Below, one piece after another: positions 1-42,570 of a DNA stretch of 42,570 nt. The stretch lies in IMG/VR virus record IMGVR_UViG_3300036760_000023, positions 1 to 42,570 of that record; one strand, 5' to 3'. Each line of letters begins with the position of its first letter. The stretch's first letter is position 1. The notes below the pieces were generated by a model, which saw only the letters and a program-made list of their open reading frames with translations, ran no database searches and had not been told where the DNA came from. Made by a program: the position numbers and the translations under genes. Source of the stretch: a virus.

Positions 1-225
1 CGGTTGATACCAGGACCCTGGCGACTGATTCTGTTACCACAGCAAAGATCGTAAACGCCGCCGTTGACACCGCGAAATTATCCACGGACGCCGTGACGAC
101 TTCTAAAATCCTTGACCAGAATGTGACGACAGCGAAGATCGCCGCCTTGGCGGTTGATACCTCCAAGCTCGCGTCAGACGCAGTAACAGCCGTGAAGATC
201 CTGAGCGATTCGGCCAGCTTCTCGA
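1..225 (+). repeat. Alternating decapeptide-coding repeats (left end)
   Basis: A 60-base unit encodes the pair AVDTxKLAxD and AVTTxKIxxx. Bases 63-127 are identical to 42443-42507 at the other end of the window, a 65-base exact direct repeat inside the same reading frame. Recent intragenic duplication or gene conversion would explain it, and so could an assembly break in a repeat. Confidence 0.8.
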
Positions 226-2783
226 AGGTGAGCGGAGCCAAGGCGTCCTTTACTGGGAATGACGTCTCCTACATTGGCGCGATAAACACGAACGATCACT
301 ATTCACTCCACACGAGCACTATCCTTCACAGTGAGGGCGCCTCCCTTAGCTTAGGATCGGGTGCCGGAGCGGTGAATACTGACACGAGCGGGAACACGTT
401 TATGGGCACGGCGGCGGGCAATGCTAACACGTCGGGATCGCTGAATACCTGCGTCGGTGTCAGTGCTTGCCGAAACGCCATCACTGGGACCGGAAACGTC
501 TATATGGGGTTTGGAGCAGGGTTTAGCGATGCCGGGGGTGGTTCAAACACCGGAGTCGGTCTTAGCGCAGGAGGAAACAACGTCAGCGGCACCGGGAACG
601 TATTTTTTGGCTATCATGCCGGATTGACGGAAACCGGGTCGAACAAGCTCTATATCGCCAATGGTGAGGCAGACCCAGCGTTGATCTATGGCAATTTCAA
701 CACCGGGCGGGTTGGGATCAGCACACAGGCACCCCAGGCTACACTGGACGTGAACGGGAGTATCTTGGGAGGCGCGATTACCGGGACGACATTCAGCGGC
801 AACGGCGCGGCCTTAACAAGCCTTACTGCGGCCAATATCAGCGCGGGGAGCCTTGGCGCGAGCGTTATTGCGTCCAGCATCGCCTTAAACGCCGTTGGGA
901 CTGGGCAGATCGCCAACTCCGCTGTCGATACAAGCAAGATTGCGATTGATGCCGTGACGACTGTCAAGATCATCAACAACGCGGTTGATACGACGAAACT
1001 GGCGACTGACGCTGTTACGACGGTCAAGATTCTCGATTCAGCGGTGGACACCAACAAGATCGCCACGGACGCCGTGACCGCCGCCAAACTCATTTCAAGT
1101 TCCGCGAGCTTTGCGAAAGTCACGGGAGGGGCGGGCAGCATTTCCGGGTCAAGCGTTTCTTTCGCTGGGACGATTGCGACTACTGGGGACCTGACCGTTG
1201 GAAACGGGACGAACCGCTCTACGGTTTCAGCCTCCGGGTTTATCACTATGGCGAATATCTCAGCGCCTTCAGCGTCGGCTGGAAGGATTTATTTCAATCC
1301 GAGCGGGAGCGGGTCATTAAACGTCAGTCTTGACGGCTCCACGTTCGTCAGCCTCGCAACCGGAACTGTTGGCGCAAGCGGCAATCTCAGCGGAACTCTG
1401 ACGACCGGGAAGTTGCCAAAAGCAACGGGGGTCAATAGCTTGGCCGACTCGATTGTTTCTGAACAAGGAAGCTCCGTTACAATCACGTCGAATTACGGCG
1501 GTGGCCTTCATGTTGGGGTCGGTGGCTTTAACGAAGCGACCATTTCTACCAGGATCATATCGGCGGCAAATCTTGGCGGGGCGTCATATGTGATCGGAAT
1601 GACGACCACGACTGGGAACGGAATACAGCGTGACTCAGCCTTTATCGGTTACGGCGGGGATGCCGCAATCAATAGGTCGCGCCTTTCCGTTTACAACTCA
1701 GTGGCCCAAAGCGGGCTTGCTGGGGCAGAGCTTTATTTCTCACTCTCAAGCGGGACCATCGCGCAGCCTACGTTTTTCTCCAACAATCCCGCCAATGGAA
1801 CTGTTTTTGGAAGATGGACGGTAAATGTTTCGACCGGGCTCGCGCCCCTAAATATGGGCGAGATCAGAATGGTCGTTGATACTTCCTCAGGCACCGGGAT
1901 CAATACCACGGACCCGACTTCACCGCTCAATCTTCCCGTTGCGATGGCGTTCTTAACGGTGCCGTCTACAGCCAATGCGGCAACGGAAAAGATGCGTATG
2001 TCACCAAATGGGGTTTTGATGATCAACGGCACTACCCCGACCTTTGGTACTACTGGCATTGACGTGCAGGGCACCGGGGTAATTAGAACTGTCGGCGGGT
2101 TACTTGTCGGCAGCACCAATACGTTCGATAATGGTTCAGCGATGAACGTCATGGGGCGGGCTATGTTTGGGCAGCAATCGGTCGCTGGCAATAACCTTGA
2201 GATTAACGGTAATGCCTACTCAAACAGTAACAACCCGTGGCTGGCGTTACGCGCTGGCGCGGGTACAAACAACCCGAGCAACTTTATTGGTCGCGCTGGC
2301 GTTGGCAATTTCCAAATCACGGCCAACAGCTATTATCAAAATTCTCTCGGAGCATACACTACCCCCGAGGTAGCGGCTAGTCCGTCTTGGATGATTAGAG
2401 TGAACAGTGGCGATGGTCCGGGCGTCGGCCCAGGATTCGCTCAGGGTGGGGATCGCTTTGACGTGGCCCGTGCCACGGCAACCGCCGGACTCCCCACATT
2501 CTTACCGTATATCAGCGTTTACACCAACGGGAACAGTAACGCGACGGTTATGATTCCCGGTGGCGTAGCGGCTAACGCCGATGGTAATCCGGCAAATATG
2601 TTCCAGATTGGGGCCAGCACGTTCACAGTGACCTACGCCGGTGACGTGAAGATCGGAACGATGACGATAAGCGGGAACGTAGCGCCGCCGAATGGTCAGG
2701 CGCTTTGCCTCTCAGACGGTCAGCTTGGTCACTGTACGAGCATTATCGGGGCAACAGGTGGTTGTACCTGTGTTGCGCCATAA
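1..2783 (+). CDS. Tail fibre / adhesin-like protein, 3' part (5' end cut by window edge)
   Basis: The frame is open from base 3 to the TAA at 2781, so the gene is cut by the left edge; the GTG at 93 is only the first possible start inside it. It begins in alternating decapeptides of the type AVDTxKLAxD / AVTTxKIxxx. These are followed at about 340-660 by Gly/Asn-rich repeats resembling trimeric YadA-like heads, a VGIST...TLDVNGSI segment, a second decapeptide block (891-1104) and a long beta-rich distal part. The C-terminus is rich in cysteine (four within the last 30 residues). Repeats, length and a place directly after the distal tail genes fit a trimeric host-binding fibre. The gene at 41202 is probably its N-terminal half, joined across a circular genome; together they would encode about 1380 residues. 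Receptor specificity cannot be read. Confidence 0.75.
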   Translation, partial: VDTRTLATDSVTTAKIVNAAVDTAKLSTDAVTTSKILDQNVTTAKIAALAVDTSKLASDAVTAVKILSDSASFSKVSGAKASFTGNDVSYIGAINTNDHYSLHTSTILHSEGASLSLGSGAGAVNTDTSGNTFMGTAAGNANTSGSLNTCVGVSACRNAITGTGNVYMGFGAGFSDAGGGSNTGVGLSAGGNNVSGTGNVFFGYHAGLTETGSNKLYIANGEADPALIYGNFNTGRVGISTQAPQATLDVNGSILGGAITGTTFSGNGAALTSLTAANISAGSLGASVIASSIALNAVGTGQIANSAVDTSKIAIDAVTTVKIINNAVDTTKLATDAVTTVKILDSAVDTNKIATDAVTAAKLISSSASFAKVTGGAGSISGSSVSFAGTIATTGDLTVGNGTNRSTVSASGFITMANISAPSASAGRIYFNPSGSGSLNVSLDGSTFVSLATGTVGASGNLSGTLTTGKLPKATGVNSLADSIVSEQGSSVTITSNYGGGLHVGVGGFNEATISTRIISAANLGGASYVIGMTTTTGNGIQRDSAFIGYGGDAAINRSRLSVYNSVAQSGLAGAELYFSLSSGTIAQPTFFSNNPANGTVFGRWTVNVSTGLAPLNMGEIRMVVDTSSGTGINTTDPTSPLNLPVAMAFLTVPSTANAATEKMRMSPNGVLMINGTTPTFGTTGIDVQGTGVIRTVGGLLVGSTNTFDNGSAMNVMGRAMFGQQSVAGNNLEINGNAYSNSNNPWLALRAGAGTNNPSNFIGRAGVGNFQITANSYYQNSLGAYTTPEVAASPSWMIRVNSGDGPGVGPGFAQGGDRFDVARATATAGLPTFLPYISVYTNGNSNATVMIPGGVAANADGNPANMFQIGASTFTVTYAGDVKIGTMTISGNVAPPNGQALCLSDGQLGHCTSIIGATGGCTCVAP
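891..1104 (+). repeat. Second decapeptide repeat block in the fibre
   Basis: The same AVDTxKLATD / AVTTVKIxxx units recur about 700 bases downstream of the first block, separated from it by the YadA-head-like segment. The protein therefore alternates rod-like repeats with globular or head-like modules. Confidence 0.75.
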
Positions 2784-2784
2784 A

Positions 2785-3192
2785 ATGAGAATACAGTTAA
2801 TAATATTGATAGTAGCTGTTAGCGGATGTGCTTCAACGCCAAGAGTAATTAATCTTGATAGACCAATCCATTTAGAGCGAGTGATCTGTATGGACGCAAT
2901 TGATGTTTCACGCTTATGCGCCGCAGGCAACGGGCCAAAGGATGATGGTACAAGATTTCAAATTGTCACTCTTGAAAGTATCGATCAATATGGACGTCAA
3001 TCAAAGCGTGTATATGTTGAGCATCCGGCAGCATGTTACGAATCATTAACTAAAACTATTTATCTTCCTTTTTCAGATTGTCCGACGCAGCTTGCTATGC
3101 ATGAAATTTGCCATGCGATGAGATTCAAAGATATTGAGTGTCAAAATCTTTTTCCGTCTTATGGCCCGGTCAAGGTGAAGGCAAAAAAGTGA
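2785..3192 (+). CDS. Lipoprotein with HExxH zinc-protease motif
   Basis: This 135-residue protein starts at the ATG one base after the fibre stop. Its N-terminus is a short hydrophobic lipoprotein signal with a VSGC lipobox (lipidated Cys15), so it should be anchored in the host envelope. Near residues 111-119 it has LAMHEICHAM, in which HEICH matches the HExxH zinc-metallopeptidase signature. Six further cysteines in the mature part could form disulfides in the periplasm. Base composition is more AT-rich than in the flanking genes, which hints at separate acquisition. No family could be assigned. An envelope-degrading or surface-modifying protease acting at lysis or against superinfection is inference only, because a third zinc ligand could not be fixed. 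Confidence 0.6.
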   Translation: MRIQLIILIVAVSGCASTPRVINLDRPIHLERVICMDAIDVSRLCAAGNGPKDDGTRFQIVTLESIDQYGRQSKRVYVEHPAACYESLTKTIYLPFSDCPTQLAMHEICHAMRFKDIECQNLFPSYGPVKVKAKK

Positions 3193-3401
3193 TTATCAAT
3201 CTTTGCGATAAGGACGGCTTATTTAAAATTCTTATGTCGCTGTTCCTTGTCGTCAACGCTTCAATCGGGACCTGCTGTTTGTTGCTTTGGGTTTTTATCT
3301 TTCAAGACGATGGCGATTTAAAAATTGCCAAGCTGGGATTTTGGGTTTGTCTCGGGCTTAGCATGGCGTCCGTCGGCGCGATGATTTCGGGGGATTTATG
3401 A
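3189..3401 (+). CDS. Small two-TM membrane protein (holin-like?)
   Basis: This 70-residue protein starts at a GTG overlapping the previous stop (GTGA), with a purine-rich GAAGG about 8 bases upstream. It has two hydrophobic segments (about residues 11-35 and 46-66) joined by a short acidic loop with DDGD. Size, two membrane spans and position in a block of tiny membrane-protein genes ahead of the hydrolases fit a holin or holin partner, but no holin family is recognised. It overlaps the next gene by ATGA, so it is translated in the same coupled chain. Confidence 0.55.
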   Translation: MIINLCDKDGLFKILMSLFLVVNASIGTCCLLLWVFIFQDDGDLKIAKLGFWVCLGLSMASVGAMISGDL

Positions 3402-3577
3402 ACGACGCGACGGCTGGGCTTTTCAAAGAGGTGCAAAGTTTTATCATTGCCGTAGGATTCCCAATCTTTACCGCGCTTTGGTTTATGTTTCGTACTGACA
3501 AACGCCTAGATAAGTTGAATGATCAGCAAGCGGAGCAAATCGTCTTGCTGAAAAACATTGTCGAAAGGAAGGGATAA
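3398..3577 (+). CDS. YvrJ-like small membrane protein
   Basis: The ATG overlaps the previous stop and the gene codes for 59 residues. A short N-terminal amphipathic stretch is followed by one membrane helix (about residues 15-31, containing GFPIFTALWFMF) and a charged tail with RTDKRLDKL and a short coiled coil. This layout, with proline in the membrane helix and a basic/acidic heptad tail, resembles the YvrJ family of small phage membrane proteins, often annotated next to holins. The match is by eye and the function in that family is not settled. It sits between another membrane protein and a single-span protein, so all three may act together at the inner membrane. Confidence 0.6.
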   Translation: MNDATAGLFKEVQSFIIAVGFPIFTALWFMFRTDKRLDKLNDQQAEQIVLLKNIVERKG

Positions 3578-3579
3578 CA

Positions 3580-3726
3580 ATGGAACTTTTAGCGACTGCG
3601 ATCCTAATAATTCTGTTAGCAGTTTACGAAATCAAGGCGCATACTAAAGAGGCTGTGATTAAGAAGAACACTTTGGCGATCAAGAACCTGTCTAGCCTGA
3701 TGATTGAAAGGGATTCTAAAGCGTGA
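3580..3726 (+). CDS. Single-span small membrane protein
   Basis: This 48-residue ORF is preceded by a good ribosome site (GGAAGGGA, 6-8 bases upstream). Residues 3-16 are hydrophobic and the rest is a lysine-rich helical tail that would face the cytoplasm. It ends in GTGA, overlapping the next start. The topology resembles the preceding YvrJ-like gene, and the pair could be a duplicated or co-functioning set. No family is recognised. Confidence 0.55.
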   Translation: MELLATAILIILLAVYEIKAHTKEAVIKKNTLAIKNLSSLMIERDSKA

Positions 3727-4067
3727 TTAAGCGTCTTGTAATTCCGGTCAAATCTTCGATAACCGTCCTCGCTGGGACAGGCTTCCATGTTATTGAAAAC
3801 TTGGCCGGGGGGTTGACGGGCGCGATTACCTATATCGTTATTGAGGGAGTAGGAGGGTCAAAGGGTCGCATCAAAGTACGCGACATTGATAACGCGCAGG
3901 ACATTTTCCGCGACCCCCGCGTGACCCCGCTAATTGGTCTTGACTTTTATGTGCAGACGGTGAAAATCCCAATCAACGGGACCTATCACTTGATCCTTGA
4001 CTCAGTTAATACCGACGGGTCTTATACGGTCTATTACGTCCTAGAAGAAAGGCCGACCCGCGTATGA
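3723..4067 (+). CDS. Unknown beta-rich protein, probable virion or host-surface component
   Basis: This 114-residue protein starts at a GTG within the preceding stop. The sequence alternates short hydrophobic strands with Gly/Asn/Asp turns, and no signal peptide or membrane helix is visible. It is the first of a run of beta-rich proteins after the fibre. It overlaps the next gene by ATGA, so it shares its expression. No family is recognised; tail accessory or receptor-binding proteins usually lie in this position. Confidence 0.6.
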   Translation: MIKRLVIPVKSSITVLAGTGFHVIENLAGGLTGAITYIVIEGVGGSKGRIKVRDIDNAQDIFRDPRVTPLIGLDFYVQTVKIPINGTYHLILDSVNTDGSYTVYYVLEERPTRV

Positions 4068-4549
4068 TGAAATATATTTTAGCGGGATTGCTGGCGATGA
4101 TCGCCAGTAGCGCAAAGGCGCAAAGTGTTGTCGAAGCCATACAGCGACCCGATGATATTTGGAATGTCGCCATACCGGGCGGGCTGACGGTTAGCATTGG
4201 AACAAGCACAACGATTTCGCTTAGCACAAGCGCGACGGTCAATGTCATGCTTCAGCTAAGCGCGGCCTATGCAACGGTGAGTGTGACTGGTGGGACTGGG
4301 AACGGGGTGCTAACGTCAACTGGAACCGCGCTTAGTTGCGGGGTAATACCGCCCTCAGACACAGCATCGTATAAATTTTCAGTGGTCACAAACGACGCTG
4401 ACGAATACCCTATATTTGGATTCGCTAAGGCCATCGTCGGTAGGGCCGTTATTCGTGGCTCATTCTATTTAGTGGCTTCGTCGAAAGTCGTGATCGAGGA
4501 AGCGTCGGTTGATGGAACGTATAAAGTGCGTTGTGGTATACAGAAATGA
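4064..4549 (+). CDS. Exported beta-rich protein with Sec signal peptide
   Basis: The first 19 residues form a classical signal peptide: Met-Lys start, hydrophobic core, then cleavage after AKA before QSVVE. The mature part of about 142 residues is rich in Thr, Ser and Val, contains SIGTSTTISLSTSATVNV-type strands, and has two cysteines. An ATGA overlap couples it to the previous gene. Tail proteins normally assemble in the cytoplasm and lack signal peptides, so export is odd for a gene in this position. It may be displayed on the host envelope or released to the periplasm. No family was recognised. Confidence 0.65.
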   Translation: MMKYILAGLLAMIASSAKAQSVVEAIQRPDDIWNVAIPGGLTVSIGTSTTISLSTSATVNVMLQLSAAYATVSVTGGTGNGVLTSTGTALSCGVIPPSDTASYKFSVVTNDADEYPIFGFAKAIVGRAVIRGSFYLVASSKVVIEEASVDGTYKVRCGIQK

Positions 4550-4566
4550 CACAGGAGAGCAAAACA

Positions 4567-5352
4567 ATGAAAAAAACAATCCTGGCCCTAGCGTTACTGG
4601 CGAATGTCGCCGTGAGCGCGTCGGCTGGTACGTCGTACCTCGGGACGGACAATCAGGATGTTTCAATCACTAGCCAAAATGGTGCATTGAATATCGTATC
4701 GACCAGCACAGTAATTACGGCCCCGCTGCCCGCTGGTACTAACAACATCGGTGACGTTGATGTATTGTCCCTGCCTTCTATCCCGGCTGGTACAAATAAC
4801 ATCGGTGATGTTGACGTACTGACGCTGCCCGCGCTTTCCGCTGGTAGCAATCAGATCGGTACTGTCAGCGGATCGACGGTGACTTCCATCATCAAGGATT
4901 CTGGCGGTGAGGAAGCTACTGTTACTGGCGGTCGCCTTGACGTTAATGCGACATTCAGTGGAACGATTACGGCTGATGTGAACGCATCAACGGTTGGAAT
5001 CAAAGGATCACAGGGAACAATCATCACTTCGCAGACTAAGGCGGCTGGAACGGCGTTGCTAGTCAATAACGCTGGTCGCCCTGACCTTGACGGCCTTTCC
5101 TTGGTCTATAAGTCGAGCGATTCGATGGTTGTTGCTGGCGCGATCACGCTGACGGGCAAGGCTAATCAGGTTGACTTGCAAGCCCTTGGCAATGATTGTA
5201 CCTTCAACATCAACGGTGGCGAAGCAATCAACGTGGCGAAGAACACCGCCGAAGCGTTTAACTTCGACTATCACGCTGTCAACCTTACCGTCAACTTGAC
5301 GGCCAAGACTGGCGCGGCTGTTTGCAAAGCGAGAATAACCGGGGCTAACTAA
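4567..5352 (+). CDS. Exported repeat protein with AGTNNIGDVDV repeats
   Basis: The gene is read from the ATG at 4567, preceded by AGGAG, giving 261 residues. The first 20 are a signal peptide with predicted cleavage after ASA. Residues 54-90 hold two near-identical 18-residue repeats, AGTNNIGDVDVLxLPxx, and a degenerate third, AGSNQIGTV. The NNIGDVDV type of repeat occurs in phage virion-associated proteins, as far as I recall. Further on are strand-forming segments such as GGRLDVNA and IKGSQGTI. The stop overlaps the next start (TAATG). Repeats suggest a fibrous or surface-binding role, while the signal peptide suggests export. An alternative is a tail-tip protein with a membrane-like N-terminus. 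Confidence 0.65.
   Translation: MKKTILALALLANVAVSASAGTSYLGTDNQDVSITSQNGALNIVSTSTVITAPLPAGTNNIGDVDVLSLPSIPAGTNNIGDVDVLTLPALSAGSNQIGTVSGSTVTSIIKDSGGEEATVTGGRLDVNATFSGTITADVNASTVGIKGSQGTIITSQTKAAGTALLVNNAGRPDLDGLSLVYKSSDSMVVAGAITLTGKANQVDLQALGNDCTFNINGGEAINVAKNTAEAFNFDYHAVNLTVNLTAKTGAAVCKARITGAN
4731..4840 (+). repeat. Tandem 54-base coding repeats
   Basis: Two copies of a 54-base unit encode GTNNIGDVDV plus a leucine/proline linker, with many synonymous differences between them. The protein repeat is therefore kept by selection and is not a very recent DNA duplication. Confidence 0.7.
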
Positions 5353-6098
5353 TGCTTTCGGTCATTGTTTCCGCACTCCTGTCGATCCTGACCCCCGCGC
5401 CCGTATGGGCGGGGGCGGGGTCGCTGGGTGATTTGGTGGTAATCTCATCGGGTGCTAATACGGCGGGCATCACCGCCGATGGTGAGTTGAAGGTGAGCGC
5501 GTCCATCGTTTCGCCAGCTATCCAAAACGTGAACATTGTAAGCACGTTTTCGCGCACGAACCCAGGCTACGTCTACCTCACCGATGGCGTCAGCACGGCG
5601 TCTGTGTCTGGCGGTGTTTTACAGGTCAGCTTCACGTCAAACCCGAATAGGAAATATTACGCCGTAGCCCCGACGAAAATAAACGCGGCTGTGGCGGCGT
5701 CTGATAACCCAATGCTCATGCTCGTCAACCTTGCGACCAGTACTATCTCGGCAAACATCATCGCCCGCACAATGGGATGCGATGTCTCAAACGTGATTGT
5801 GAATTACAGGACCTTTATCAATCCCGTCGTAACTTCCAGCGGGACTTATATCAAGCCCGTCAGGGTTTACCAAACAGCGGGAATCCCTGAGTCGCAGATA
5901 CAGGCGTATACCTTGCCAACAGTTTCATCGCCAGGAAGCGCGATAGACAACATCGCACAGGGCCAGAACACCGCAGCCGCGCACCGCGAGGATAATCAGA
6001 CAGTTTCAATCGCTCCTGGCAATCGCCTATTGATTACGGCAGACCCAAGCTCGAATAATAGGGCGCAGTATATAAGTGTTAGATGGTTGGAGGAATAA
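5352..6098 (+). CDS. Exported beta-rich protein, relative of the preceding repeat protein
   Basis: This 248-residue protein has an N-terminal signal peptide of about 20 residues (hydrophobic core, VWA cleavage site, then GAGSLGDL). The segment ITADGELKVSASIVSP resembles the GGRLDVNA segment of the upstream protein, so the two may share a fold. The rest is beta-rich, with SNNRAQYISVRWLEE at the C-terminus. It begins inside the upstream stop codon and is immediately followed by the next ATG. Its role is unknown. It is the fourth protein with a Sec signal peptide encoded in this part of the late region if the fibre is counted. Confidence 0.65.
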   Translation: MLSVIVSALLSILTPAPVWAGAGSLGDLVVISSGANTAGITADGELKVSASIVSPAIQNVNIVSTFSRTNPGYVYLTDGVSTASVSGGVLQVSFTSNPNRKYYAVAPTKINAAVAASDNPMLMLVNLATSTISANIIARTMGCDVSNVIVNYRTFINPVVTSSGTYIKPVRVYQTAGIPESQIQAYTLPTVSSPGSAIDNIAQGQNTAAAHREDNQTVSIAPGNRLLITADPSSNNRAQYISVRWLEE

Positions 6099-6698
6099 AT
6101 GACAATTTTAGAACTTGGTTCGTGGGCGGCATTTCGTGATTTGTGCTTCACGAATAAAAACCTCAACAATCAATTTACTGAGGATGGGTTGTGCTACGAC
6201 ATTTATGGCCCAGATGCGAACGGCCTCATATGGCACGTTCGTTTTAATAAAACGGATGCGACCGAATTTGAGGCGAGCTACAAGGCCCTATGTAATTTCG
6301 CCATCGGTGCGCGTGGCTATGCTTTCTCGACCAACGATTTCACCTATAAAGGCAATGGCGTTTATGGGGTTTGCATAGCAGGGCAGACTGTTGACATTGA
6401 CTATACTTTCACCGAAACGCTTTACACGAATGGCGGCGACATCGTGCTTGAGAACTCCGTCCTAGGAGACTGGGTCGAGGTCCACGTCATCCACCCCGTC
6501 TACGGGGCCATCGCTGATTACGTCAACAAGCGATATGTCCCAGCGTCACCATTTGGATACCCGACGCCAGTTATGGCCGTTCACACGCCATATGCGGGCA
6601 AGATTCCAGCGAGCTTAAAGCTGCGTCTGACCTATCACAGCACAGGCGCGACGGACGTTAAAATTGGGGTGAATTACAATTTGCACCTTGCAATATGA
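6099..6698 (+). CDS. Unknown late protein, probable virion component
   Basis: This 199-residue protein starts directly after the preceding TAA, with GGAGG about 8 bases upstream. It shows aromatic- and Asn-rich strands such as LIWHVRFN, no signal peptide and no membrane segment. The C-terminal LKLRLTYHSTGATDVKIGVNYNLHL looks like the last strands of a beta-sandwich. It overlaps the hydrolase gene by ATGA. Position between exported beta-rich proteins and lysis enzymes suggests a virion accessory protein, but no family is recognised. Confidence 0.6.
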   Translation: MTILELGSWAAFRDLCFTNKNLNNQFTEDGLCYDIYGPDANGLIWHVRFNKTDATEFEASYKALCNFAIGARGYAFSTNDFTYKGNGVYGVCIAGQTVDIDYTFTETLYTNGGDIVLENSVLGDWVEVHVIHPVYGAIADYVNKRYVPASPFGYPTPVMAVHTPYAGKIPASLKLRLTYHSTGATDVKIGVNYNLHLAI

Positions 6699-7165
6699 CC
6701 CCGATTCCCGGCGACCTGATTTTCTACCCGGTAACGCCGCGCAGCCCATTCATGCCGCGCTTAATCGCCGCACTTCAGATTATGCGCGGTGAAGGTGCTG
6801 GCAAAACGTCTTACTCTCATGTCAGTATTCTCGACGTTGACTTAGCCCATGAGCTTGAGCAATACATTCCAAAATCACGGCGACACTTGATTGACTGGTC
6901 GCGGGATATAGAGATATGGCGGGTAAAAAGTGCGGATCAAGAGGCGGTGGCAATAGCCCTTCGTTGGTGCCGATCAAGCCTTGGGCAATGGTACGACATG
7001 GGCCGCGCCTTCCTTGGCGCGTTCAAGATGGCCCATGCCAATATTTGCTCGACCTTCGTCGCCAGGGCATACCAGGAGGCAAATATAGACCTTGCCTCTA
7101 AGGCTGGCCGCTTTGTCGGACCTAACGAATTGATCGCTTCGGGGATGCTTGAGCGAATATGCTAA
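6695..7165 (+). CDS. Permuted NlpC/P60-like (YiiX-type) cysteine hydrolase
   Basis: This 156-residue protein begins with a GDLIFYP strand, followed by YSHVSI with a candidate catalytic His at about residue 42. After that come GQWYDMG near 97-103 and NICSTFVARAY with a candidate nucleophile Cys at about 118. The order His before Cys is that of circularly permuted papain-like NlpC/P60 proteins (YiiX/YebB group), which cleave amide or peptide bonds in cell-wall peptides or other acyl groups. There is no signal peptide. Placed just before the endolysin, it may assist lysis or act in the virion. Substrate is unknown. Confidence 0.65.
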   Translation: MTPIPGDLIFYPVTPRSPFMPRLIAALQIMRGEGAGKTSYSHVSILDVDLAHELEQYIPKSRRHLIDWSRDIEIWRVKSADQEAVAIALRWCRSSLGQWYDMGRAFLGAFKMAHANICSTFVARAYQEANIDLASKAGRFVGPNELIASGMLERIC

Positions 7166-7197
7166 TGCCAGATTTAGGCGGTTACCCAGGGGGAATT

Positions 7198-7347
7198 ATG
7201 AAACGTGACACCTATCGGACCAAAACGGGAAAGAAGATGTACGCCAAGCGCACGAAGGATGGAAAATTCGCCGATATTCAGTCCTACAAAAAGGCACACG
7301 GTCAGGATGTAAAGCGCAAGTCGAAGGCTGAAAAAGCCAAGGCGTGA
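7198..7347 (+). CDS. Small very basic protein
   Basis: The ATG at 7198 is chosen over an upstream one because AGGGGGA lies 6-7 bases before it. The 49-residue product is about one third Lys plus Arg (for example KRKSKAEKAKA at the end), with an N-terminal YRTKTGKKMY strand. It could bind nucleic acid or another anionic polymer, but no family is known to me. Its stop overlaps the endolysin start (GTGA), so it is probably cotranslated with it. Confidence 0.5.
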   Translation: MKRDTYRTKTGKKMYAKRTKDGKFADIQSYKKAHGQDVKRKSKAEKAKA

Positions 7348-7916
7348 AGTGGTACGACTACCTTTTTGACATTCTTGCTTCAGCCTTTACCAAGCAAGAA
7401 TTAAAGAAGGCTGGCGCGGGTGACGAAGCCCTGAAGGGTGCGGTCACAAGGAGAATTGACTTGCCTACATTTGGCGCAGATGAACCGCAGCCGCCGCAAG
7501 GCGTCTTGGAGAGCCGCGATCTAGCTCATTGCCACGCTGAGCTAAGGAAGCGGTACGCTATGGTCAAGGCTGACTTTGAGGCTGAGACTGGCAAGCAGTT
7601 GTTTGAAACCTGTACTTGGCGGTCATCATTGCGCCAGCAAAATCTATACGCCGTCGGGCGGCGCGGAGTGCCGGGCGAAAAAGTATTGACGCAGATTGAC
7701 GGCATAACTAAAAAGTCGCGGCATATGGTCTACCCAGCGCAAGCCGTTGACGTATGCGTTGACAGCGACCCAGGGCCAGGTAAGGTAGCGGTATGGGGCG
7801 CCGCCGCATACGCACCATTAGGCCCATTGTGCGTTAAGCATGGTTTGATTTGGGGCGGTTCGTGGACGAGCTTCAAAGACTATCCGCACATGGAATTGCC
7901 GGCCGCAGCCGCATAA
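7344..7916 (+). CDS. M15-family peptidase endolysin (D-Ala-D-Ala / L-Ala-D-Glu type)
   Basis: This 190-residue protein starts at a GTG overlapping the previous stop. After an N-terminal region of about 50 residues comes the M15 core: TWRSSLRQQNLY, SRHMVYPAQAVDV with zinc-ligand candidates His and Asp, and WGGSWTSFKDYPHMEL with the second His (about residue 182). The H-to-D spacing is two residues longer than the usual SxHxxGxAxD, as in some phage M15 enzymes. Such enzymes cut peptide stems of peptidoglycan. Place in the late region and coupling to small membrane genes support a lysis role. There is no export signal, so release would depend on a holin. Confidence 0.8.
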   Translation: MKWYDYLFDILASAFTKQELKKAGAGDEALKGAVTRRIDLPTFGADEPQPPQGVLESRDLAHCHAELRKRYAMVKADFEAETGKQLFETCTWRSSLRQQNLYAVGRRGVPGEKVLTQIDGITKKSRHMVYPAQAVDVCVDSDPGPGKVAVWGAAAYAPLGPLCVKHGLIWGGSWTSFKDYPHMELPAAAA

Positions 7917-7931
7917 CGCAGGGAGGATAAA

Positions 7932-8318
7932 ATGAAAGGATTCTTCGCAAGCATTGGCGCAAAGATCGCAGGTCTCTTAAAGCCTTTATGGAAAGGTGCC
8001 GCAAAGAAAATACTTGCCTATGAGTGTTCCGATCTTAGGCTTCGTGCAAAGGCAATGATCGATGAGGACACCGATGGCTCAATCGTTCGGGTTAATCGCG
8101 TGTTTGATGGTTGGCAGAATGCGATCATAAACGGTCTTAACAAAGTCCCGTTCTTGCCTAAGAGCATGGCAGCGTCATTAGCTGAAAAGGTTAATGAAGA
8201 AGGTGATCGAATTCAAGAGAATATTGTTAATGCGATTAAGGAGAGGGGCGCACTTGCCGTCGATGCTGCTTTTGACGGAATCGAAGCCAAGCTGAATAAT
8301 ATTATCGACATGGCGTAA
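7932..8318 (+). CDS. Unknown helical late protein
   Basis: This 128-residue protein is preceded by a strong GGGAGGA ribosome site. The N-terminus (MKGFFASIGAKIAGLLKPLWKGAAKKIL) is an amphipathic, positively charged helix without a cleavage site, and the remainder is helical and charged. It could be membrane-associated and lies directly after the endolysin, so a lysis accessory role is possible. No family is recognised. Confidence 0.6.
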   Translation: MKGFFASIGAKIAGLLKPLWKGAAKKILAYECSDLRLRAKAMIDEDTDGSIVRVNRVFDGWQNAIINGLNKVPFLPKSMAASLAEKVNEEGDRIQENIVNAIKERGALAVDAAFDGIEAKLNNIIDMA

Positions 8319-8327
8319 GGGGGCAAC

Positions 8328-9059
8328 TTGAAAAAAGCGAACGGACCGCGTGTCCTAATTTGGGATATTGAAACTGCTGGCGTCCAAGGACTGTGCGCAG
8401 ATCGCGGATTCGTCGTTTGCTTTGGATGGAAATTTGTTGGTGATCCAAAGACTCATTGTATAACTGTCAAAGATTATCCCGGCAAGACAATTCATGATGA
8501 CAGCAAACTTCTTGCCGCCGCGCTCGATATCTTAGAGGAAGCCGATTCTTTGGTGGCACATTATGGTGAGAAGTTTGATCGCCCCTACGTTGAAGCTAGG
8601 CTTATTAAGGCAGGGCTCCCACCAATTCCAAACACTCGGCAGATTGATACTTGCCTAATTGCGCGCAGGAAATTCAAACTTAGTTCGAACCGGCTCGGCA
8701 ACCTCGCCGAATTCCTTGAGGTGCCAGTTAAGAAGATGGACAAGCGCGGAGGCTGGCCGCTTTGGTGGATGGAAGCATTGCGCGGTGACGCTAAGTCAAT
8801 TGCCAAAATGGCTGTCTACTGCAAACAGGACGTTGACTGCCTTGAAGGGATTTATTTAAAGATGCGCCATGTGATCCCCGGCAAATACCTTCTCAACTAT
8901 GCAATGGGATGCGGGCTGATTTGGACATGCCCTGGCTGCGGTGGTAAGCAAAAGCAAGACCGTGGCGTATACTGGTCTGAAATGACCCTGTACCAGCGGC
9001 ACCAGTGCAAGGCGTGCGGGCGCTGGTCGCGTTCTCGTAAGGCAATTAACAAGGCTTAA
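8328..9059 (+). CDS. DnaQ/YprB-like 3'-5' exonuclease with C-terminal zinc ribbon
   Basis: The gene starts at a TTG preceded by AAGGGGG; no ATG in frame fits. The N-terminus VLIWDIETAG is an ExoI motif of RNase H-like DEDD exonucleases, LVAHYGEKFDRPYV is ExoII-like, and YCKQDVDCLEGIY is the ExoIII tyrosine type (DEDDy). The last 50 residues add CPGCGG and CKACGRW, a four-cysteine zinc ribbon. The order resembles YprB-type predicted exonucleases. It is the last gene before a strong terminator, so a DNA-processing enzyme ends the late, mostly structural operon. A role in degrading host DNA or maturing phage DNA is inference. Confidence 0.75.
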   Translation: MKKANGPRVLIWDIETAGVQGLCADRGFVVCFGWKFVGDPKTHCITVKDYPGKTIHDDSKLLAAALDILEEADSLVAHYGEKFDRPYVEARLIKAGLPPIPNTRQIDTCLIARRKFKLSSNRLGNLAEFLEVPVKKMDKRGGWPLWWMEALRGDAKSIAKMAVYCKQDVDCLEGIYLKMRHVIPGKYLLNYAMGCGLIWTCPGCGGKQKQDRGVYWSEMTLYQRHQCKACGRWSRSRKAINKA

Positions 9060-9073
9060 CAGCCGTTGTTGGC

Positions 9074-9110
9074 ACCCCTCGGCGCCCCAGCGCCGGGGGG
9101 TTATTTTTTT
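9074..9110 (+). terminator. Rho-independent terminator of the late region
   Basis: A GC-rich hairpin pairs CCCCTCGGCGC with GCGCCGGGGGG around a CCCA loop and is followed by TTATTTTTTT. It lies 15 bases after the exonuclease stop and separates the late region from the first early promoter. Confidence 0.85.
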
Positions 9111-9133
9111 ACCGTTTCTCGCAAACAATGCTG

Positions 9134-9160
9134 TTGACATGTGTAATACATATCTAATAG
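9134..9160 (+). promoter_or_regulatory. Promoter with TTGACATGT operator-like box
   Basis: TTGACA at 9134 is followed by the half-site pair ACATGT-N5-ACATAT (9137-9153) and a weak -10 (TAATAG, 15-base spacer). The same TTGACATGT start and half-site arrangement occurs at 16413, and a wider-spaced version at 10676. It drives the first early gene block. Confidence 0.6.
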
Positions 9161-9193
9161 AATTTGGCAACGCTATAAATAAAGGAGAATAAA

Positions 9194-9394
9194 ATGATGT
9201 CAATTGAAGGTTTTAAAACAAAGAAAGAATTAAAAGCCGCTGTCGGACGCAGACCAAATTTTATTGAGACTTCAATGTTCGGTAAAGAATTTCATGGTGA
9301 CGGTTCTTATATGATTGTTGGCCCCTCCCCCTATAGAAGGAACTGGTACGCAACGGTAACCGTAAGGCAGGGCACCATCTCATGCGTCAAATAA
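9194..9394 (+). CDS. Small early protein, unknown
   Basis: This 66-residue protein starts at the first of two ATG codons, after AAAGGAGAATAAA. It has a basic N-terminal helix (TKKELKAAVGRRP) and a strand-rich second half ending in NWYATVTVRQGTISCVK. It overlaps the next small ORF by 13 bases. AT-rich composition and position right behind the first early promoter fit an immediate-early phage protein. No family is recognised. Confidence 0.6.
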   Translation: MMSIEGFKTKKELKAAVGRRPNFIETSMFGKEFHGDGSYMIVGPSPYRRNWYATVTVRQGTISCVK

Positions 9395-9555
9395 TTTCAC
9401 GTTCAAAGATTTGCCTCGCGCGTATTATGGTCAGCGGTAGCGATGAAATTAAATTTTGTGGCAAACCATCAACATACAATGATCTTTGTCGTGGGCACGA
9501 CCGTCGTATGGTAAACGCCACAAAGTTTAATCAATACATCGAAACAGGGTATTGA
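9382..9555 (+). CDS. Small Cys/His protein, possible zinc finger
   Basis: This 57-residue ORF starts inside the previous gene. It contains a central FCGKP...LCRGHDRR segment with cysteines about 10 residues apart and a His, resembling the small CGxP/CxxH finger proteins common in phages; another Cys lies at residue 11. The stop codon TGA forms part of the -35 box of the next promoter, so both ends are tightly packed. Its function is unknown. Confidence 0.5.
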   Translation: MRQIISRSKICLARIMVSGSDEIKFCGKPSTYNDLCRGHDRRMVNATKFNQYIETGY

Positions 9556-9580
9556 CAAAGATCATCATCCCTGTTATACT
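9552..9580 (+). promoter_or_regulatory. Near-consensus extended -10 promoter, predicted leaderless
   Basis: TTGACA (9552-9557), a 17-base spacer and TGTTATACT (-10 hexamer at 9575-9580) form an almost perfect sigma70 promoter. The ATG of the next gene lies 5 bases after the -10 box, so transcription should start at or beside the start codon. The -35 overlaps the stop of the upstream gene. Confidence 0.8.
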
Positions 9581-9585
9581 GAAGT

Positions 9586-9786
9586 ATGGAAAACAACAAA
9601 GACTATCAAATGCAAAAGACCCAGACACTTAAAATGTTGGCGATGCTTACCGAGCAAATAAAGGTTCACGAGAAGCGCCAGAAAGCTGACTCAAAAAACT
9701 GGGGCTATGTTGGCGACCTTCATCGGCTTAACCATCTACTTAGCGAAGCCCATGATTATCTCGGTACGCCCGAGGAGGCCCAGTAA
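9586..9786 (+). CDS. Small helical protein, predicted leaderless
   Basis: This 66-residue, highly charged and mainly helical protein includes LKMLAMLTEQIKVHEKRQK and probably forms a short coiled coil. There is no Shine-Dalgarno sequence and no room for one: the promoter -10 ends 5 bases before the ATG. The next gene follows after 2 bases. No family is recognised. Confidence 0.6.
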   Translation: MENNKDYQMQKTQTLKMLAMLTEQIKVHEKRQKADSKNWGYVGDLHRLNHLLSEAHDYLGTPEEAQ

Positions 9787-9788
9787 AC

Positions 9789-10175
9789 ATGACAACTAAA
9801 ACAGCAGCACAGGTGCCGATCCCAAGTATTGTTGACCCCATGATCGAACAGGGTATCTTTACACGTGCCGAGATTATGGCCGAGGTGCGTAGATTGCGGC
9901 CGGACTTTAAGGACCCTTCAGCGGCTGTTAGCAACGGGTTCAGGCGCCTTGTAGCAGCCGGCAAAAACGCATGTATTAAGGACAGCGGTGAACCGCGCAA
10001 GAGCCGGGCTGGTGTTCCCCGCGCACCCGCCGAGTCAGTTGTTAAAAAACGCATCGAGAAAATTGACGCATGGGCCGCCAGGATGAACGATGAGATTGGT
10101 GAAGGTTTCCGCCGTCTTGCGGCGTTCCAGGCAAAGACGGCAAAGGAACCAAAGTTGAGGAGAATATGGCCATAA
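9789..10175 (+). CDS. Small protein with HTH-like N-terminus
   Basis: This 128-residue protein has a segment at residues 22-60 (GIFTRAEIMAEVRRLRPDF...AVSNGFRRLVAAGK) that reads like a winged-helix or HTH fold. A basic linker and a helical tail ending in PKLRRIWP follow. A GAGGAGGCC sequence at 9773 serves as ribosome site. It may be an early regulator, but family and target are unknown. Confidence 0.6.
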   Translation: MTTKTAAQVPIPSIVDPMIEQGIFTRAEIMAEVRRLRPDFKDPSAAVSNGFRRLVAAGKNACIKDSGEPRKSRAGVPRAPAESVVKKRIEKIDAWAARMNDEIGEGFRRLAAFQAKTAKEPKLRRIWP

Positions 10176-10351
10176 CATTGCAAGAGATTAATGAGTTCCA
10201 TGTTAAACAAATGGGCGCCCAGTATGCCCCCGCAAATGGTATTTGTTGGGGCTGCCGGCTTGATATTTACGATGCGCCAGACCTGCGTGAAGAAGCCATG
10301 CGGGAGGCTAGAACAGGATGCCCACATTGTCACTATTCATTTGTAGAATAA
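10166..10351 (+). CDS. Small zinc-ribbon protein
   Basis: This 61-residue ORF overlaps the previous gene by 10 bases and has GAGGAGA upstream. It has two cysteine pairs, CWGC (residues 27-30) and CPHC (52-55), spaced as in a zinc ribbon. Such tiny proteins in phages are typically of unknown role, perhaps nucleic-acid or host-protein binders. The next lipoprotein ORF starts within its 3' end. Confidence 0.6.
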   Translation: MAITLQEINEFHVKQMGAQYAPANGICWGCRLDIYDAPDLREEAMREARTGCPHCHYSFVE

Positions 10352-10497
10352 TCTTTGTGACCGCAATGTTACTTTGTGGCTGCGGGACTATTAAGAACAT
10401 CCATAAAGCTATAGTGCCGGCGTGCCCGCCCGATCGCATGGCGCCTGATGGGAGGGGTGGTTATTGGGCTGAGCGTCAAGCGTGTAACCATGAGTGA
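10318..10497 (+). CDS. Small lipoprotein overlapping neighbouring genes
   Basis: This 59-residue ORF is in a different frame from the zinc-ribbon gene, which it overlaps by 34 bases, and it overlaps the next gene by 8 bases. It begins with a basic and hydrophobic stretch and a lipobox-like LCGC (Cys22 lipidated). A short Pro-containing mature part of about 38 residues with two more cysteines follows. An AACAGG sequence lies just before the ATG. Size, lipobox and overlapping placement recall Rz1-type outer-membrane spanin subunits, but it lies in the early region, so superinfection exclusion is an equally good guess. Confidence 0.5.
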   Translation: MPTLSLFICRIIFVTAMLLCGCGTIKNIHKAIVPACPPDRMAPDGRGGYWAERQACNHE

Positions 10498-10669
10498 ATA
10501 TACGGACGACGTCGTTGACGGTCTTTATTGCGAGTCATGCGGTCTATTCCTAGAAGTTGCCGTTGGGCATCCCCGCCAATGCGACCAATGCGCTAAACCT
10601 GCGCCAATAAAAAAACCTGTCGTAAAGTTGAAGCCAAAGAAGGACGACAATCAACCAAGTCTATTTTAA
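10490..10669 (+). CDS. Small zinc-ribbon protein with basic tail
   Basis: The ATG at 10490 overlaps the lipoprotein stop and gives 59 residues; an upstream GTG at 10448 is possible but would overlap more. CESC and CDQC (about 13-16 and 29-32) form a zinc ribbon. The tail is Lys/Pro-rich and ends in DDNQPSLF, which resembles a C-terminal clamp- or SSB-interaction peptide (QxxLF type). Binding to the host sliding clamp is an inference from that motif alone. Confidence 0.55.
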   Translation: MSEYTDDVVDGLYCESCGLFLEVAVGHPRQCDQCAKPAPIKKPVVKLKPKKDDNQPSLF

Positions 10670-10675
10670 AATTCC

Positions 10676-10711
10676 TTGACATGTATTTTATTAGATTTGT
10701 ACAATACATGT
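10676..10711 (+). promoter_or_regulatory. Promoter with ACATGT half-sites flanking it
   Basis: TTGACA (10676) and TACAAT (10700-10705) are separated by 18 bases. ACATGT overlaps the -35 (10679-10684) and a second ACATGT directly follows the -10 (10706-10711). Occupancy of either site would block RNA polymerase. The promoter drives the small HTH gene, suggesting autoregulation. Confidence 0.7.
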
Positions 10712-10724
10712 GAGGTGGTAATAA

Positions 10725-10928
10725 ATGAATAAAAATCTTAAGGTAGTTCGAGAGCGTGCAACTTGGTTAAGAAAGAACAAGTTGACCATCCGCGCTTTCG
10801 CCGAAGGGACCGGCAACGATCCTGGCACCGCACATGTTTGGTTCCGTACAGGTCGCACCCCCCGCCGCAAATATCTTGAAGACATCCTCGCCATTCATTC
10901 TGACTGGCCTGTTGCCAATACCCTGTGA
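10725..10928 (+). CDS. Small Cro/C1-like HTH protein, candidate regulator
   Basis: This 67-residue protein is preceded by GAGGTGG. The helical sequence LTIRAFAEGTGNDPGTAHVWFRTGRTPRRKYLEDIL has the pattern of a lambda-repressor-like HTH with a recognition helix around residues 33-42. With no other domain it is Cro-sized. Because its own promoter carries two ACATGT sites shared with two other early promoters, it is the best candidate to bind them. This link is inferred from arrangement only. Confidence 0.6.
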   Translation: MNKNLKVVRERATWLRKNKLTIRAFAEGTGNDPGTAHVWFRTGRTPRRKYLEDILAIHSDWPVANTL

Positions 10929-11125
10929 AGTTTAAAGGCGTGACGCCGGAATTTAAATGCGTTATGAACGGTATCGGTTCATGCACCGAAGACCGGGCAC
11001 GCTGGCAATCAAACGGTTATTGGTCTGACGTTTGCCAAAAACACATGGATATCTTCATAAGCAATCTAATGAAAAAAGAACGTAATTCTTGGACAGGGAG
11101 GAAGATAGCCAATGCAATTAGTTAA
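10925..11125 (+). CDS. Small Cys/His protein, possible zinc finger
   Basis: This 66-residue product starts at a GTG inside the previous stop (GTGA). Cysteines at about 12, 20 and 37 plus KHMD could bind zinc, similar in layout to the small protein encoded at 9382. Aromatic residues and a basic C-terminus suggest nucleic-acid binding. The 3' end overlaps the ATPase gene by 14 bases. No family is recognised. Confidence 0.5.
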   Translation: MKFKGVTPEFKCVMNGIGSCTEDRARWQSNGYWSDVCQKHMDIFISNLMKKERNSWTGRKIANAIS

Positions 11126-11873
11126 AGCAAGAACTGAAGCAAAGGTTTCGGGCATGCCGACTAGAGGTCTTATGTTGGCGGTTGGTCATCCGAAGTCTGG
11201 TAAGACGTGGTTTGCAAGCTCAGCACCTGATAGTGTTGTTGTTGAGCTTGAAGAAAGCGGTGGTGACCGCGTACCGTGGGGACGTATTCAGGAAATTCAT
11301 TGCTCTGATACCAATGCGCTTGAGCAGTTTGAAGAAGTTATGAATGCTGTCATGTCAGATGATTCAATCAAGACAGTTGTTATTGATAGCGTTGACCAAT
11401 GGGCAAAGATGATCCAAGATGATATTGCCAAAGGCGCCGGCGTCGAACACATGCAGAAGCCGAAAGCAGGTGTTGATAGCAGGGCACTTTGGGGTGAATT
11501 CGCGCACCGAGTTCATACTATCACTGACGCATTAAAAGCAAGTGGTAAGCTGGTTATCCTTATTGCCCATTGCAAGCCGCCTGAGAAGGACGATCAGGGA
11601 AGGGTTATTACGCCTGCAGGAATCAACGTATCAGGGAAGGGTGGTTCTTACATCGCCGCGCAAGCCGAAATGATTGGGTTCATTGGTGTGCGTGTCCTGG
11701 CCGGAAAGGCGCAGCATTACATTACGTTTAAGTCAGCCAGCGATCTTGCCATCTGGCGCTCGCGCGTTGATGAGTTGCATGAGAAAGAAATTATACTTGA
11801 TAAGGCTAATCCATGGGGTTCGTTTGCCGCTGCATTCGTTACCGCCAAGCCTACTAAGGAGAAAAAGAAATGA
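11112..11873 (+). CDS. Sak4-like RecA-fold ATPase (phage recombination)
   Basis: This 253-residue protein has Walker A GHPKSGKT at residues 25-32 and Walker B TVVIDS near 88-93. A later LVILIAHCKPP strand ends in a polar sensor-like position. It matches the AAA_24/Sak4 group, single-domain RecA-like ATPases that assist single-strand annealing or replication in phages. The gene directly downstream encodes a ssDNA-binding-like protein, the usual partner of Sak4. GGGAGG lies 11 bases upstream. It overlaps the next gene by ATGA. Confidence 0.8.
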   Translation: MQLVKARTEAKVSGMPTRGLMLAVGHPKSGKTWFASSAPDSVVVELEESGGDRVPWGRIQEIHCSDTNALEQFEEVMNAVMSDDSIKTVVIDSVDQWAKMIQDDIAKGAGVEHMQKPKAGVDSRALWGEFAHRVHTITDALKASGKLVILIAHCKPPEKDDQGRVITPAGINVSGKGGSYIAAQAEMIGFIGVRVLAGKAQHYITFKSASDLAIWRSRVDELHEKEIILDKANPWGSFAAAFVTAKPTKEKKK

Positions 11874-12427
11874 GATTCACAGGAAACGCAAAGTCTGATC
11901 CGAGTTCAATTTACCCAGAAGGAGACTATTTCTTAACCTGTACGCATATTCAGGATAAGGATAAGGATGGCAATCCGCTGCGGTCAAAGAAGGGAAATGA
12001 CATGTGGATTCTTGAGCTCACTGTCGCCGAGGGACCGCACAAGGATCGTAAGCAATGGCACTACCTTGTTTGGCTGCCTGCCGGCGCGGCCGGCCACGGC
12101 ATGACCCTGAAGGCGCTAAAAGCCTTTGGCCTTGATCCTGAAGGTGATAATGAAATTCTTCCTGAGCATCTTCTCAACATCACTGTTAAGGCAAAAGTGA
12201 AGATTGATGATTCTGGAGAGTTTGATCCTAAGAATCAAGTTGCCAAGTGGTATACGCCAGGGGAGCTTGCCAAGCCAGCAGCCGTACAGGGCGAAGACCC
12301 TAACGGCAGCGCACAAGAGCCTGAGAGCTTTGACCCTAAAGAACTCGAGAAGCAATCAGTCCCGGCAAAGACCGCTACCGCCGTTGCCCCCGCGCCAGTG
12401 AAAAAGGCGCTTTGGGGTAAGAAATAA
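11870..12427 (+). CDS. DUF669-like single-stranded DNA-binding protein
   Basis: This 185-residue protein is preceded by AAGGAGAA. The first 110 residues look like an OB-fold: YPEGDYFLTCTHIQDKDKDGNP, MWILELTVAEGPHKDRKQWHYLVW and a helical LKALKAFGLD segment, as in DUF669-type phage proteins. A Pro/Ala-rich acidic linker follows, ending in ALWGKK; the terminal Trp-containing tail is analogous to protein-interaction tips of SSBs, though it is basic instead of acidic. Pairing with the Sak4-like ATPase supports a role in recombination and replication. Confidence 0.7.
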   Translation: MRFTGNAKSDPSSIYPEGDYFLTCTHIQDKDKDGNPLRSKKGNDMWILELTVAEGPHKDRKQWHYLVWLPAGAAGHGMTLKALKAFGLDPEGDNEILPEHLLNITVKAKVKIDDSGEFDPKNQVAKWYTPGELAKPAAVQGEDPNGSAQEPESFDPKELEKQSVPAKTATAVAPAPVKKALWGKK

Positions 12428-12435
12428 GACGCCTT

Positions 12436-12475
12436 CCCAGGGCGTACGCTTTTTGGTACGCCCTGGGATTCTTTT
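12436..12475 (+). terminator. Intrinsic terminator after the ssDNA-binding gene
   Basis: A perfect 12-base-pair stem (CCCAGGGCGTAC with its complement, 12436-12447 and 12456-12467) encloses an 8-base loop and is followed by ATTCTTTT. It lies 8 bases after the stop codon. The T-tract is short, so some read-through into the modification operon is likely, since no promoter was seen between here and 12491. Confidence 0.75.
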
Positions 12476-12490
12476 GGCAAGGAGAATAGA

Positions 12491-13447
12491 ATGGCAAAGC
12501 AGGAAGAATTAGTTCAAGAAGAGCCCGAGGTCCACTGCCTTGGTGAGATGGTTCGTATTGATAAAGTCAAACCAAATCCAGAAAATCCCAATGTGCATCC
12601 TGACGCTCAAGTTGAAATGCTTGCCAAGATTTTACAGGTGAATGGATGGCGCGAAGCAATCATTGTTTCAAAACGTTCTGGCATGATTGTTAAGGGTCAC
12701 GGCCGACTCCAGACTGCTAAGTTTCTTAATCTTAAGAAGGTGCCTGTTGAGTATCAGGATTACGCTGACGAACAGGCTGAGCTTTCGGATATGATTGCTG
12801 ACAACCGCGTCGCACAGCATTCGTATGTTGACGCTCTTAAGCTCGGCGGGTTACTTAAAAAGATTAATGAGAAAGGTCAAGGCTCACTTGGTTATACACA
12901 AGAAGAAATTAATCTCTTTATGGCTGCTGAATATGTGGCACCAAAAGAAACCGACCGCAAGTTCGTCGTCCTTGAAACGCTTAAGCTGACCAAAGAAGAG
13001 AAGGCAATTATTAGCGGTGCGGTCCAAAAGTTCTGCCTGCGTATCAGTAAGGAACTTGAATGGGGCGACGTGCTGGCCCAAATCTGTATGGCATGGCAGG
13101 TAACCATTCTCCCTACCATGCCGCAAGCCGAGGCGCCGCCCAAGCCAGTTAAACAGGCTGAGCCGGCACCGAAAGCCAAGAAGAAACAAGCCGCTGAGAC
13201 AGTACAGCCTGGCAGCGAAGAAGGTGATGAATACGAAAAGACTTTTAAGATCAAGCGGGTTGCCGGTACAACTATTGATGATAAGCCGGTGATGGTTATT
13301 AGACCAGAAGATGATGCACGTTATTATACTGATGACCCTGTCATAATTCGCTTCGCAAAGGAAGCAAAAGAGTCTGAAAAGAAAGTTGCCGCTGTTCTAG
13401 TTATGAAGAATAAAAATCTTTGGATCACGTCATTGGAGACAGCCTAA
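12491..13447 (+). CDS. ParB-like nuclease-domain protein
   Basis: This 318-residue protein is preceded by AAGGAGAATAG. Residues 20-115 have the ParB/sulfiredoxin fold signature: VKPNPENPNVHP, GWREAIIVSKRSGMIVKGHGRL and a following VPVEYQDYADEQAELSDMIADNRVAQ. Phage proteins of this type often stand beside DNA-modification genes, and here it is coupled to queD by TAATG. The C-terminal half is Lys/Ala/Glu-rich linker plus a small beta domain of unknown type. There is no ParA, so plasmid-style partition is unlikely. A nuclease or CTP-dependent DNA-binding role is possible. Confidence 0.75.
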   Translation: MAKQEELVQEEPEVHCLGEMVRIDKVKPNPENPNVHPDAQVEMLAKILQVNGWREAIIVSKRSGMIVKGHGRLQTAKFLNLKKVPVEYQDYADEQAELSDMIADNRVAQHSYVDALKLGGLLKKINEKGQGSLGYTQEEINLFMAAEYVAPKETDRKFVVLETLKLTKEEKAIISGAVQKFCLRISKELEWGDVLAQICMAWQVTILPTMPQAEAPPKPVKQAEPAPKAKKKQAAETVQPGSEEGDEYEKTFKIKRVAGTTIDDKPVMVIRPEDDARYYTDDPVIIRFAKEAKESEKKVAAVLVMKNKNLWITSLETA

Positions 13448-13824
13448 TGTTTACTCTAAAAAAGACGAAGCAGATTGAAGCGGCGCATTTCCTTCCGAAT
13501 CACGATGGTAAATGTCGGGGCATGCATGGGCATACTTGGACGATCTCAATCGAGGTCGTTGGTGAAAACCTTAATAAAGCCGGCGCCAAACGTGGCATGC
13601 TGTTTGACTATTACGACATCGGCGTCCTAATGAAAGAGCATGTTGAGATTCTTGACCATCGCTTACTAAACGACATTTACGAGAACCCGACTAGCGAGGT
13701 AGTTGCTGAATCACTATTCAAGGCAATGGCGCCACGGGTCCACGAAATGTCAAGCGGATATGCTACTCTGTTTCGCGTGCTGGTTTCAGAAACACAGAAC
13801 AGCCTTGCGGTGTACGGCGAATGA
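13447..13824 (+). CDS. queD: 6-carboxytetrahydropterin synthase (QueD)
   Basis: This 125-residue protein is short but complete. It shows zinc-ligand histidines in AAHF (H14) and GMHGHTW (H27, H29), the catalytic Cys23 just before the latter, LDHRLLND near 70-77 and PTSE near 82-85. QueD converts 7,8-dihydroneopterin triphosphate to 6-carboxy-5,6,7,8-tetrahydropterin in preQ0 synthesis. The start is the ATG overlapping the ParB-like stop, with GGAG about 13 bases upstream. It overlaps dpdA by ATGA. All residues expected for activity are visible. Confidence 0.9.
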   Translation: MFTLKKTKQIEAAHFLPNHDGKCRGMHGHTWTISIEVVGENLNKAGAKRGMLFDYYDIGVLMKEHVEILDHRLLNDIYENPTSEVVAESLFKAMAPRVHEMSSGYATLFRVLVSETQNSLAVYGE

Positions 13825-14588
13825 CAACCCTTTATCTTGGGACTATTGGTACGGCGCCAGAACTGGCAACGCTTGCCAGTTTTAAGGGCGAGCAGACCGA
13901 GCCGGCTGTCTTGATGTCTTTTTATTTTCTCAACCAAATACAAAAGACAAACCTTGAACAATACAAAACCGTCCGCACGTTCAAGAATATGCTTGACTCT
14001 GGAGCATATACTGCGAAGTCAAAAAACAAAGTTATTAACATTGATGACCTTATCAAAGAAATTAAAACCGGCAAATGGCAAGAAGCCGCCGCGCTAGACG
14101 TTATTGGTGACCCAAAAAAAAGTTGCGAGAACGCCCTGTACATGAAGAAGAAAGGCGCCAACGCTTTCCCGACGTTTCATTTCGGTGAACCCTGGGAATA
14201 CCTTCTTGAATACGCCAAGAACTTCGACAAGGTGGGACTCGGCGGTTTGGTGCCGGTAAAGTCAGCATCCGAGCGCAATGCCTGGCTCTCAGAATGTATG
14301 AGCCGCATCTGGCCAAAGAAGACCCATGCCTTCGGCGTGATGGGACGCGATAGCCTTATGCGGTTCCCGTTCCATTCTGTTGATTCAACGTCGTGGGAAG
14401 CCGGCGCGTTAATGTTTGGCGGGTATGCTTTTGCCAATGGCCAGAACCTTGGATTAGGCCGCGGTAAGGCTCGGAAAGCGGTAGGCGGCGAAACCTACTT
14501 GCGCCCCGAAGCCTTGCATTATCTTAAGCTCGAGAAGGAAGTAAAGGCAAGATGGGCAGCTGAATTTAAAAAGCAGGGATGGGTCTAA
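13821..14588 (+). CDS. dpdA: DpdA-type 7-deazaguanine DNA transglycosylase
   Basis: This 255-residue protein belongs to the TGT-like superfamily. It has MLDSGAY (57-63), LDVIGDP (92-98), PTFHFGEPWEYL (117-128), KVGLGGLVP (137-145), HAFGVMG (169-175) and FHSVDSTSW (184-192), which follow the strands of the TIM barrel with Asp residues at the strand ends. DpdA relatives exchange guanine in DNA for preQ0 or a derivative. Embedded between queD and queE, its substrate should be the preQ0 made by this operon. The shortness and lack of the tRNA-type zinc domain argue against a tRNA-guanine transglycosylase. Confidence 0.8.
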   Translation: MTTLYLGTIGTAPELATLASFKGEQTEPAVLMSFYFLNQIQKTNLEQYKTVRTFKNMLDSGAYTAKSKNKVINIDDLIKEIKTGKWQEAAALDVIGDPKKSCENALYMKKKGANAFPTFHFGEPWEYLLEYAKNFDKVGLGGLVPVKSASERNAWLSECMSRIWPKKTHAFGVMGRDSLMRFPFHSVDSTSWEAGALMFGGYAFANGQNLGLGRGKARKAVGGETYLRPEALHYLKLEKEVKARWAAEFKKQGWV

Positions 14589-15172
14589 TGTATAAGATCA
14601 ACGAAATCTTTTATAGCATACAGGGTGAGGGTGCCCGCGCCGGTACGGCAAACGTGTTTGTGCGGTTCTCAGGGTGCGATTTAACGTGCGCCTTCTGCGA
14701 TACCGAGTTTGAATCTGGCACCAACATGGACGCCAGGGTTATCGCGGCCAGGGTTGCCGCACTCATGCCTAGCCCCAGGGCGGTTATCCTTACGGGTGGG
14801 GAACCATGCCTTCAGTACGATGCCGAGCTTTATGAGGAACTCCGCGCTATCTTTGTTGATACGATTGCGATCGAAACAAACGGCGGCACAAAACCTAAAG
14901 CGCCGGTCGACTGGGTATCGTGTTCACCGAAGGTCGCCGAGCATGTGGTCGCGGCGAACTTCCCCAATGGGGTAAGCGAATTGAGGTATGTCCGCCATCC
15001 TGGCCAATCAATCCCAGCGCCGGCAGCTAAAGCGCAGTACCTATATCTAAGCCCTGAGTTTAAAGGCAACGTGTTGCAAAAGGAATCCTTGCGGCATTGC
15101 ATTGAACTTGTTAAGGCTAACCCGCAATGGGGTCTTTCTTTGCAGCAGCAAAAACTCTGGGAGGTAAGATGA
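14588..15172 (+). CDS. queE: 7-carboxy-7-deazaguanine synthase (QueE)
   Basis: This 194-residue radical-SAM protein is read from the ATG overlapping the dpdA stop (TAATG); an ATG 9 bases upstream is also possible. It has YSIQGEG at residues 9-15, the cluster motif C30xxxC34xxC37 in SGCDLTCAFCDTEF, and the SAM-binding TGGEPCLQ near 79-86. QueE rearranges 6-carboxytetrahydropterin to 7-carboxy-7-deazaguanine. It overlaps folE by ATGA. The C-terminal LSLQQQKLWEVR resembles the usual end of QueE proteins. Confidence 0.9.
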   Translation: MYKINEIFYSIQGEGARAGTANVFVRFSGCDLTCAFCDTEFESGTNMDARVIAARVAALMPSPRAVILTGGEPCLQYDAELYEELRAIFVDTIAIETNGGTKPKAPVDWVSCSPKVAEHVVAANFPNGVSELRYVRHPGQSIPAPAAKAQYLYLSPEFKGNVLQKESLRHCIELVKANPQWGLSLQQQKLWEVR

Positions 15173-15747
15173 AAGCACAGTTAAATCCGGCAGGGATAAA
15201 GGGATCGCAAGACATACTCGAATTGAATATGAGAGATATTCTGAATTCTCTCGACCACGACGCAACCCGTGAAGGACTTCAGGATACACCTAAACGATGG
15301 GCAAAGATGTTTCTCGAGCTTACGTCTGGCCACGAATTTGAGATGACCACTTTCGAGAACCCAGATTGCGATGAGATGGTTGTTGAAACCGGCATCCCGT
15401 TCTACTCGTTGTGTGAGCATCATCTTATTCCTTTCTTCGGCACCGCGACGGTCGCATACATTCCTAATAAACGCATCGTTGGAATTTCAAAGCTCTGCCG
15501 TACTGTTGAAAATTATTCCCGCAGCCTACAGGTGCAGGAGAGAATGACTCAGCAGATCGCGAACCTTTTACAGTTTAAACTCGAGCCCAAAGGTGTTGCG
15601 GTGATGTTGCGTGCGCGCCATCTATGTCAGGAGATGCGCGGTATTCGTAAGGCTGGCGTTGAAACTGTTACTTCGTGCCTCAAAGGCGCGTTTATGGATT
15701 CACAGATTGTTCGTAATGAGTTCATGCAAATTGCAAGGGGGTCTTAA
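15169..15747 (+). CDS. folE: GTP cyclohydrolase I (FolE)
   Basis: This 192-residue protein is read from the ATG within the queE stop; a longer in-frame start at 15127 would run inside queE. The zinc ligands C82, H85 (CEHH) and C153 have the spacing of E. coli FolE (C110, H113, C181). Further family marks are IVGISKLCRTVENYSRSLQVQERMT-like residues and MRGIRKAG. It makes 7,8-dihydroneopterin triphosphate from GTP, the first step to preQ0. A phage-borne copy frees the pathway from host folate supply. Confidence 0.92.
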   Translation: MKAQLNPAGIKGSQDILELNMRDILNSLDHDATREGLQDTPKRWAKMFLELTSGHEFEMTTFENPDCDEMVVETGIPFYSLCEHHLIPFFGTATVAYIPNKRIVGISKLCRTVENYSRSLQVQERMTQQIANLLQFKLEPKGVAVMLRARHLCQEMRGIRKAGVETVTSCLKGAFMDSQIVRNEFMQIARGS

Positions 15748-16409
15748 TGAAAACATTAATCATCTATAGCGGCGGTATGGACTCAACTGTTCTAATGTAC
15801 GAGCTGCGCGCCAAAGGCCGTGAACTTGTGGCAATGGGAGTCAACTATGGGCAACGACACAAAAAGGAACTCGAGTTCGCATACCGCATGGCAGATAAAC
15901 TTGGTATACCTTTTGATGTCGCCGACCTTTCAACGCTGCGCCCATTCCTGGGCGGCAGTTCGCAAACCGACGATACCATGCCAGTTCCCGAAGGCCACTA
16001 CGCCGCCGAGTCAATGAAGCTGACGGTGGTGCCAAACCGTAATATGATTATGCTGGCCGTGGCGGCCGGTTACGCGATGAGCATTAGTGCTGATACCGTG
16101 GCTTATGCCGCGCACGCCGGTGACCATGCAATCTACCCCGACTGCCGGCCAGAATTTGCCGATGCGCTCGACCACGCGATCGGTTTGGCTGACTGGAAGA
16201 AAGTCAAACTTGAACGACCGTTTATTCATTTGACTAAGACCGAGATCGCAGCTCTCGGTTATTCTTTAAACGTACCGTTTGAAGATACTTGGTCGTGCTA
16301 TAAAGGCAGCGCGTATCATTGCGGCAAGTGTGGGACCTGCGTTGAGCGTCATGAGGCTCTTGGTGAGAAAGACCCTACCGAATATAAAGATGAGCTAACC
16401 TTAATTTAA
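15747..16409 (+). CDS. queC: 7-cyano-7-deazaguanine (preQ0) synthase (QueC)
   Basis: This 220-residue N-type ATP pyrophosphatase has the PP-loop SGGMDS at residues 8-13 and a C-terminal zinc site with C184, C192, C195 and C198. QueC converts 7-carboxy-7-deazaguanine to preQ0 with ATP and ammonia. It is the last gene of the coupled operon; 3 bases after its stop a new promoter begins. No glutamine amidotransferase fusion, QueF or ArcS homologue was seen, so preQ0 itself is the expected DNA base. Confidence 0.92.
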   Translation: MKTLIIYSGGMDSTVLMYELRAKGRELVAMGVNYGQRHKKELEFAYRMADKLGIPFDVADLSTLRPFLGGSSQTDDTMPVPEGHYAAESMKLTVVPNRNMIMLAVAAGYAMSISADTVAYAAHAGDHAIYPDCRPEFADALDHAIGLADWKKVKLERPFIHLTKTEIAALGYSLNVPFEDTWSCYKGSAYHCGKCGTCVERHEALGEKDPTEYKDELTLI

Positions 16410-16412
16410 TCC

Positions 16413-16442
16413 TTGACATGTGTACTACATGTAATGTATACT
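16413..16442 (+). promoter_or_regulatory. Strong promoter with ACATGT-N5-ACATGT operator
   Basis: TTGACA (16413-16418) and TATACT (16437-16442) are separated by 18 bases. The spacer carries two ACATGT palindromes five bases apart (16416-16421 and 16427-16432), as in the 9134 promoter. It would drive the small gene at 16474 and probably the structured RNA behind it. Confidence 0.8.
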
Positions 16443-16473
16443 AACAACGAAGTCAAATAAAGAAGGAGGTCAC

Positions 16474-16698
16474 ATGACCAAGGATGAAACGGTGTACACG
16501 AAGGTGACGTTCGGTTCTTCGAACCAAGAGGCAAATCTCCAGGGCCGCATCTGGCTCACCGGCACCGCCAAGCAGATCACCGCCGAGCTTAGCGCCAAGG
16601 GATTCGAGGTGCTGACCAAGCGCCCTACCCGCGCCGTTGAGAAGCCCGCGAAGGTTGTGAAGGCGAAGAAGGCGAAGAAGACGCTCGTTGCCGCTTAA
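16474..16698 (+). CDS. Small protein with Lys/Ala-rich tail
   Basis: This 74-residue protein is preceded by an excellent AAGGAGG site 7 bases before the ATG. Residues 1-48 form a mixed alpha/beta unit (YTKVTFGSSN, GRIWLTGTAKQITAELSAKGFEVL). The tail is a Lys/Ala repeat (VVKAKKAKKTLVAA), typical of nonspecific nucleic-acid binding. The strong promoter and ribosome site suggest abundant early expression. No family is recognised. Confidence 0.65.
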   Translation: MTKDETVYTKVTFGSSNQEANLQGRIWLTGTAKQITAELSAKGFEVLTKRPTRAVEKPAKVVKAKKAKKTLVAA

Positions 16699-17190
16699 GT
16701 AAGTTCTTAGCCTGCAGTGAGTTGAAAGGCTTGTCCGCATACGACTGCATAGGGCGGGCGCGAGTGGGGCAACGCAGATAGCCGGCCGGTCGACAACCCC
16801 AGCACCGGACTGATCTTTGAATATGCTTGAAGCGGTGGACAATAGATACAGGCCCGAAGGTCGGGCGGGCGGCAACGTCGTAATAACGTTACCCAGTGCA
16901 GGCCGAGGCGGGCGGACACGACCACAATTCCGCACAGAGCAGAAGCGCCGGTAAGAGGGTATAGCGTCAAGTCGACTGAGCCCCCGAGCCCGGAAAGTGA
17001 CTGGAAGGTCCGCCGCTAAAATCTAGACTGACGAGTTCAGTCAAGCGCCAGGGGAGACCCGGAATCCCGCATGAACGAGAAGTTCGTGAACCCTGGCACA
17101 AAGTAAACGGCTACACCAGCCGAACACGGCGGGCGGTCCGCCGGGCGAAGGAGTGATGACCTTCCCGAAGGTGTACGCCGTATTTTTAAA
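16699..17190 (+). ncRNA. Putative large structured non-coding RNA, class unidentified
   Basis: This is the only long gene-free stretch of the genome (about 500 bases). It is GC-rich and holds a chain of perfect hairpins: GCCCGA/TCGGGC (16852-16866), AACGT/ACGTT (16874-16890), GACTGA/TCAGTC (17026-17042), GCCAGGG/CCCTGGC (17047-17097) enclosing GAAC/GTTC, GGCT/AGCC (17109-17121), CGGCGG/CCGCCG (17127-17143) and GAAGG/CCTTC (17147-17164). A T-run follows near 17181. The hallmarks of RNase P, tmRNA, group I or II introns were not found. It is probably cotranscribed from the 16413 promoter. Large phage RNAs such as GOLLD or ROOL are possible comparisons, but I cannot match them by eye. Confidence 0.55.
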
Positions 17191-17199
17191 CAGGACAAC

Positions 17200-17376
17200 A
17201 TGAAGAAAGATACAGTTAAAAAAGTTTACGCAAAGAAGCCGAAGCCGCCAATTAATCAAGAGCGTGTTAATCGTCTTAAAGCGAAAGCCGACAAAGGCCG
17301 GTGCGAGAAGTGTGGCAACCCTGCCGCACAGATACGCATGAAGAAGGCAAAGCGGTGTTCGAGGTGTAACCGATGA
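17200..17376 (+). CDS. Small basic zinc-ribbon protein
   Basis: This 58-residue ORF starts after CAGGA and ends with ATGA overlapping the next gene. The first half is Lys/Pro-rich, and the second carries CEKC (35-38) and CSRC (53-56), a zinc ribbon. It directly follows the putative structured RNA, so an RNA-binding partner is a reasonable guess without direct evidence. Confidence 0.6.
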   Translation: MKKDTVKKVYAKKPKPPINQERVNRLKAKADKGRCEKCGNPAAQIRMKKAKRCSRCNR

Positions 17377-17681
17377 AATATTTATCACTTATAGTGATAT
17401 TATTTCTAAACGGTTGTGTTGGACGTCGTGCATTTATGAAATTTCAATATGAAGAGCTGGTGCGCGATGAAAAGATTGTTCAACTCTTAAATCAGATGAC
17501 AGACAATCAGCTTATTATGGCAAAGACGATTACCGCGCAAGAGGCCATAGACCTTAGAGAAGATCGTCGTTTTATTCACGCTGGTAAAAAATCAGCTGAT
17601 AAAACAAATTCTGATTTCGAAAGCCTGCTTGATGAAGCACAAAGACAGCTAGACTCTTTTATGGAAATAGGTAAACCATGA
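17373..17681 (+). CDS. Small lipoprotein with helical mature domain
   Basis: This 102-residue protein has a hydrophobic N-terminus and LNGC as a lipobox-like site (Cys15). The mature part of about 87 residues is charged and helical (LVRDEKIVQLLNQM, SDFESLLDEAQRQLDSFM), suited to a periplasmic coiled coil. It may be a spanin-like outer-membrane component or an entry-exclusion protein; location among early genes favours the second. ATGA overlaps join it to both neighbours. Confidence 0.6.
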   Translation: MKYLSLIVILFLNGCVGRRAFMKFQYEELVRDEKIVQLLNQMTDNQLIMAKTITAQEAIDLREDRRFIHAGKKSADKTNSDFESLLDEAQRQLDSFMEIGKP

Positions 17682-18004
17682 GCGCCCGCCCGCCTTGTCA
17701 GTGGTGCGGTCTGCGTGTGCGCCAGATCGACATTCCTCATTTGGCAATGGAACAATGCGTCAAAGACCTCCGCGGCGCCCTTATGGCTGTTGCCCACGAC
17801 GCCAAGGCACTAACGGCGCAAGCAGAAGTTAATGCCGGCGCCGCAAGCGGTATGCGCCGGGTGATTTGGTTATTGGTTAGGCGTACAGGTGGAACCGTTT
17901 TGTTAAGCAAAGCCGAGCTTGTTGGTATGCCGCAAGCTGCCGAACTAGCTTTGCGCGAAACGCCCGAAGGGATGGAAATTGCCGCAGGGGAGAAGGTGGT
18001 ATAA
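17678..18004 (+). CDS. Small protein with N-terminal CxxC
   Basis: This 108-residue protein carries CQWC at residues 7-10 followed by a Cys at 27, then a helical Ala-rich region and a C-terminal segment ending in GEKVV. Its start lies within the lipoprotein stop and the next gene follows after 1 base. The middle (ASGMRRVIWLLVRRTGGTVLLSKAEL) looks like a small HTH or strand-helix unit. No function can be given. Confidence 0.55.
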   Translation: MSARPPCQWCGLRVRQIDIPHLAMEQCVKDLRGALMAVAHDAKALTAQAEVNAGAASGMRRVIWLLVRRTGGTVLLSKAELVGMPQAAELALRETPEGMEIAAGEKVV

Positions 18005-18005
18005 A

Positions 18006-18224
18006 ATGAAAAATGATGGTGGACCCGCGTTTCCTTTATCAGCACCAGATTGTGATTTACAATTTGGCATGTCACTCCGCGATTGGTTTGCCGGACAAGC
18101 ACTTGTTGGGATTGCAACAAAAGAGGAGGTGCCTGGATGGAGTATTGCCGACCAAGTTGATAGAGCTTATGAATATGCCGACGAAATGATCGGGCTTAAG
18201 GAATATCGAAATGGAACTCTTTAA
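18006..18224 (+). CDS. Conserved small phage protein (GGPAFP...GMSLRDWFAGQAL type)
   Basis: The ATG at 18006 gives 72 residues. The sequence GGPAFPLS near the start and GMSLRDWFAGQAL in the middle are hallmarks of a small hypothetical protein found in many tailed phages. An AYEYADEM-type helix follows, as usual. Its function is unknown in all relatives I recall. It overlaps the next membrane protein by 14 bases. Confidence 0.75.
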   Translation: MKNDGGPAFPLSAPDCDLQFGMSLRDWFAGQALVGIATKEEVPGWSIADQVDRAYEYADEMIGLKEYRNGTL

Positions 18225-18363
18225 GAGTCTTATTGCCGGCGCCGTGTGCGGTGTTGTATTTAGTTTGGCCGGCCTACCGATCCCTGCCCCGCCTGTTTTT
18301 TCTGGTGTCGTTGGAATCATCGGCGTCTTTGTTGGTTACAAAATCATTCTTCAGTTCAAATGA
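18211..18363 (+). CDS. XapX-like (DUF1427) small membrane protein
   Basis: This 50-residue ORF lies in another frame from its upstream neighbour. Two membrane segments are joined by SLAGLPIPAPPVFSGVVG; the PxPAPP turn between two Gly-rich helices matches the XapX/DUF1427 family of tiny bacterial inner-membrane proteins of unknown function. Such proteins are usually chromosomal, so the phage copy was probably acquired from a host. A holin- or channel-like role is conceivable. It overlaps the DUF6884-like gene by ATGA. Confidence 0.65.
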   Translation: MELFKSLIAGAVCGVVFSLAGLPIPAPPVFSGVVGIIGVFVGYKIILQFK

Positions 18364-18722
18364 ACGTCGGGCTCGTGTCGTGTTGCAAAGAAAAACTCCC
18401 ATGCGCTACCCGCGCGCTTTGGCTCTACACTAACCGCAGGTTCTGGCTGGCAACCCAGTATGCCGAAAACTACTGCGACGCATGGGTTATCCTTTCCGGC
18501 AAACACGGCATCGTCAATCCTGAAGACATTATAGAGCCATATGACTTTGACCTCCGCAAACAAAAGAAAGCCTATATAAAAAAGTGGGCTACCAGGGTGA
18601 ACCGTGGGCTCAAGAAGAAGTTCCCAGGCGCCTTCTTTATGGTGATGGCAAGCGGTCCATACCTTGAAGCAGTAAAGGACCTCCCCCACGAAATAAAGGA
18701 ATATGCTTCGCTACCAAAATAG
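18360..18722 (+). CDS. DUF6884-like protein
   Basis: This 120-residue protein begins VGLVSCCKEKL, has LWLYTNRRFWLATQYAE in the middle and continues to VILSGKHGIVNPEDIIEPYDFDL. This is the SxCxxKL...ILSxKHGLxxPxxxIxPYD pattern of DUF6884-type proteins. The double cysteine and the KHG segment are probable active or binding residues. The function of the family is not established to my knowledge. It lies 2 kb behind the preQ0 operon in the same direction, so a link to modified bases can be proposed but not shown. Confidence 0.65.
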   Translation: MNVGLVSCCKEKLPCATRALWLYTNRRFWLATQYAENYCDAWVILSGKHGIVNPEDIIEPYDFDLRKQKKAYIKKWATRVNRGLKKKFPGAFFMVMASGPYLEAVKDLPHEIKEYASLPK

Positions 18723-18870
18723 GCGGATCAGGCCACATCCTTCAATGGATGGTAAAAGTATTGCTGAGATACATGGCGGTGAGCTTTGGGTTAGCTACCT
18801 TATGTATTCGCTAATGCTGACAGATTTTAATGCGATGATAAAATCTCTAAAAATTGTGGATGACAAATGA
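18703..18870 (+). CDS. Small ORF, unknown
   Basis: A 55-residue ORF starts inside the end of the previous gene after TAAAGGA and ends in ATGA at the kinase start. The N-terminus is basic (MLRYQNRRIRPHP) and the rest helical. A shorter start at 18745 is possible. Support is gene packing and the ribosome site only. Confidence 0.45.
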   Translation: MLRYQNRRIRPHPSMDGKSIAEIHGGELWVSYLMYSLMLTDFNAMIKSLKIVDDK

Positions 18871-19451
18871 TAACCTCCTTCATAGGTGTGATCGGTTCCG
18901 GGAAAGACCATCGGGCAATTGAACTTGAAAAACATGGCTTCGTCCGTATTGATTTTAAAGACAGCCTTGTTGAACTGGCTTCTGATATTGCCGGGTACGA
19001 TATTAAAGAAGATTATGAATGGTTTAAGACTAACATCGTTGGTGTTAAGCGGCCAGGGAACCAATTCGCCGAAGGTTTTATTCACGCCGATCTACGCGCC
19101 CTAGCCACCGAAAACCCCGACCTCATGACCGGGCGCCGGCTTCTTCAGCGCCTCGGCACCGAGGGCATGCGCAAGCGTGACCCTGAATACTGGGTCAACC
19201 GCTTTGTCGACAAGGTCATAAAGGTTGGCGCGGTCAACATTGTAAATGCTGACTGCCGGTTTATGAACGAAGTCGAACGCCTCTCGCGTGTTAAGGCTAA
19301 GTTTATTTTCTGCGACTATCATTCTTCACGGTATGATGCAACGTCTAAACATGAGTCCGAGCGCCTTGCTCAATCACTCCTACAGCTAGGACTTAAAGAC
19401 GGCCAAGAAATTACGGCAGAGCATTTCGAACTGGCGACCTGCCCGTTCTAA
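18867..19451 (+). CDS. Deoxynucleoside monophosphate kinase-like protein
   Basis: This 194-residue P-loop protein has the motif GVIGSGKDH at residues 7-15, close to the GxxGSGKDT of phage dNMP kinases, but with His where Thr normally stands. Later, TGRRLLQRLGTEGMRKRDPEYWVNR and a VNADCRFMNE segment are typical of this group. Such enzymes phosphorylate dNMPs for phage DNA synthesis. It is coupled to the preceding ORF by ATGA and to the helicase by TAATG. Confidence 0.75.
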   Translation: MITSFIGVIGSGKDHRAIELEKHGFVRIDFKDSLVELASDIAGYDIKEDYEWFKTNIVGVKRPGNQFAEGFIHADLRALATENPDLMTGRRLLQRLGTEGMRKRDPEYWVNRFVDKVIKVGAVNIVNADCRFMNEVERLSRVKAKFIFCDYHSSRYDATSKHESERLAQSLLQLGLKDGQEITAEHFELATCPF

Positions 19452-20875
19452 TGATCCTTAGGCCATACCAAGTCGAGGCAGTTAGCCTTATTCACGACGC
19501 TTTAATGCGGTCGCGCTCGGTTGTTTATACCCTACCCACAGGGGGCGGGAAGACGGTTATCTTCGCTGAAATCTCACGTTTGTGCCATGAGGCGGGTACA
19601 GAGGCGGTTATTATGGTTCACCGTGATACCCTGCTACAACAGGCATCGGACAAACTGAGAGATATCGATGTCCTTCATTCTATAATTGCCCCTGGCCGCA
19701 CCGACTTTGGTGACCGTATTAAGATCGCTTCTGTCCAAACCCTTGTGCGCCGCATTGACCGCCATAAGTTTAAACTCTACATTATCGACGAGGGGCACCA
19801 TGCCGTCGCCGGCTCTTACCGTAAAATTATTGACGCCGATCCAGACGCAAGCATCTTACTTGTAACAGCTACACCGATGCGAATGGACGGCCGCGGGCTT
19901 GGGGAAGTGGCACAAGAACTTATTGTTGGCCCAAGCATCCGCGAGCTTATGGACGATGGCTACCTCACAGAAGCCATTTCATACGGTGCCTCACACATTG
20001 TTGATATGGCGCGAGCGCGAACAACGGCCGGCGATTATAACAGTAAAGACGTCGAAAGTATAATGGACAATACCGCTATCACTGGTGACGCGGTTGAACA
20101 TTATAAGAAGCTCTGTCATGGTGTGCCAGCGATAGCGTTCTGCGCAACGGTTAAGCACGCTCACGATGTCGCAGATGGTTTTAGGCGTAACGGATACAGG
20201 TCAGAGGCAATCGACGGCAAGATGCCGGCGCAGCTTATTCGTGACCGGCTTAAGGGACTAGCGAACGGTTCGATTCAAATTATCACTTCGTGCGATTTAA
20301 TCAGTGAGGGCTTCGACGCGCCTGCGGTAGTTGCCGGCATTCTCTTGCGTCCGACCAAATCGTTAGCGGTATACATGCAACAGGTGGGGCGCATGTTACG
20401 TCCTGTTTTCCCGGCCGGGATACCCATAGGCACGCGTGAAGAACGGCTGGCCGCCATAGCCCAGTCAGGCAAACCACGGGCAATCATTCTAGACCACGCT
20501 GGCAATGCCTTTAGGCATGGACTAGCCGATGAGTCAAGGGAATGGACACTTGAGTCACGTAAGAAGAAACAAGCTGAAAACGTTGGAATGAAAGCGTGTC
20601 CGAATTGTTTTGCCTACTGTCGGCCGTGGGATAAACAATGCAAAACATGCGGACATATTTTTATCGTCGTTGCCAATGAAAGAGAAATTAATACTGTCGA
20701 TGGTGAACTTACACAGTTAAGCGCTCTCGCGCTAGGCCGGCTTAGGCGCCGTGAGCTGTCTCAAGCGCGAACATACAAGGACCTTCTTGAGATTGCCCGC
20801 AAGCGTGGCTACTGGCCGGGATGGGCTTACAAGATGTGGATTCAGCGGGGCGGAGCCCCAGGGGATGCAAGATAA
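19451..20875 (+). CDS. SF2 DEAD/DEAH-type helicase with C-terminal zinc finger
   Basis: This 474-residue protein has the Q-like LRPYQVEA, motif I PTGGGKT (29-35), motif Ia-like VHRD, motif II DEGH (about 113), motif III TATPMR (about 139), and motifs V-VI around LISEGFDAPAV and QQVGRMLRP. A C-terminal CPNC...CKTCGH forms a zinc finger. It resembles the SF2 helicases found in phage replication modules. It would unwind DNA at forks or during recombination. Neighbours (dNMP kinase, VRR-NUC, prim-pol helicase) support this. Confidence 0.88.
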   Translation: MILRPYQVEAVSLIHDALMRSRSVVYTLPTGGGKTVIFAEISRLCHEAGTEAVIMVHRDTLLQQASDKLRDIDVLHSIIAPGRTDFGDRIKIASVQTLVRRIDRHKFKLYIIDEGHHAVAGSYRKIIDADPDASILLVTATPMRMDGRGLGEVAQELIVGPSIRELMDDGYLTEAISYGASHIVDMARARTTAGDYNSKDVESIMDNTAITGDAVEHYKKLCHGVPAIAFCATVKHAHDVADGFRRNGYRSEAIDGKMPAQLIRDRLKGLANGSIQIITSCDLISEGFDAPAVVAGILLRPTKSLAVYMQQVGRMLRPVFPAGIPIGTREERLAAIAQSGKPRAIILDHAGNAFRHGLADESREWTLESRKKKQAENVGMKACPNCFAYCRPWDKQCKTCGHIFIVVANEREINTVDGELTQLSALALGRLRRRELSQARTYKDLLEIARKRGYWPGWAYKMWIQRGGAPGDAR

Positions 20876-21279
20876 TGGAAATCTATAATGCAACAATAGC
20901 AAAGCAGCGTATTGATCATTTACTCAGTCAAATTGAGAATTTAAAAAGACAAATGAGAAGTCCAACTTTATGTTTCACAGACAAAAGAGGAGTCTCTTGG
21001 ATACGCCCAACAGCTGAAGCATATGCTGGTGAATGTGAAGATAATTTCAAATTAAGGCAATATGTTAAAAAACAAGATGATGAAATTCGGCGACTTTGGA
21101 ATACTATAGATAATCTAAGAAACAATGAAGAACCTTTAAGAGAAAGAATAAAACAAGTTGAAATTAAAAATAAATTAAGAATGGAAACAATATCAAAACT
21201 CCGTGGAATAAACCAAAGGATTAAGAATAGATTAAAATCAATGGAGGCATATGACTTTGAAGACGAAGAACCCGATTGA
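20875..21279 (+). CDS. AT-rich coiled-coil protein, unknown
   Basis: The ATG overlaps the helicase stop and gives 134 residues. Most of the chain is charged and helical with heptad patterns (residues 1-28 and 65-125), indicating a coiled coil. The DNA is much more AT-rich than both neighbours, with AAA/AAT/ATA codons prominent, so it was probably acquired separately. Its TGA stop contributes to the -35 box of the following promoter. The role is unknown. Confidence 0.65.
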   Translation: MEIYNATIAKQRIDHLLSQIENLKRQMRSPTLCFTDKRGVSWIRPTAEAYAGECEDNFKLRQYVKKQDDEIRRLWNTIDNLRNNEEPLRERIKQVEIKNKLRMETISKLRGINQRIKNRLKSMEAYDFEDEEPD

Positions 21280-21304
21280 CAGGGCTTAACAAAATATTTA
21301 CACT
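21276..21304 (+). promoter_or_regulatory. Compact promoter, predicted leaderless
   Basis: TTGACA (21276-21281) overlaps the upstream stop codon. A 17-base spacer and TACACT (21299-21304) follow, and the next ATG is 7 bases after the -10. No ribosome site precedes that ATG. The arrangement copies those at 9552 and 25704. Confidence 0.65.
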
Positions 21305-21311
21305 GTAAAAA

Positions 21312-21650
21312 ATGGAAACGGCGGTGATGCGGCGTATTATGTTGAGTCTCGCCGGGATGGCAACAATTTTTAGAAACAACGTAGGCGCGCGGGAGCTTAA
21401 AGATGGATCATATCTTAGATACGGTGTAGGCGGCAAAGGCGGGTCAGACTTATTAGGCTGGAAGACAATTACAGTTGCGAAGAACATGGTCGGCATGAAG
21501 CTGGCAGTGTTTGTAGCAATCGAAGTAAAAGACGGGACCGGCCGCCTCACACCAGAACAAGAACATTTTATTCGTGTCGTTGGTGAGGCTGGTGGTCTTG
21601 CCGGAGTTGCCAGAAGTCCGGAGGACGCCATGGACATCATTGCCCTGTGA
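21312..21650 (+). CDS. VRR-NUC domain nuclease
   Basis: This 112-residue protein is essentially one VRR-NUC domain. It has an N-terminal RNNVGA strand, GGSDLLGW with candidate Asp46, and VAIEVKDGTGRLTPEQEHF with Glu71, Lys73 and Gln83 in the PD-(D/E)XK arrangement. Stand-alone VRR-NUC proteins of phages are thought to cut Holliday junctions or other branched DNA. The gene is predicted to be leaderless and overlaps the primase start (GTGA). The ATG at 21327 is an alternative start. Confidence 0.85.
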   Translation: METAVMRRIMLSLAGMATIFRNNVGARELKDGSYLRYGVGGKGGSDLLGWKTITVAKNMVGMKLAVFVAIEVKDGTGRLTPEQEHFIRVVGEAGGLAGVARSPEDAMDIIAL

Positions 21651-24073
21651 ATCTGCTCGACGAAGTAACCCGTTACCTTGATGCCGGTCTACGCCCAATC
21701 CCAGTCAAGGCCAAAGGTAAAGCGCCAGATTTAACTGAATGGCACGAGTATCAACGGCGTCCGCCAACTAGTGCTGAGATAGCCAGATGGTTCTCAAGTA
21801 GTATTCGCAACGTTGGGACAGTTGTTCCCTCTGGGATAATTGTCGTTGACTTCGACGGTGGCAAGGAAGCAGAGGCTTTACTTGTTGCGGCCGGCGTCAC
21901 CCTACCTGAGAACGCGCCACGGGTACAGTCAGGCTCGGGCGGTTACCACGTTTACCTGCGCTTGCCGGCTGGGGTTAAGGACTTTGCCAAGCTGCCGGGT
22001 TCAAAGTTCTTGCACAGTGTTGATAAGGATGGCAAGCCGTGTAAACCGTTTGTTGAAATCCTTACCATAAATAACTTCGTCGTTCTCCCGCCTTCGATCC
22101 ATCCCAACGGTAAACCTTATAAGTGGGTAGTTGAACTCGAAGAAACAATCCCCGACGCACCCCCAGAACTACTAAAGCTCATCGACGAAAAACGTGGAAT
22201 TGTCGTTAAAAAACCAAGCAAATCTAAAGCCGGCAATGAGCCGGGATGGGTAGAGGAACTCTCTAGGGGAACAGGCCCAGGCACCCACGACGACGCAATG
22301 ACAAAACTGGCCGGCCACTACTTACGCAAGCGGCTTTCAGTGGCTAACGTTATAGACATCATTGCTTCTGGCTATGGAAAGCGTTCATGGCAGGTGCCCG
22401 GTGTTGCCCATACGATCCCGATGGTAGACATTGAACGTGTGGTTAAGTCGGTACAGCGGGCAGAAGCGCGTAAATCTGAAATCAGTGAAAGCGAATTCCA
22501 AATGCTCGGCTACGACCATGAGATATATTATTATCTCTCACGCGCAACGGGACAGGTTGTGCAGTTGACCGCACGCAACCATGACAAGCATAATCTTCTT
22601 CGGCTCGCATCGCTACGTTATTGGGAAGCACATTTTGGCGGTGAGAAGGGAATTAACTGGCAGGGTGCGCAAGCCTTACTTTTGGAGGCCCAACACAATG
22701 TCGGCATATTTAGCCATAACCGCTTCCGCGGCCGTGGCGCTTGGTGGGACGAAAGCGCAGGGGCAGTCATGCATACTGGTGGCTCGCTCGTAACAAAAGA
22801 ACGTTCTATTCCAATTAAAGAACTTCCTCTTGGTCGCTATATATACGAGCTCTCTGAACCACTTGATATTTCAATTGGCGATTCTCTTAAGATTGATGAC
22901 GCTAGACAAATAATTGAAATCTTCGAATCCCTATCGTGGGAGCATCCGCATCACGCACGCCTTGCGGCGGGCTGGTGCGTGATTGCAACAGTGTGCGGTG
23001 CGGTAGATTGGCGACCACATGTTTGGATTAGCGGCCCGTCGGGAAGTGGTAAGTCTTGGACCGTTGATCACCTTATAAAACGACTACTTGGAAACCTGGC
23101 ATTAAGCGCACAAAGCACAACGACCGAAGCCGGCTTACGGCAAACTCTTGGACACGACGCAAGGCCGGTAATATTCGACGAAGCAGAAGCGGAGGGACAG
23201 CGTGATGATATTAGAATGGCAAATGTACTTGGACTTATTCGCCAAGCATCTTCTGAGACCGGTGGCTCCATCCTTAAGGGATCGGCCGACGGCTTTGCTC
23301 GTACTTATCGGATACGTTCTTGCTTTGCTATGTCTTCTATCAATGTTAGTGCGTATCAAGCGGCTGACAGGAACCGTATCACGATCTTAGAAATGAAGAC
23401 GCCGGAGGAAAACCGCGATTCGGCGTTCGCCGCGCTTTGCGCGCGAGTCGCCGAAACGTTCACCGACCGTTTCATCGACGGCTTCCGCGCCCGATGCGTG
23501 CGGATGATTCCTGTTATTAGACAGAACGCACATATCTTTTCAATAGCCGCAAGTGGCAAGATTGGCAACAGACGACTTGGAGATCAGGTCGGGACATTAT
23601 TGGCAGGCGCTTATACCTTATTAAGCGACGATGTAATAAACCCAATTGAAGCGGCAGAGCTTCTTGAGGATCAAGACCTTACACAACAACGCGAGCTTAA
23701 GGAAGAGAAGGACGAGGCCGATTTGCTGGCCCACATTATGCAAGCGGTGACGAAGGTTGGGACGGTGCGCGGGTTTATTGACTGCAACGTGTCGACACTG
23801 GTGCAGGCTTCAATGATCCCTGTTGAGGGGCAAGAAATTGCGGCGCGTGATGCTATTAACGCCCTGGCGCTACTTGGTCTTAAAACCAACGAGGAGGGGT
23901 TGGTTATCGCAAATACGCACAGGGGTGTGCGTAGGCTGCTTGAAGGGACCCACTGGGGCAAAGACTGGGGGCGGGTCCTCAAACGCTTACCTAACGTCAG
24001 GTTAAGCGGACTGGTGCGAATTGGCGAGGTGGTGTGCCGTGGGGTTTTGATACCCTGGGGAACTATAAAATGA
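21647..24073 (+). CDS. Primase-helicase (prim-pol plus D5/DUF927-like ATPase)
   Basis: This 808-residue protein starts at a GTG in the previous stop. Residues 1-170 are a bifunctional primase/polymerase domain: LRPIPVKAKGKAP, VVDFDGG with catalytic Asp pair (about 65-67), and SGSGGYHVYLRLP with the catalytic His. The C-terminal half has a SF3/D5-like ATPase with P-loop SGPSGSGKS (about 461-469) and Walker B VIFDEAEAEG near 507, followed by a sensor-like SSINVSAY. It probably primes and unwinds phage DNA. The GTTACA array begins 5 bases after its stop, as expected for an origin near its initiator. Confidence 0.88.
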   Translation: MNLLDEVTRYLDAGLRPIPVKAKGKAPDLTEWHEYQRRPPTSAEIARWFSSSIRNVGTVVPSGIIVVDFDGGKEAEALLVAAGVTLPENAPRVQSGSGGYHVYLRLPAGVKDFAKLPGSKFLHSVDKDGKPCKPFVEILTINNFVVLPPSIHPNGKPYKWVVELEETIPDAPPELLKLIDEKRGIVVKKPSKSKAGNEPGWVEELSRGTGPGTHDDAMTKLAGHYLRKRLSVANVIDIIASGYGKRSWQVPGVAHTIPMVDIERVVKSVQRAEARKSEISESEFQMLGYDHEIYYYLSRATGQVVQLTARNHDKHNLLRLASLRYWEAHFGGEKGINWQGAQALLLEAQHNVGIFSHNRFRGRGAWWDESAGAVMHTGGSLVTKERSIPIKELPLGRYIYELSEPLDISIGDSLKIDDARQIIEIFESLSWEHPHHARLAAGWCVIATVCGAVDWRPHVWISGPSGSGKSWTVDHLIKRLLGNLALSAQSTTTEAGLRQTLGHDARPVIFDEAEAEGQRDDIRMANVLGLIRQASSETGGSILKGSADGFARTYRIRSCFAMSSINVSAYQAADRNRITILEMKTPEENRDSAFAALCARVAETFTDRFIDGFRARCVRMIPVIRQNAHIFSIAASGKIGNRRLGDQVGTLLAGAYTLLSDDVINPIEAAELLEDQDLTQQRELKEEKDEADLLAHIMQAVTKVGTVRGFIDCNVSTLVQASMIPVEGQEIAARDAINALALLGLKTNEEGLVIANTHRGVRRLLEGTHWGKDWGRVLKRLPNVRLSGLVRIGEVVCRGVLIPWGTIK

Positions 24074-24077
24074 ACAC

Positions 24078-24409
24078 CGTTACAAACGTTACAGCACCGT
24101 TACAAGATTTTACGAGGGAATGTAACGTTGTAACGTTTGTAACATATATAAATATATATATAGTGGTGTGGTGTGTTGTGTATACATTTATAGGGGTATA
24201 CAATTATGGGGGTCTGTCGTGGGGAAAAAACGTTACAACGTTACAATGTGATTATGTCTAAACAATATAAACACAATTTATCTGCGAAAAGTGTAACGGT
24301 GCGAACGTTACAACCCAAAAAGGGGGGGTCTGGTGCCCTAATTAGGGTAGACCCGCTCCACCGTAAAGCATGGTTAAAGGGGGTTGAGCTACCCCCGCTG
24401 ACCGTTACA
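24078..24409 (+). repeat. GTTACA iteron-like array with AT-rich core (candidate origin or operator cluster)
   Basis: CGTTACA lies on the + strand at 24078, 24087, 24098, 24231, 24239, 24306 and 24403, and its complement TGTAACG at 24121, 24129 and 24292, with TGTAACA at 24138. Neighbouring copies are 8-11 bases apart. Between the divergent sets lies an AT-only run (24144-24161), a likely unwinding element. The array spans the gap between the primase-helicase and the winged-helix gene and continues into the latter. Iterons plus an AT-rich segment next to replication genes fit an origin; autoregulatory operators are the alternative. Confidence 0.7.
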
Positions 24410-24583
24410 GAGCTACAGGTCCTCGCATGGCTACTTGAACTCAAAGGTAAGACAGTTACCCGCCAGTTCCTATTAGGGAAGGCATGGAAGCCTGGCAGCC
24501 GCAGCGTGGACATGATGGTTTCAAACCTAAGACGCAAGGGTATAGAGATCAAGACGGTGCCTGGGGAGGGTTATTACATATGA
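24254..24583 (+). CDS. Orphan OmpR/PhoB-type winged-helix DNA-binding protein
   Basis: From the ATG at 24254 the protein has 109 residues; a start at 24206 (AGGGG upstream) would add 16. Residues 30-109 are a complete Trans_reg_C domain: the N-terminal strands IRVDPLHRKAWLKGVELPPL, LTVTELQVLAWLLELKGKTVTRQFLLGKAW, the recognition helix SRSVDMMVSNLRRKG and the wing VPGEGYYI. There is no receiver domain, so phosphorylation control is absent. GTTACA repeats like known OmpR sites surround and enter the gene, so it probably binds them. TACAAT sits 6 bases before this ATG, a further possible leaderless start. Confidence 0.75.
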   Translation: MSKQYKHNLSAKSVTVRTLQPKKGGSGALIRVDPLHRKAWLKGVELPPLTVTELQVLAWLLELKGKTVTRQFLLGKAWKPGSRSVDMMVSNLRRKGIEIKTVPGEGYYI

Positions 24584-25317
24584 AATTATCGCATTCTTCG
24601 ATCTCAACATACTCAGATTGCCCGAAGAAGTATCAGTTCAAGTATATAGATAAGATGAAAGAGAAGGCAAAGCACTATTTCAGTTTCGGTAACAGTATTC
24701 ACAGCGCCCTTGAATTCATGTATGCCTGCGAGGTATGCCCAAGCATTGAAGAAGTTCTTGTTGTTTATAATGAAGGGTGGCTCTCTGTCGGATATAAAGA
24801 TTTAAAGGCAGAAGAGAAGGCAAAGAAAGAAGGTGAAGGCATGTTGCGTGACTACCATAGGAAGCACGCAATGGGATGGACCAAACCACTTTCAACCGAA
24901 GCGAAGTTCGATATGACGGTTGACCATGTCCGCCTTACTGGCTTCATTGATCGGGTCGACGCAACAGAAACCGGCGGGCTACATGTTATCGATTATAAGA
25001 CTGGCAAGGCATTGGACGTTGAGCGTATTGACGATGATGAACAATTAACGCTTTATCAAATGGCTGTTGAAAGTATTTACCCCGATGCCAAGGTGACCAA
25101 ACTCACGCTCTACCATGTGCCATCACTTACTGAACATAGCGCACCAAGACGAAGCCAAGAAAAGGTTGACGCTTTTAAAGCAAAGATTGTTAGGACTGCC
25201 GATGCTATTGCGCAAGGTGAATTCAAAGAGACGCCAAACGAGAAGGCTTGTTCGCGGTGTGACTTCAAACCACATTGTCCCGCTTGGACTACAGGAGCCA
25301 GAAATGACACCAACTGA
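24580..25317 (+). CDS. PD-(D/E)XK nuclease, RecB/Cas4-like with Fe-S cysteines
   Basis: The start is the ATG overlapping the winged-helix stop (ATGA), giving 245 residues. The N-terminal STYSDCPKKYQFKY includes Cys14, and the C-terminus has CSRCDFKPHCP with C224, C227 and C233; four such cysteines bind an iron-sulfur cluster in AddB/Cas4-type nucleases. The catalytic part includes FGNSIHSALE, LTGFIDRVD and VIDYKTGK (about 136-143). It would act as a DNA exonuclease in recombination or end processing. The next gene starts inside its 3' end. Confidence 0.82.
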   Translation: MKLSHSSISTYSDCPKKYQFKYIDKMKEKAKHYFSFGNSIHSALEFMYACEVCPSIEEVLVVYNEGWLSVGYKDLKAEEKAKKEGEGMLRDYHRKHAMGWTKPLSTEAKFDMTVDHVRLTGFIDRVDATETGGLHVIDYKTGKALDVERIDDDEQLTLYQMAVESIYPDAKVTKLTLYHVPSLTEHSAPRRSQEKVDAFKAKIVRTADAIAQGEFKETPNEKACSRCDFKPHCPAWTTGARNDTN

Positions 25318-25528
25318 CCTACACAATGCCTCATTCGAATTGCGTCACGCAATTGGAGTACACAATCAAGCATTAAGTGAAGCCGAGCGTTATAAGAAAA
25401 ATTTTACCGAAGCGTGTATTAGGCTTGAAGATGCTTGCAAGAAGTTAAAAGAATCATTTTCTAGTTTTGATGAAATAAGAGATTCATTAAAACATAATGG
25501 CCCTAAAACAATGAGACCAAGCTTGTAA
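25304..25528 (+). CDS. Small coiled-coil protein
   Basis: This 74-residue ORF is preceded by ACAGGAGCC and overlaps the nuclease gene by 14 bases. The chain is helical and charged (FELRHAIGVHNQALSEAERYKKNFTE-like heptads) with two cysteines. It has no recognised family. It may assist the nuclease with which it is coupled. Confidence 0.6.
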   Translation: MTPTDLHNASFELRHAIGVHNQALSEAERYKKNFTEACIRLEDACKKLKESFSSFDEIRDSLKHNGPKTMRPSL

Positions 25529-25530
25529 TC

Positions 25531-25707
25531 ATGCACAAGAAGATGCAGAAGGTTGTTGTTAAGAGATTAAGAGCTCTTATGAACCAAGGTATGCATCGCA
25601 AGCAGGCTTTCTATATCGTACAGCAGGCGTTAATTAAGGCTGACTTGCCCCACTCGCAAGCGCAAATATATGTTTGGTGCAAGAAGTTTGGAGTATCTAC
25701 CTCTTGA
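25531..25707 (+). CDS. Small basic protein, possible HTH
   Basis: This 58-residue ORF starts two bases after the preceding stop. The sequence KRLRALMNQGMHRKQAFYIVQQALIKADLPHSQAQIYVWCKKFG has the pattern helix-turn-helix followed by a basic segment. The stop TGA is part of the -35 box of the following promoter. It may be a DNA-binding protein at the end of the middle region. No Shine-Dalgarno sequence is evident, so translation probably depends on coupling. Confidence 0.5.
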   Translation: MHKKMQKVVVKRLRALMNQGMHRKQAFYIVQQALIKADLPHSQAQIYVWCKKFGVSTS

Positions 25708-25732
25708 CAAGATGATGTTCGTCTGTTATAGT
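25704..25732 (+). promoter_or_regulatory. Near-consensus extended -10 promoter, predicted leaderless
   Basis: TTGACA (25704-25709), 17 bases, then TGTTATAGT (-10 at 25727-25732). The ATG follows 6 bases later, at the expected transcription start. The -35 overlaps the upstream TGA. The same CTGTTATA(C/G)T core occurs at 9571 and 26036. Confidence 0.8.
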
Positions 25733-25738
25733 ATAGGT

Positions 25739-25930
25739 ATGAATATCGAACTAACAGAGAACGAGATTGGGATTGTGTGTGCCGCATTAATGATCGCTTC
25801 GGATTTACAGCAACAGCGGGTTAGGAAGGCAAAGATTTATGAGGATAAGAACCTTGGCTCTGCCGTTGAAAATGATGCAATAGGTAGAAAATATGTGTTC
25901 GACCAGTTAAGAAAAAAGCTGAGTCAATAA
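25739..25930 (+). CDS. Small helical protein, predicted leaderless
   Basis: The gene is read from the ATG at 25739, giving 63 residues; longer starts would lie upstream of the promoter. The sequence is helical, with IELTENEIGIVCAALMIASDLQQQRVRKAK, and ends in FDQLRKKLSQ. It stands alone between its own promoter and a terminator, as a single-gene transcript. Function is unknown. Confidence 0.65.
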   Translation: MNIELTENEIGIVCAALMIASDLQQQRVRKAKIYEDKNLGSAVENDAIGRKYVFDQLRKKLSQ

Positions 25931-25954
25931 CCGCCTGGCCGACGGGGAAAGCGC

Positions 25955-25988
25955 GCGACATCTTAGCTTGATGTCGCACGTTTTTTTT
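25955..25988 (+). terminator. Rho-independent terminator before the terminase genes
   Basis: An 8-base-pair stem GCGACATC/GATGTCGC with loop TTAGCTT is followed by ACG and eight T residues. It separates the early/middle region from the late operon. Confidence 0.85.
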
Positions 25989-26036
25989 AACCAGAAAAAA
26001 CCAGAACACAAACCTACCATATAGTGCCGGTCGCTC

Positions 26037-26045
26037 TGTTATACT
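26037..26045 (+). promoter_or_regulatory. Extended -10 promoter for the late region, predicted leaderless
   Basis: TGTTATACT (26037-26045) is an extended -10 box with no recognisable -35 at 16-18 bases upstream, so an activator may be needed. The terminase small subunit ATG lies 6 bases downstream, with no ribosome site. A missing -35 would suit a switched late promoter. Confidence 0.55.
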
Positions 26046-26051
26046 CTTTGC

Positions 26052-26477
26052 ATGCCCCCCGCCGAAGGGAAAGATATTCCTTCCTCACTAAATCCTCTCC
26101 CTAAAAAGGGAGATCCTCGTCGCGTAAAGATGATTGCCGCGGGCAAAGTCAGAATGATTAAAGCCATGATGACCGAGGGGGTTTTCACAATTCGCAAGGC
26201 TTGTCAATTGGCCGACATCGATCCTTCTACTCACTACGAATGGATCAGGCAAGACCAAAATTATAAACAGGCAATTGACGCCTGCAACGACCATCAAACA
26301 CAGGGCCTCGAGCAGTCGGTCGAGGAGCGTGCCCGTGGCATTGGTGTAGAGCGGCCATCTGACGTTTTGTCAATCTTTCTTCTTAATGCCAAGAAGCCCG
26401 AACTGTACCGACCGAAGACGAAGATCGAACACTCCGGCGGCATGACGATGAAAGACCTTCTTCTTAAAGATGATTGA
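26052..26477 (+). CDS. terS: Terminase small subunit
   Basis: This 141-residue protein has an N-terminal HTH region (VFTIRKACQLADIDPSTHYEWIRQDQNYKQAIDAC), an oligomerisation helix and a C-terminal NAKKPELYRPKTKIEH segment, the common layout of TerS proteins that recognise the packaging site. The terminase large subunit follows with an 8-base overlap. It is the first gene of the late region and lacks a ribosome site. The DNA target (pac or cos) is not visible in the sequence. Confidence 0.82.
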   Translation: MPPAEGKDIPSSLNPLPKKGDPRRVKMIAAGKVRMIKAMMTEGVFTIRKACQLADIDPSTHYEWIRQDQNYKQAIDACNDHQTQGLEQSVEERARGIGVERPSDVLSIFLLNAKKPELYRPKTKIEHSGGMTMKDLLLKDD

Positions 26478-27960
26478 AACCCAGTCGCCGGGTCTACATG
26501 GTACAGTCTTAGCCCTTAAGATCGCCGCTTCTCCCCGATGGTTTGCCAAGAATGTCTTCGGCATTAAGACCTGGGACAAACAAGAAGAGATCATCGCCGC
26601 TCCCTTTAAGCACAAGCGAACCGCTGTCCGCGGTTGCGTTTCGTCTACAAAAACTTTTGCGGCCGCGCTCGCAACGATGGCATGGTTGATGGCTCACCGT
26701 GGCGACGGTCGCGTATTCCATTTAGCGCCGAGCTTCAGACAGGTTGATAAAAACTTGTGGGGCTACCTGCGCGCCCTGGACGCCAAGGCTACTGCGAACG
26801 GCACTCCTATAGGTGCTAAGATGTACCAGGAGCCGCGCATGGTGTTTGGCCCTGGCTGGGAGTATGTGGGCTTTAATACCGATAACCCCCACAATGTCCA
26901 CGGTATCCACGGACCAAATGACCTTATTGTTCTTGATGATGCTCATGGTATCCCTTACGCCATGTTCGAAGAGCTTGAGAATATGTTCGCCGGTGGCAAC
27001 ACGCGGTTAATGATGATGTTTAACCCTGTTGTGCTACAGGGTGAAACTTATTCATGCGCTCACGAGCATAAAGCTCTTTGGAATAACATCGTTATCTCTT
27101 TTGAAGACCTGAAGCGCGCCTACGACCAGGGCCACGAAATCCCCGGTGCCCTACAGCAAGAGGCAGTCGACTTGTGGGCGCGTAAGTTCGGCAAGCAGTC
27201 GAGCTTCTATCTTTCTAAGGTTGACGCCCAATACCCTAAAGAGGAAAAGGATGCCGTGGTTCCTCTGGGTTGGGTAGAGGAAGCGTGCCTGCGCGATGTA
27301 CCTAAAGCCCTGGCCGGCCAGATTTGGCATGGTCAGGACGTTGCGCGGTTCGGTGACGACGAGTCGGCGCTCTGCACTATAGAGGGAAGGCGGCAGATGC
27401 CTATTGTGGCCGTACACGGCGCCCGCACGACCGAAACAGCAGGGAAGCTGATTGCCGAGATTCGCTCTAAAGGTGGACTTGCCGCAGTCGATGTCATTGG
27501 CGTTGGCTCTGGTGTTGTCGACAACTGCCACGAGGCCGCGGTCGATGTGATTGCGGTAAACGTTGCCGAGTCTAGCGAGGTGCTTGATGAAACAGGCAAG
27601 CAGAAGTTCGCGGACCTGCGCTCGGAGATTTACTGGGGCGCCCGTGAGGTTCTTGACCCGCATTACATCGACGCTCTGGCCCTGGACCCGGAAGACAAAC
27701 AGCTTCACGGTGAGCTATCGTCCATTAAATGGAAGTTTGATAGCAAGGGAAGAATTCGTGTGGAGTCAAAGGAAGACATGAAGAAGCGGCTCGGTCATTC
27801 ACCTGACCGCGCCGATGCGTTTTGCCTAGCGGTCTATGCCCGTAAACGTGGCGACCTATCAATTACACTCCCCGAAGGCATGGGAAGTTCCATGCTGCCG
27901 GTAGACGGCGAGCGCCGCACCGAGTATGTGGGCGCACTGGAAGGACTGAATCTTGGTTAA
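26470..27960 (+). CDS. terL: Terminase large subunit
   Basis: This 496-residue motor-nuclease has a Walker A region RGCVSSTKT (54-62) with Thr where Gly is usual, and Walker B LIVLDDAHG (152-160), with a coupling-like MMMFNPV (181-187). The nuclease domain has DVARFGDDESAL (Asp290, Asp296/297), a second AAVDVIGVGSGVVD (Asp341) and DRADAF (Asp446/449). It packages DNA into proheads. The adjacent gene is the portal, the usual order. The odd Walker A should be checked against relatives, but the remaining motifs are intact. Confidence 0.9.
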   Translation: MIETQSPGLHGTVLALKIAASPRWFAKNVFGIKTWDKQEEIIAAPFKHKRTAVRGCVSSTKTFAAALATMAWLMAHRGDGRVFHLAPSFRQVDKNLWGYLRALDAKATANGTPIGAKMYQEPRMVFGPGWEYVGFNTDNPHNVHGIHGPNDLIVLDDAHGIPYAMFEELENMFAGGNTRLMMMFNPVVLQGETYSCAHEHKALWNNIVISFEDLKRAYDQGHEIPGALQQEAVDLWARKFGKQSSFYLSKVDAQYPKEEKDAVVPLGWVEEACLRDVPKALAGQIWHGQDVARFGDDESALCTIEGRRQMPIVAVHGARTTETAGKLIAEIRSKGGLAAVDVIGVGSGVVDNCHEAAVDVIAVNVAESSEVLDETGKQKFADLRSEIYWGAREVLDPHYIDALALDPEDKQLHGELSSIKWKFDSKGRIRVESKEDMKKRLGHSPDRADAFCLAVYARKRGDLSITLPEGMGSSMLPVDGERRTEYVGALEGLNLG

Positions 27961-30202
27961 TATCTACAAGTCGCTACGCACGCTAGCCGAGAAACTTGGT
28001 CGGGCACCTGCTGCCGACCAAGAGCTTGCTATCAGCGAGGACTCGGTATTCCGAAAGTGGAACCTCTATCCTTACTCCCCCGACAAGCTCATTCAGCGCA
28101 AGAAGTTTGAAATCTTCGAGGAGATGGTTAAGGACGACCAGATCGCCCAGTGTATCGCGGCGCGCAAGCTCCTGCTGCTCTCTCCTGGCTGGGAAGTTGT
28201 GCCAGCGAATGAGAGTGACGAGGCACAGCGGCAGGCAGACTTCATTACTTGGAATTTCGACAAGGCTCTTGACGGCGCGTTTAGTGACGACATTTGGGAG
28301 ATTGCGGGGGCACAAGAGATCGGCTGGTCCCTTAGCGAGAAGGTTTACTCAGTTGCGAAGGAAGGCGACTGGGCCGGCTTCTGGTTCCTTAAGGCTCTTA
28401 AGAGCAAGAATCCCAAAGACTTTAACCTCGTGCGGGATGACTATGATAACCTCTTGCCTGATGGAATATCTCGCATTACACATCCACAGCTCGGTATGCG
28501 GTTACCGGCCTCAAAGTTCGTCCTTTACTCTTACCGCAAACGATACGAAGACCTGTTTGGAACGTCGGTGCTGCGTTCACTGTATGACCTTTGGTGGATC
28601 AAGCATGTCCTAAAGCGTGCGATGGGCGTACACTTTGAGCGTGCCGGTGTACCAGTTGCGGTCGGTAAGTACCCGTCAGGCATGAAGACGGTCGACCAGG
28701 ACAAGCTATTCCAACTGGTCAAGTCGATTCGCTTTGAGAGCGCGGCGGTTATTCCTAAGGAAGTCGAGTTAATGTTTAGTGAGGCGCGCAGCAAGAGCGG
28801 CGAGCATTTCATTGGTGCCATTAAGCACATCGACGAGCAGATTTCTAAGACAATCCTCGGTCAAACCCTGACCCAATCCCAGGGCGACCGCGGGTCACAG
28901 GCGTTGGGCAATGTTCATAAAGATATCCTAGTTCTATATGTAGAGGAACTGGGGCGCGACATTGCGACTAAAGCGATACAAGCCCAGATCATTAAGGACC
29001 TTATCGACTTCAACTTCCCGCAGCCACTTTATCCGACGTTTGTATTTAAGCCCATTGCCCCCGAGGACGAGAAGCCTCGGGTCGACGCCTTCCTGGCCGC
29101 TGCTGACAAAGGCGCGGTGATGATTACAGAAAAAGACGAAGCTGAGATTCGTCGCATCCTCGGCTTTGAAGAAAGAGAAGCCGAAGACAAGTTGCTTTCC
29201 GCTCAACAAGACGCCCAGACGCCCCCCGATGGGGCGGGTCCCTCCCGGAATACTCCCGGTGATAAACCTGCCATCGATAAAAAGGCTGTCACTGAGGAAC
29301 TTGCTGAGCGCATTTTCACAGGCGTGCGACGCCGTACCCTCACTGGCCCAGAACAGCGCGTGAACTTCGCCGAAACGCTACGCACTATAGAGGTAGATGG
29401 TGTTGAGGACATTATGTCCGAACTGTCACCCCTTATGGTACAGGTCCAGGAAGATTTGCTTGCTCAGCTTCAGCGTAAGAAGATTATGGAGAACCAAGAC
29501 ACCGCGGCGATCCAAGATTTAACGATTCGCAACCTGTCAGACATTAAGGCAGTGCTGAAGAATGGTCTTGTTAAGATGGCACGCCGTGGACGCAAGAGCG
29601 CGGCAGGTGAAGTGAACGCCGCTAGGAAGGAAGCCAAGATGGCTGAGCCTTTTAATGTGGCTAAGTTCCTCCCAGAAGAAGTCGAAAAGCTATTTACACA
29701 AAAAGCATTTATGATGACCGGCGCTATTAAGGATCAGGTGCTTGGTATTGCGAAGAACAGCATCTTTGCGAGCCTTAAGAACGGGTTGGGCTACCGTGAA
29801 GCGGCGGCCGGACTCAAAGACGTGCTTGAGCCGTATGTGTCCTCGGGCGCGGCGGATGCCGCCCTTGCCGGTGGACCTCGGCTTGAAACAATCGTGCGCA
29901 CAAACGTCGTCGATGCCTACAACTCGGCGCGCATGGAAGAATTTAAACGTGATACCCAGTTCGTACAGGGCTTGCAGTATTCGGCGATCCTTGATGACCG
30001 TGTCCGTGAGAGCCATGCTGCGATGGATGGACGCCAGTATAAGACTGATGATCCTATTTGGGATAGCTGGAATCCACCGAACGGATATAACTGTCGTTGC
30101 GTGTTGATTCCGGTAACGCTGGTCGATGGCGACTTTGTCCCAAGCAAGCCGCCGCCCGCCAGTGTGGTTCCTGATCCTGGGTTTAAGGAGAACGGATCAT
30201 GA
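27953..30202 (+). CDS. Portal protein fused to Mu gpF-like head morphogenesis domain
   Basis: This 749-residue protein starts at a TTG preceded by GGAAGGA. Residues 1-430 resemble the Mu gp29-like (DUF935) portal family, including KFVLYSYRKRYEDLFGTSVLRSLYDLWWIKH and an EQISKTILGQTLT region. The last 130 residues are a Mu gpF/SPP1 gp7-like minor head domain: TIVRTNVVDAYNSARMEE, QYSAILDDRVRESHAAMDG and WDSWNPPNGYNCRCV. In Mu the two parts are separate genes. The middle (about 430-620) is a helical linker. The fusion fixes the portal to minor head protein ratio at one to one. Confidence 0.85.
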   Translation: MVNIYKSLRTLAEKLGRAPAADQELAISEDSVFRKWNLYPYSPDKLIQRKKFEIFEEMVKDDQIAQCIAARKLLLLSPGWEVVPANESDEAQRQADFITWNFDKALDGAFSDDIWEIAGAQEIGWSLSEKVYSVAKEGDWAGFWFLKALKSKNPKDFNLVRDDYDNLLPDGISRITHPQLGMRLPASKFVLYSYRKRYEDLFGTSVLRSLYDLWWIKHVLKRAMGVHFERAGVPVAVGKYPSGMKTVDQDKLFQLVKSIRFESAAVIPKEVELMFSEARSKSGEHFIGAIKHIDEQISKTILGQTLTQSQGDRGSQALGNVHKDILVLYVEELGRDIATKAIQAQIIKDLIDFNFPQPLYPTFVFKPIAPEDEKPRVDAFLAAADKGAVMITEKDEAEIRRILGFEEREAEDKLLSAQQDAQTPPDGAGPSRNTPGDKPAIDKKAVTEELAERIFTGVRRRTLTGPEQRVNFAETLRTIEVDGVEDIMSELSPLMVQVQEDLLAQLQRKKIMENQDTAAIQDLTIRNLSDIKAVLKNGLVKMARRGRKSAAGEVNAARKEAKMAEPFNVAKFLPEEVEKLFTQKAFMMTGAIKDQVLGIAKNSIFASLKNGLGYREAAAGLKDVLEPYVSSGAADAALAGGPRLETIVRTNVVDAYNSARMEEFKRDTQFVQGLQYSAILDDRVRESHAAMDGRQYKTDDPIWDSWNPPNGYNCRCVLIPVTLVDGDFVPSKPPPASVVPDPGFKENGS

Positions 30203-30330
30203 TCGTATGGCTTATTAAACATTGGTTTCTAACCTTGGTTGGTTATTGCGGCTTTGTGATTTTCCTTGGCTTCTTTATCTCGGCCGGCGCAGAAGAATAT
30301 TCAGAACATGAGGACTATTATGCCAGCTGA
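30199..30330 (+). CDS. Small membrane protein in the head module
   Basis: This 43-residue ORF is preceded by AAGGAG and overlaps the portal stop (ATGA). It has one long hydrophobic segment (residues 3-29) and an acidic tail (GAEEYSEHEDYY). Its 3' end overlaps the protease gene. A holin-like gene within the head module is unusual, and its role is unknown. Confidence 0.55.
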   Translation: MIVWLIKHWFLTLVGYCGFVIFLGFFISAGAEEYSEHEDYYAS

Positions 30331-31888
30331 ATTGCACGCCTGCGTTGACGAGTTAATGAAACAAGGCAAAGACGAAGATTCTGCTTTCGCTATCTGTACT
30401 GATTCACTCCAGAAGGCCGGTAAGCTTACCGAGAACGATGTCGTTGAGCTTAAGGCTGCGTGGGAACTGAAGAAGAAAAAGAAGCGGATGGAGACCTATG
30501 CAGAACTCGACCAAGTCGAAATTTTACAAGTGGGAGCATTACCCGAGCGCGGTATTGCTTTCACGCGCAGCGACCTTAAAGAGATTGCGAACAACACGAA
30601 CCAACTCATCGCCGAGGGGTTACACAATCCACCCGGCAAGCTGGGTCATGAGGATGATCAGGCATTTGCGCGCGAGAGTGGACTCCCTGCTGCTGGTTGG
30701 GTTGAGAGCCTGTCTGTCGTGGGAGACAAACTCCTGGCAAAATTCAAAGACGTCCCGAAAATCCTCATGCGCGCCTTCAAAGAAAAGCTCTACAGGAAAA
30801 TTAGCTCGGAAGTCTACTTCGACTTCTCGCACCCGAAAACCCATCAGTCTATGGGGAAGGTTCTTCGGGCTGTCGCTTTCTTAGGAGCCGATATTCCGCA
30901 GGTGAAAGGACTTGCCGACTTCCTTGGTGAGAAGCCAAAGGCATATGCCTTTATGGAGGGCGAGCATGCGCGTATGGGTGAGATCAATATCAGCATTACG
31001 CTGCCTGATCCCAATGAAGCGCCGGCCATGCCGCCTGTTAGCCCTGAGACTCCCGTTACTCCGGCGCCTGGACCGATTGCTGCGGAAGGTTTAGCGGGCC
31101 GCGACCTTGAATATTATCGTCAGGCTGAAGCCGTCGCCGACCAACTCAAGAGAATGGCAGTACCAGAATTTGACTCAGATGCCAGCGTCGAATCCATGCT
31201 CCGCTTTGTGGGGCGGACAGGCGCGGTCACGTGTTCAAGCATGCCGGAATTCAGACAGCGATCTGATAATCCGGAAGGCTTGTGTGCGTGGCTTGAGGCA
31301 AGAGCAAAAGAGCGAGGCTATGTGGCGATACCGCCGGCCGAGCCAACACCGAAAGAGGAGAGTGCAATGGACCCTAAAAAGATGGAAGAGCTCTCGGCCA
31401 AGCTGGCCGAAGCAGAGTCCGCCCGCGCCACCTCGGAGAAGGAATCGGTTGAACTCAAGGACCAAGTTAAGAAGTTGTCCGAAGAGATCGCGGCCGAGCG
31501 GAAGAAGCAGTTCGATACGAAGGTTGGAGCGTTCGTTGAAGCCAATAAGGCTTCGATCACGCCCGCCATTGAACCGGCTTTCCGCGCCCTTTGCGAGAGC
31601 GTAGGCGAAGGCGAAGTTGAAGTCAAGCTGTCCGAGAATCCCGAGAAGATCGGCAAAACCGATCTCGTCATGCGCTTCACTGAGGCACTCATCAAAGCCA
31701 AAGTGGTTCCGCTGGGCGAAATCAAGGGCGACAAGGAACAGGCTGAGATCGACTTCAAGACGCCTAAAGGCGCGAATTACCGCGTCGAACTCCACGAGCA
31801 GGCCCAGCGCCTAGTCGCGGAGAAGAAAATTAGTTACGGTGACGCGATTCGGGAAGCCGTTAAGGCCAATCCCGAGTTGGCGGCCTAA
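30320..31888 (+). CDS. Prohead protease (Mu gpI-like) with C-terminal scaffold
   Basis: The ATG at 30320 follows GAGGA and gives 522 residues. Residues 1-60 are a small helical cap. The protease part includes IAFTRSDLKEIANNTNQL, KLGHEDDQAFARESGLPAAGWVESL, KISSEVYFDF and VAFLGADIPQV, as in Mu gpI-like capsid proteases. After a Pro-rich linker, residues 350-522 are a charged helical scaffold domain. An internal ribosome site and ATG at 31367 probably allow separate scaffold production. The protease is expected to remove the scaffold during maturation. Confidence 0.8.
   Translation: MPAELHACVDELMKQGKDEDSAFAICTDSLQKAGKLTENDVVELKAAWELKKKKKRMETYAELDQVEILQVGALPERGIAFTRSDLKEIANNTNQLIAEGLHNPPGKLGHEDDQAFARESGLPAAGWVESLSVVGDKLLAKFKDVPKILMRAFKEKLYRKISSEVYFDFSHPKTHQSMGKVLRAVAFLGADIPQVKGLADFLGEKPKAYAFMEGEHARMGEINISITLPDPNEAPAMPPVSPETPVTPAPGPIAAEGLAGRDLEYYRQAEAVADQLKRMAVPEFDSDASVESMLRFVGRTGAVTCSSMPEFRQRSDNPEGLCAWLEARAKERGYVAIPPAEPTPKEESAMDPKKMEELSAKLAEAESARATSEKESVELKDQVKKLSEEIAAERKKQFDTKVGAFVEANKASITPAIEPAFRALCESVGEGEVEVKLSENPEKIGKTDLVMRFTEALIKAKVVPLGEIKGDKEQAEIDFKTPKGANYRVELHEQAQRLVAEKKISYGDAIREAVKANPELAA
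31367..31888 (+). CDS. Nested scaffold protein (internal start)
   Basis: In frame with the protease gene, an ATG at 31367 is preceded by AAAGAGGAG 7 bases upstream, a better ribosome site than that of the full-length gene. The 173-residue product begins MDPKKMEELSAKLAEAES, a coiled coil typical of scaffolds, and ends in AIREAVKANPELAA. Lambda C/Nu3 and Mu I/Z show the same nested plan. Expression is inferred. Confidence 0.7.
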   Translation: MDPKKMEELSAKLAEAESARATSEKESVELKDQVKKLSEEIAAERKKQFDTKVGAFVEANKASITPAIEPAFRALCESVGEGEVEVKLSENPEKIGKTDLVMRFTEALIKAKVVPLGEIKGDKEQAEIDFKTPKGANYRVELHEQAQRLVAEKKISYGDAIREAVKANPELAA

Positions 31889-31911
31889 AGCCTACGCAAA
31901 GGAGATAACCT

Positions 31912-32292
31912 ATGAGTCTTAAAGTTGCTGTCCTTGAGATGGCGTTCGCCGCAGAGGCGACCATCACCGAGGGACAAATCCTCAAACTCGGCGCCGCTGA
32001 TCGCGGTGTCACGCCTGCTGCCGCTGCCACTGACAAGCTGTTCGGAGTTGCTTGTCACGACGCTGCCAGCGCCGCGACTGTCCGGGTTGCCCTGATGGGC
32101 GAAGCTGTTCTTAAAGCGGGCGGCACGATTGCCCGTGGTGACCTACTGACGTCGAATGCTTCGGGCTTGGCTATTGCCGCAGCGCCGGCGACGGGAATCA
32201 ATAACCGCATCGTCGGAGTTGCGATTGATGCGGCTGTTAGCGGCGATCTGTTCTCGGCTTTGCTGTCGCAGAGCGAGAAGCAGGGCCTGTAA
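31912..32292 (+). CDS. Head decoration protein (DUF2190-like)
   Basis: This 126-residue protein is preceded by AAAGGAGATAA. It is Ala/Gly-rich and beta-forming: AEATITEGQILKLGA, FGVACHDAASAATVRVALMGEAVLKAGGTIARGD and NNRIVGVAIDA, the pattern of DUF2190/gpD-like capsid cementing proteins. It sits between scaffold and major capsid genes, as usual. No further enzyme function is expected. Confidence 0.75.
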   Translation: MSLKVAVLEMAFAAEATITEGQILKLGAADRGVTPAAAATDKLFGVACHDAASAATVRVALMGEAVLKAGGTIARGDLLTSNASGLAIAAAPATGINNRIVGVAIDAAVSGDLFSALLSQSEKQGL

Positions 32293-32315
32293 TTAAGAGC
32301 TAAGGAGAAAATACA

Positions 32316-33272
32316 ATGGAACAACCGCACCTCCAAAAGCTGGCCGAGCCCCGCGACTTGCACGTTGACGCGGTACTCACCAACTTCAGTCAGCAGTATA
32401 AGAACGAAGATTACATCTGCGAGTCCGTTCTCCCGCAGGTTAAGGTCAAGAAGCGGAGCGATGTTTGGTTCAAGTATGATAAGGACCAACGCTTCACCTT
32501 GCCAGAGATGAAGATCGACCCGAAAGGTAAGGTTGGCGAAGCCGACCTAAAAGTCTCCACGGATAACTATTCCGTGAAGGACTACGGCCTTGAGGAGTTC
32601 GTGTCTCAAGCCGAGATGGACAACGCCGACAACCCTCTGGACCCCCAGCGGGACGCCGTCGACCTAATCATGGGCCTGCTTATGCTGGCGCGTGAGAAGC
32701 GTTGCGCCGACCTCGTGTTTGCGGCCGGCTCTTACGGTTCGCAGACGTCTGTGCCTGCGAACAAGTGGACGCACCTCACCAACGGTACGCCGTTGACTGA
32801 TGCGATGTCGGCGCTTGACATTCCGTTCCTGCGCCCCAACATCGCGGTCTTTGGTGCGGACTCTTGGCGAGCGTTCCGTTCTCACCCGCAAATCGTTGAT
32901 GCGGTTAAGGGAGCGACGCGCTTGCAGGGAGCGAAGGGTGGTATCGCGTCTCGTGAAGACGTAGCCGCCTTGTTCGAGCTCGACGCGGTCTATGTCGGCC
33001 GCTCGCGCTACAATACGGCTAAGCTCGGTCAGACCGCGTCGTATACGCGCCTCTGGGTGGACAACGCCGCGTTCCTTCGGATCGAGAAGAGCCTTTCGCC
33101 TCGGTCTGTGTCGTTCGGTTGTTCGCTGTCCGAGATGGAGCCGACTGCTATGGTTCGCCGCGACGATGCGCGTGGAATCAAGGGTGGTATCTCCGTCCGC
33201 GTGGCGCATAACATGGACGAGAAGATCAAGGCAGCTGACCTCGGCTACCTGTACACGGACACCAACGCGTAA
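32316..33272 (+). CDS. Major capsid protein
   Basis: This 318-residue protein follows a strong TAAGGAG site. The order scaffold, decoration, this gene, then connector proteins identifies it, and the sequence resembles HK97-fold major capsid proteins: an N-arm (LTNFSQQYKNEDYICESVLPQVKVKKRSDVWFKYD), a spine helix near LIMGLLMLAREKRCADLVF, and a C-terminal VRVAHNMDEKIKAADLGYLY. It lacks a long cleavable N-terminal domain, consistent with a separate scaffold. Confidence 0.82.
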   Translation: MEQPHLQKLAEPRDLHVDAVLTNFSQQYKNEDYICESVLPQVKVKKRSDVWFKYDKDQRFTLPEMKIDPKGKVGEADLKVSTDNYSVKDYGLEEFVSQAEMDNADNPLDPQRDAVDLIMGLLMLAREKRCADLVFAAGSYGSQTSVPANKWTHLTNGTPLTDAMSALDIPFLRPNIAVFGADSWRAFRSHPQIVDAVKGATRLQGAKGGIASREDVAALFELDAVYVGRSRYNTAKLGQTASYTRLWVDNAAFLRIEKSLSPRSVSFGCSLSEMEPTAMVRRDDARGIKGGISVRVAHNMDEKIKAADLGYLYTDTNA

Positions 33273-33290
33273 GCGTTAGGCCCTCGCAAG

Positions 33291-33316
33291 GGGGCATCCT
33301 AGAAATAGGGTGCCCC
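33291..33316 (+). terminator. Intercistronic hairpin after the capsid gene
   Basis: GGGGCATCCT and AGGGTGCCCC form a 10-base stem with one G-T pair and the loop AGAAAT. No T-tract follows. It may stabilise the capsid message or partly end transcription, lowering expression of downstream genes. It is not a full terminator. Confidence 0.5.
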
Positions 33317-33332
33317 TCATGAGAGGACTAAA

Positions 33333-33827
33333 ATGGCATACTGCACAGCGACTGAAGCCAAAGACAAAGACCTAAGCCGACAGGTTGCGCAGGCGGCTTG
33401 GGTAGATGCAGATGTTGATGATCGTATTGCTGAAGGGGATGCGGTTATTAACGGCTACCTGGGCGGCTTGGGTTATGATCTACCTTTTGCCGTAACCCCT
33501 CCTTTAGTTAAGCGGCTTTCGATTCTTTATGCACGGTATGCTTGTCTGCGTGACATGCACCATCACTTCTCGCCTAGTCAGGCTGGAGGTAAGGGGTACG
33601 AGGGTTATAAGGAGCAGTTCGACGCTCTTATTAAAGCAATTCTAGCCGGCGAAATAGACCTTATCGACGCCGCTGGTGAACCAATCCCAACAACGGGCGC
33701 CGAAGAAATGAGGGTTCAGACAAATACCGTAGACCTACAGCGCGCAATGACAATGGGTGATCCGGAAAGTGAAATCCTTGATGGTACAGATTACGCGGAT
33801 GCTGAACGCTTAGGGAATCCCGAATAA
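33333..33827 (+). CDS. Head-tail connector (Mu gp36-like, DUF1320)
   Basis: This 164-residue protein is preceded by GAGAGGA. It shows the DUF1320 pattern: YCTATEAKDKDLSRQ, DDRIAEGDAVINGYLGGLGYDLPF, PPLVKRLSILYARYACL. This group forms the ring between portal and tail. It stands right behind the capsid gene and before a gpG-like gene, as in Mu. Confidence 0.82.
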   Translation: MAYCTATEAKDKDLSRQVAQAAWVDADVDDRIAEGDAVINGYLGGLGYDLPFAVTPPLVKRLSILYARYACLRDMHHHFSPSQAGGKGYEGYKEQFDALIKAILAGEIDLIDAAGEPIPTTGAEEMRVQTNTVDLQRAMTMGDPESEILDGTDYADAERLGNPE

Positions 33828-34424
33828 ATGGCTGGAGTCAAGGTGACGATTACGAATCTTAAGGCGGTTCAAGAAGCTTTGGCCCGCGTTAAAAAGAAAC
33901 TTGACGACCTGAATCCAATCGCCAGGAAGGCGACGCTTTACCTGCTCGGGTTAGTCACTAAGAATTTCTCAAGCAGTAGCCCAGCGGCGAAGAACTGGCC
34001 GCCGCTTTCAATCTTCACCATGTTCCTGCGCCGTCGTCGTGTATCGGCTCCTAACCGCGCTGGCAATGTGGTGCCTCTTAATGATACCGGACTATTGCGT
34101 AACTCAAATTTTCCTTTCGTGCGTGAGAATGGGTCTGAGTTTGGCATCGTCAATAATGTGAAGTATGCCTCAACCCATCAGTTCGGCGGAGTAAGTAGTG
34201 CCAGCACCGTTGAGGTGACAAAGTTTCGCCGTAAGAACCCGGCGACCGGCAAGCGCGTGCGGCTAAAGAAGGGAACTGCACCTACCTATCTTGTCCATAT
34301 TAAGGCCGGCCATAAAATCCCGGCACGCCCATTTTTCCCGTCGCGAGAAGAATATCTTCCAGGCATTATGAGCATTATGCGGCGCTACCGCGACGATGCT
34401 TTAGGAGGCACTGCCGGTGCCTAG
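33828..34424 (+). CDS. Tail completion protein (Mu gpG-like virion morphogenesis)
   Basis: This 198-residue protein starts at the base after the connector stop. Its marks are KATLYLLGLVTKNF, WPPLS, LNDTGLLRNSNF, EFGIVNNVKYASTHQFGG and a C-terminal IPARPFF, all shared with the Mu gpG-like virion morphogenesis family. The long insertion between HQFGG and PARPF contains a basic stretch. It overlaps the next gene by 8 bases. Confidence 0.82.
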   Translation: MAGVKVTITNLKAVQEALARVKKKLDDLNPIARKATLYLLGLVTKNFSSSSPAAKNWPPLSIFTMFLRRRRVSAPNRAGNVVPLNDTGLLRNSNFPFVRENGSEFGIVNNVKYASTHQFGGVSSASTVEVTKFRRKNPATGKRVRLKKGTAPTYLVHIKAGHKIPARPFFPSREEYLPGIMSIMRRYRDDALGGTAGA

Positions 34425-34890
34425 CTTAGAAGAACAAGTCTGGGACGCTATTAAGACTAAGCTAATCGCGGCACAAGTTAGCGGTCAGCCACTTGAATAC
34501 ATTAAGGCCAACAGTTTAATTGATGGCCACTTCCTCACTGAGCCTTCGGGCGTTTTCCCCTGTCTTATGCTTGAGCCAGAATCGGTTAAGGAAGAACCAC
34601 ATTCGGCCCCAGAAAGATTGAAGCTCACATACATTTATTCAATCTACTGTGCGGTTGAGAACATGAATTTCGGTACTGGGATTATGGGCGACGTTTCTAA
34701 TAAAGGAATCGTCGACCTAGTTAATGATGTTAAGAATGTCTTAAGCGCAGACCTGAGATTAGGGCTTGCAAGCTCTGGCGTTCTTAGAATCACGTTCCCA
34801 AATACGAAATATTTTGTGGATAATTACCCTATCCGCGAAGCCGTCATCACCACTGAGATTCAGGCGACGGTAACCAAGCAGGGACGTTAA
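34417..34890 (+). CDS. Tail terminator (Mu gp37-like)
   Basis: This 157-residue protein starts at a GTG inside the preceding gene. Size, mixed alpha/beta content and place between the gpG-like and tail tube genes fit the tail terminator. The sequence includes FPCLMLEPESVKEEPHSAPERLKLTYIYSIYCAVE-type strands and AVITTEIQATV at the end. Family membership is inferred mainly from synteny. Confidence 0.65.
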   Translation: MPSLEEQVWDAIKTKLIAAQVSGQPLEYIKANSLIDGHFLTEPSGVFPCLMLEPESVKEEPHSAPERLKLTYIYSIYCAVENMNFGTGIMGDVSNKGIVDLVNDVKNVLSADLRLGLASSGVLRITFPNTKYFVDNYPIREAVITTEIQATVTKQGR

Positions 34891-34902
34891 AGGAGAAAAG
34901 CA

Positions 34903-35874
34903 ATGACATTGGCGACGAGCGAATCAAGGCAACTCGGACTGGTCAAAGAATCAGTCCGCGGCACTGCCGTGACCCCCGCTACTAAGTGGCGGGCGATTAC
35001 GGTTGATAGCGAATTAGAGTATACCCTTAACCTGATTGACGATGAAGCGAAGCGTGGAATTTCAGCGAAGTTCCCCGCCCAGCCTGGCGTCAAGACTGGC
35101 ACAGGGTCGATTAAATTCCCGGTACGCGCTTCTCACATCGGTGAATTTGTACAAATGCTGCTCGGCAATCCCACAACCGTCGACGTTGGTGTGGCGGGTT
35201 CAGCCGTTCAGCATACCTTCCTGGCGCCGCCCGCGGTTAGTGTTATTCAACCGCAGAGCTTCACCATGTACCTTGACCGTGGCACGCATGTTAAGCGTTA
35301 TAGCCTTTGTAACGCCAGCAAGCTCACGTTCTCTGGTGATAGCGAAGGGTTGACGCAGATGGAAGCCGCGGTCATGTTTAAGACAGAGGATAGCGGCGGC
35401 TCAATCGGCACTCCCGTCTATACGACCGAGAGCGACGAACTCGCTTCTTATCAAACGCAACTCAAGATTGACGGCACGACTAACGTGCAAGTCAAGAGCT
35501 TCGAGTTTGTGCTTGAGAACGGTCTCTTCCCGCAACGCACCTTCAATAGCTCGCAAGACATTCGCGATCTATTGGCGGTTGGTCCGCATAAGATCAGCGG
35601 CAAATTCGATATCTACATTGAAGACGATACCGAACGCGCTAAGTTCCTCGCCGGTACGCAATCGGCGTTGCGCTTACTCATTGAGGGAGAAGTTCTGGAA
35701 GGCGTGATCAAGAATACGCTTGACATTAATATCCCGAAGGTGAAGTATCGCGCGTTCCCGTTCGGCGACATGGATGGCCTACTCGGTGTCTCTGCTGAAT
35801 TCGAAGCCGAGTATTCTTTCACAGATTCAAAGCTCGCTGACGTTGTCGTTATTAATAACGTAACAGCTTACTAA
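34903..35874 (+). CDS. Major tail tube protein
   Basis: This 323-residue protein follows a strong AAAGGAG. It is beta-rich with VKESVRGTAVTPATKWR near the start and repeated strand patterns of the long tail-tube type (about 300 residues) found in siphoviruses. The next genes are a small chaperone-like ORF and the tape measure. No sheath gene is seen, which argues for a non-contractile tail. Confidence 0.8.
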   Translation: MTLATSESRQLGLVKESVRGTAVTPATKWRAITVDSELEYTLNLIDDEAKRGISAKFPAQPGVKTGTGSIKFPVRASHIGEFVQMLLGNPTTVDVGVAGSAVQHTFLAPPAVSVIQPQSFTMYLDRGTHVKRYSLCNASKLTFSGDSEGLTQMEAAVMFKTEDSGGSIGTPVYTTESDELASYQTQLKIDGTTNVQVKSFEFVLENGLFPQRTFNSSQDIRDLLAVGPHKISGKFDIYIEDDTERAKFLAGTQSALRLLIEGEVLEGVIKNTLDINIPKVKYRAFPFGDMDGLLGVSAEFEAEYSFTDSKLADVVVINNVTAY

Positions 35875-35886
35875 GGGGGCCGGTCG

Positions 35887-36117
35887 ATGGAAATCAGGAT
35901 TACACCTGAGCAAATCGCCAATGCCTCCATCGGCAATGGTTCGTCAGCAGTAGCAGCGGGTAAAGCTGCTGCTGCTGGCGACCCTACCCTTCTGAGTAAT
36001 TTCCTGGCTCACGCTTTGAAGTCACAAATCCGTAGGGCTACAAGAGACGACGTTGACGCCGGTAAGAAGGCACTCGAGTTCTTGGACTGTATTGACGTAA
36101 AGGTTGAGTTCGTCTAG
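35887..36117 (+). CDS. Small protein in tail chaperone position
   Basis: This 76-residue protein starts after AAGGGGG. Its position between tube and tape measure is that of tail assembly chaperones, but no -1 slippery site or second overlapping frame was found, so the usual frameshifted G-GT pair is missing. The middle is Ala/Gly-rich (AVAAGKAAAAGDP). Stop and next start overlap (TAGTG). Confidence 0.6.
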   Translation: MEIRITPEQIANASIGNGSSAVAAGKAAAAGDPTLLSNFLAHALKSQIRRATRDDVDAGKKALEFLDCIDVKVEFV

Positions 36118-37988
36118 TGGCTGAAAAAGTAGAAATTAAAATTGTCGTTGATAAGGAAACCGGCGCCATTTCTGTCGCCGGCGCCGAGCTTGAGAACTTT
36201 AAAAAGAAGGTAGAAGAAACAGGCGGAGCGGCGTCAGAGCTCACCGAAAAATTTAAGGGTCTGTTCGCCGGCGCAGCGATCTCGGCGTTCTTTAAAACTG
36301 CTGTTGAAGAATCTTTAAAAGAAGAAGAAGCTCTTAGGACTCTTAAAGGCGCGGTTGAATCAAATGGCGATTCTTGGGATAAGCTAAAAGGGAAGATTGG
36401 GGAATACGCCAAAACCCAACAGGCTTCAACTCGCTTCGACGATACAGAAACCTTCCAGGTCCTAGGCCGCCTTCGCCTGGCAACGACTAGCCTCACGCAA
36501 GCCATGTCAGCGACCACGCTGGCACAAAATTTATCCGTTAAATCTGGCGTGCCACTTGCTGAAACGGTTGGCATTATCAATGGTCTGCTGCTTGACCAGG
36601 ATCGCGCAACGCTCCAGGCAACAAAGACATTTGGCCTTTATGCTGGTGGCGCAACTACCGCACAAGAAGCTTTAAACAATCTTCAGTCAGCATCGAAAGG
36701 TGCTGCCGCGGCAGAGGACAGCCATACAAAGAGCCTTAATCAAGCGAAAGCTCAGCTCGACGATTTCCAACAACAGATTGGCGACGGTATCATGCCGGTA
36801 ATTGTGACCCTGGTCGGCTGGAGTACAAAGCTGATCACGGTCATTAATGGTATAGCGACCGGCTGGGCAACGGCTGGTGCTGTTGCGGTCACAGCATTAG
36901 AGGGTATGGCGACTACGGCGTTCAACGTCATGTCAATGAACGCTTCTGGTGCGGTTAATGCCGCGGTCGAGACTAAGAACAAGATTAAGACCATTCTCTC
37001 TGAGGCGTTGTCAGATATAGAGAATTCAGCCAAAGCCTCAAGGAAAAGAAACGAGGAGGAGGAGCAGCTCCAGGTCACGCAATCTATTCAGAAGGCAAAG
37101 GATGCGGCTAAACAGAAAGCAGATTTTAATACAAAACTGTCAGAAGAATTCCTTCAATCGACGACTGATGAATTCGAACAGCGAAGAATAAAACTCCAAG
37201 AAGAATTGGATATCGCTCAGCAAATGAGCGTTGAAAAAATTACCATTCGGCGCGTTGAAGGTGACGAAACTGTCACGCTTGAGGAATACAAAAAAGAACG
37301 CCTTGGTAAAATTGCTGAAGACGAAACCCGTAAGAAGGATGAGGAATCGAAGAAGCAGATTGAGATTGGAAAGAAACACGAGAAGGGAATGCAGGAGCTC
37401 GAGAAGCAACGAGCCCAGAATTTTAAATCAACGATGGAGTTTATTTCAACTCTATCAAGCGCCAAGAATAAAGAACTTGCCGCAATCGGTAAGGCTGCCG
37501 CGCTAGCGAGCGCATACATTAATACGGCCGAAGCGGTTACCAAGGCCCTAGCGTCAGCCCCTCCACCTATTAACTTTGCCCTGGCCGCGGCCGTAGGGGC
37601 TGCTGGCGCCGCGCAAGTGGCAAAGATTGTAGGGGTTGAACTTGCCCAGGGCGGCGTTACCAATACCACTACTTCACGCGGGATTCAAGCGACTATAGGT
37701 GAAGGGGGTAAGCGTGAAGCGGTGCTACCGCTCGAGAACCCCCGCGCAATGGGCATGGTTGGCAAGGCTATTGGTGAGGCGGGCGGTGTTGGGGGCGGTG
37801 AAGTTTCAAAGACCGTTAATGCTACAATCAATATCACCATAAATGCTTTCAATGTTGAGGATGAGGCGCAGATTAGATCGGTTGCGCGAGGTTTGGCGGA
37901 TATGATTTTACAAGAATCAGAAGAAGGCATAAGACTTTCAAGACGTGTCGTTGATGCTGCCGAGCGATACCCTGGGAGAGCAACTTAA
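36117..37988 (+). CDS. Tape measure protein
   Basis: This 623-residue protein starts at a GTG in the previous stop. It is the longest helical protein of the tail module, with charged coiled-coil stretches (about 300-440), hydrophobic segments (about 225-275 and 450-505) and a C-terminal GxGGKREAVLPL region as in tape measures. Length is modest; at about 0.15 nm per residue a tail near 90 nm would be expected from general knowledge. No lytic domain was recognised. Confidence 0.85.
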   Translation: MAEKVEIKIVVDKETGAISVAGAELENFKKKVEETGGAASELTEKFKGLFAGAAISAFFKTAVEESLKEEEALRTLKGAVESNGDSWDKLKGKIGEYAKTQQASTRFDDTETFQVLGRLRLATTSLTQAMSATTLAQNLSVKSGVPLAETVGIINGLLLDQDRATLQATKTFGLYAGGATTAQEALNNLQSASKGAAAAEDSHTKSLNQAKAQLDDFQQQIGDGIMPVIVTLVGWSTKLITVINGIATGWATAGAVAVTALEGMATTAFNVMSMNASGAVNAAVETKNKIKTILSEALSDIENSAKASRKRNEEEEQLQVTQSIQKAKDAAKQKADFNTKLSEEFLQSTTDEFEQRRIKLQEELDIAQQMSVEKITIRRVEGDETVTLEEYKKERLGKIAEDETRKKDEESKKQIEIGKKHEKGMQELEKQRAQNFKSTMEFISTLSSAKNKELAAIGKAAALASAYINTAEAVTKALASAPPPINFALAAAVGAAGAAQVAKIVGVELAQGGVTNTTTSRGIQATIGEGGKREAVLPLENPRAMGMVGKAIGEAGGVGGGEVSKTVNATINITINAFNVEDEAQIRSVARGLADMILQESEEGIRLSRRVVDAAERYPGRAT

Positions 37989-38827
37989 TGTCAGCCCTAG
38001 ATCTAACCGCAACGGGCGGACCAATTTGGGCCAGCCGGTCGCGTGTTAATACTGACTCGCGCGACTATGGGACATTCACGGCAACTTCAATGCAGGACCT
38101 TTTAGAGCGTATTGTTGACGGCGATGCTGATTCTTATTGGCACTCCGCCACGGCAAGTGATGCCACAACTGAAACGATTGATATTACAGTCCAACTCCGC
38201 ACCGCTTTAATCGAACGCACGATTGATCTTATCGCACTCCAGAATATCAACCTCAAGAATTTTAAGATCGAATACAAAGCAGGCGCCGGGGCGTTCGCTA
38301 CGATTCCCGGGACTGATTACAGTGTCGGGACCGCCGACTGGGCGCTGCCTGATTTCCTTCTCTCGCTGGCAACACCAATTTCTGCCGATACGTTGCGATT
38401 GACTATGTACCGCACGCAGACGGCGAATGATTATAAGAAGCTCGGCGGGTTCTATGCTAGCCTAGCGGCGGTTCAGCTTGTGACCGGCGCAATGACTGAC
38501 TATAAAAAGAAGTACCGAGAAAACGTTAGGCAACTTATGCTCGGCGATGGCTCGGCAGCGCATGAGTTTATACGACGAAGCGCGACTAGCTATATGCACT
38601 ATGAGGCAGGCGCGACGTTTGATTTCTGTACCCAGACTGAGCGCAATTCTATTTTTAATATCAAGCGTGATGGCGAGCCTTTCACATGGGTGCCCGAGCC
38701 TGGTGATCTTAAGCGTGAAGTATATACTTGCCGGATGCCTGGCTCATGGAACGAAAAGTATTATTCATTCTTTAAAGGCGTTGGTTATACATTAGATATC
38801 GACTTTAAGGAAGTGGGAAGACTCTAA
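37988..38827 (+). CDS. Distal tail protein
   Basis: This 279-residue protein starts within the tape measure stop (TAATG). The first 140 residues are beta-rich with a discoidin-like look (ASRSRVNTDSRDYGTFTAT, LQNINLKNFKIEYKAG), and the second half resembles phage baseplate hinge proteins. By position it is the distal tail (Dit-like) protein. TAATG also joins it to the next gene. Confidence 0.7.
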   Translation: MSALDLTATGGPIWASRSRVNTDSRDYGTFTATSMQDLLERIVDGDADSYWHSATASDATTETIDITVQLRTALIERTIDLIALQNINLKNFKIEYKAGAGAFATIPGTDYSVGTADWALPDFLLSLATPISADTLRLTMYRTQTANDYKKLGGFYASLAAVQLVTGAMTDYKKKYRENVRQLMLGDGSAAHEFIRRSATSYMHYEAGATFDFCTQTERNSIFNIKRDGEPFTWVPEPGDLKREVYTCRMPGSWNEKYYSFFKGVGYTLDIDFKEVGRL

Positions 38828-41205
38828 TGCAATCGACGAGCGCAGAGTTTGCGGCAATCATGGGCGACCAGAATGGTGCCAAGTTTGCCAAGCGCAAGAT
38901 TGAATATAAGCGCCGCTATTGGAACGGCGCGGCTTATGTGTATGAGGCCAGCTACCAAATCCTCTACGACGATGATATCTTAAGTGTCACCCCTATTGCA
39001 TGGCGCCTTGACTCGCGTCAACAGAATAAAATTTTAGCTTCGAACGTTACGCTGCGGCTTAAGAATACTGATTGGAAGTGGCTGCTTGAGAATATTACTA
39101 GCGGTATTTTCAAACCAGATGGAACCGCGACAGAAGGTTACGATGATTTCCGTACTGAGTTTAAGATTTCTTACGGCTACTTATTGTCGAGCGGCAGCTA
39201 CGAATATATTCCGCTGTTCGTTGGGTATGCAACAGATTTTCTTTTCAGTAGTGATACGATGGCTGCCGAGATTCAAGTTGAGGGCCGCGAGTTACTGCTT
39301 GAACATGCGAACGCACAGAATGTCAATACACCATATACACTCCAAGCGGCGGTGCCAGCGGTTGGCACCGGCTCGCTACTAACTTTTGAAACGAAGAAAT
39401 CAGTTTGGGAAATCAGTCAAGTGCGCGTCAATGGCGTAGTGAAAGTCCAAGGTGCCGACTATACGCTTGAGGACATGAACCTCGGCGATACCGCGGCGAA
39501 GATTATATTTACCATTGCACCAACAAGCGGGCACGCGGTTGATTGGAATGGCACCCAGTGGTTACGCGACCAGCGCATTTCAACGCTGGTCGAGTACCTT
39601 TGTGACGAGGCTGGCATCACATCGCCTGAGCGCGTAATAACTGAGCCTACCTTCCCAGGAGTTTCGCAATTCTCAGAATACGGGTCAGCAAGCGAATGGA
39701 ATGCCGCCACGAAGGTTAATACGAACAGCTTTTTCTTGCCTGGGTTTTTGCAGATTGGCACTCTCATTGGAAACAATGGCTTTGAAAGCGGGGTGTTCGG
39801 GTCAGATTGGGCGGTGGCAACAAATACCCCAGGATCGGGGTCATCTTCTGCTGCGGTTGTATCTGCCAGCCCAACAGCTTACGAGGGTACATATTCCGCT
39901 AGGATGATATTGGGCGAAGATAGCGAAACAGCTACGTTTACTGGAAAGGCAATCGTAATGCTACTGTCAACGGCTACCGCGCCGACGACTTTCCCGCCAG
40001 CGGGAACATATAAAATTTTATCCAATACTGGCTCGGTTTGGACTGAGGAAACAATCGTTCATCCTGGCGGTGTGAAATATTTACATTTCGCAATTTACGA
40101 CGAAACAGATAACGGCCTTCGCGCAGTAATTACGCATCAAACCCCAAGCTCTGTGCCGCAAACAATCAGCTTCCACTATCAAGCGCGTTCCCCTATCAGC
40201 ATTAACCCTAGCTATATTTTCAGTATTGACGATGTACGCATGAGGGCGATTGTAGCTAACGGAACGACTGAAACGACGGAAATTGATTTATTATCGACTC
40301 CGACCGCATGGCTCCCGCTGGTTCACCTAACGACTCTTAACGGTGGTACAGTTAGTTTTGAAACAAAGACCGCGGCCATCTCTGGCGGTCCTTATAGTTC
40401 ATATGTCGCAACTGATGGTTCGCTGATTCCACAAAGTCCTGTTAATCGTTACATCAAAGTCAAGATTTACATGAACCACAATGGAACGAATTCAAATGGC
40501 CCAGAAATGGATTATTTGCGCATTGCGTTCCTTGGTTCAAATCTTTTTATTGGTCATGCAGATTTTAAATCAAAAACCTGTCTCTCTGCGATTCAACGTT
40601 TAGCTGAGATATCAAATTGTGAATTTGGCTTTAGAGGGAATGGCAACTTCTTCTTTAGGCCAAAAGGTGTCAGTCCAACTGCTGTTCTTAATATGACCGA
40701 AGGCAATTATATTTCAAAGCTAAGGTCGCTTCGCCGTGGTTATGATTTCGTGCAAAATGTCGTCGCCATAACTTACGGTCCATATTATCATGAGGAGCGG
40801 GTCGACACGCAAAGCCCTGCCCTTGACGAACCAAATAGTGAACAACGATTTTATCCGGTGCTGCTTGCAAAGAGTATTAATGAATTCCTTTTCTCAAACA
40901 ATGCAAATTTCGCCGAAGCAATTGCGAAGAATTATTTTGAAGATTTTTCACCGGCTAAGAAACGATGGATTGCAGAGACTAGAATCATTCCGCCTCTTGA
41001 ACTCTCTGATGTTTTGAGTTCTGCTTTCTACGATAGCCCGCTTCGCAAGAACGCCGTGTTCGGTGATATTCTAAATACTGATCCGGCTTTCGGTCCAGAT
41101 TACAGGAACATCCTACGCGCAACCCTTGGAAAGACCTTGGGAATTTCGTTTAATACGGATAATGGGACCTGTTCAATTGAACTCCAAGAGGTACTAACGT
41201 CATGA
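38827..41205 (+). CDS. Tail-tip hub protein with carbohydrate-binding-like insertion
   Basis: This 792-residue protein has N- and C-terminal parts typical of siphovirus tail-tip/hub proteins (residues 1-200 and about 580-792, such as SPALDEPNSEQRFYPVL). Between them, about residues 316-480, lies a separate beta-sandwich starting NNGFESGVFGSDW and containing AYEGTYSARM, the look of a CBM4/9-like sugar-binding module. A further beta module follows. The insertion suggests contact with a host polysaccharide. It overlaps the fibre start by ATGA. Confidence 0.75.
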   Translation: MQSTSAEFAAIMGDQNGAKFAKRKIEYKRRYWNGAAYVYEASYQILYDDDILSVTPIAWRLDSRQQNKILASNVTLRLKNTDWKWLLENITSGIFKPDGTATEGYDDFRTEFKISYGYLLSSGSYEYIPLFVGYATDFLFSSDTMAAEIQVEGRELLLEHANAQNVNTPYTLQAAVPAVGTGSLLTFETKKSVWEISQVRVNGVVKVQGADYTLEDMNLGDTAAKIIFTIAPTSGHAVDWNGTQWLRDQRISTLVEYLCDEAGITSPERVITEPTFPGVSQFSEYGSASEWNAATKVNTNSFFLPGFLQIGTLIGNNGFESGVFGSDWAVATNTPGSGSSSAAVVSASPTAYEGTYSARMILGEDSETATFTGKAIVMLLSTATAPTTFPPAGTYKILSNTGSVWTEETIVHPGGVKYLHFAIYDETDNGLRAVITHQTPSSVPQTISFHYQARSPISINPSYIFSIDDVRMRAIVANGTTETTEIDLLSTPTAWLPLVHLTTLNGGTVSFETKTAAISGGPYSSYVATDGSLIPQSPVNRYIKVKIYMNHNGTNSNGPEMDYLRIAFLGSNLFIGHADFKSKTCLSAIQRLAEISNCEFGFRGNGNFFFRPKGVSPTAVLNMTEGNYISKLRSLRRGYDFVQNVVAITYGPYYHEERVDTQSPALDEPNSEQRFYPVLLAKSINEFLFSNNANFAEAIAKNYFEDFSPAKKRWIAETRIIPPLELSDVLSSAFYDSPLRKNAVFGDILNTDPAFGPDYRNILRATLGKTLGISFNTDNGTCSIELQEVLTS

Positions 41206-42570
41206 GAAAACTTTTAATGGCAGCGGTGCTTGCGCTGTTGCCCGCTCTTGGACAGGCAACATGCACTCAACTCGGCACCGGGTTGATGTTGAGCCGCCCT
41301 GCGATTGGTGACTCCTTCGACATCTGGACCAGCTGCATCAGGACTATGGTGCAGCAGGTCAACGATTCGGCGGCCAGCACGACCACGGTCGCCGCGATCG
41401 CGGCCAGCACTGGAACACTCGCCGCAGGCACCACTCAATTCCTGCGCGTCGACGGCTCCAACAACATATCTACCTTGACGGTCAGCGGCAACAAGATGTC
41501 GGTCGGGGTATCAACATTTGTAGTGAACGGGGGACTGGTCAGCATCGGCACAGCAGTTGTTAGTAGTCGGCTAACTGTGTTTAATGGTGACATTAGAATT
41601 AGTACCAATGCGGGCTCGCGCGGTATTATCTTCCAAGATGGGACAACTCAGGTAAGTGCTGCGGCGACTATTGGCGCGCTGGGCGGTGATCTTACTGGCA
41701 CTCTGCCCAACCCCACGATAGCAGCCGGAGCAGTAGACACTGGTAAATTAGCGTCAGACGCCATTACCACGGTCAAAATCATAAACGCTGCGGTCGACAC
41801 AAACAAATTAGCCGTTGATGCTGTGACCACAGCTAAAATACTGAACCTGAATGTAACTACTGCTAAGATCGCGGCTTCGGCCATCGACACCAGTAAACTG
41901 GCGACGGATGCCGTTACCACGACCAAGATCATAAACTCAGCGGTAGACACCAGCAAGTTAGCGGCCGATGCCGTGACGACTATCAAGATTCTTGACCAGA
42001 ACGTGACGACGGCCAAGATCGCGGACTCTGCGGTCGACACAAACAAATTGGCCACGGATGCCGTCACCAACGTAAAACTCTTGTCGGATGCGGCTAGTTT
42101 GTCCAAAGTCAGCGGGGGGACTGCCTTTTCTTCCGGCGGAAGTGTCGGTGTTGGGACGTCATCTCCGTCCAGCAAACTCACTGTCTTTAACGGAGATATT
42201 CGGATCAGCACTAACACCGGCTCACGCGGGATAATTTTTCAAGATGGAACGACTCAGACGACCGCAGTTACTAGCGGAATCTCTCAGTTGACTGGGGATG
42301 TGACGGCTGGGCCTGGATCGGGGTCACAAGTTGCGACTATATCTGCGGGTGTTGTCGATACGGCGAAGCTCTCTTCGGATGCTGTTACGACTGTGAAAAT
42401 CCTGAATCTGAATGTCACAACTGACAAGATCGCGGCCTCTGCTGTTGACACCGCGAAATTATCCACGGACGCCGTGACGACTTCTAAAATCCTTGACCAG
42501 AATGTGACCACAGCGAAGATAGCCGACAGCGCGGTCGACACAAGCAAACTCGCTGCGGACTCGGTAACGA
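41202..42570 (+). CDS. Tail fibre / adhesin-like protein, 5' part (runs off right edge)
   Basis: The ATG overlaps the hub stop (ATGA) and the frame stays open to the last base (456 codons plus one base). The first 19 residues look like a signal peptide (MRKLLMAAVLALL core, LGQA cleavage site). A short helical region, a LTVFNGDIRIS...FQDGTTQ cassette, decapeptide repeats, a second copy of the cassette and more repeats follow. The leftover single base plus the two bases before base 3 keep the frame into the left-edge ORF, so both are probably one gene. A Sec signal on a fibre is unusual. Confidence 0.75.
   Translation, partial: MRKLLMAAVLALLPALGQATCTQLGTGLMLSRPAIGDSFDIWTSCIRTMVQQVNDSAASTTTVAAIAASTGTLAAGTTQFLRVDGSNNISTLTVSGNKMSVGVSTFVVNGGLVSIGTAVVSSRLTVFNGDIRISTNAGSRGIIFQDGTTQVSAAATIGALGGDLTGTLPNPTIAAGAVDTGKLASDAITTVKIINAAVDTNKLAVDAVTTAKILNLNVTTAKIAASAIDTSKLATDAVTTTKIINSAVDTSKLAADAVTTIKILDQNVTTAKIADSAVDTNKLATDAVTNVKLLSDAASLSKVSGGTAFSSGGSVGVGTSSPSSKLTVFNGDIRISTNTGSRGIIFQDGTTQTTAVTSGISQLTGDVTAGPGSGSQVATISAGVVDTAKLSSDAVTTVKILNLNVTTDKIAASAVDTAKLSTDAVTTSKILDQNVTTAKIADSAVDTSKLAADSVT
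41571..41651 (+). repeat. Fibre cassette copy 1
   Basis: This 81-base segment encodes LTVFNGDIRIS...GSRGIIFQDGTTQ. It has a homologous copy exactly 606 bases downstream, so cassette plus decapeptide stretch form a duplicated unit of about 202 residues. Confidence 0.8.
41730..42108 (+). repeat. Decapeptide repeats, first block of the N-terminal half
   Basis: About twelve decapeptides alternate between AVDTxKLAxD and AVTTxKIxxx. The alternation is strict and the DNA copies differ mainly at third positions, so selection keeps the protein repeat. Confidence 0.8.
42177..42257 (+). repeat. Fibre cassette copy 2
   Basis: This segment encodes the same 27-residue cassette as 41571-41651 with three conservative changes, and many silent changes in the DNA. 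Confidence 0.8.
42350..42570 (+). repeat. Decapeptide repeats at the right edge
   Basis: The repeats continue to the last base. Bases 42443-42507 are identical to 63-127. A direct end-to-end join keeps the frame but would give one repeat pair lacking about seven residues, so some repeat DNA may be missing. Confidence 0.75.

Follow-up and report, generated by a model that had tools for sequence, protein, structure and literature searches.

A GTTACA iteron array downstream of a phage primase-helicase gene and its likely role in replication initiation

The GTTACA array and the genes around it

We analyzed a virus record from IMG/VR (the window), which has 42,570 bases and is classed as linear. 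On its forward strand lies a gene (21647–24073) for a primase-helicase of 808 residues, in which a Prim-Pol domain is followed by an AAA helicase and a C-terminal winged-helix-like domain. This assignment is based on profile matches (PF09250, E = 5e-23, for Prim-Pol; PHROG 35358, E = 2e-102; plus the AAA part), an AF2 model and fold matches, and the protein is the putative iteron-binding initiator of the locus. The codons of its C-terminal domain, a candidate DNA-binding domain (residues 677–808), occupy positions 23675–24070 (+). Those of a beta-hairpin within it (residues 785–796, RLSGLVRIGEVV), which we propose as the iteron-reading segment, lie at 23999–24034 (+), with the codon of Arg791 at 24017–24019 (+). 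The primase-helicase gene is followed by the repeat array and by a gene for an OmpR-type winged-helix protein without receiver (24254–24583, +; PF00486, E = 1.4e-9), for which an alternative upstream ATG at 24206 is possible. A PD-(D/E)XK nuclease gene comes next.

Elsewhere in the record, a radical SAM gene (QueE-like by context) and a QueC gene, located at 14579–15172 and 15747–16409, probably belong to a 7-deazaguanine DNA modification pathway. Matches to tail-fibre-like PHROGs at either end of the record (93–2783 and 41202–42569) suggest a circular or permuted genome interrupted within a tail-fibre region.

The whole window contains 20 GTTACA/TGTAAC sites, eleven of which are located within 24079–24409 whereas the remaining nine are scattered. 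The eleven exact sites start at 24079, 24088, 24099, 24121(-), 24129(-), 24138(-), 24232, 24240, 24292(-), 24307 and 24404, with start-to-start steps of 9, 11, 22, 8, 9, 94, 8, 52, 15 and 97. A sequence-only reading of this DNA had described eleven sites within 332 bases, some of them in tight groups with 8–11-base spacing, around an AT-only segment and adjoined by a primase-helicase gene and a receiver-less OmpR-type gene. This description is borne out: the sites span 331 bases, the steps within groups are 9 and 11, 8 and 9, and 8, the AT-only segment covers 19 bases (24144–24162), and both genes are recognized by their profile matches. The array is confirmed as real; in 60–100 Markov-shuffled versions of the segment, no 6-mer formed a cluster of more than 6 sites, versus 11 in the real sequence.

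The sites are organized around a spacer. Three exact reverse iterons (TGTAAC; 24121–24143, -) lie to its left and two exact forward iterons (24232–24245, +) to its right, and a perfect 18-bp inverted repeat (24121–24138 and 24228–24245) brackets it. The spacer itself (24144–24231), a proposed duplex-opening region, starts with the 19 AT-only bases and continues as simple sequence with a G-rich top strand. Outside this core, three exact forward iterons form an outer group at 24079–24104 (+), and one reverse and one forward iteron form another at 24292–24312, within the 5′ part of the OmpR-like open reading frame. The lone exact site at 24404–24409 (+), 92 bases beyond the other sites and inside the OmpR-like gene, is probably due to chance. 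A hairpin predicted at the array (z = -4.5) is formed by the iterons themselves. Two near-identical 16-bp tandem units, each beginning with GTATACA, were also observed in the spacer at 24180–24211. A scan of the region for sigma-70 promoters revealed no excess over shuffled sequences. Cumulative GC skew, which had been suggested as a check of an origin near 24.1 kb, shows no extremum there; the curve climbs almost monotonically across the window and is uninformative as evidence for an origin.

Arrays recur after the primase stop codon in relatives

Named phages, IMG/VR and GTDB genomes served as sources for relatives of the helicase half of the protein. Each of the first four loci from IMG/VR carried an array directly after the primase stop codon, with the letters CGTAAC (L001), CGTCACA (L002), GTTACA/GTCACA (L003) and CGCAACA (L004). 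Counting the window, 64 of the 149 loci contain a 6-mer cluster above all 60 shuffles. A significant cluster is present between -60 and +440 from the primase stop in 44% of the 136 testable loci, versus 0–6% at thirteen other 500-bp offsets, and about half of the relatives are without a significant cluster at this post-stop position. As to the conservation of the array in relatives, a check proposed by the sequence-only reading, similar arrays recur after the primase stop with changed letters. Arrays of the same kind are found away from the primase stop in some loci that lack one there, either upstream (L010, around 1485) or 1.7–3 kb downstream (L068, 4011; L124, 6801). Two further distant arrays of this kind were observed in L051 (3457) and L136 (6713).

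The first open reading frames downstream of the array fall into 44 clusters among 48 array loci, and no downstream gene is common to the array loci, the primase itself being the criterion by which they were collected. On sequence grounds, the array belongs with the primase-helicase gene, whose stop codon ends at 24073, and not with the OmpR-like gene.

The iteron letters vary from locus to locus (GTTACA, GTAACA, CTGACA, GGGACA and others) and the arrangement recurs; the layout thus persists while the letters drift. With all motifs turned to end in ACA (or AGA), 30 of 53 loci show a reverse-spacer-forward organization around their longest gap, a count for which orientation and motif were set by hand and in which related loci are not independent. 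The spacer measures about 60–115 bp, often around 85–115 bp, and sites within groups are commonly 8–10 bp apart. Many loci read as two reverse sites 8 or 9 bp apart, the spacer and two forward sites 8 or 9 bp apart, often with an additional reverse/forward group 30–60 bp further on. In 35 loci, the AT content of the best 30-bp stretch of the spacer averages the 95th percentile of its own locus, and in 83% of these loci the spacer exceeds the 95th percentile in AT content, purine-pyrimidine alternation or low complexity, or in more than one of them.

The OmpR-like winged-helix protein could have been the reader of the GTTACA array and served as origin initiator or regulator. Its gene lies next to the array and overlaps part of it, its family consists of DNA binders, and the L001 locus, whose helicase half is 74% identical, carries a homologue at the same place. 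Several observations make this role highly improbable. The L001 array reads CGTAAC despite the homologous gene. In L022 (helicase half 58% identical) the array is present and the OmpR-like gene is absent, a PD-(D/E)XK gene being found further along. PF00486 was detected in only one of 50 related whole records, that of L001, some of these records being fragments, whereas the same search was positive in 10 of 14 control genomes. Finally, the repeat letters co-vary with a hairpin of the primase-helicase, as described below. The sequence-only reading had also given GTTACA-N4-GTTACA as a frequent form of OmpR sites that fits the repeats, but such a site has no match in the window, even with up to one mismatch allowed. 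We rejected the OmpR-like protein as reader of the array on account of the L022 array, the rarity of PF00486 and the missing GTTACA-N4-GTTACA arrangement.

The array is independent of the OmpR-like gene, which is accessory cargo and is not required for it. The resemblance of the locus to OmpR/PhoB-type transcription factor systems (PF00486) lies in the presence of such a domain, without receiver, in the neighbouring gene; the difference is that this domain is missing from nearly all array-bearing relatives. An adjacent transcription factor-like gene and a repeat resembling the sites of its family can thus coincide by chance, which is a warning for similar cases. The OmpR-like protein may regulate its own promoter, which would sit in the array. 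By inspection, it lacks residues present in its L001 homologue immediately on either side of the recognition helix. No relative besides the one on the L001 contig was found in IMG/VR, and comparison with named phages gave only weak matches to host-like regulators. In L022, a thyX-like gene, identified by reading its translation (5910–6671), occupies the slot of the OmpR-like gene of the window, and genes are apparently exchanged at this slot behind the array.

Repeat letters and a C-terminal hairpin change jointly

In three pairs of close relatives, every iteron differs between the two members: L053/L064 (TGTAACA and GTATACA), L045/L090 (GTAACA and GTGACA) and L057/L073 (GCATACA and TGCAAAC). 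In the L045/L090 pair, all 12 GTAACA sites are in register with GTGACA sites, and the motif of the partner occurs in neither locus. In these three pairs, residues 785–796 of the primase-helicase contain 4, 6 and 6 changes out of 12 positions, versus 17/517, 61/525 and 48/513 elsewhere. In pairs with unchanged iterons, by contrast, only 4 of 174 changes fall in these residues (Fisher p = 0.001). Of 514 windows of 12 residues, the one covering residues 785–796 ranks highest, a result that random placement equalled in none of 5000 trials. In L073/L092, where iterons are the same, the upper part of the C-terminal domain is 72% identical and the last 65 residues are 98% identical.

Since this segment was picked after looking at the data, we repeated the comparison on newly fetched loci, leaving out the discovery loci and using 27 non-overlapping different-iteron pairs and 35 same-iteron pairs; some of the loci (that of the window with L001, L077, L097 and others) had been seen earlier, though they were not used in choosing the segment. 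The median ratio of change in the hairpin to change in the rest was 2.5 for different iterons versus 0 for the same iterons (p = 1.4e-7), and the best discriminating windows were again located at 784–802. Because same-iteron pairs are on average closer relatives, pairs were also compared after matching for identity, each switch type contributing a single value, which gave p = 0.0027; the p-values of the retest are optimistic because pairs share ancestry. Repeat letters and the C-terminal hairpin thus change jointly. Over all loci, Mantel tests of iteron distance against domain identity gave weak correlations that single out no one domain (C-terminal part, r = 0.18, p = 0.03; N-terminal part of the helicase half, r = 0.19, p = 0.018; AAA part, 0.11, not significant).

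The hairpin may also contain a letter code. At the position of Arg791, 31 of 35 lineage entries with iterons in ...AC carry Arg or Lys, some entries sharing a lineage; none of the seven ...AG entries does, and these have Tyr, Trp or His instead. A blind column scan with crude AC/AG classes and the full amino-acid alphabet ranked position 791 ninth of 509, and the permutation test was not significant. When residues were instead grouped into categories and another classification was applied, a second blind scan put it first among 507 (uncorrected p = 4e-4; four AG lineages only). Since the classifications behind these three versions were chosen differently and with the data already seen, the single-residue code is to be taken as a lead. 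An Arg contacting the G opposite that C would be chemically sensible. We tentatively suggest, as a reading with nearly even chances of being right, that this family reads its origin iterons by the C-terminal beta-hairpin through a simple code (Arg/Lys at 791 for ...ACA, an aromatic residue or His for ...AGA or ...AGG), and that phages have repeatedly switched iterons and hairpin together. If so, hairpin switches would give new origin specificities, predictable from the protein sequence.

Known replication systems and a proposed mechanism

The AF2 model of the primase-helicase, built with 110 sequences, has a mean pLDDT of 92.1. Its best full-length PDB match is SCCmec Cch (5dgk; Z 15.5, rmsd 7.3, 432 residues aligned over 4..529), followed by SaPI5 PriRep1 (7ola, Z 14.5; 7om0, Z 14.2), and fold comparison indicates that a helicase fold of the Cch/PriRep1 type is present. 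The C-terminal domain alone (pLDDT 91.8) terminates with a helix pair and a long beta-hairpin, with residue 791 in the first strand of the hairpin. Its PDB matches are weak (Z 4.7–5.0), though informative in kind. They include the pCW3 relaxosome accessory protein, for which a structure with oriT DNA is also available, and SaPIbov1 Rep in its C-terminal part (8tch, residues 452–553; Z 4.8, rmsd 3.8, 92 aligned). Foldseek gave no match for this domain at E <= 0.001, and a profile search of PDB sequences returned weak hits only.

The self-loading helicases SaPI Rep/PriRep1 and SCCmec Cch/Cch2 are thus the closest solved helicase folds. For SaPI Rep and Cch2, the helicase gene is immediately followed by an iteron origin, which these proteins bind via their C-terminal domain (PMC7581432), and as in the window the iterons flank an AT-rich stretch. 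The differences are that these systems belong to staphylococcal islands whereas the window is a tailed-phage genome, that protein identity is about 8–12%, and that the iterons differ (AAGTG for Cch2). Membership in one family with SaPI Rep would rest on the helicase fold. The crenarchaeal plasmid protein pRN1 ORF904 and the phage BIP-1 replication protein share with the window protein the combination of Prim-Pol, helicase (SF3) and C-terminal winged helix. The pRN1 ORF904 origin also lies 3′ of its gene, but is a 100-nt stem-loop without iterons (PMC4234260), whereas the window has iterons and its predicted hairpin is built from them.

The alpha protein of satellite phage P4 likewise combines primase and helicase in one polypeptide, and an iteron cluster is adjacent to its gene on the 3′ side. 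The P4 crr iterons (GGTGAACA) begin about 50 bp after the alpha stop (50–350 bp) and pass the same cluster test as those of the window. These type I iterons also end in ACA, about 9 bp apart and in both orientations, with different letters. The primase of P4 alpha is of the bacterial TOPRIM type (PMC4234260); since that of the window protein is a Prim-Pol (PF09250), the latter protein is not a member of the P4 alpha family.

Taken with these precedents, position, geometry and close-relative comparisons agree, and on that account the array is very probably the iteron part of a replication origin, recognized by the phage's own primase-helicase just downstream of the gene. By analogy, the best explanation is that it would act like the iterons of P4 alpha or SaPI Rep. 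The sequence-only reading had proposed a candidate origin with the OmpR-type protein as its initiator or regulator: the first part is backed by the same lines of evidence, whereas the second is not supported, in view of the array kept without the gene, the spacing mismatch and the co-change of the primase-helicase with the repeats.

Two other roles for the array can be considered. Iteron clusters have copy control as a common extra role, and in P4 the annotated ori lies 4.5 kb from crr, which holds the equivalent position. The array could accordingly be a cis site for the primase-helicase rather than a start point, either a crr-like element or an inhibitory or copy-number site, with initiation elsewhere. 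We consider this unlikely, given that the record has a single GTTACA cluster and that the AT-rich spacer between inverted groups resembles an opening site. The GTTACA sites could also be priming start sites for the Prim-Pol domain, instead of or besides helicase binding, since the NrS-1 polymerase requires an 8-nt template sequence (PMC7102993) and CCPol-MP primes inside the iterons of its own element (PMC7581432). Arrays are however also found behind relatives whose annotation is CHC2 or another DNA primase, not Prim-Pol, and the letter changes go with the C-terminal hairpin, which makes this reading very improbable.

For an origin read by the primase-helicase, we infer physical binding, double-hexamer loading, melting and origin activity. 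The C-terminal winged-helix-like domain, with the beta-hairpin around 785–796, would bind each CGTTACA, as the joint change of hairpin and iterons indirectly suggests. The inverted groups at 24121–24143 and 24232–24245 would set two helicase assemblies face to face across the spacer, these assemblies would melt the AT-rich stretch (24144–24231), and the Prim-Pol domain would then prime the first strands.

No description of this array family was found in the literature searched. As far as the searched papers show, three features are new: how broadly the family occurs in phages, a geometry that recurs while the letters change, and the hairpin that co-changes with them. Phage primase-helicases of this group, widespread and for the most part unannotated, can thereby be assigned a likely origin and initiator. 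Natural origin pairs, i.e. close relatives with all repeats switched, come with a matching changed protein segment, and a change of origin specificity in self-loading initiator helicases is therefore testable by ordinary binding assays.

The spacers themselves are of several types. Many are AT-rich, that of L002 contains a (CT)n microsatellite (8154–8200), and those of L045, L090 and L081 contain alternating CG/CA; the (CT)n and CG/CA types are possibly alternative routes to an easily opened duplex. An element resembling CCCCCTATAGAGA recurs in the spacers after the primase stop in L061, L065, L077, L085 and L097, and is perhaps a second origin element.
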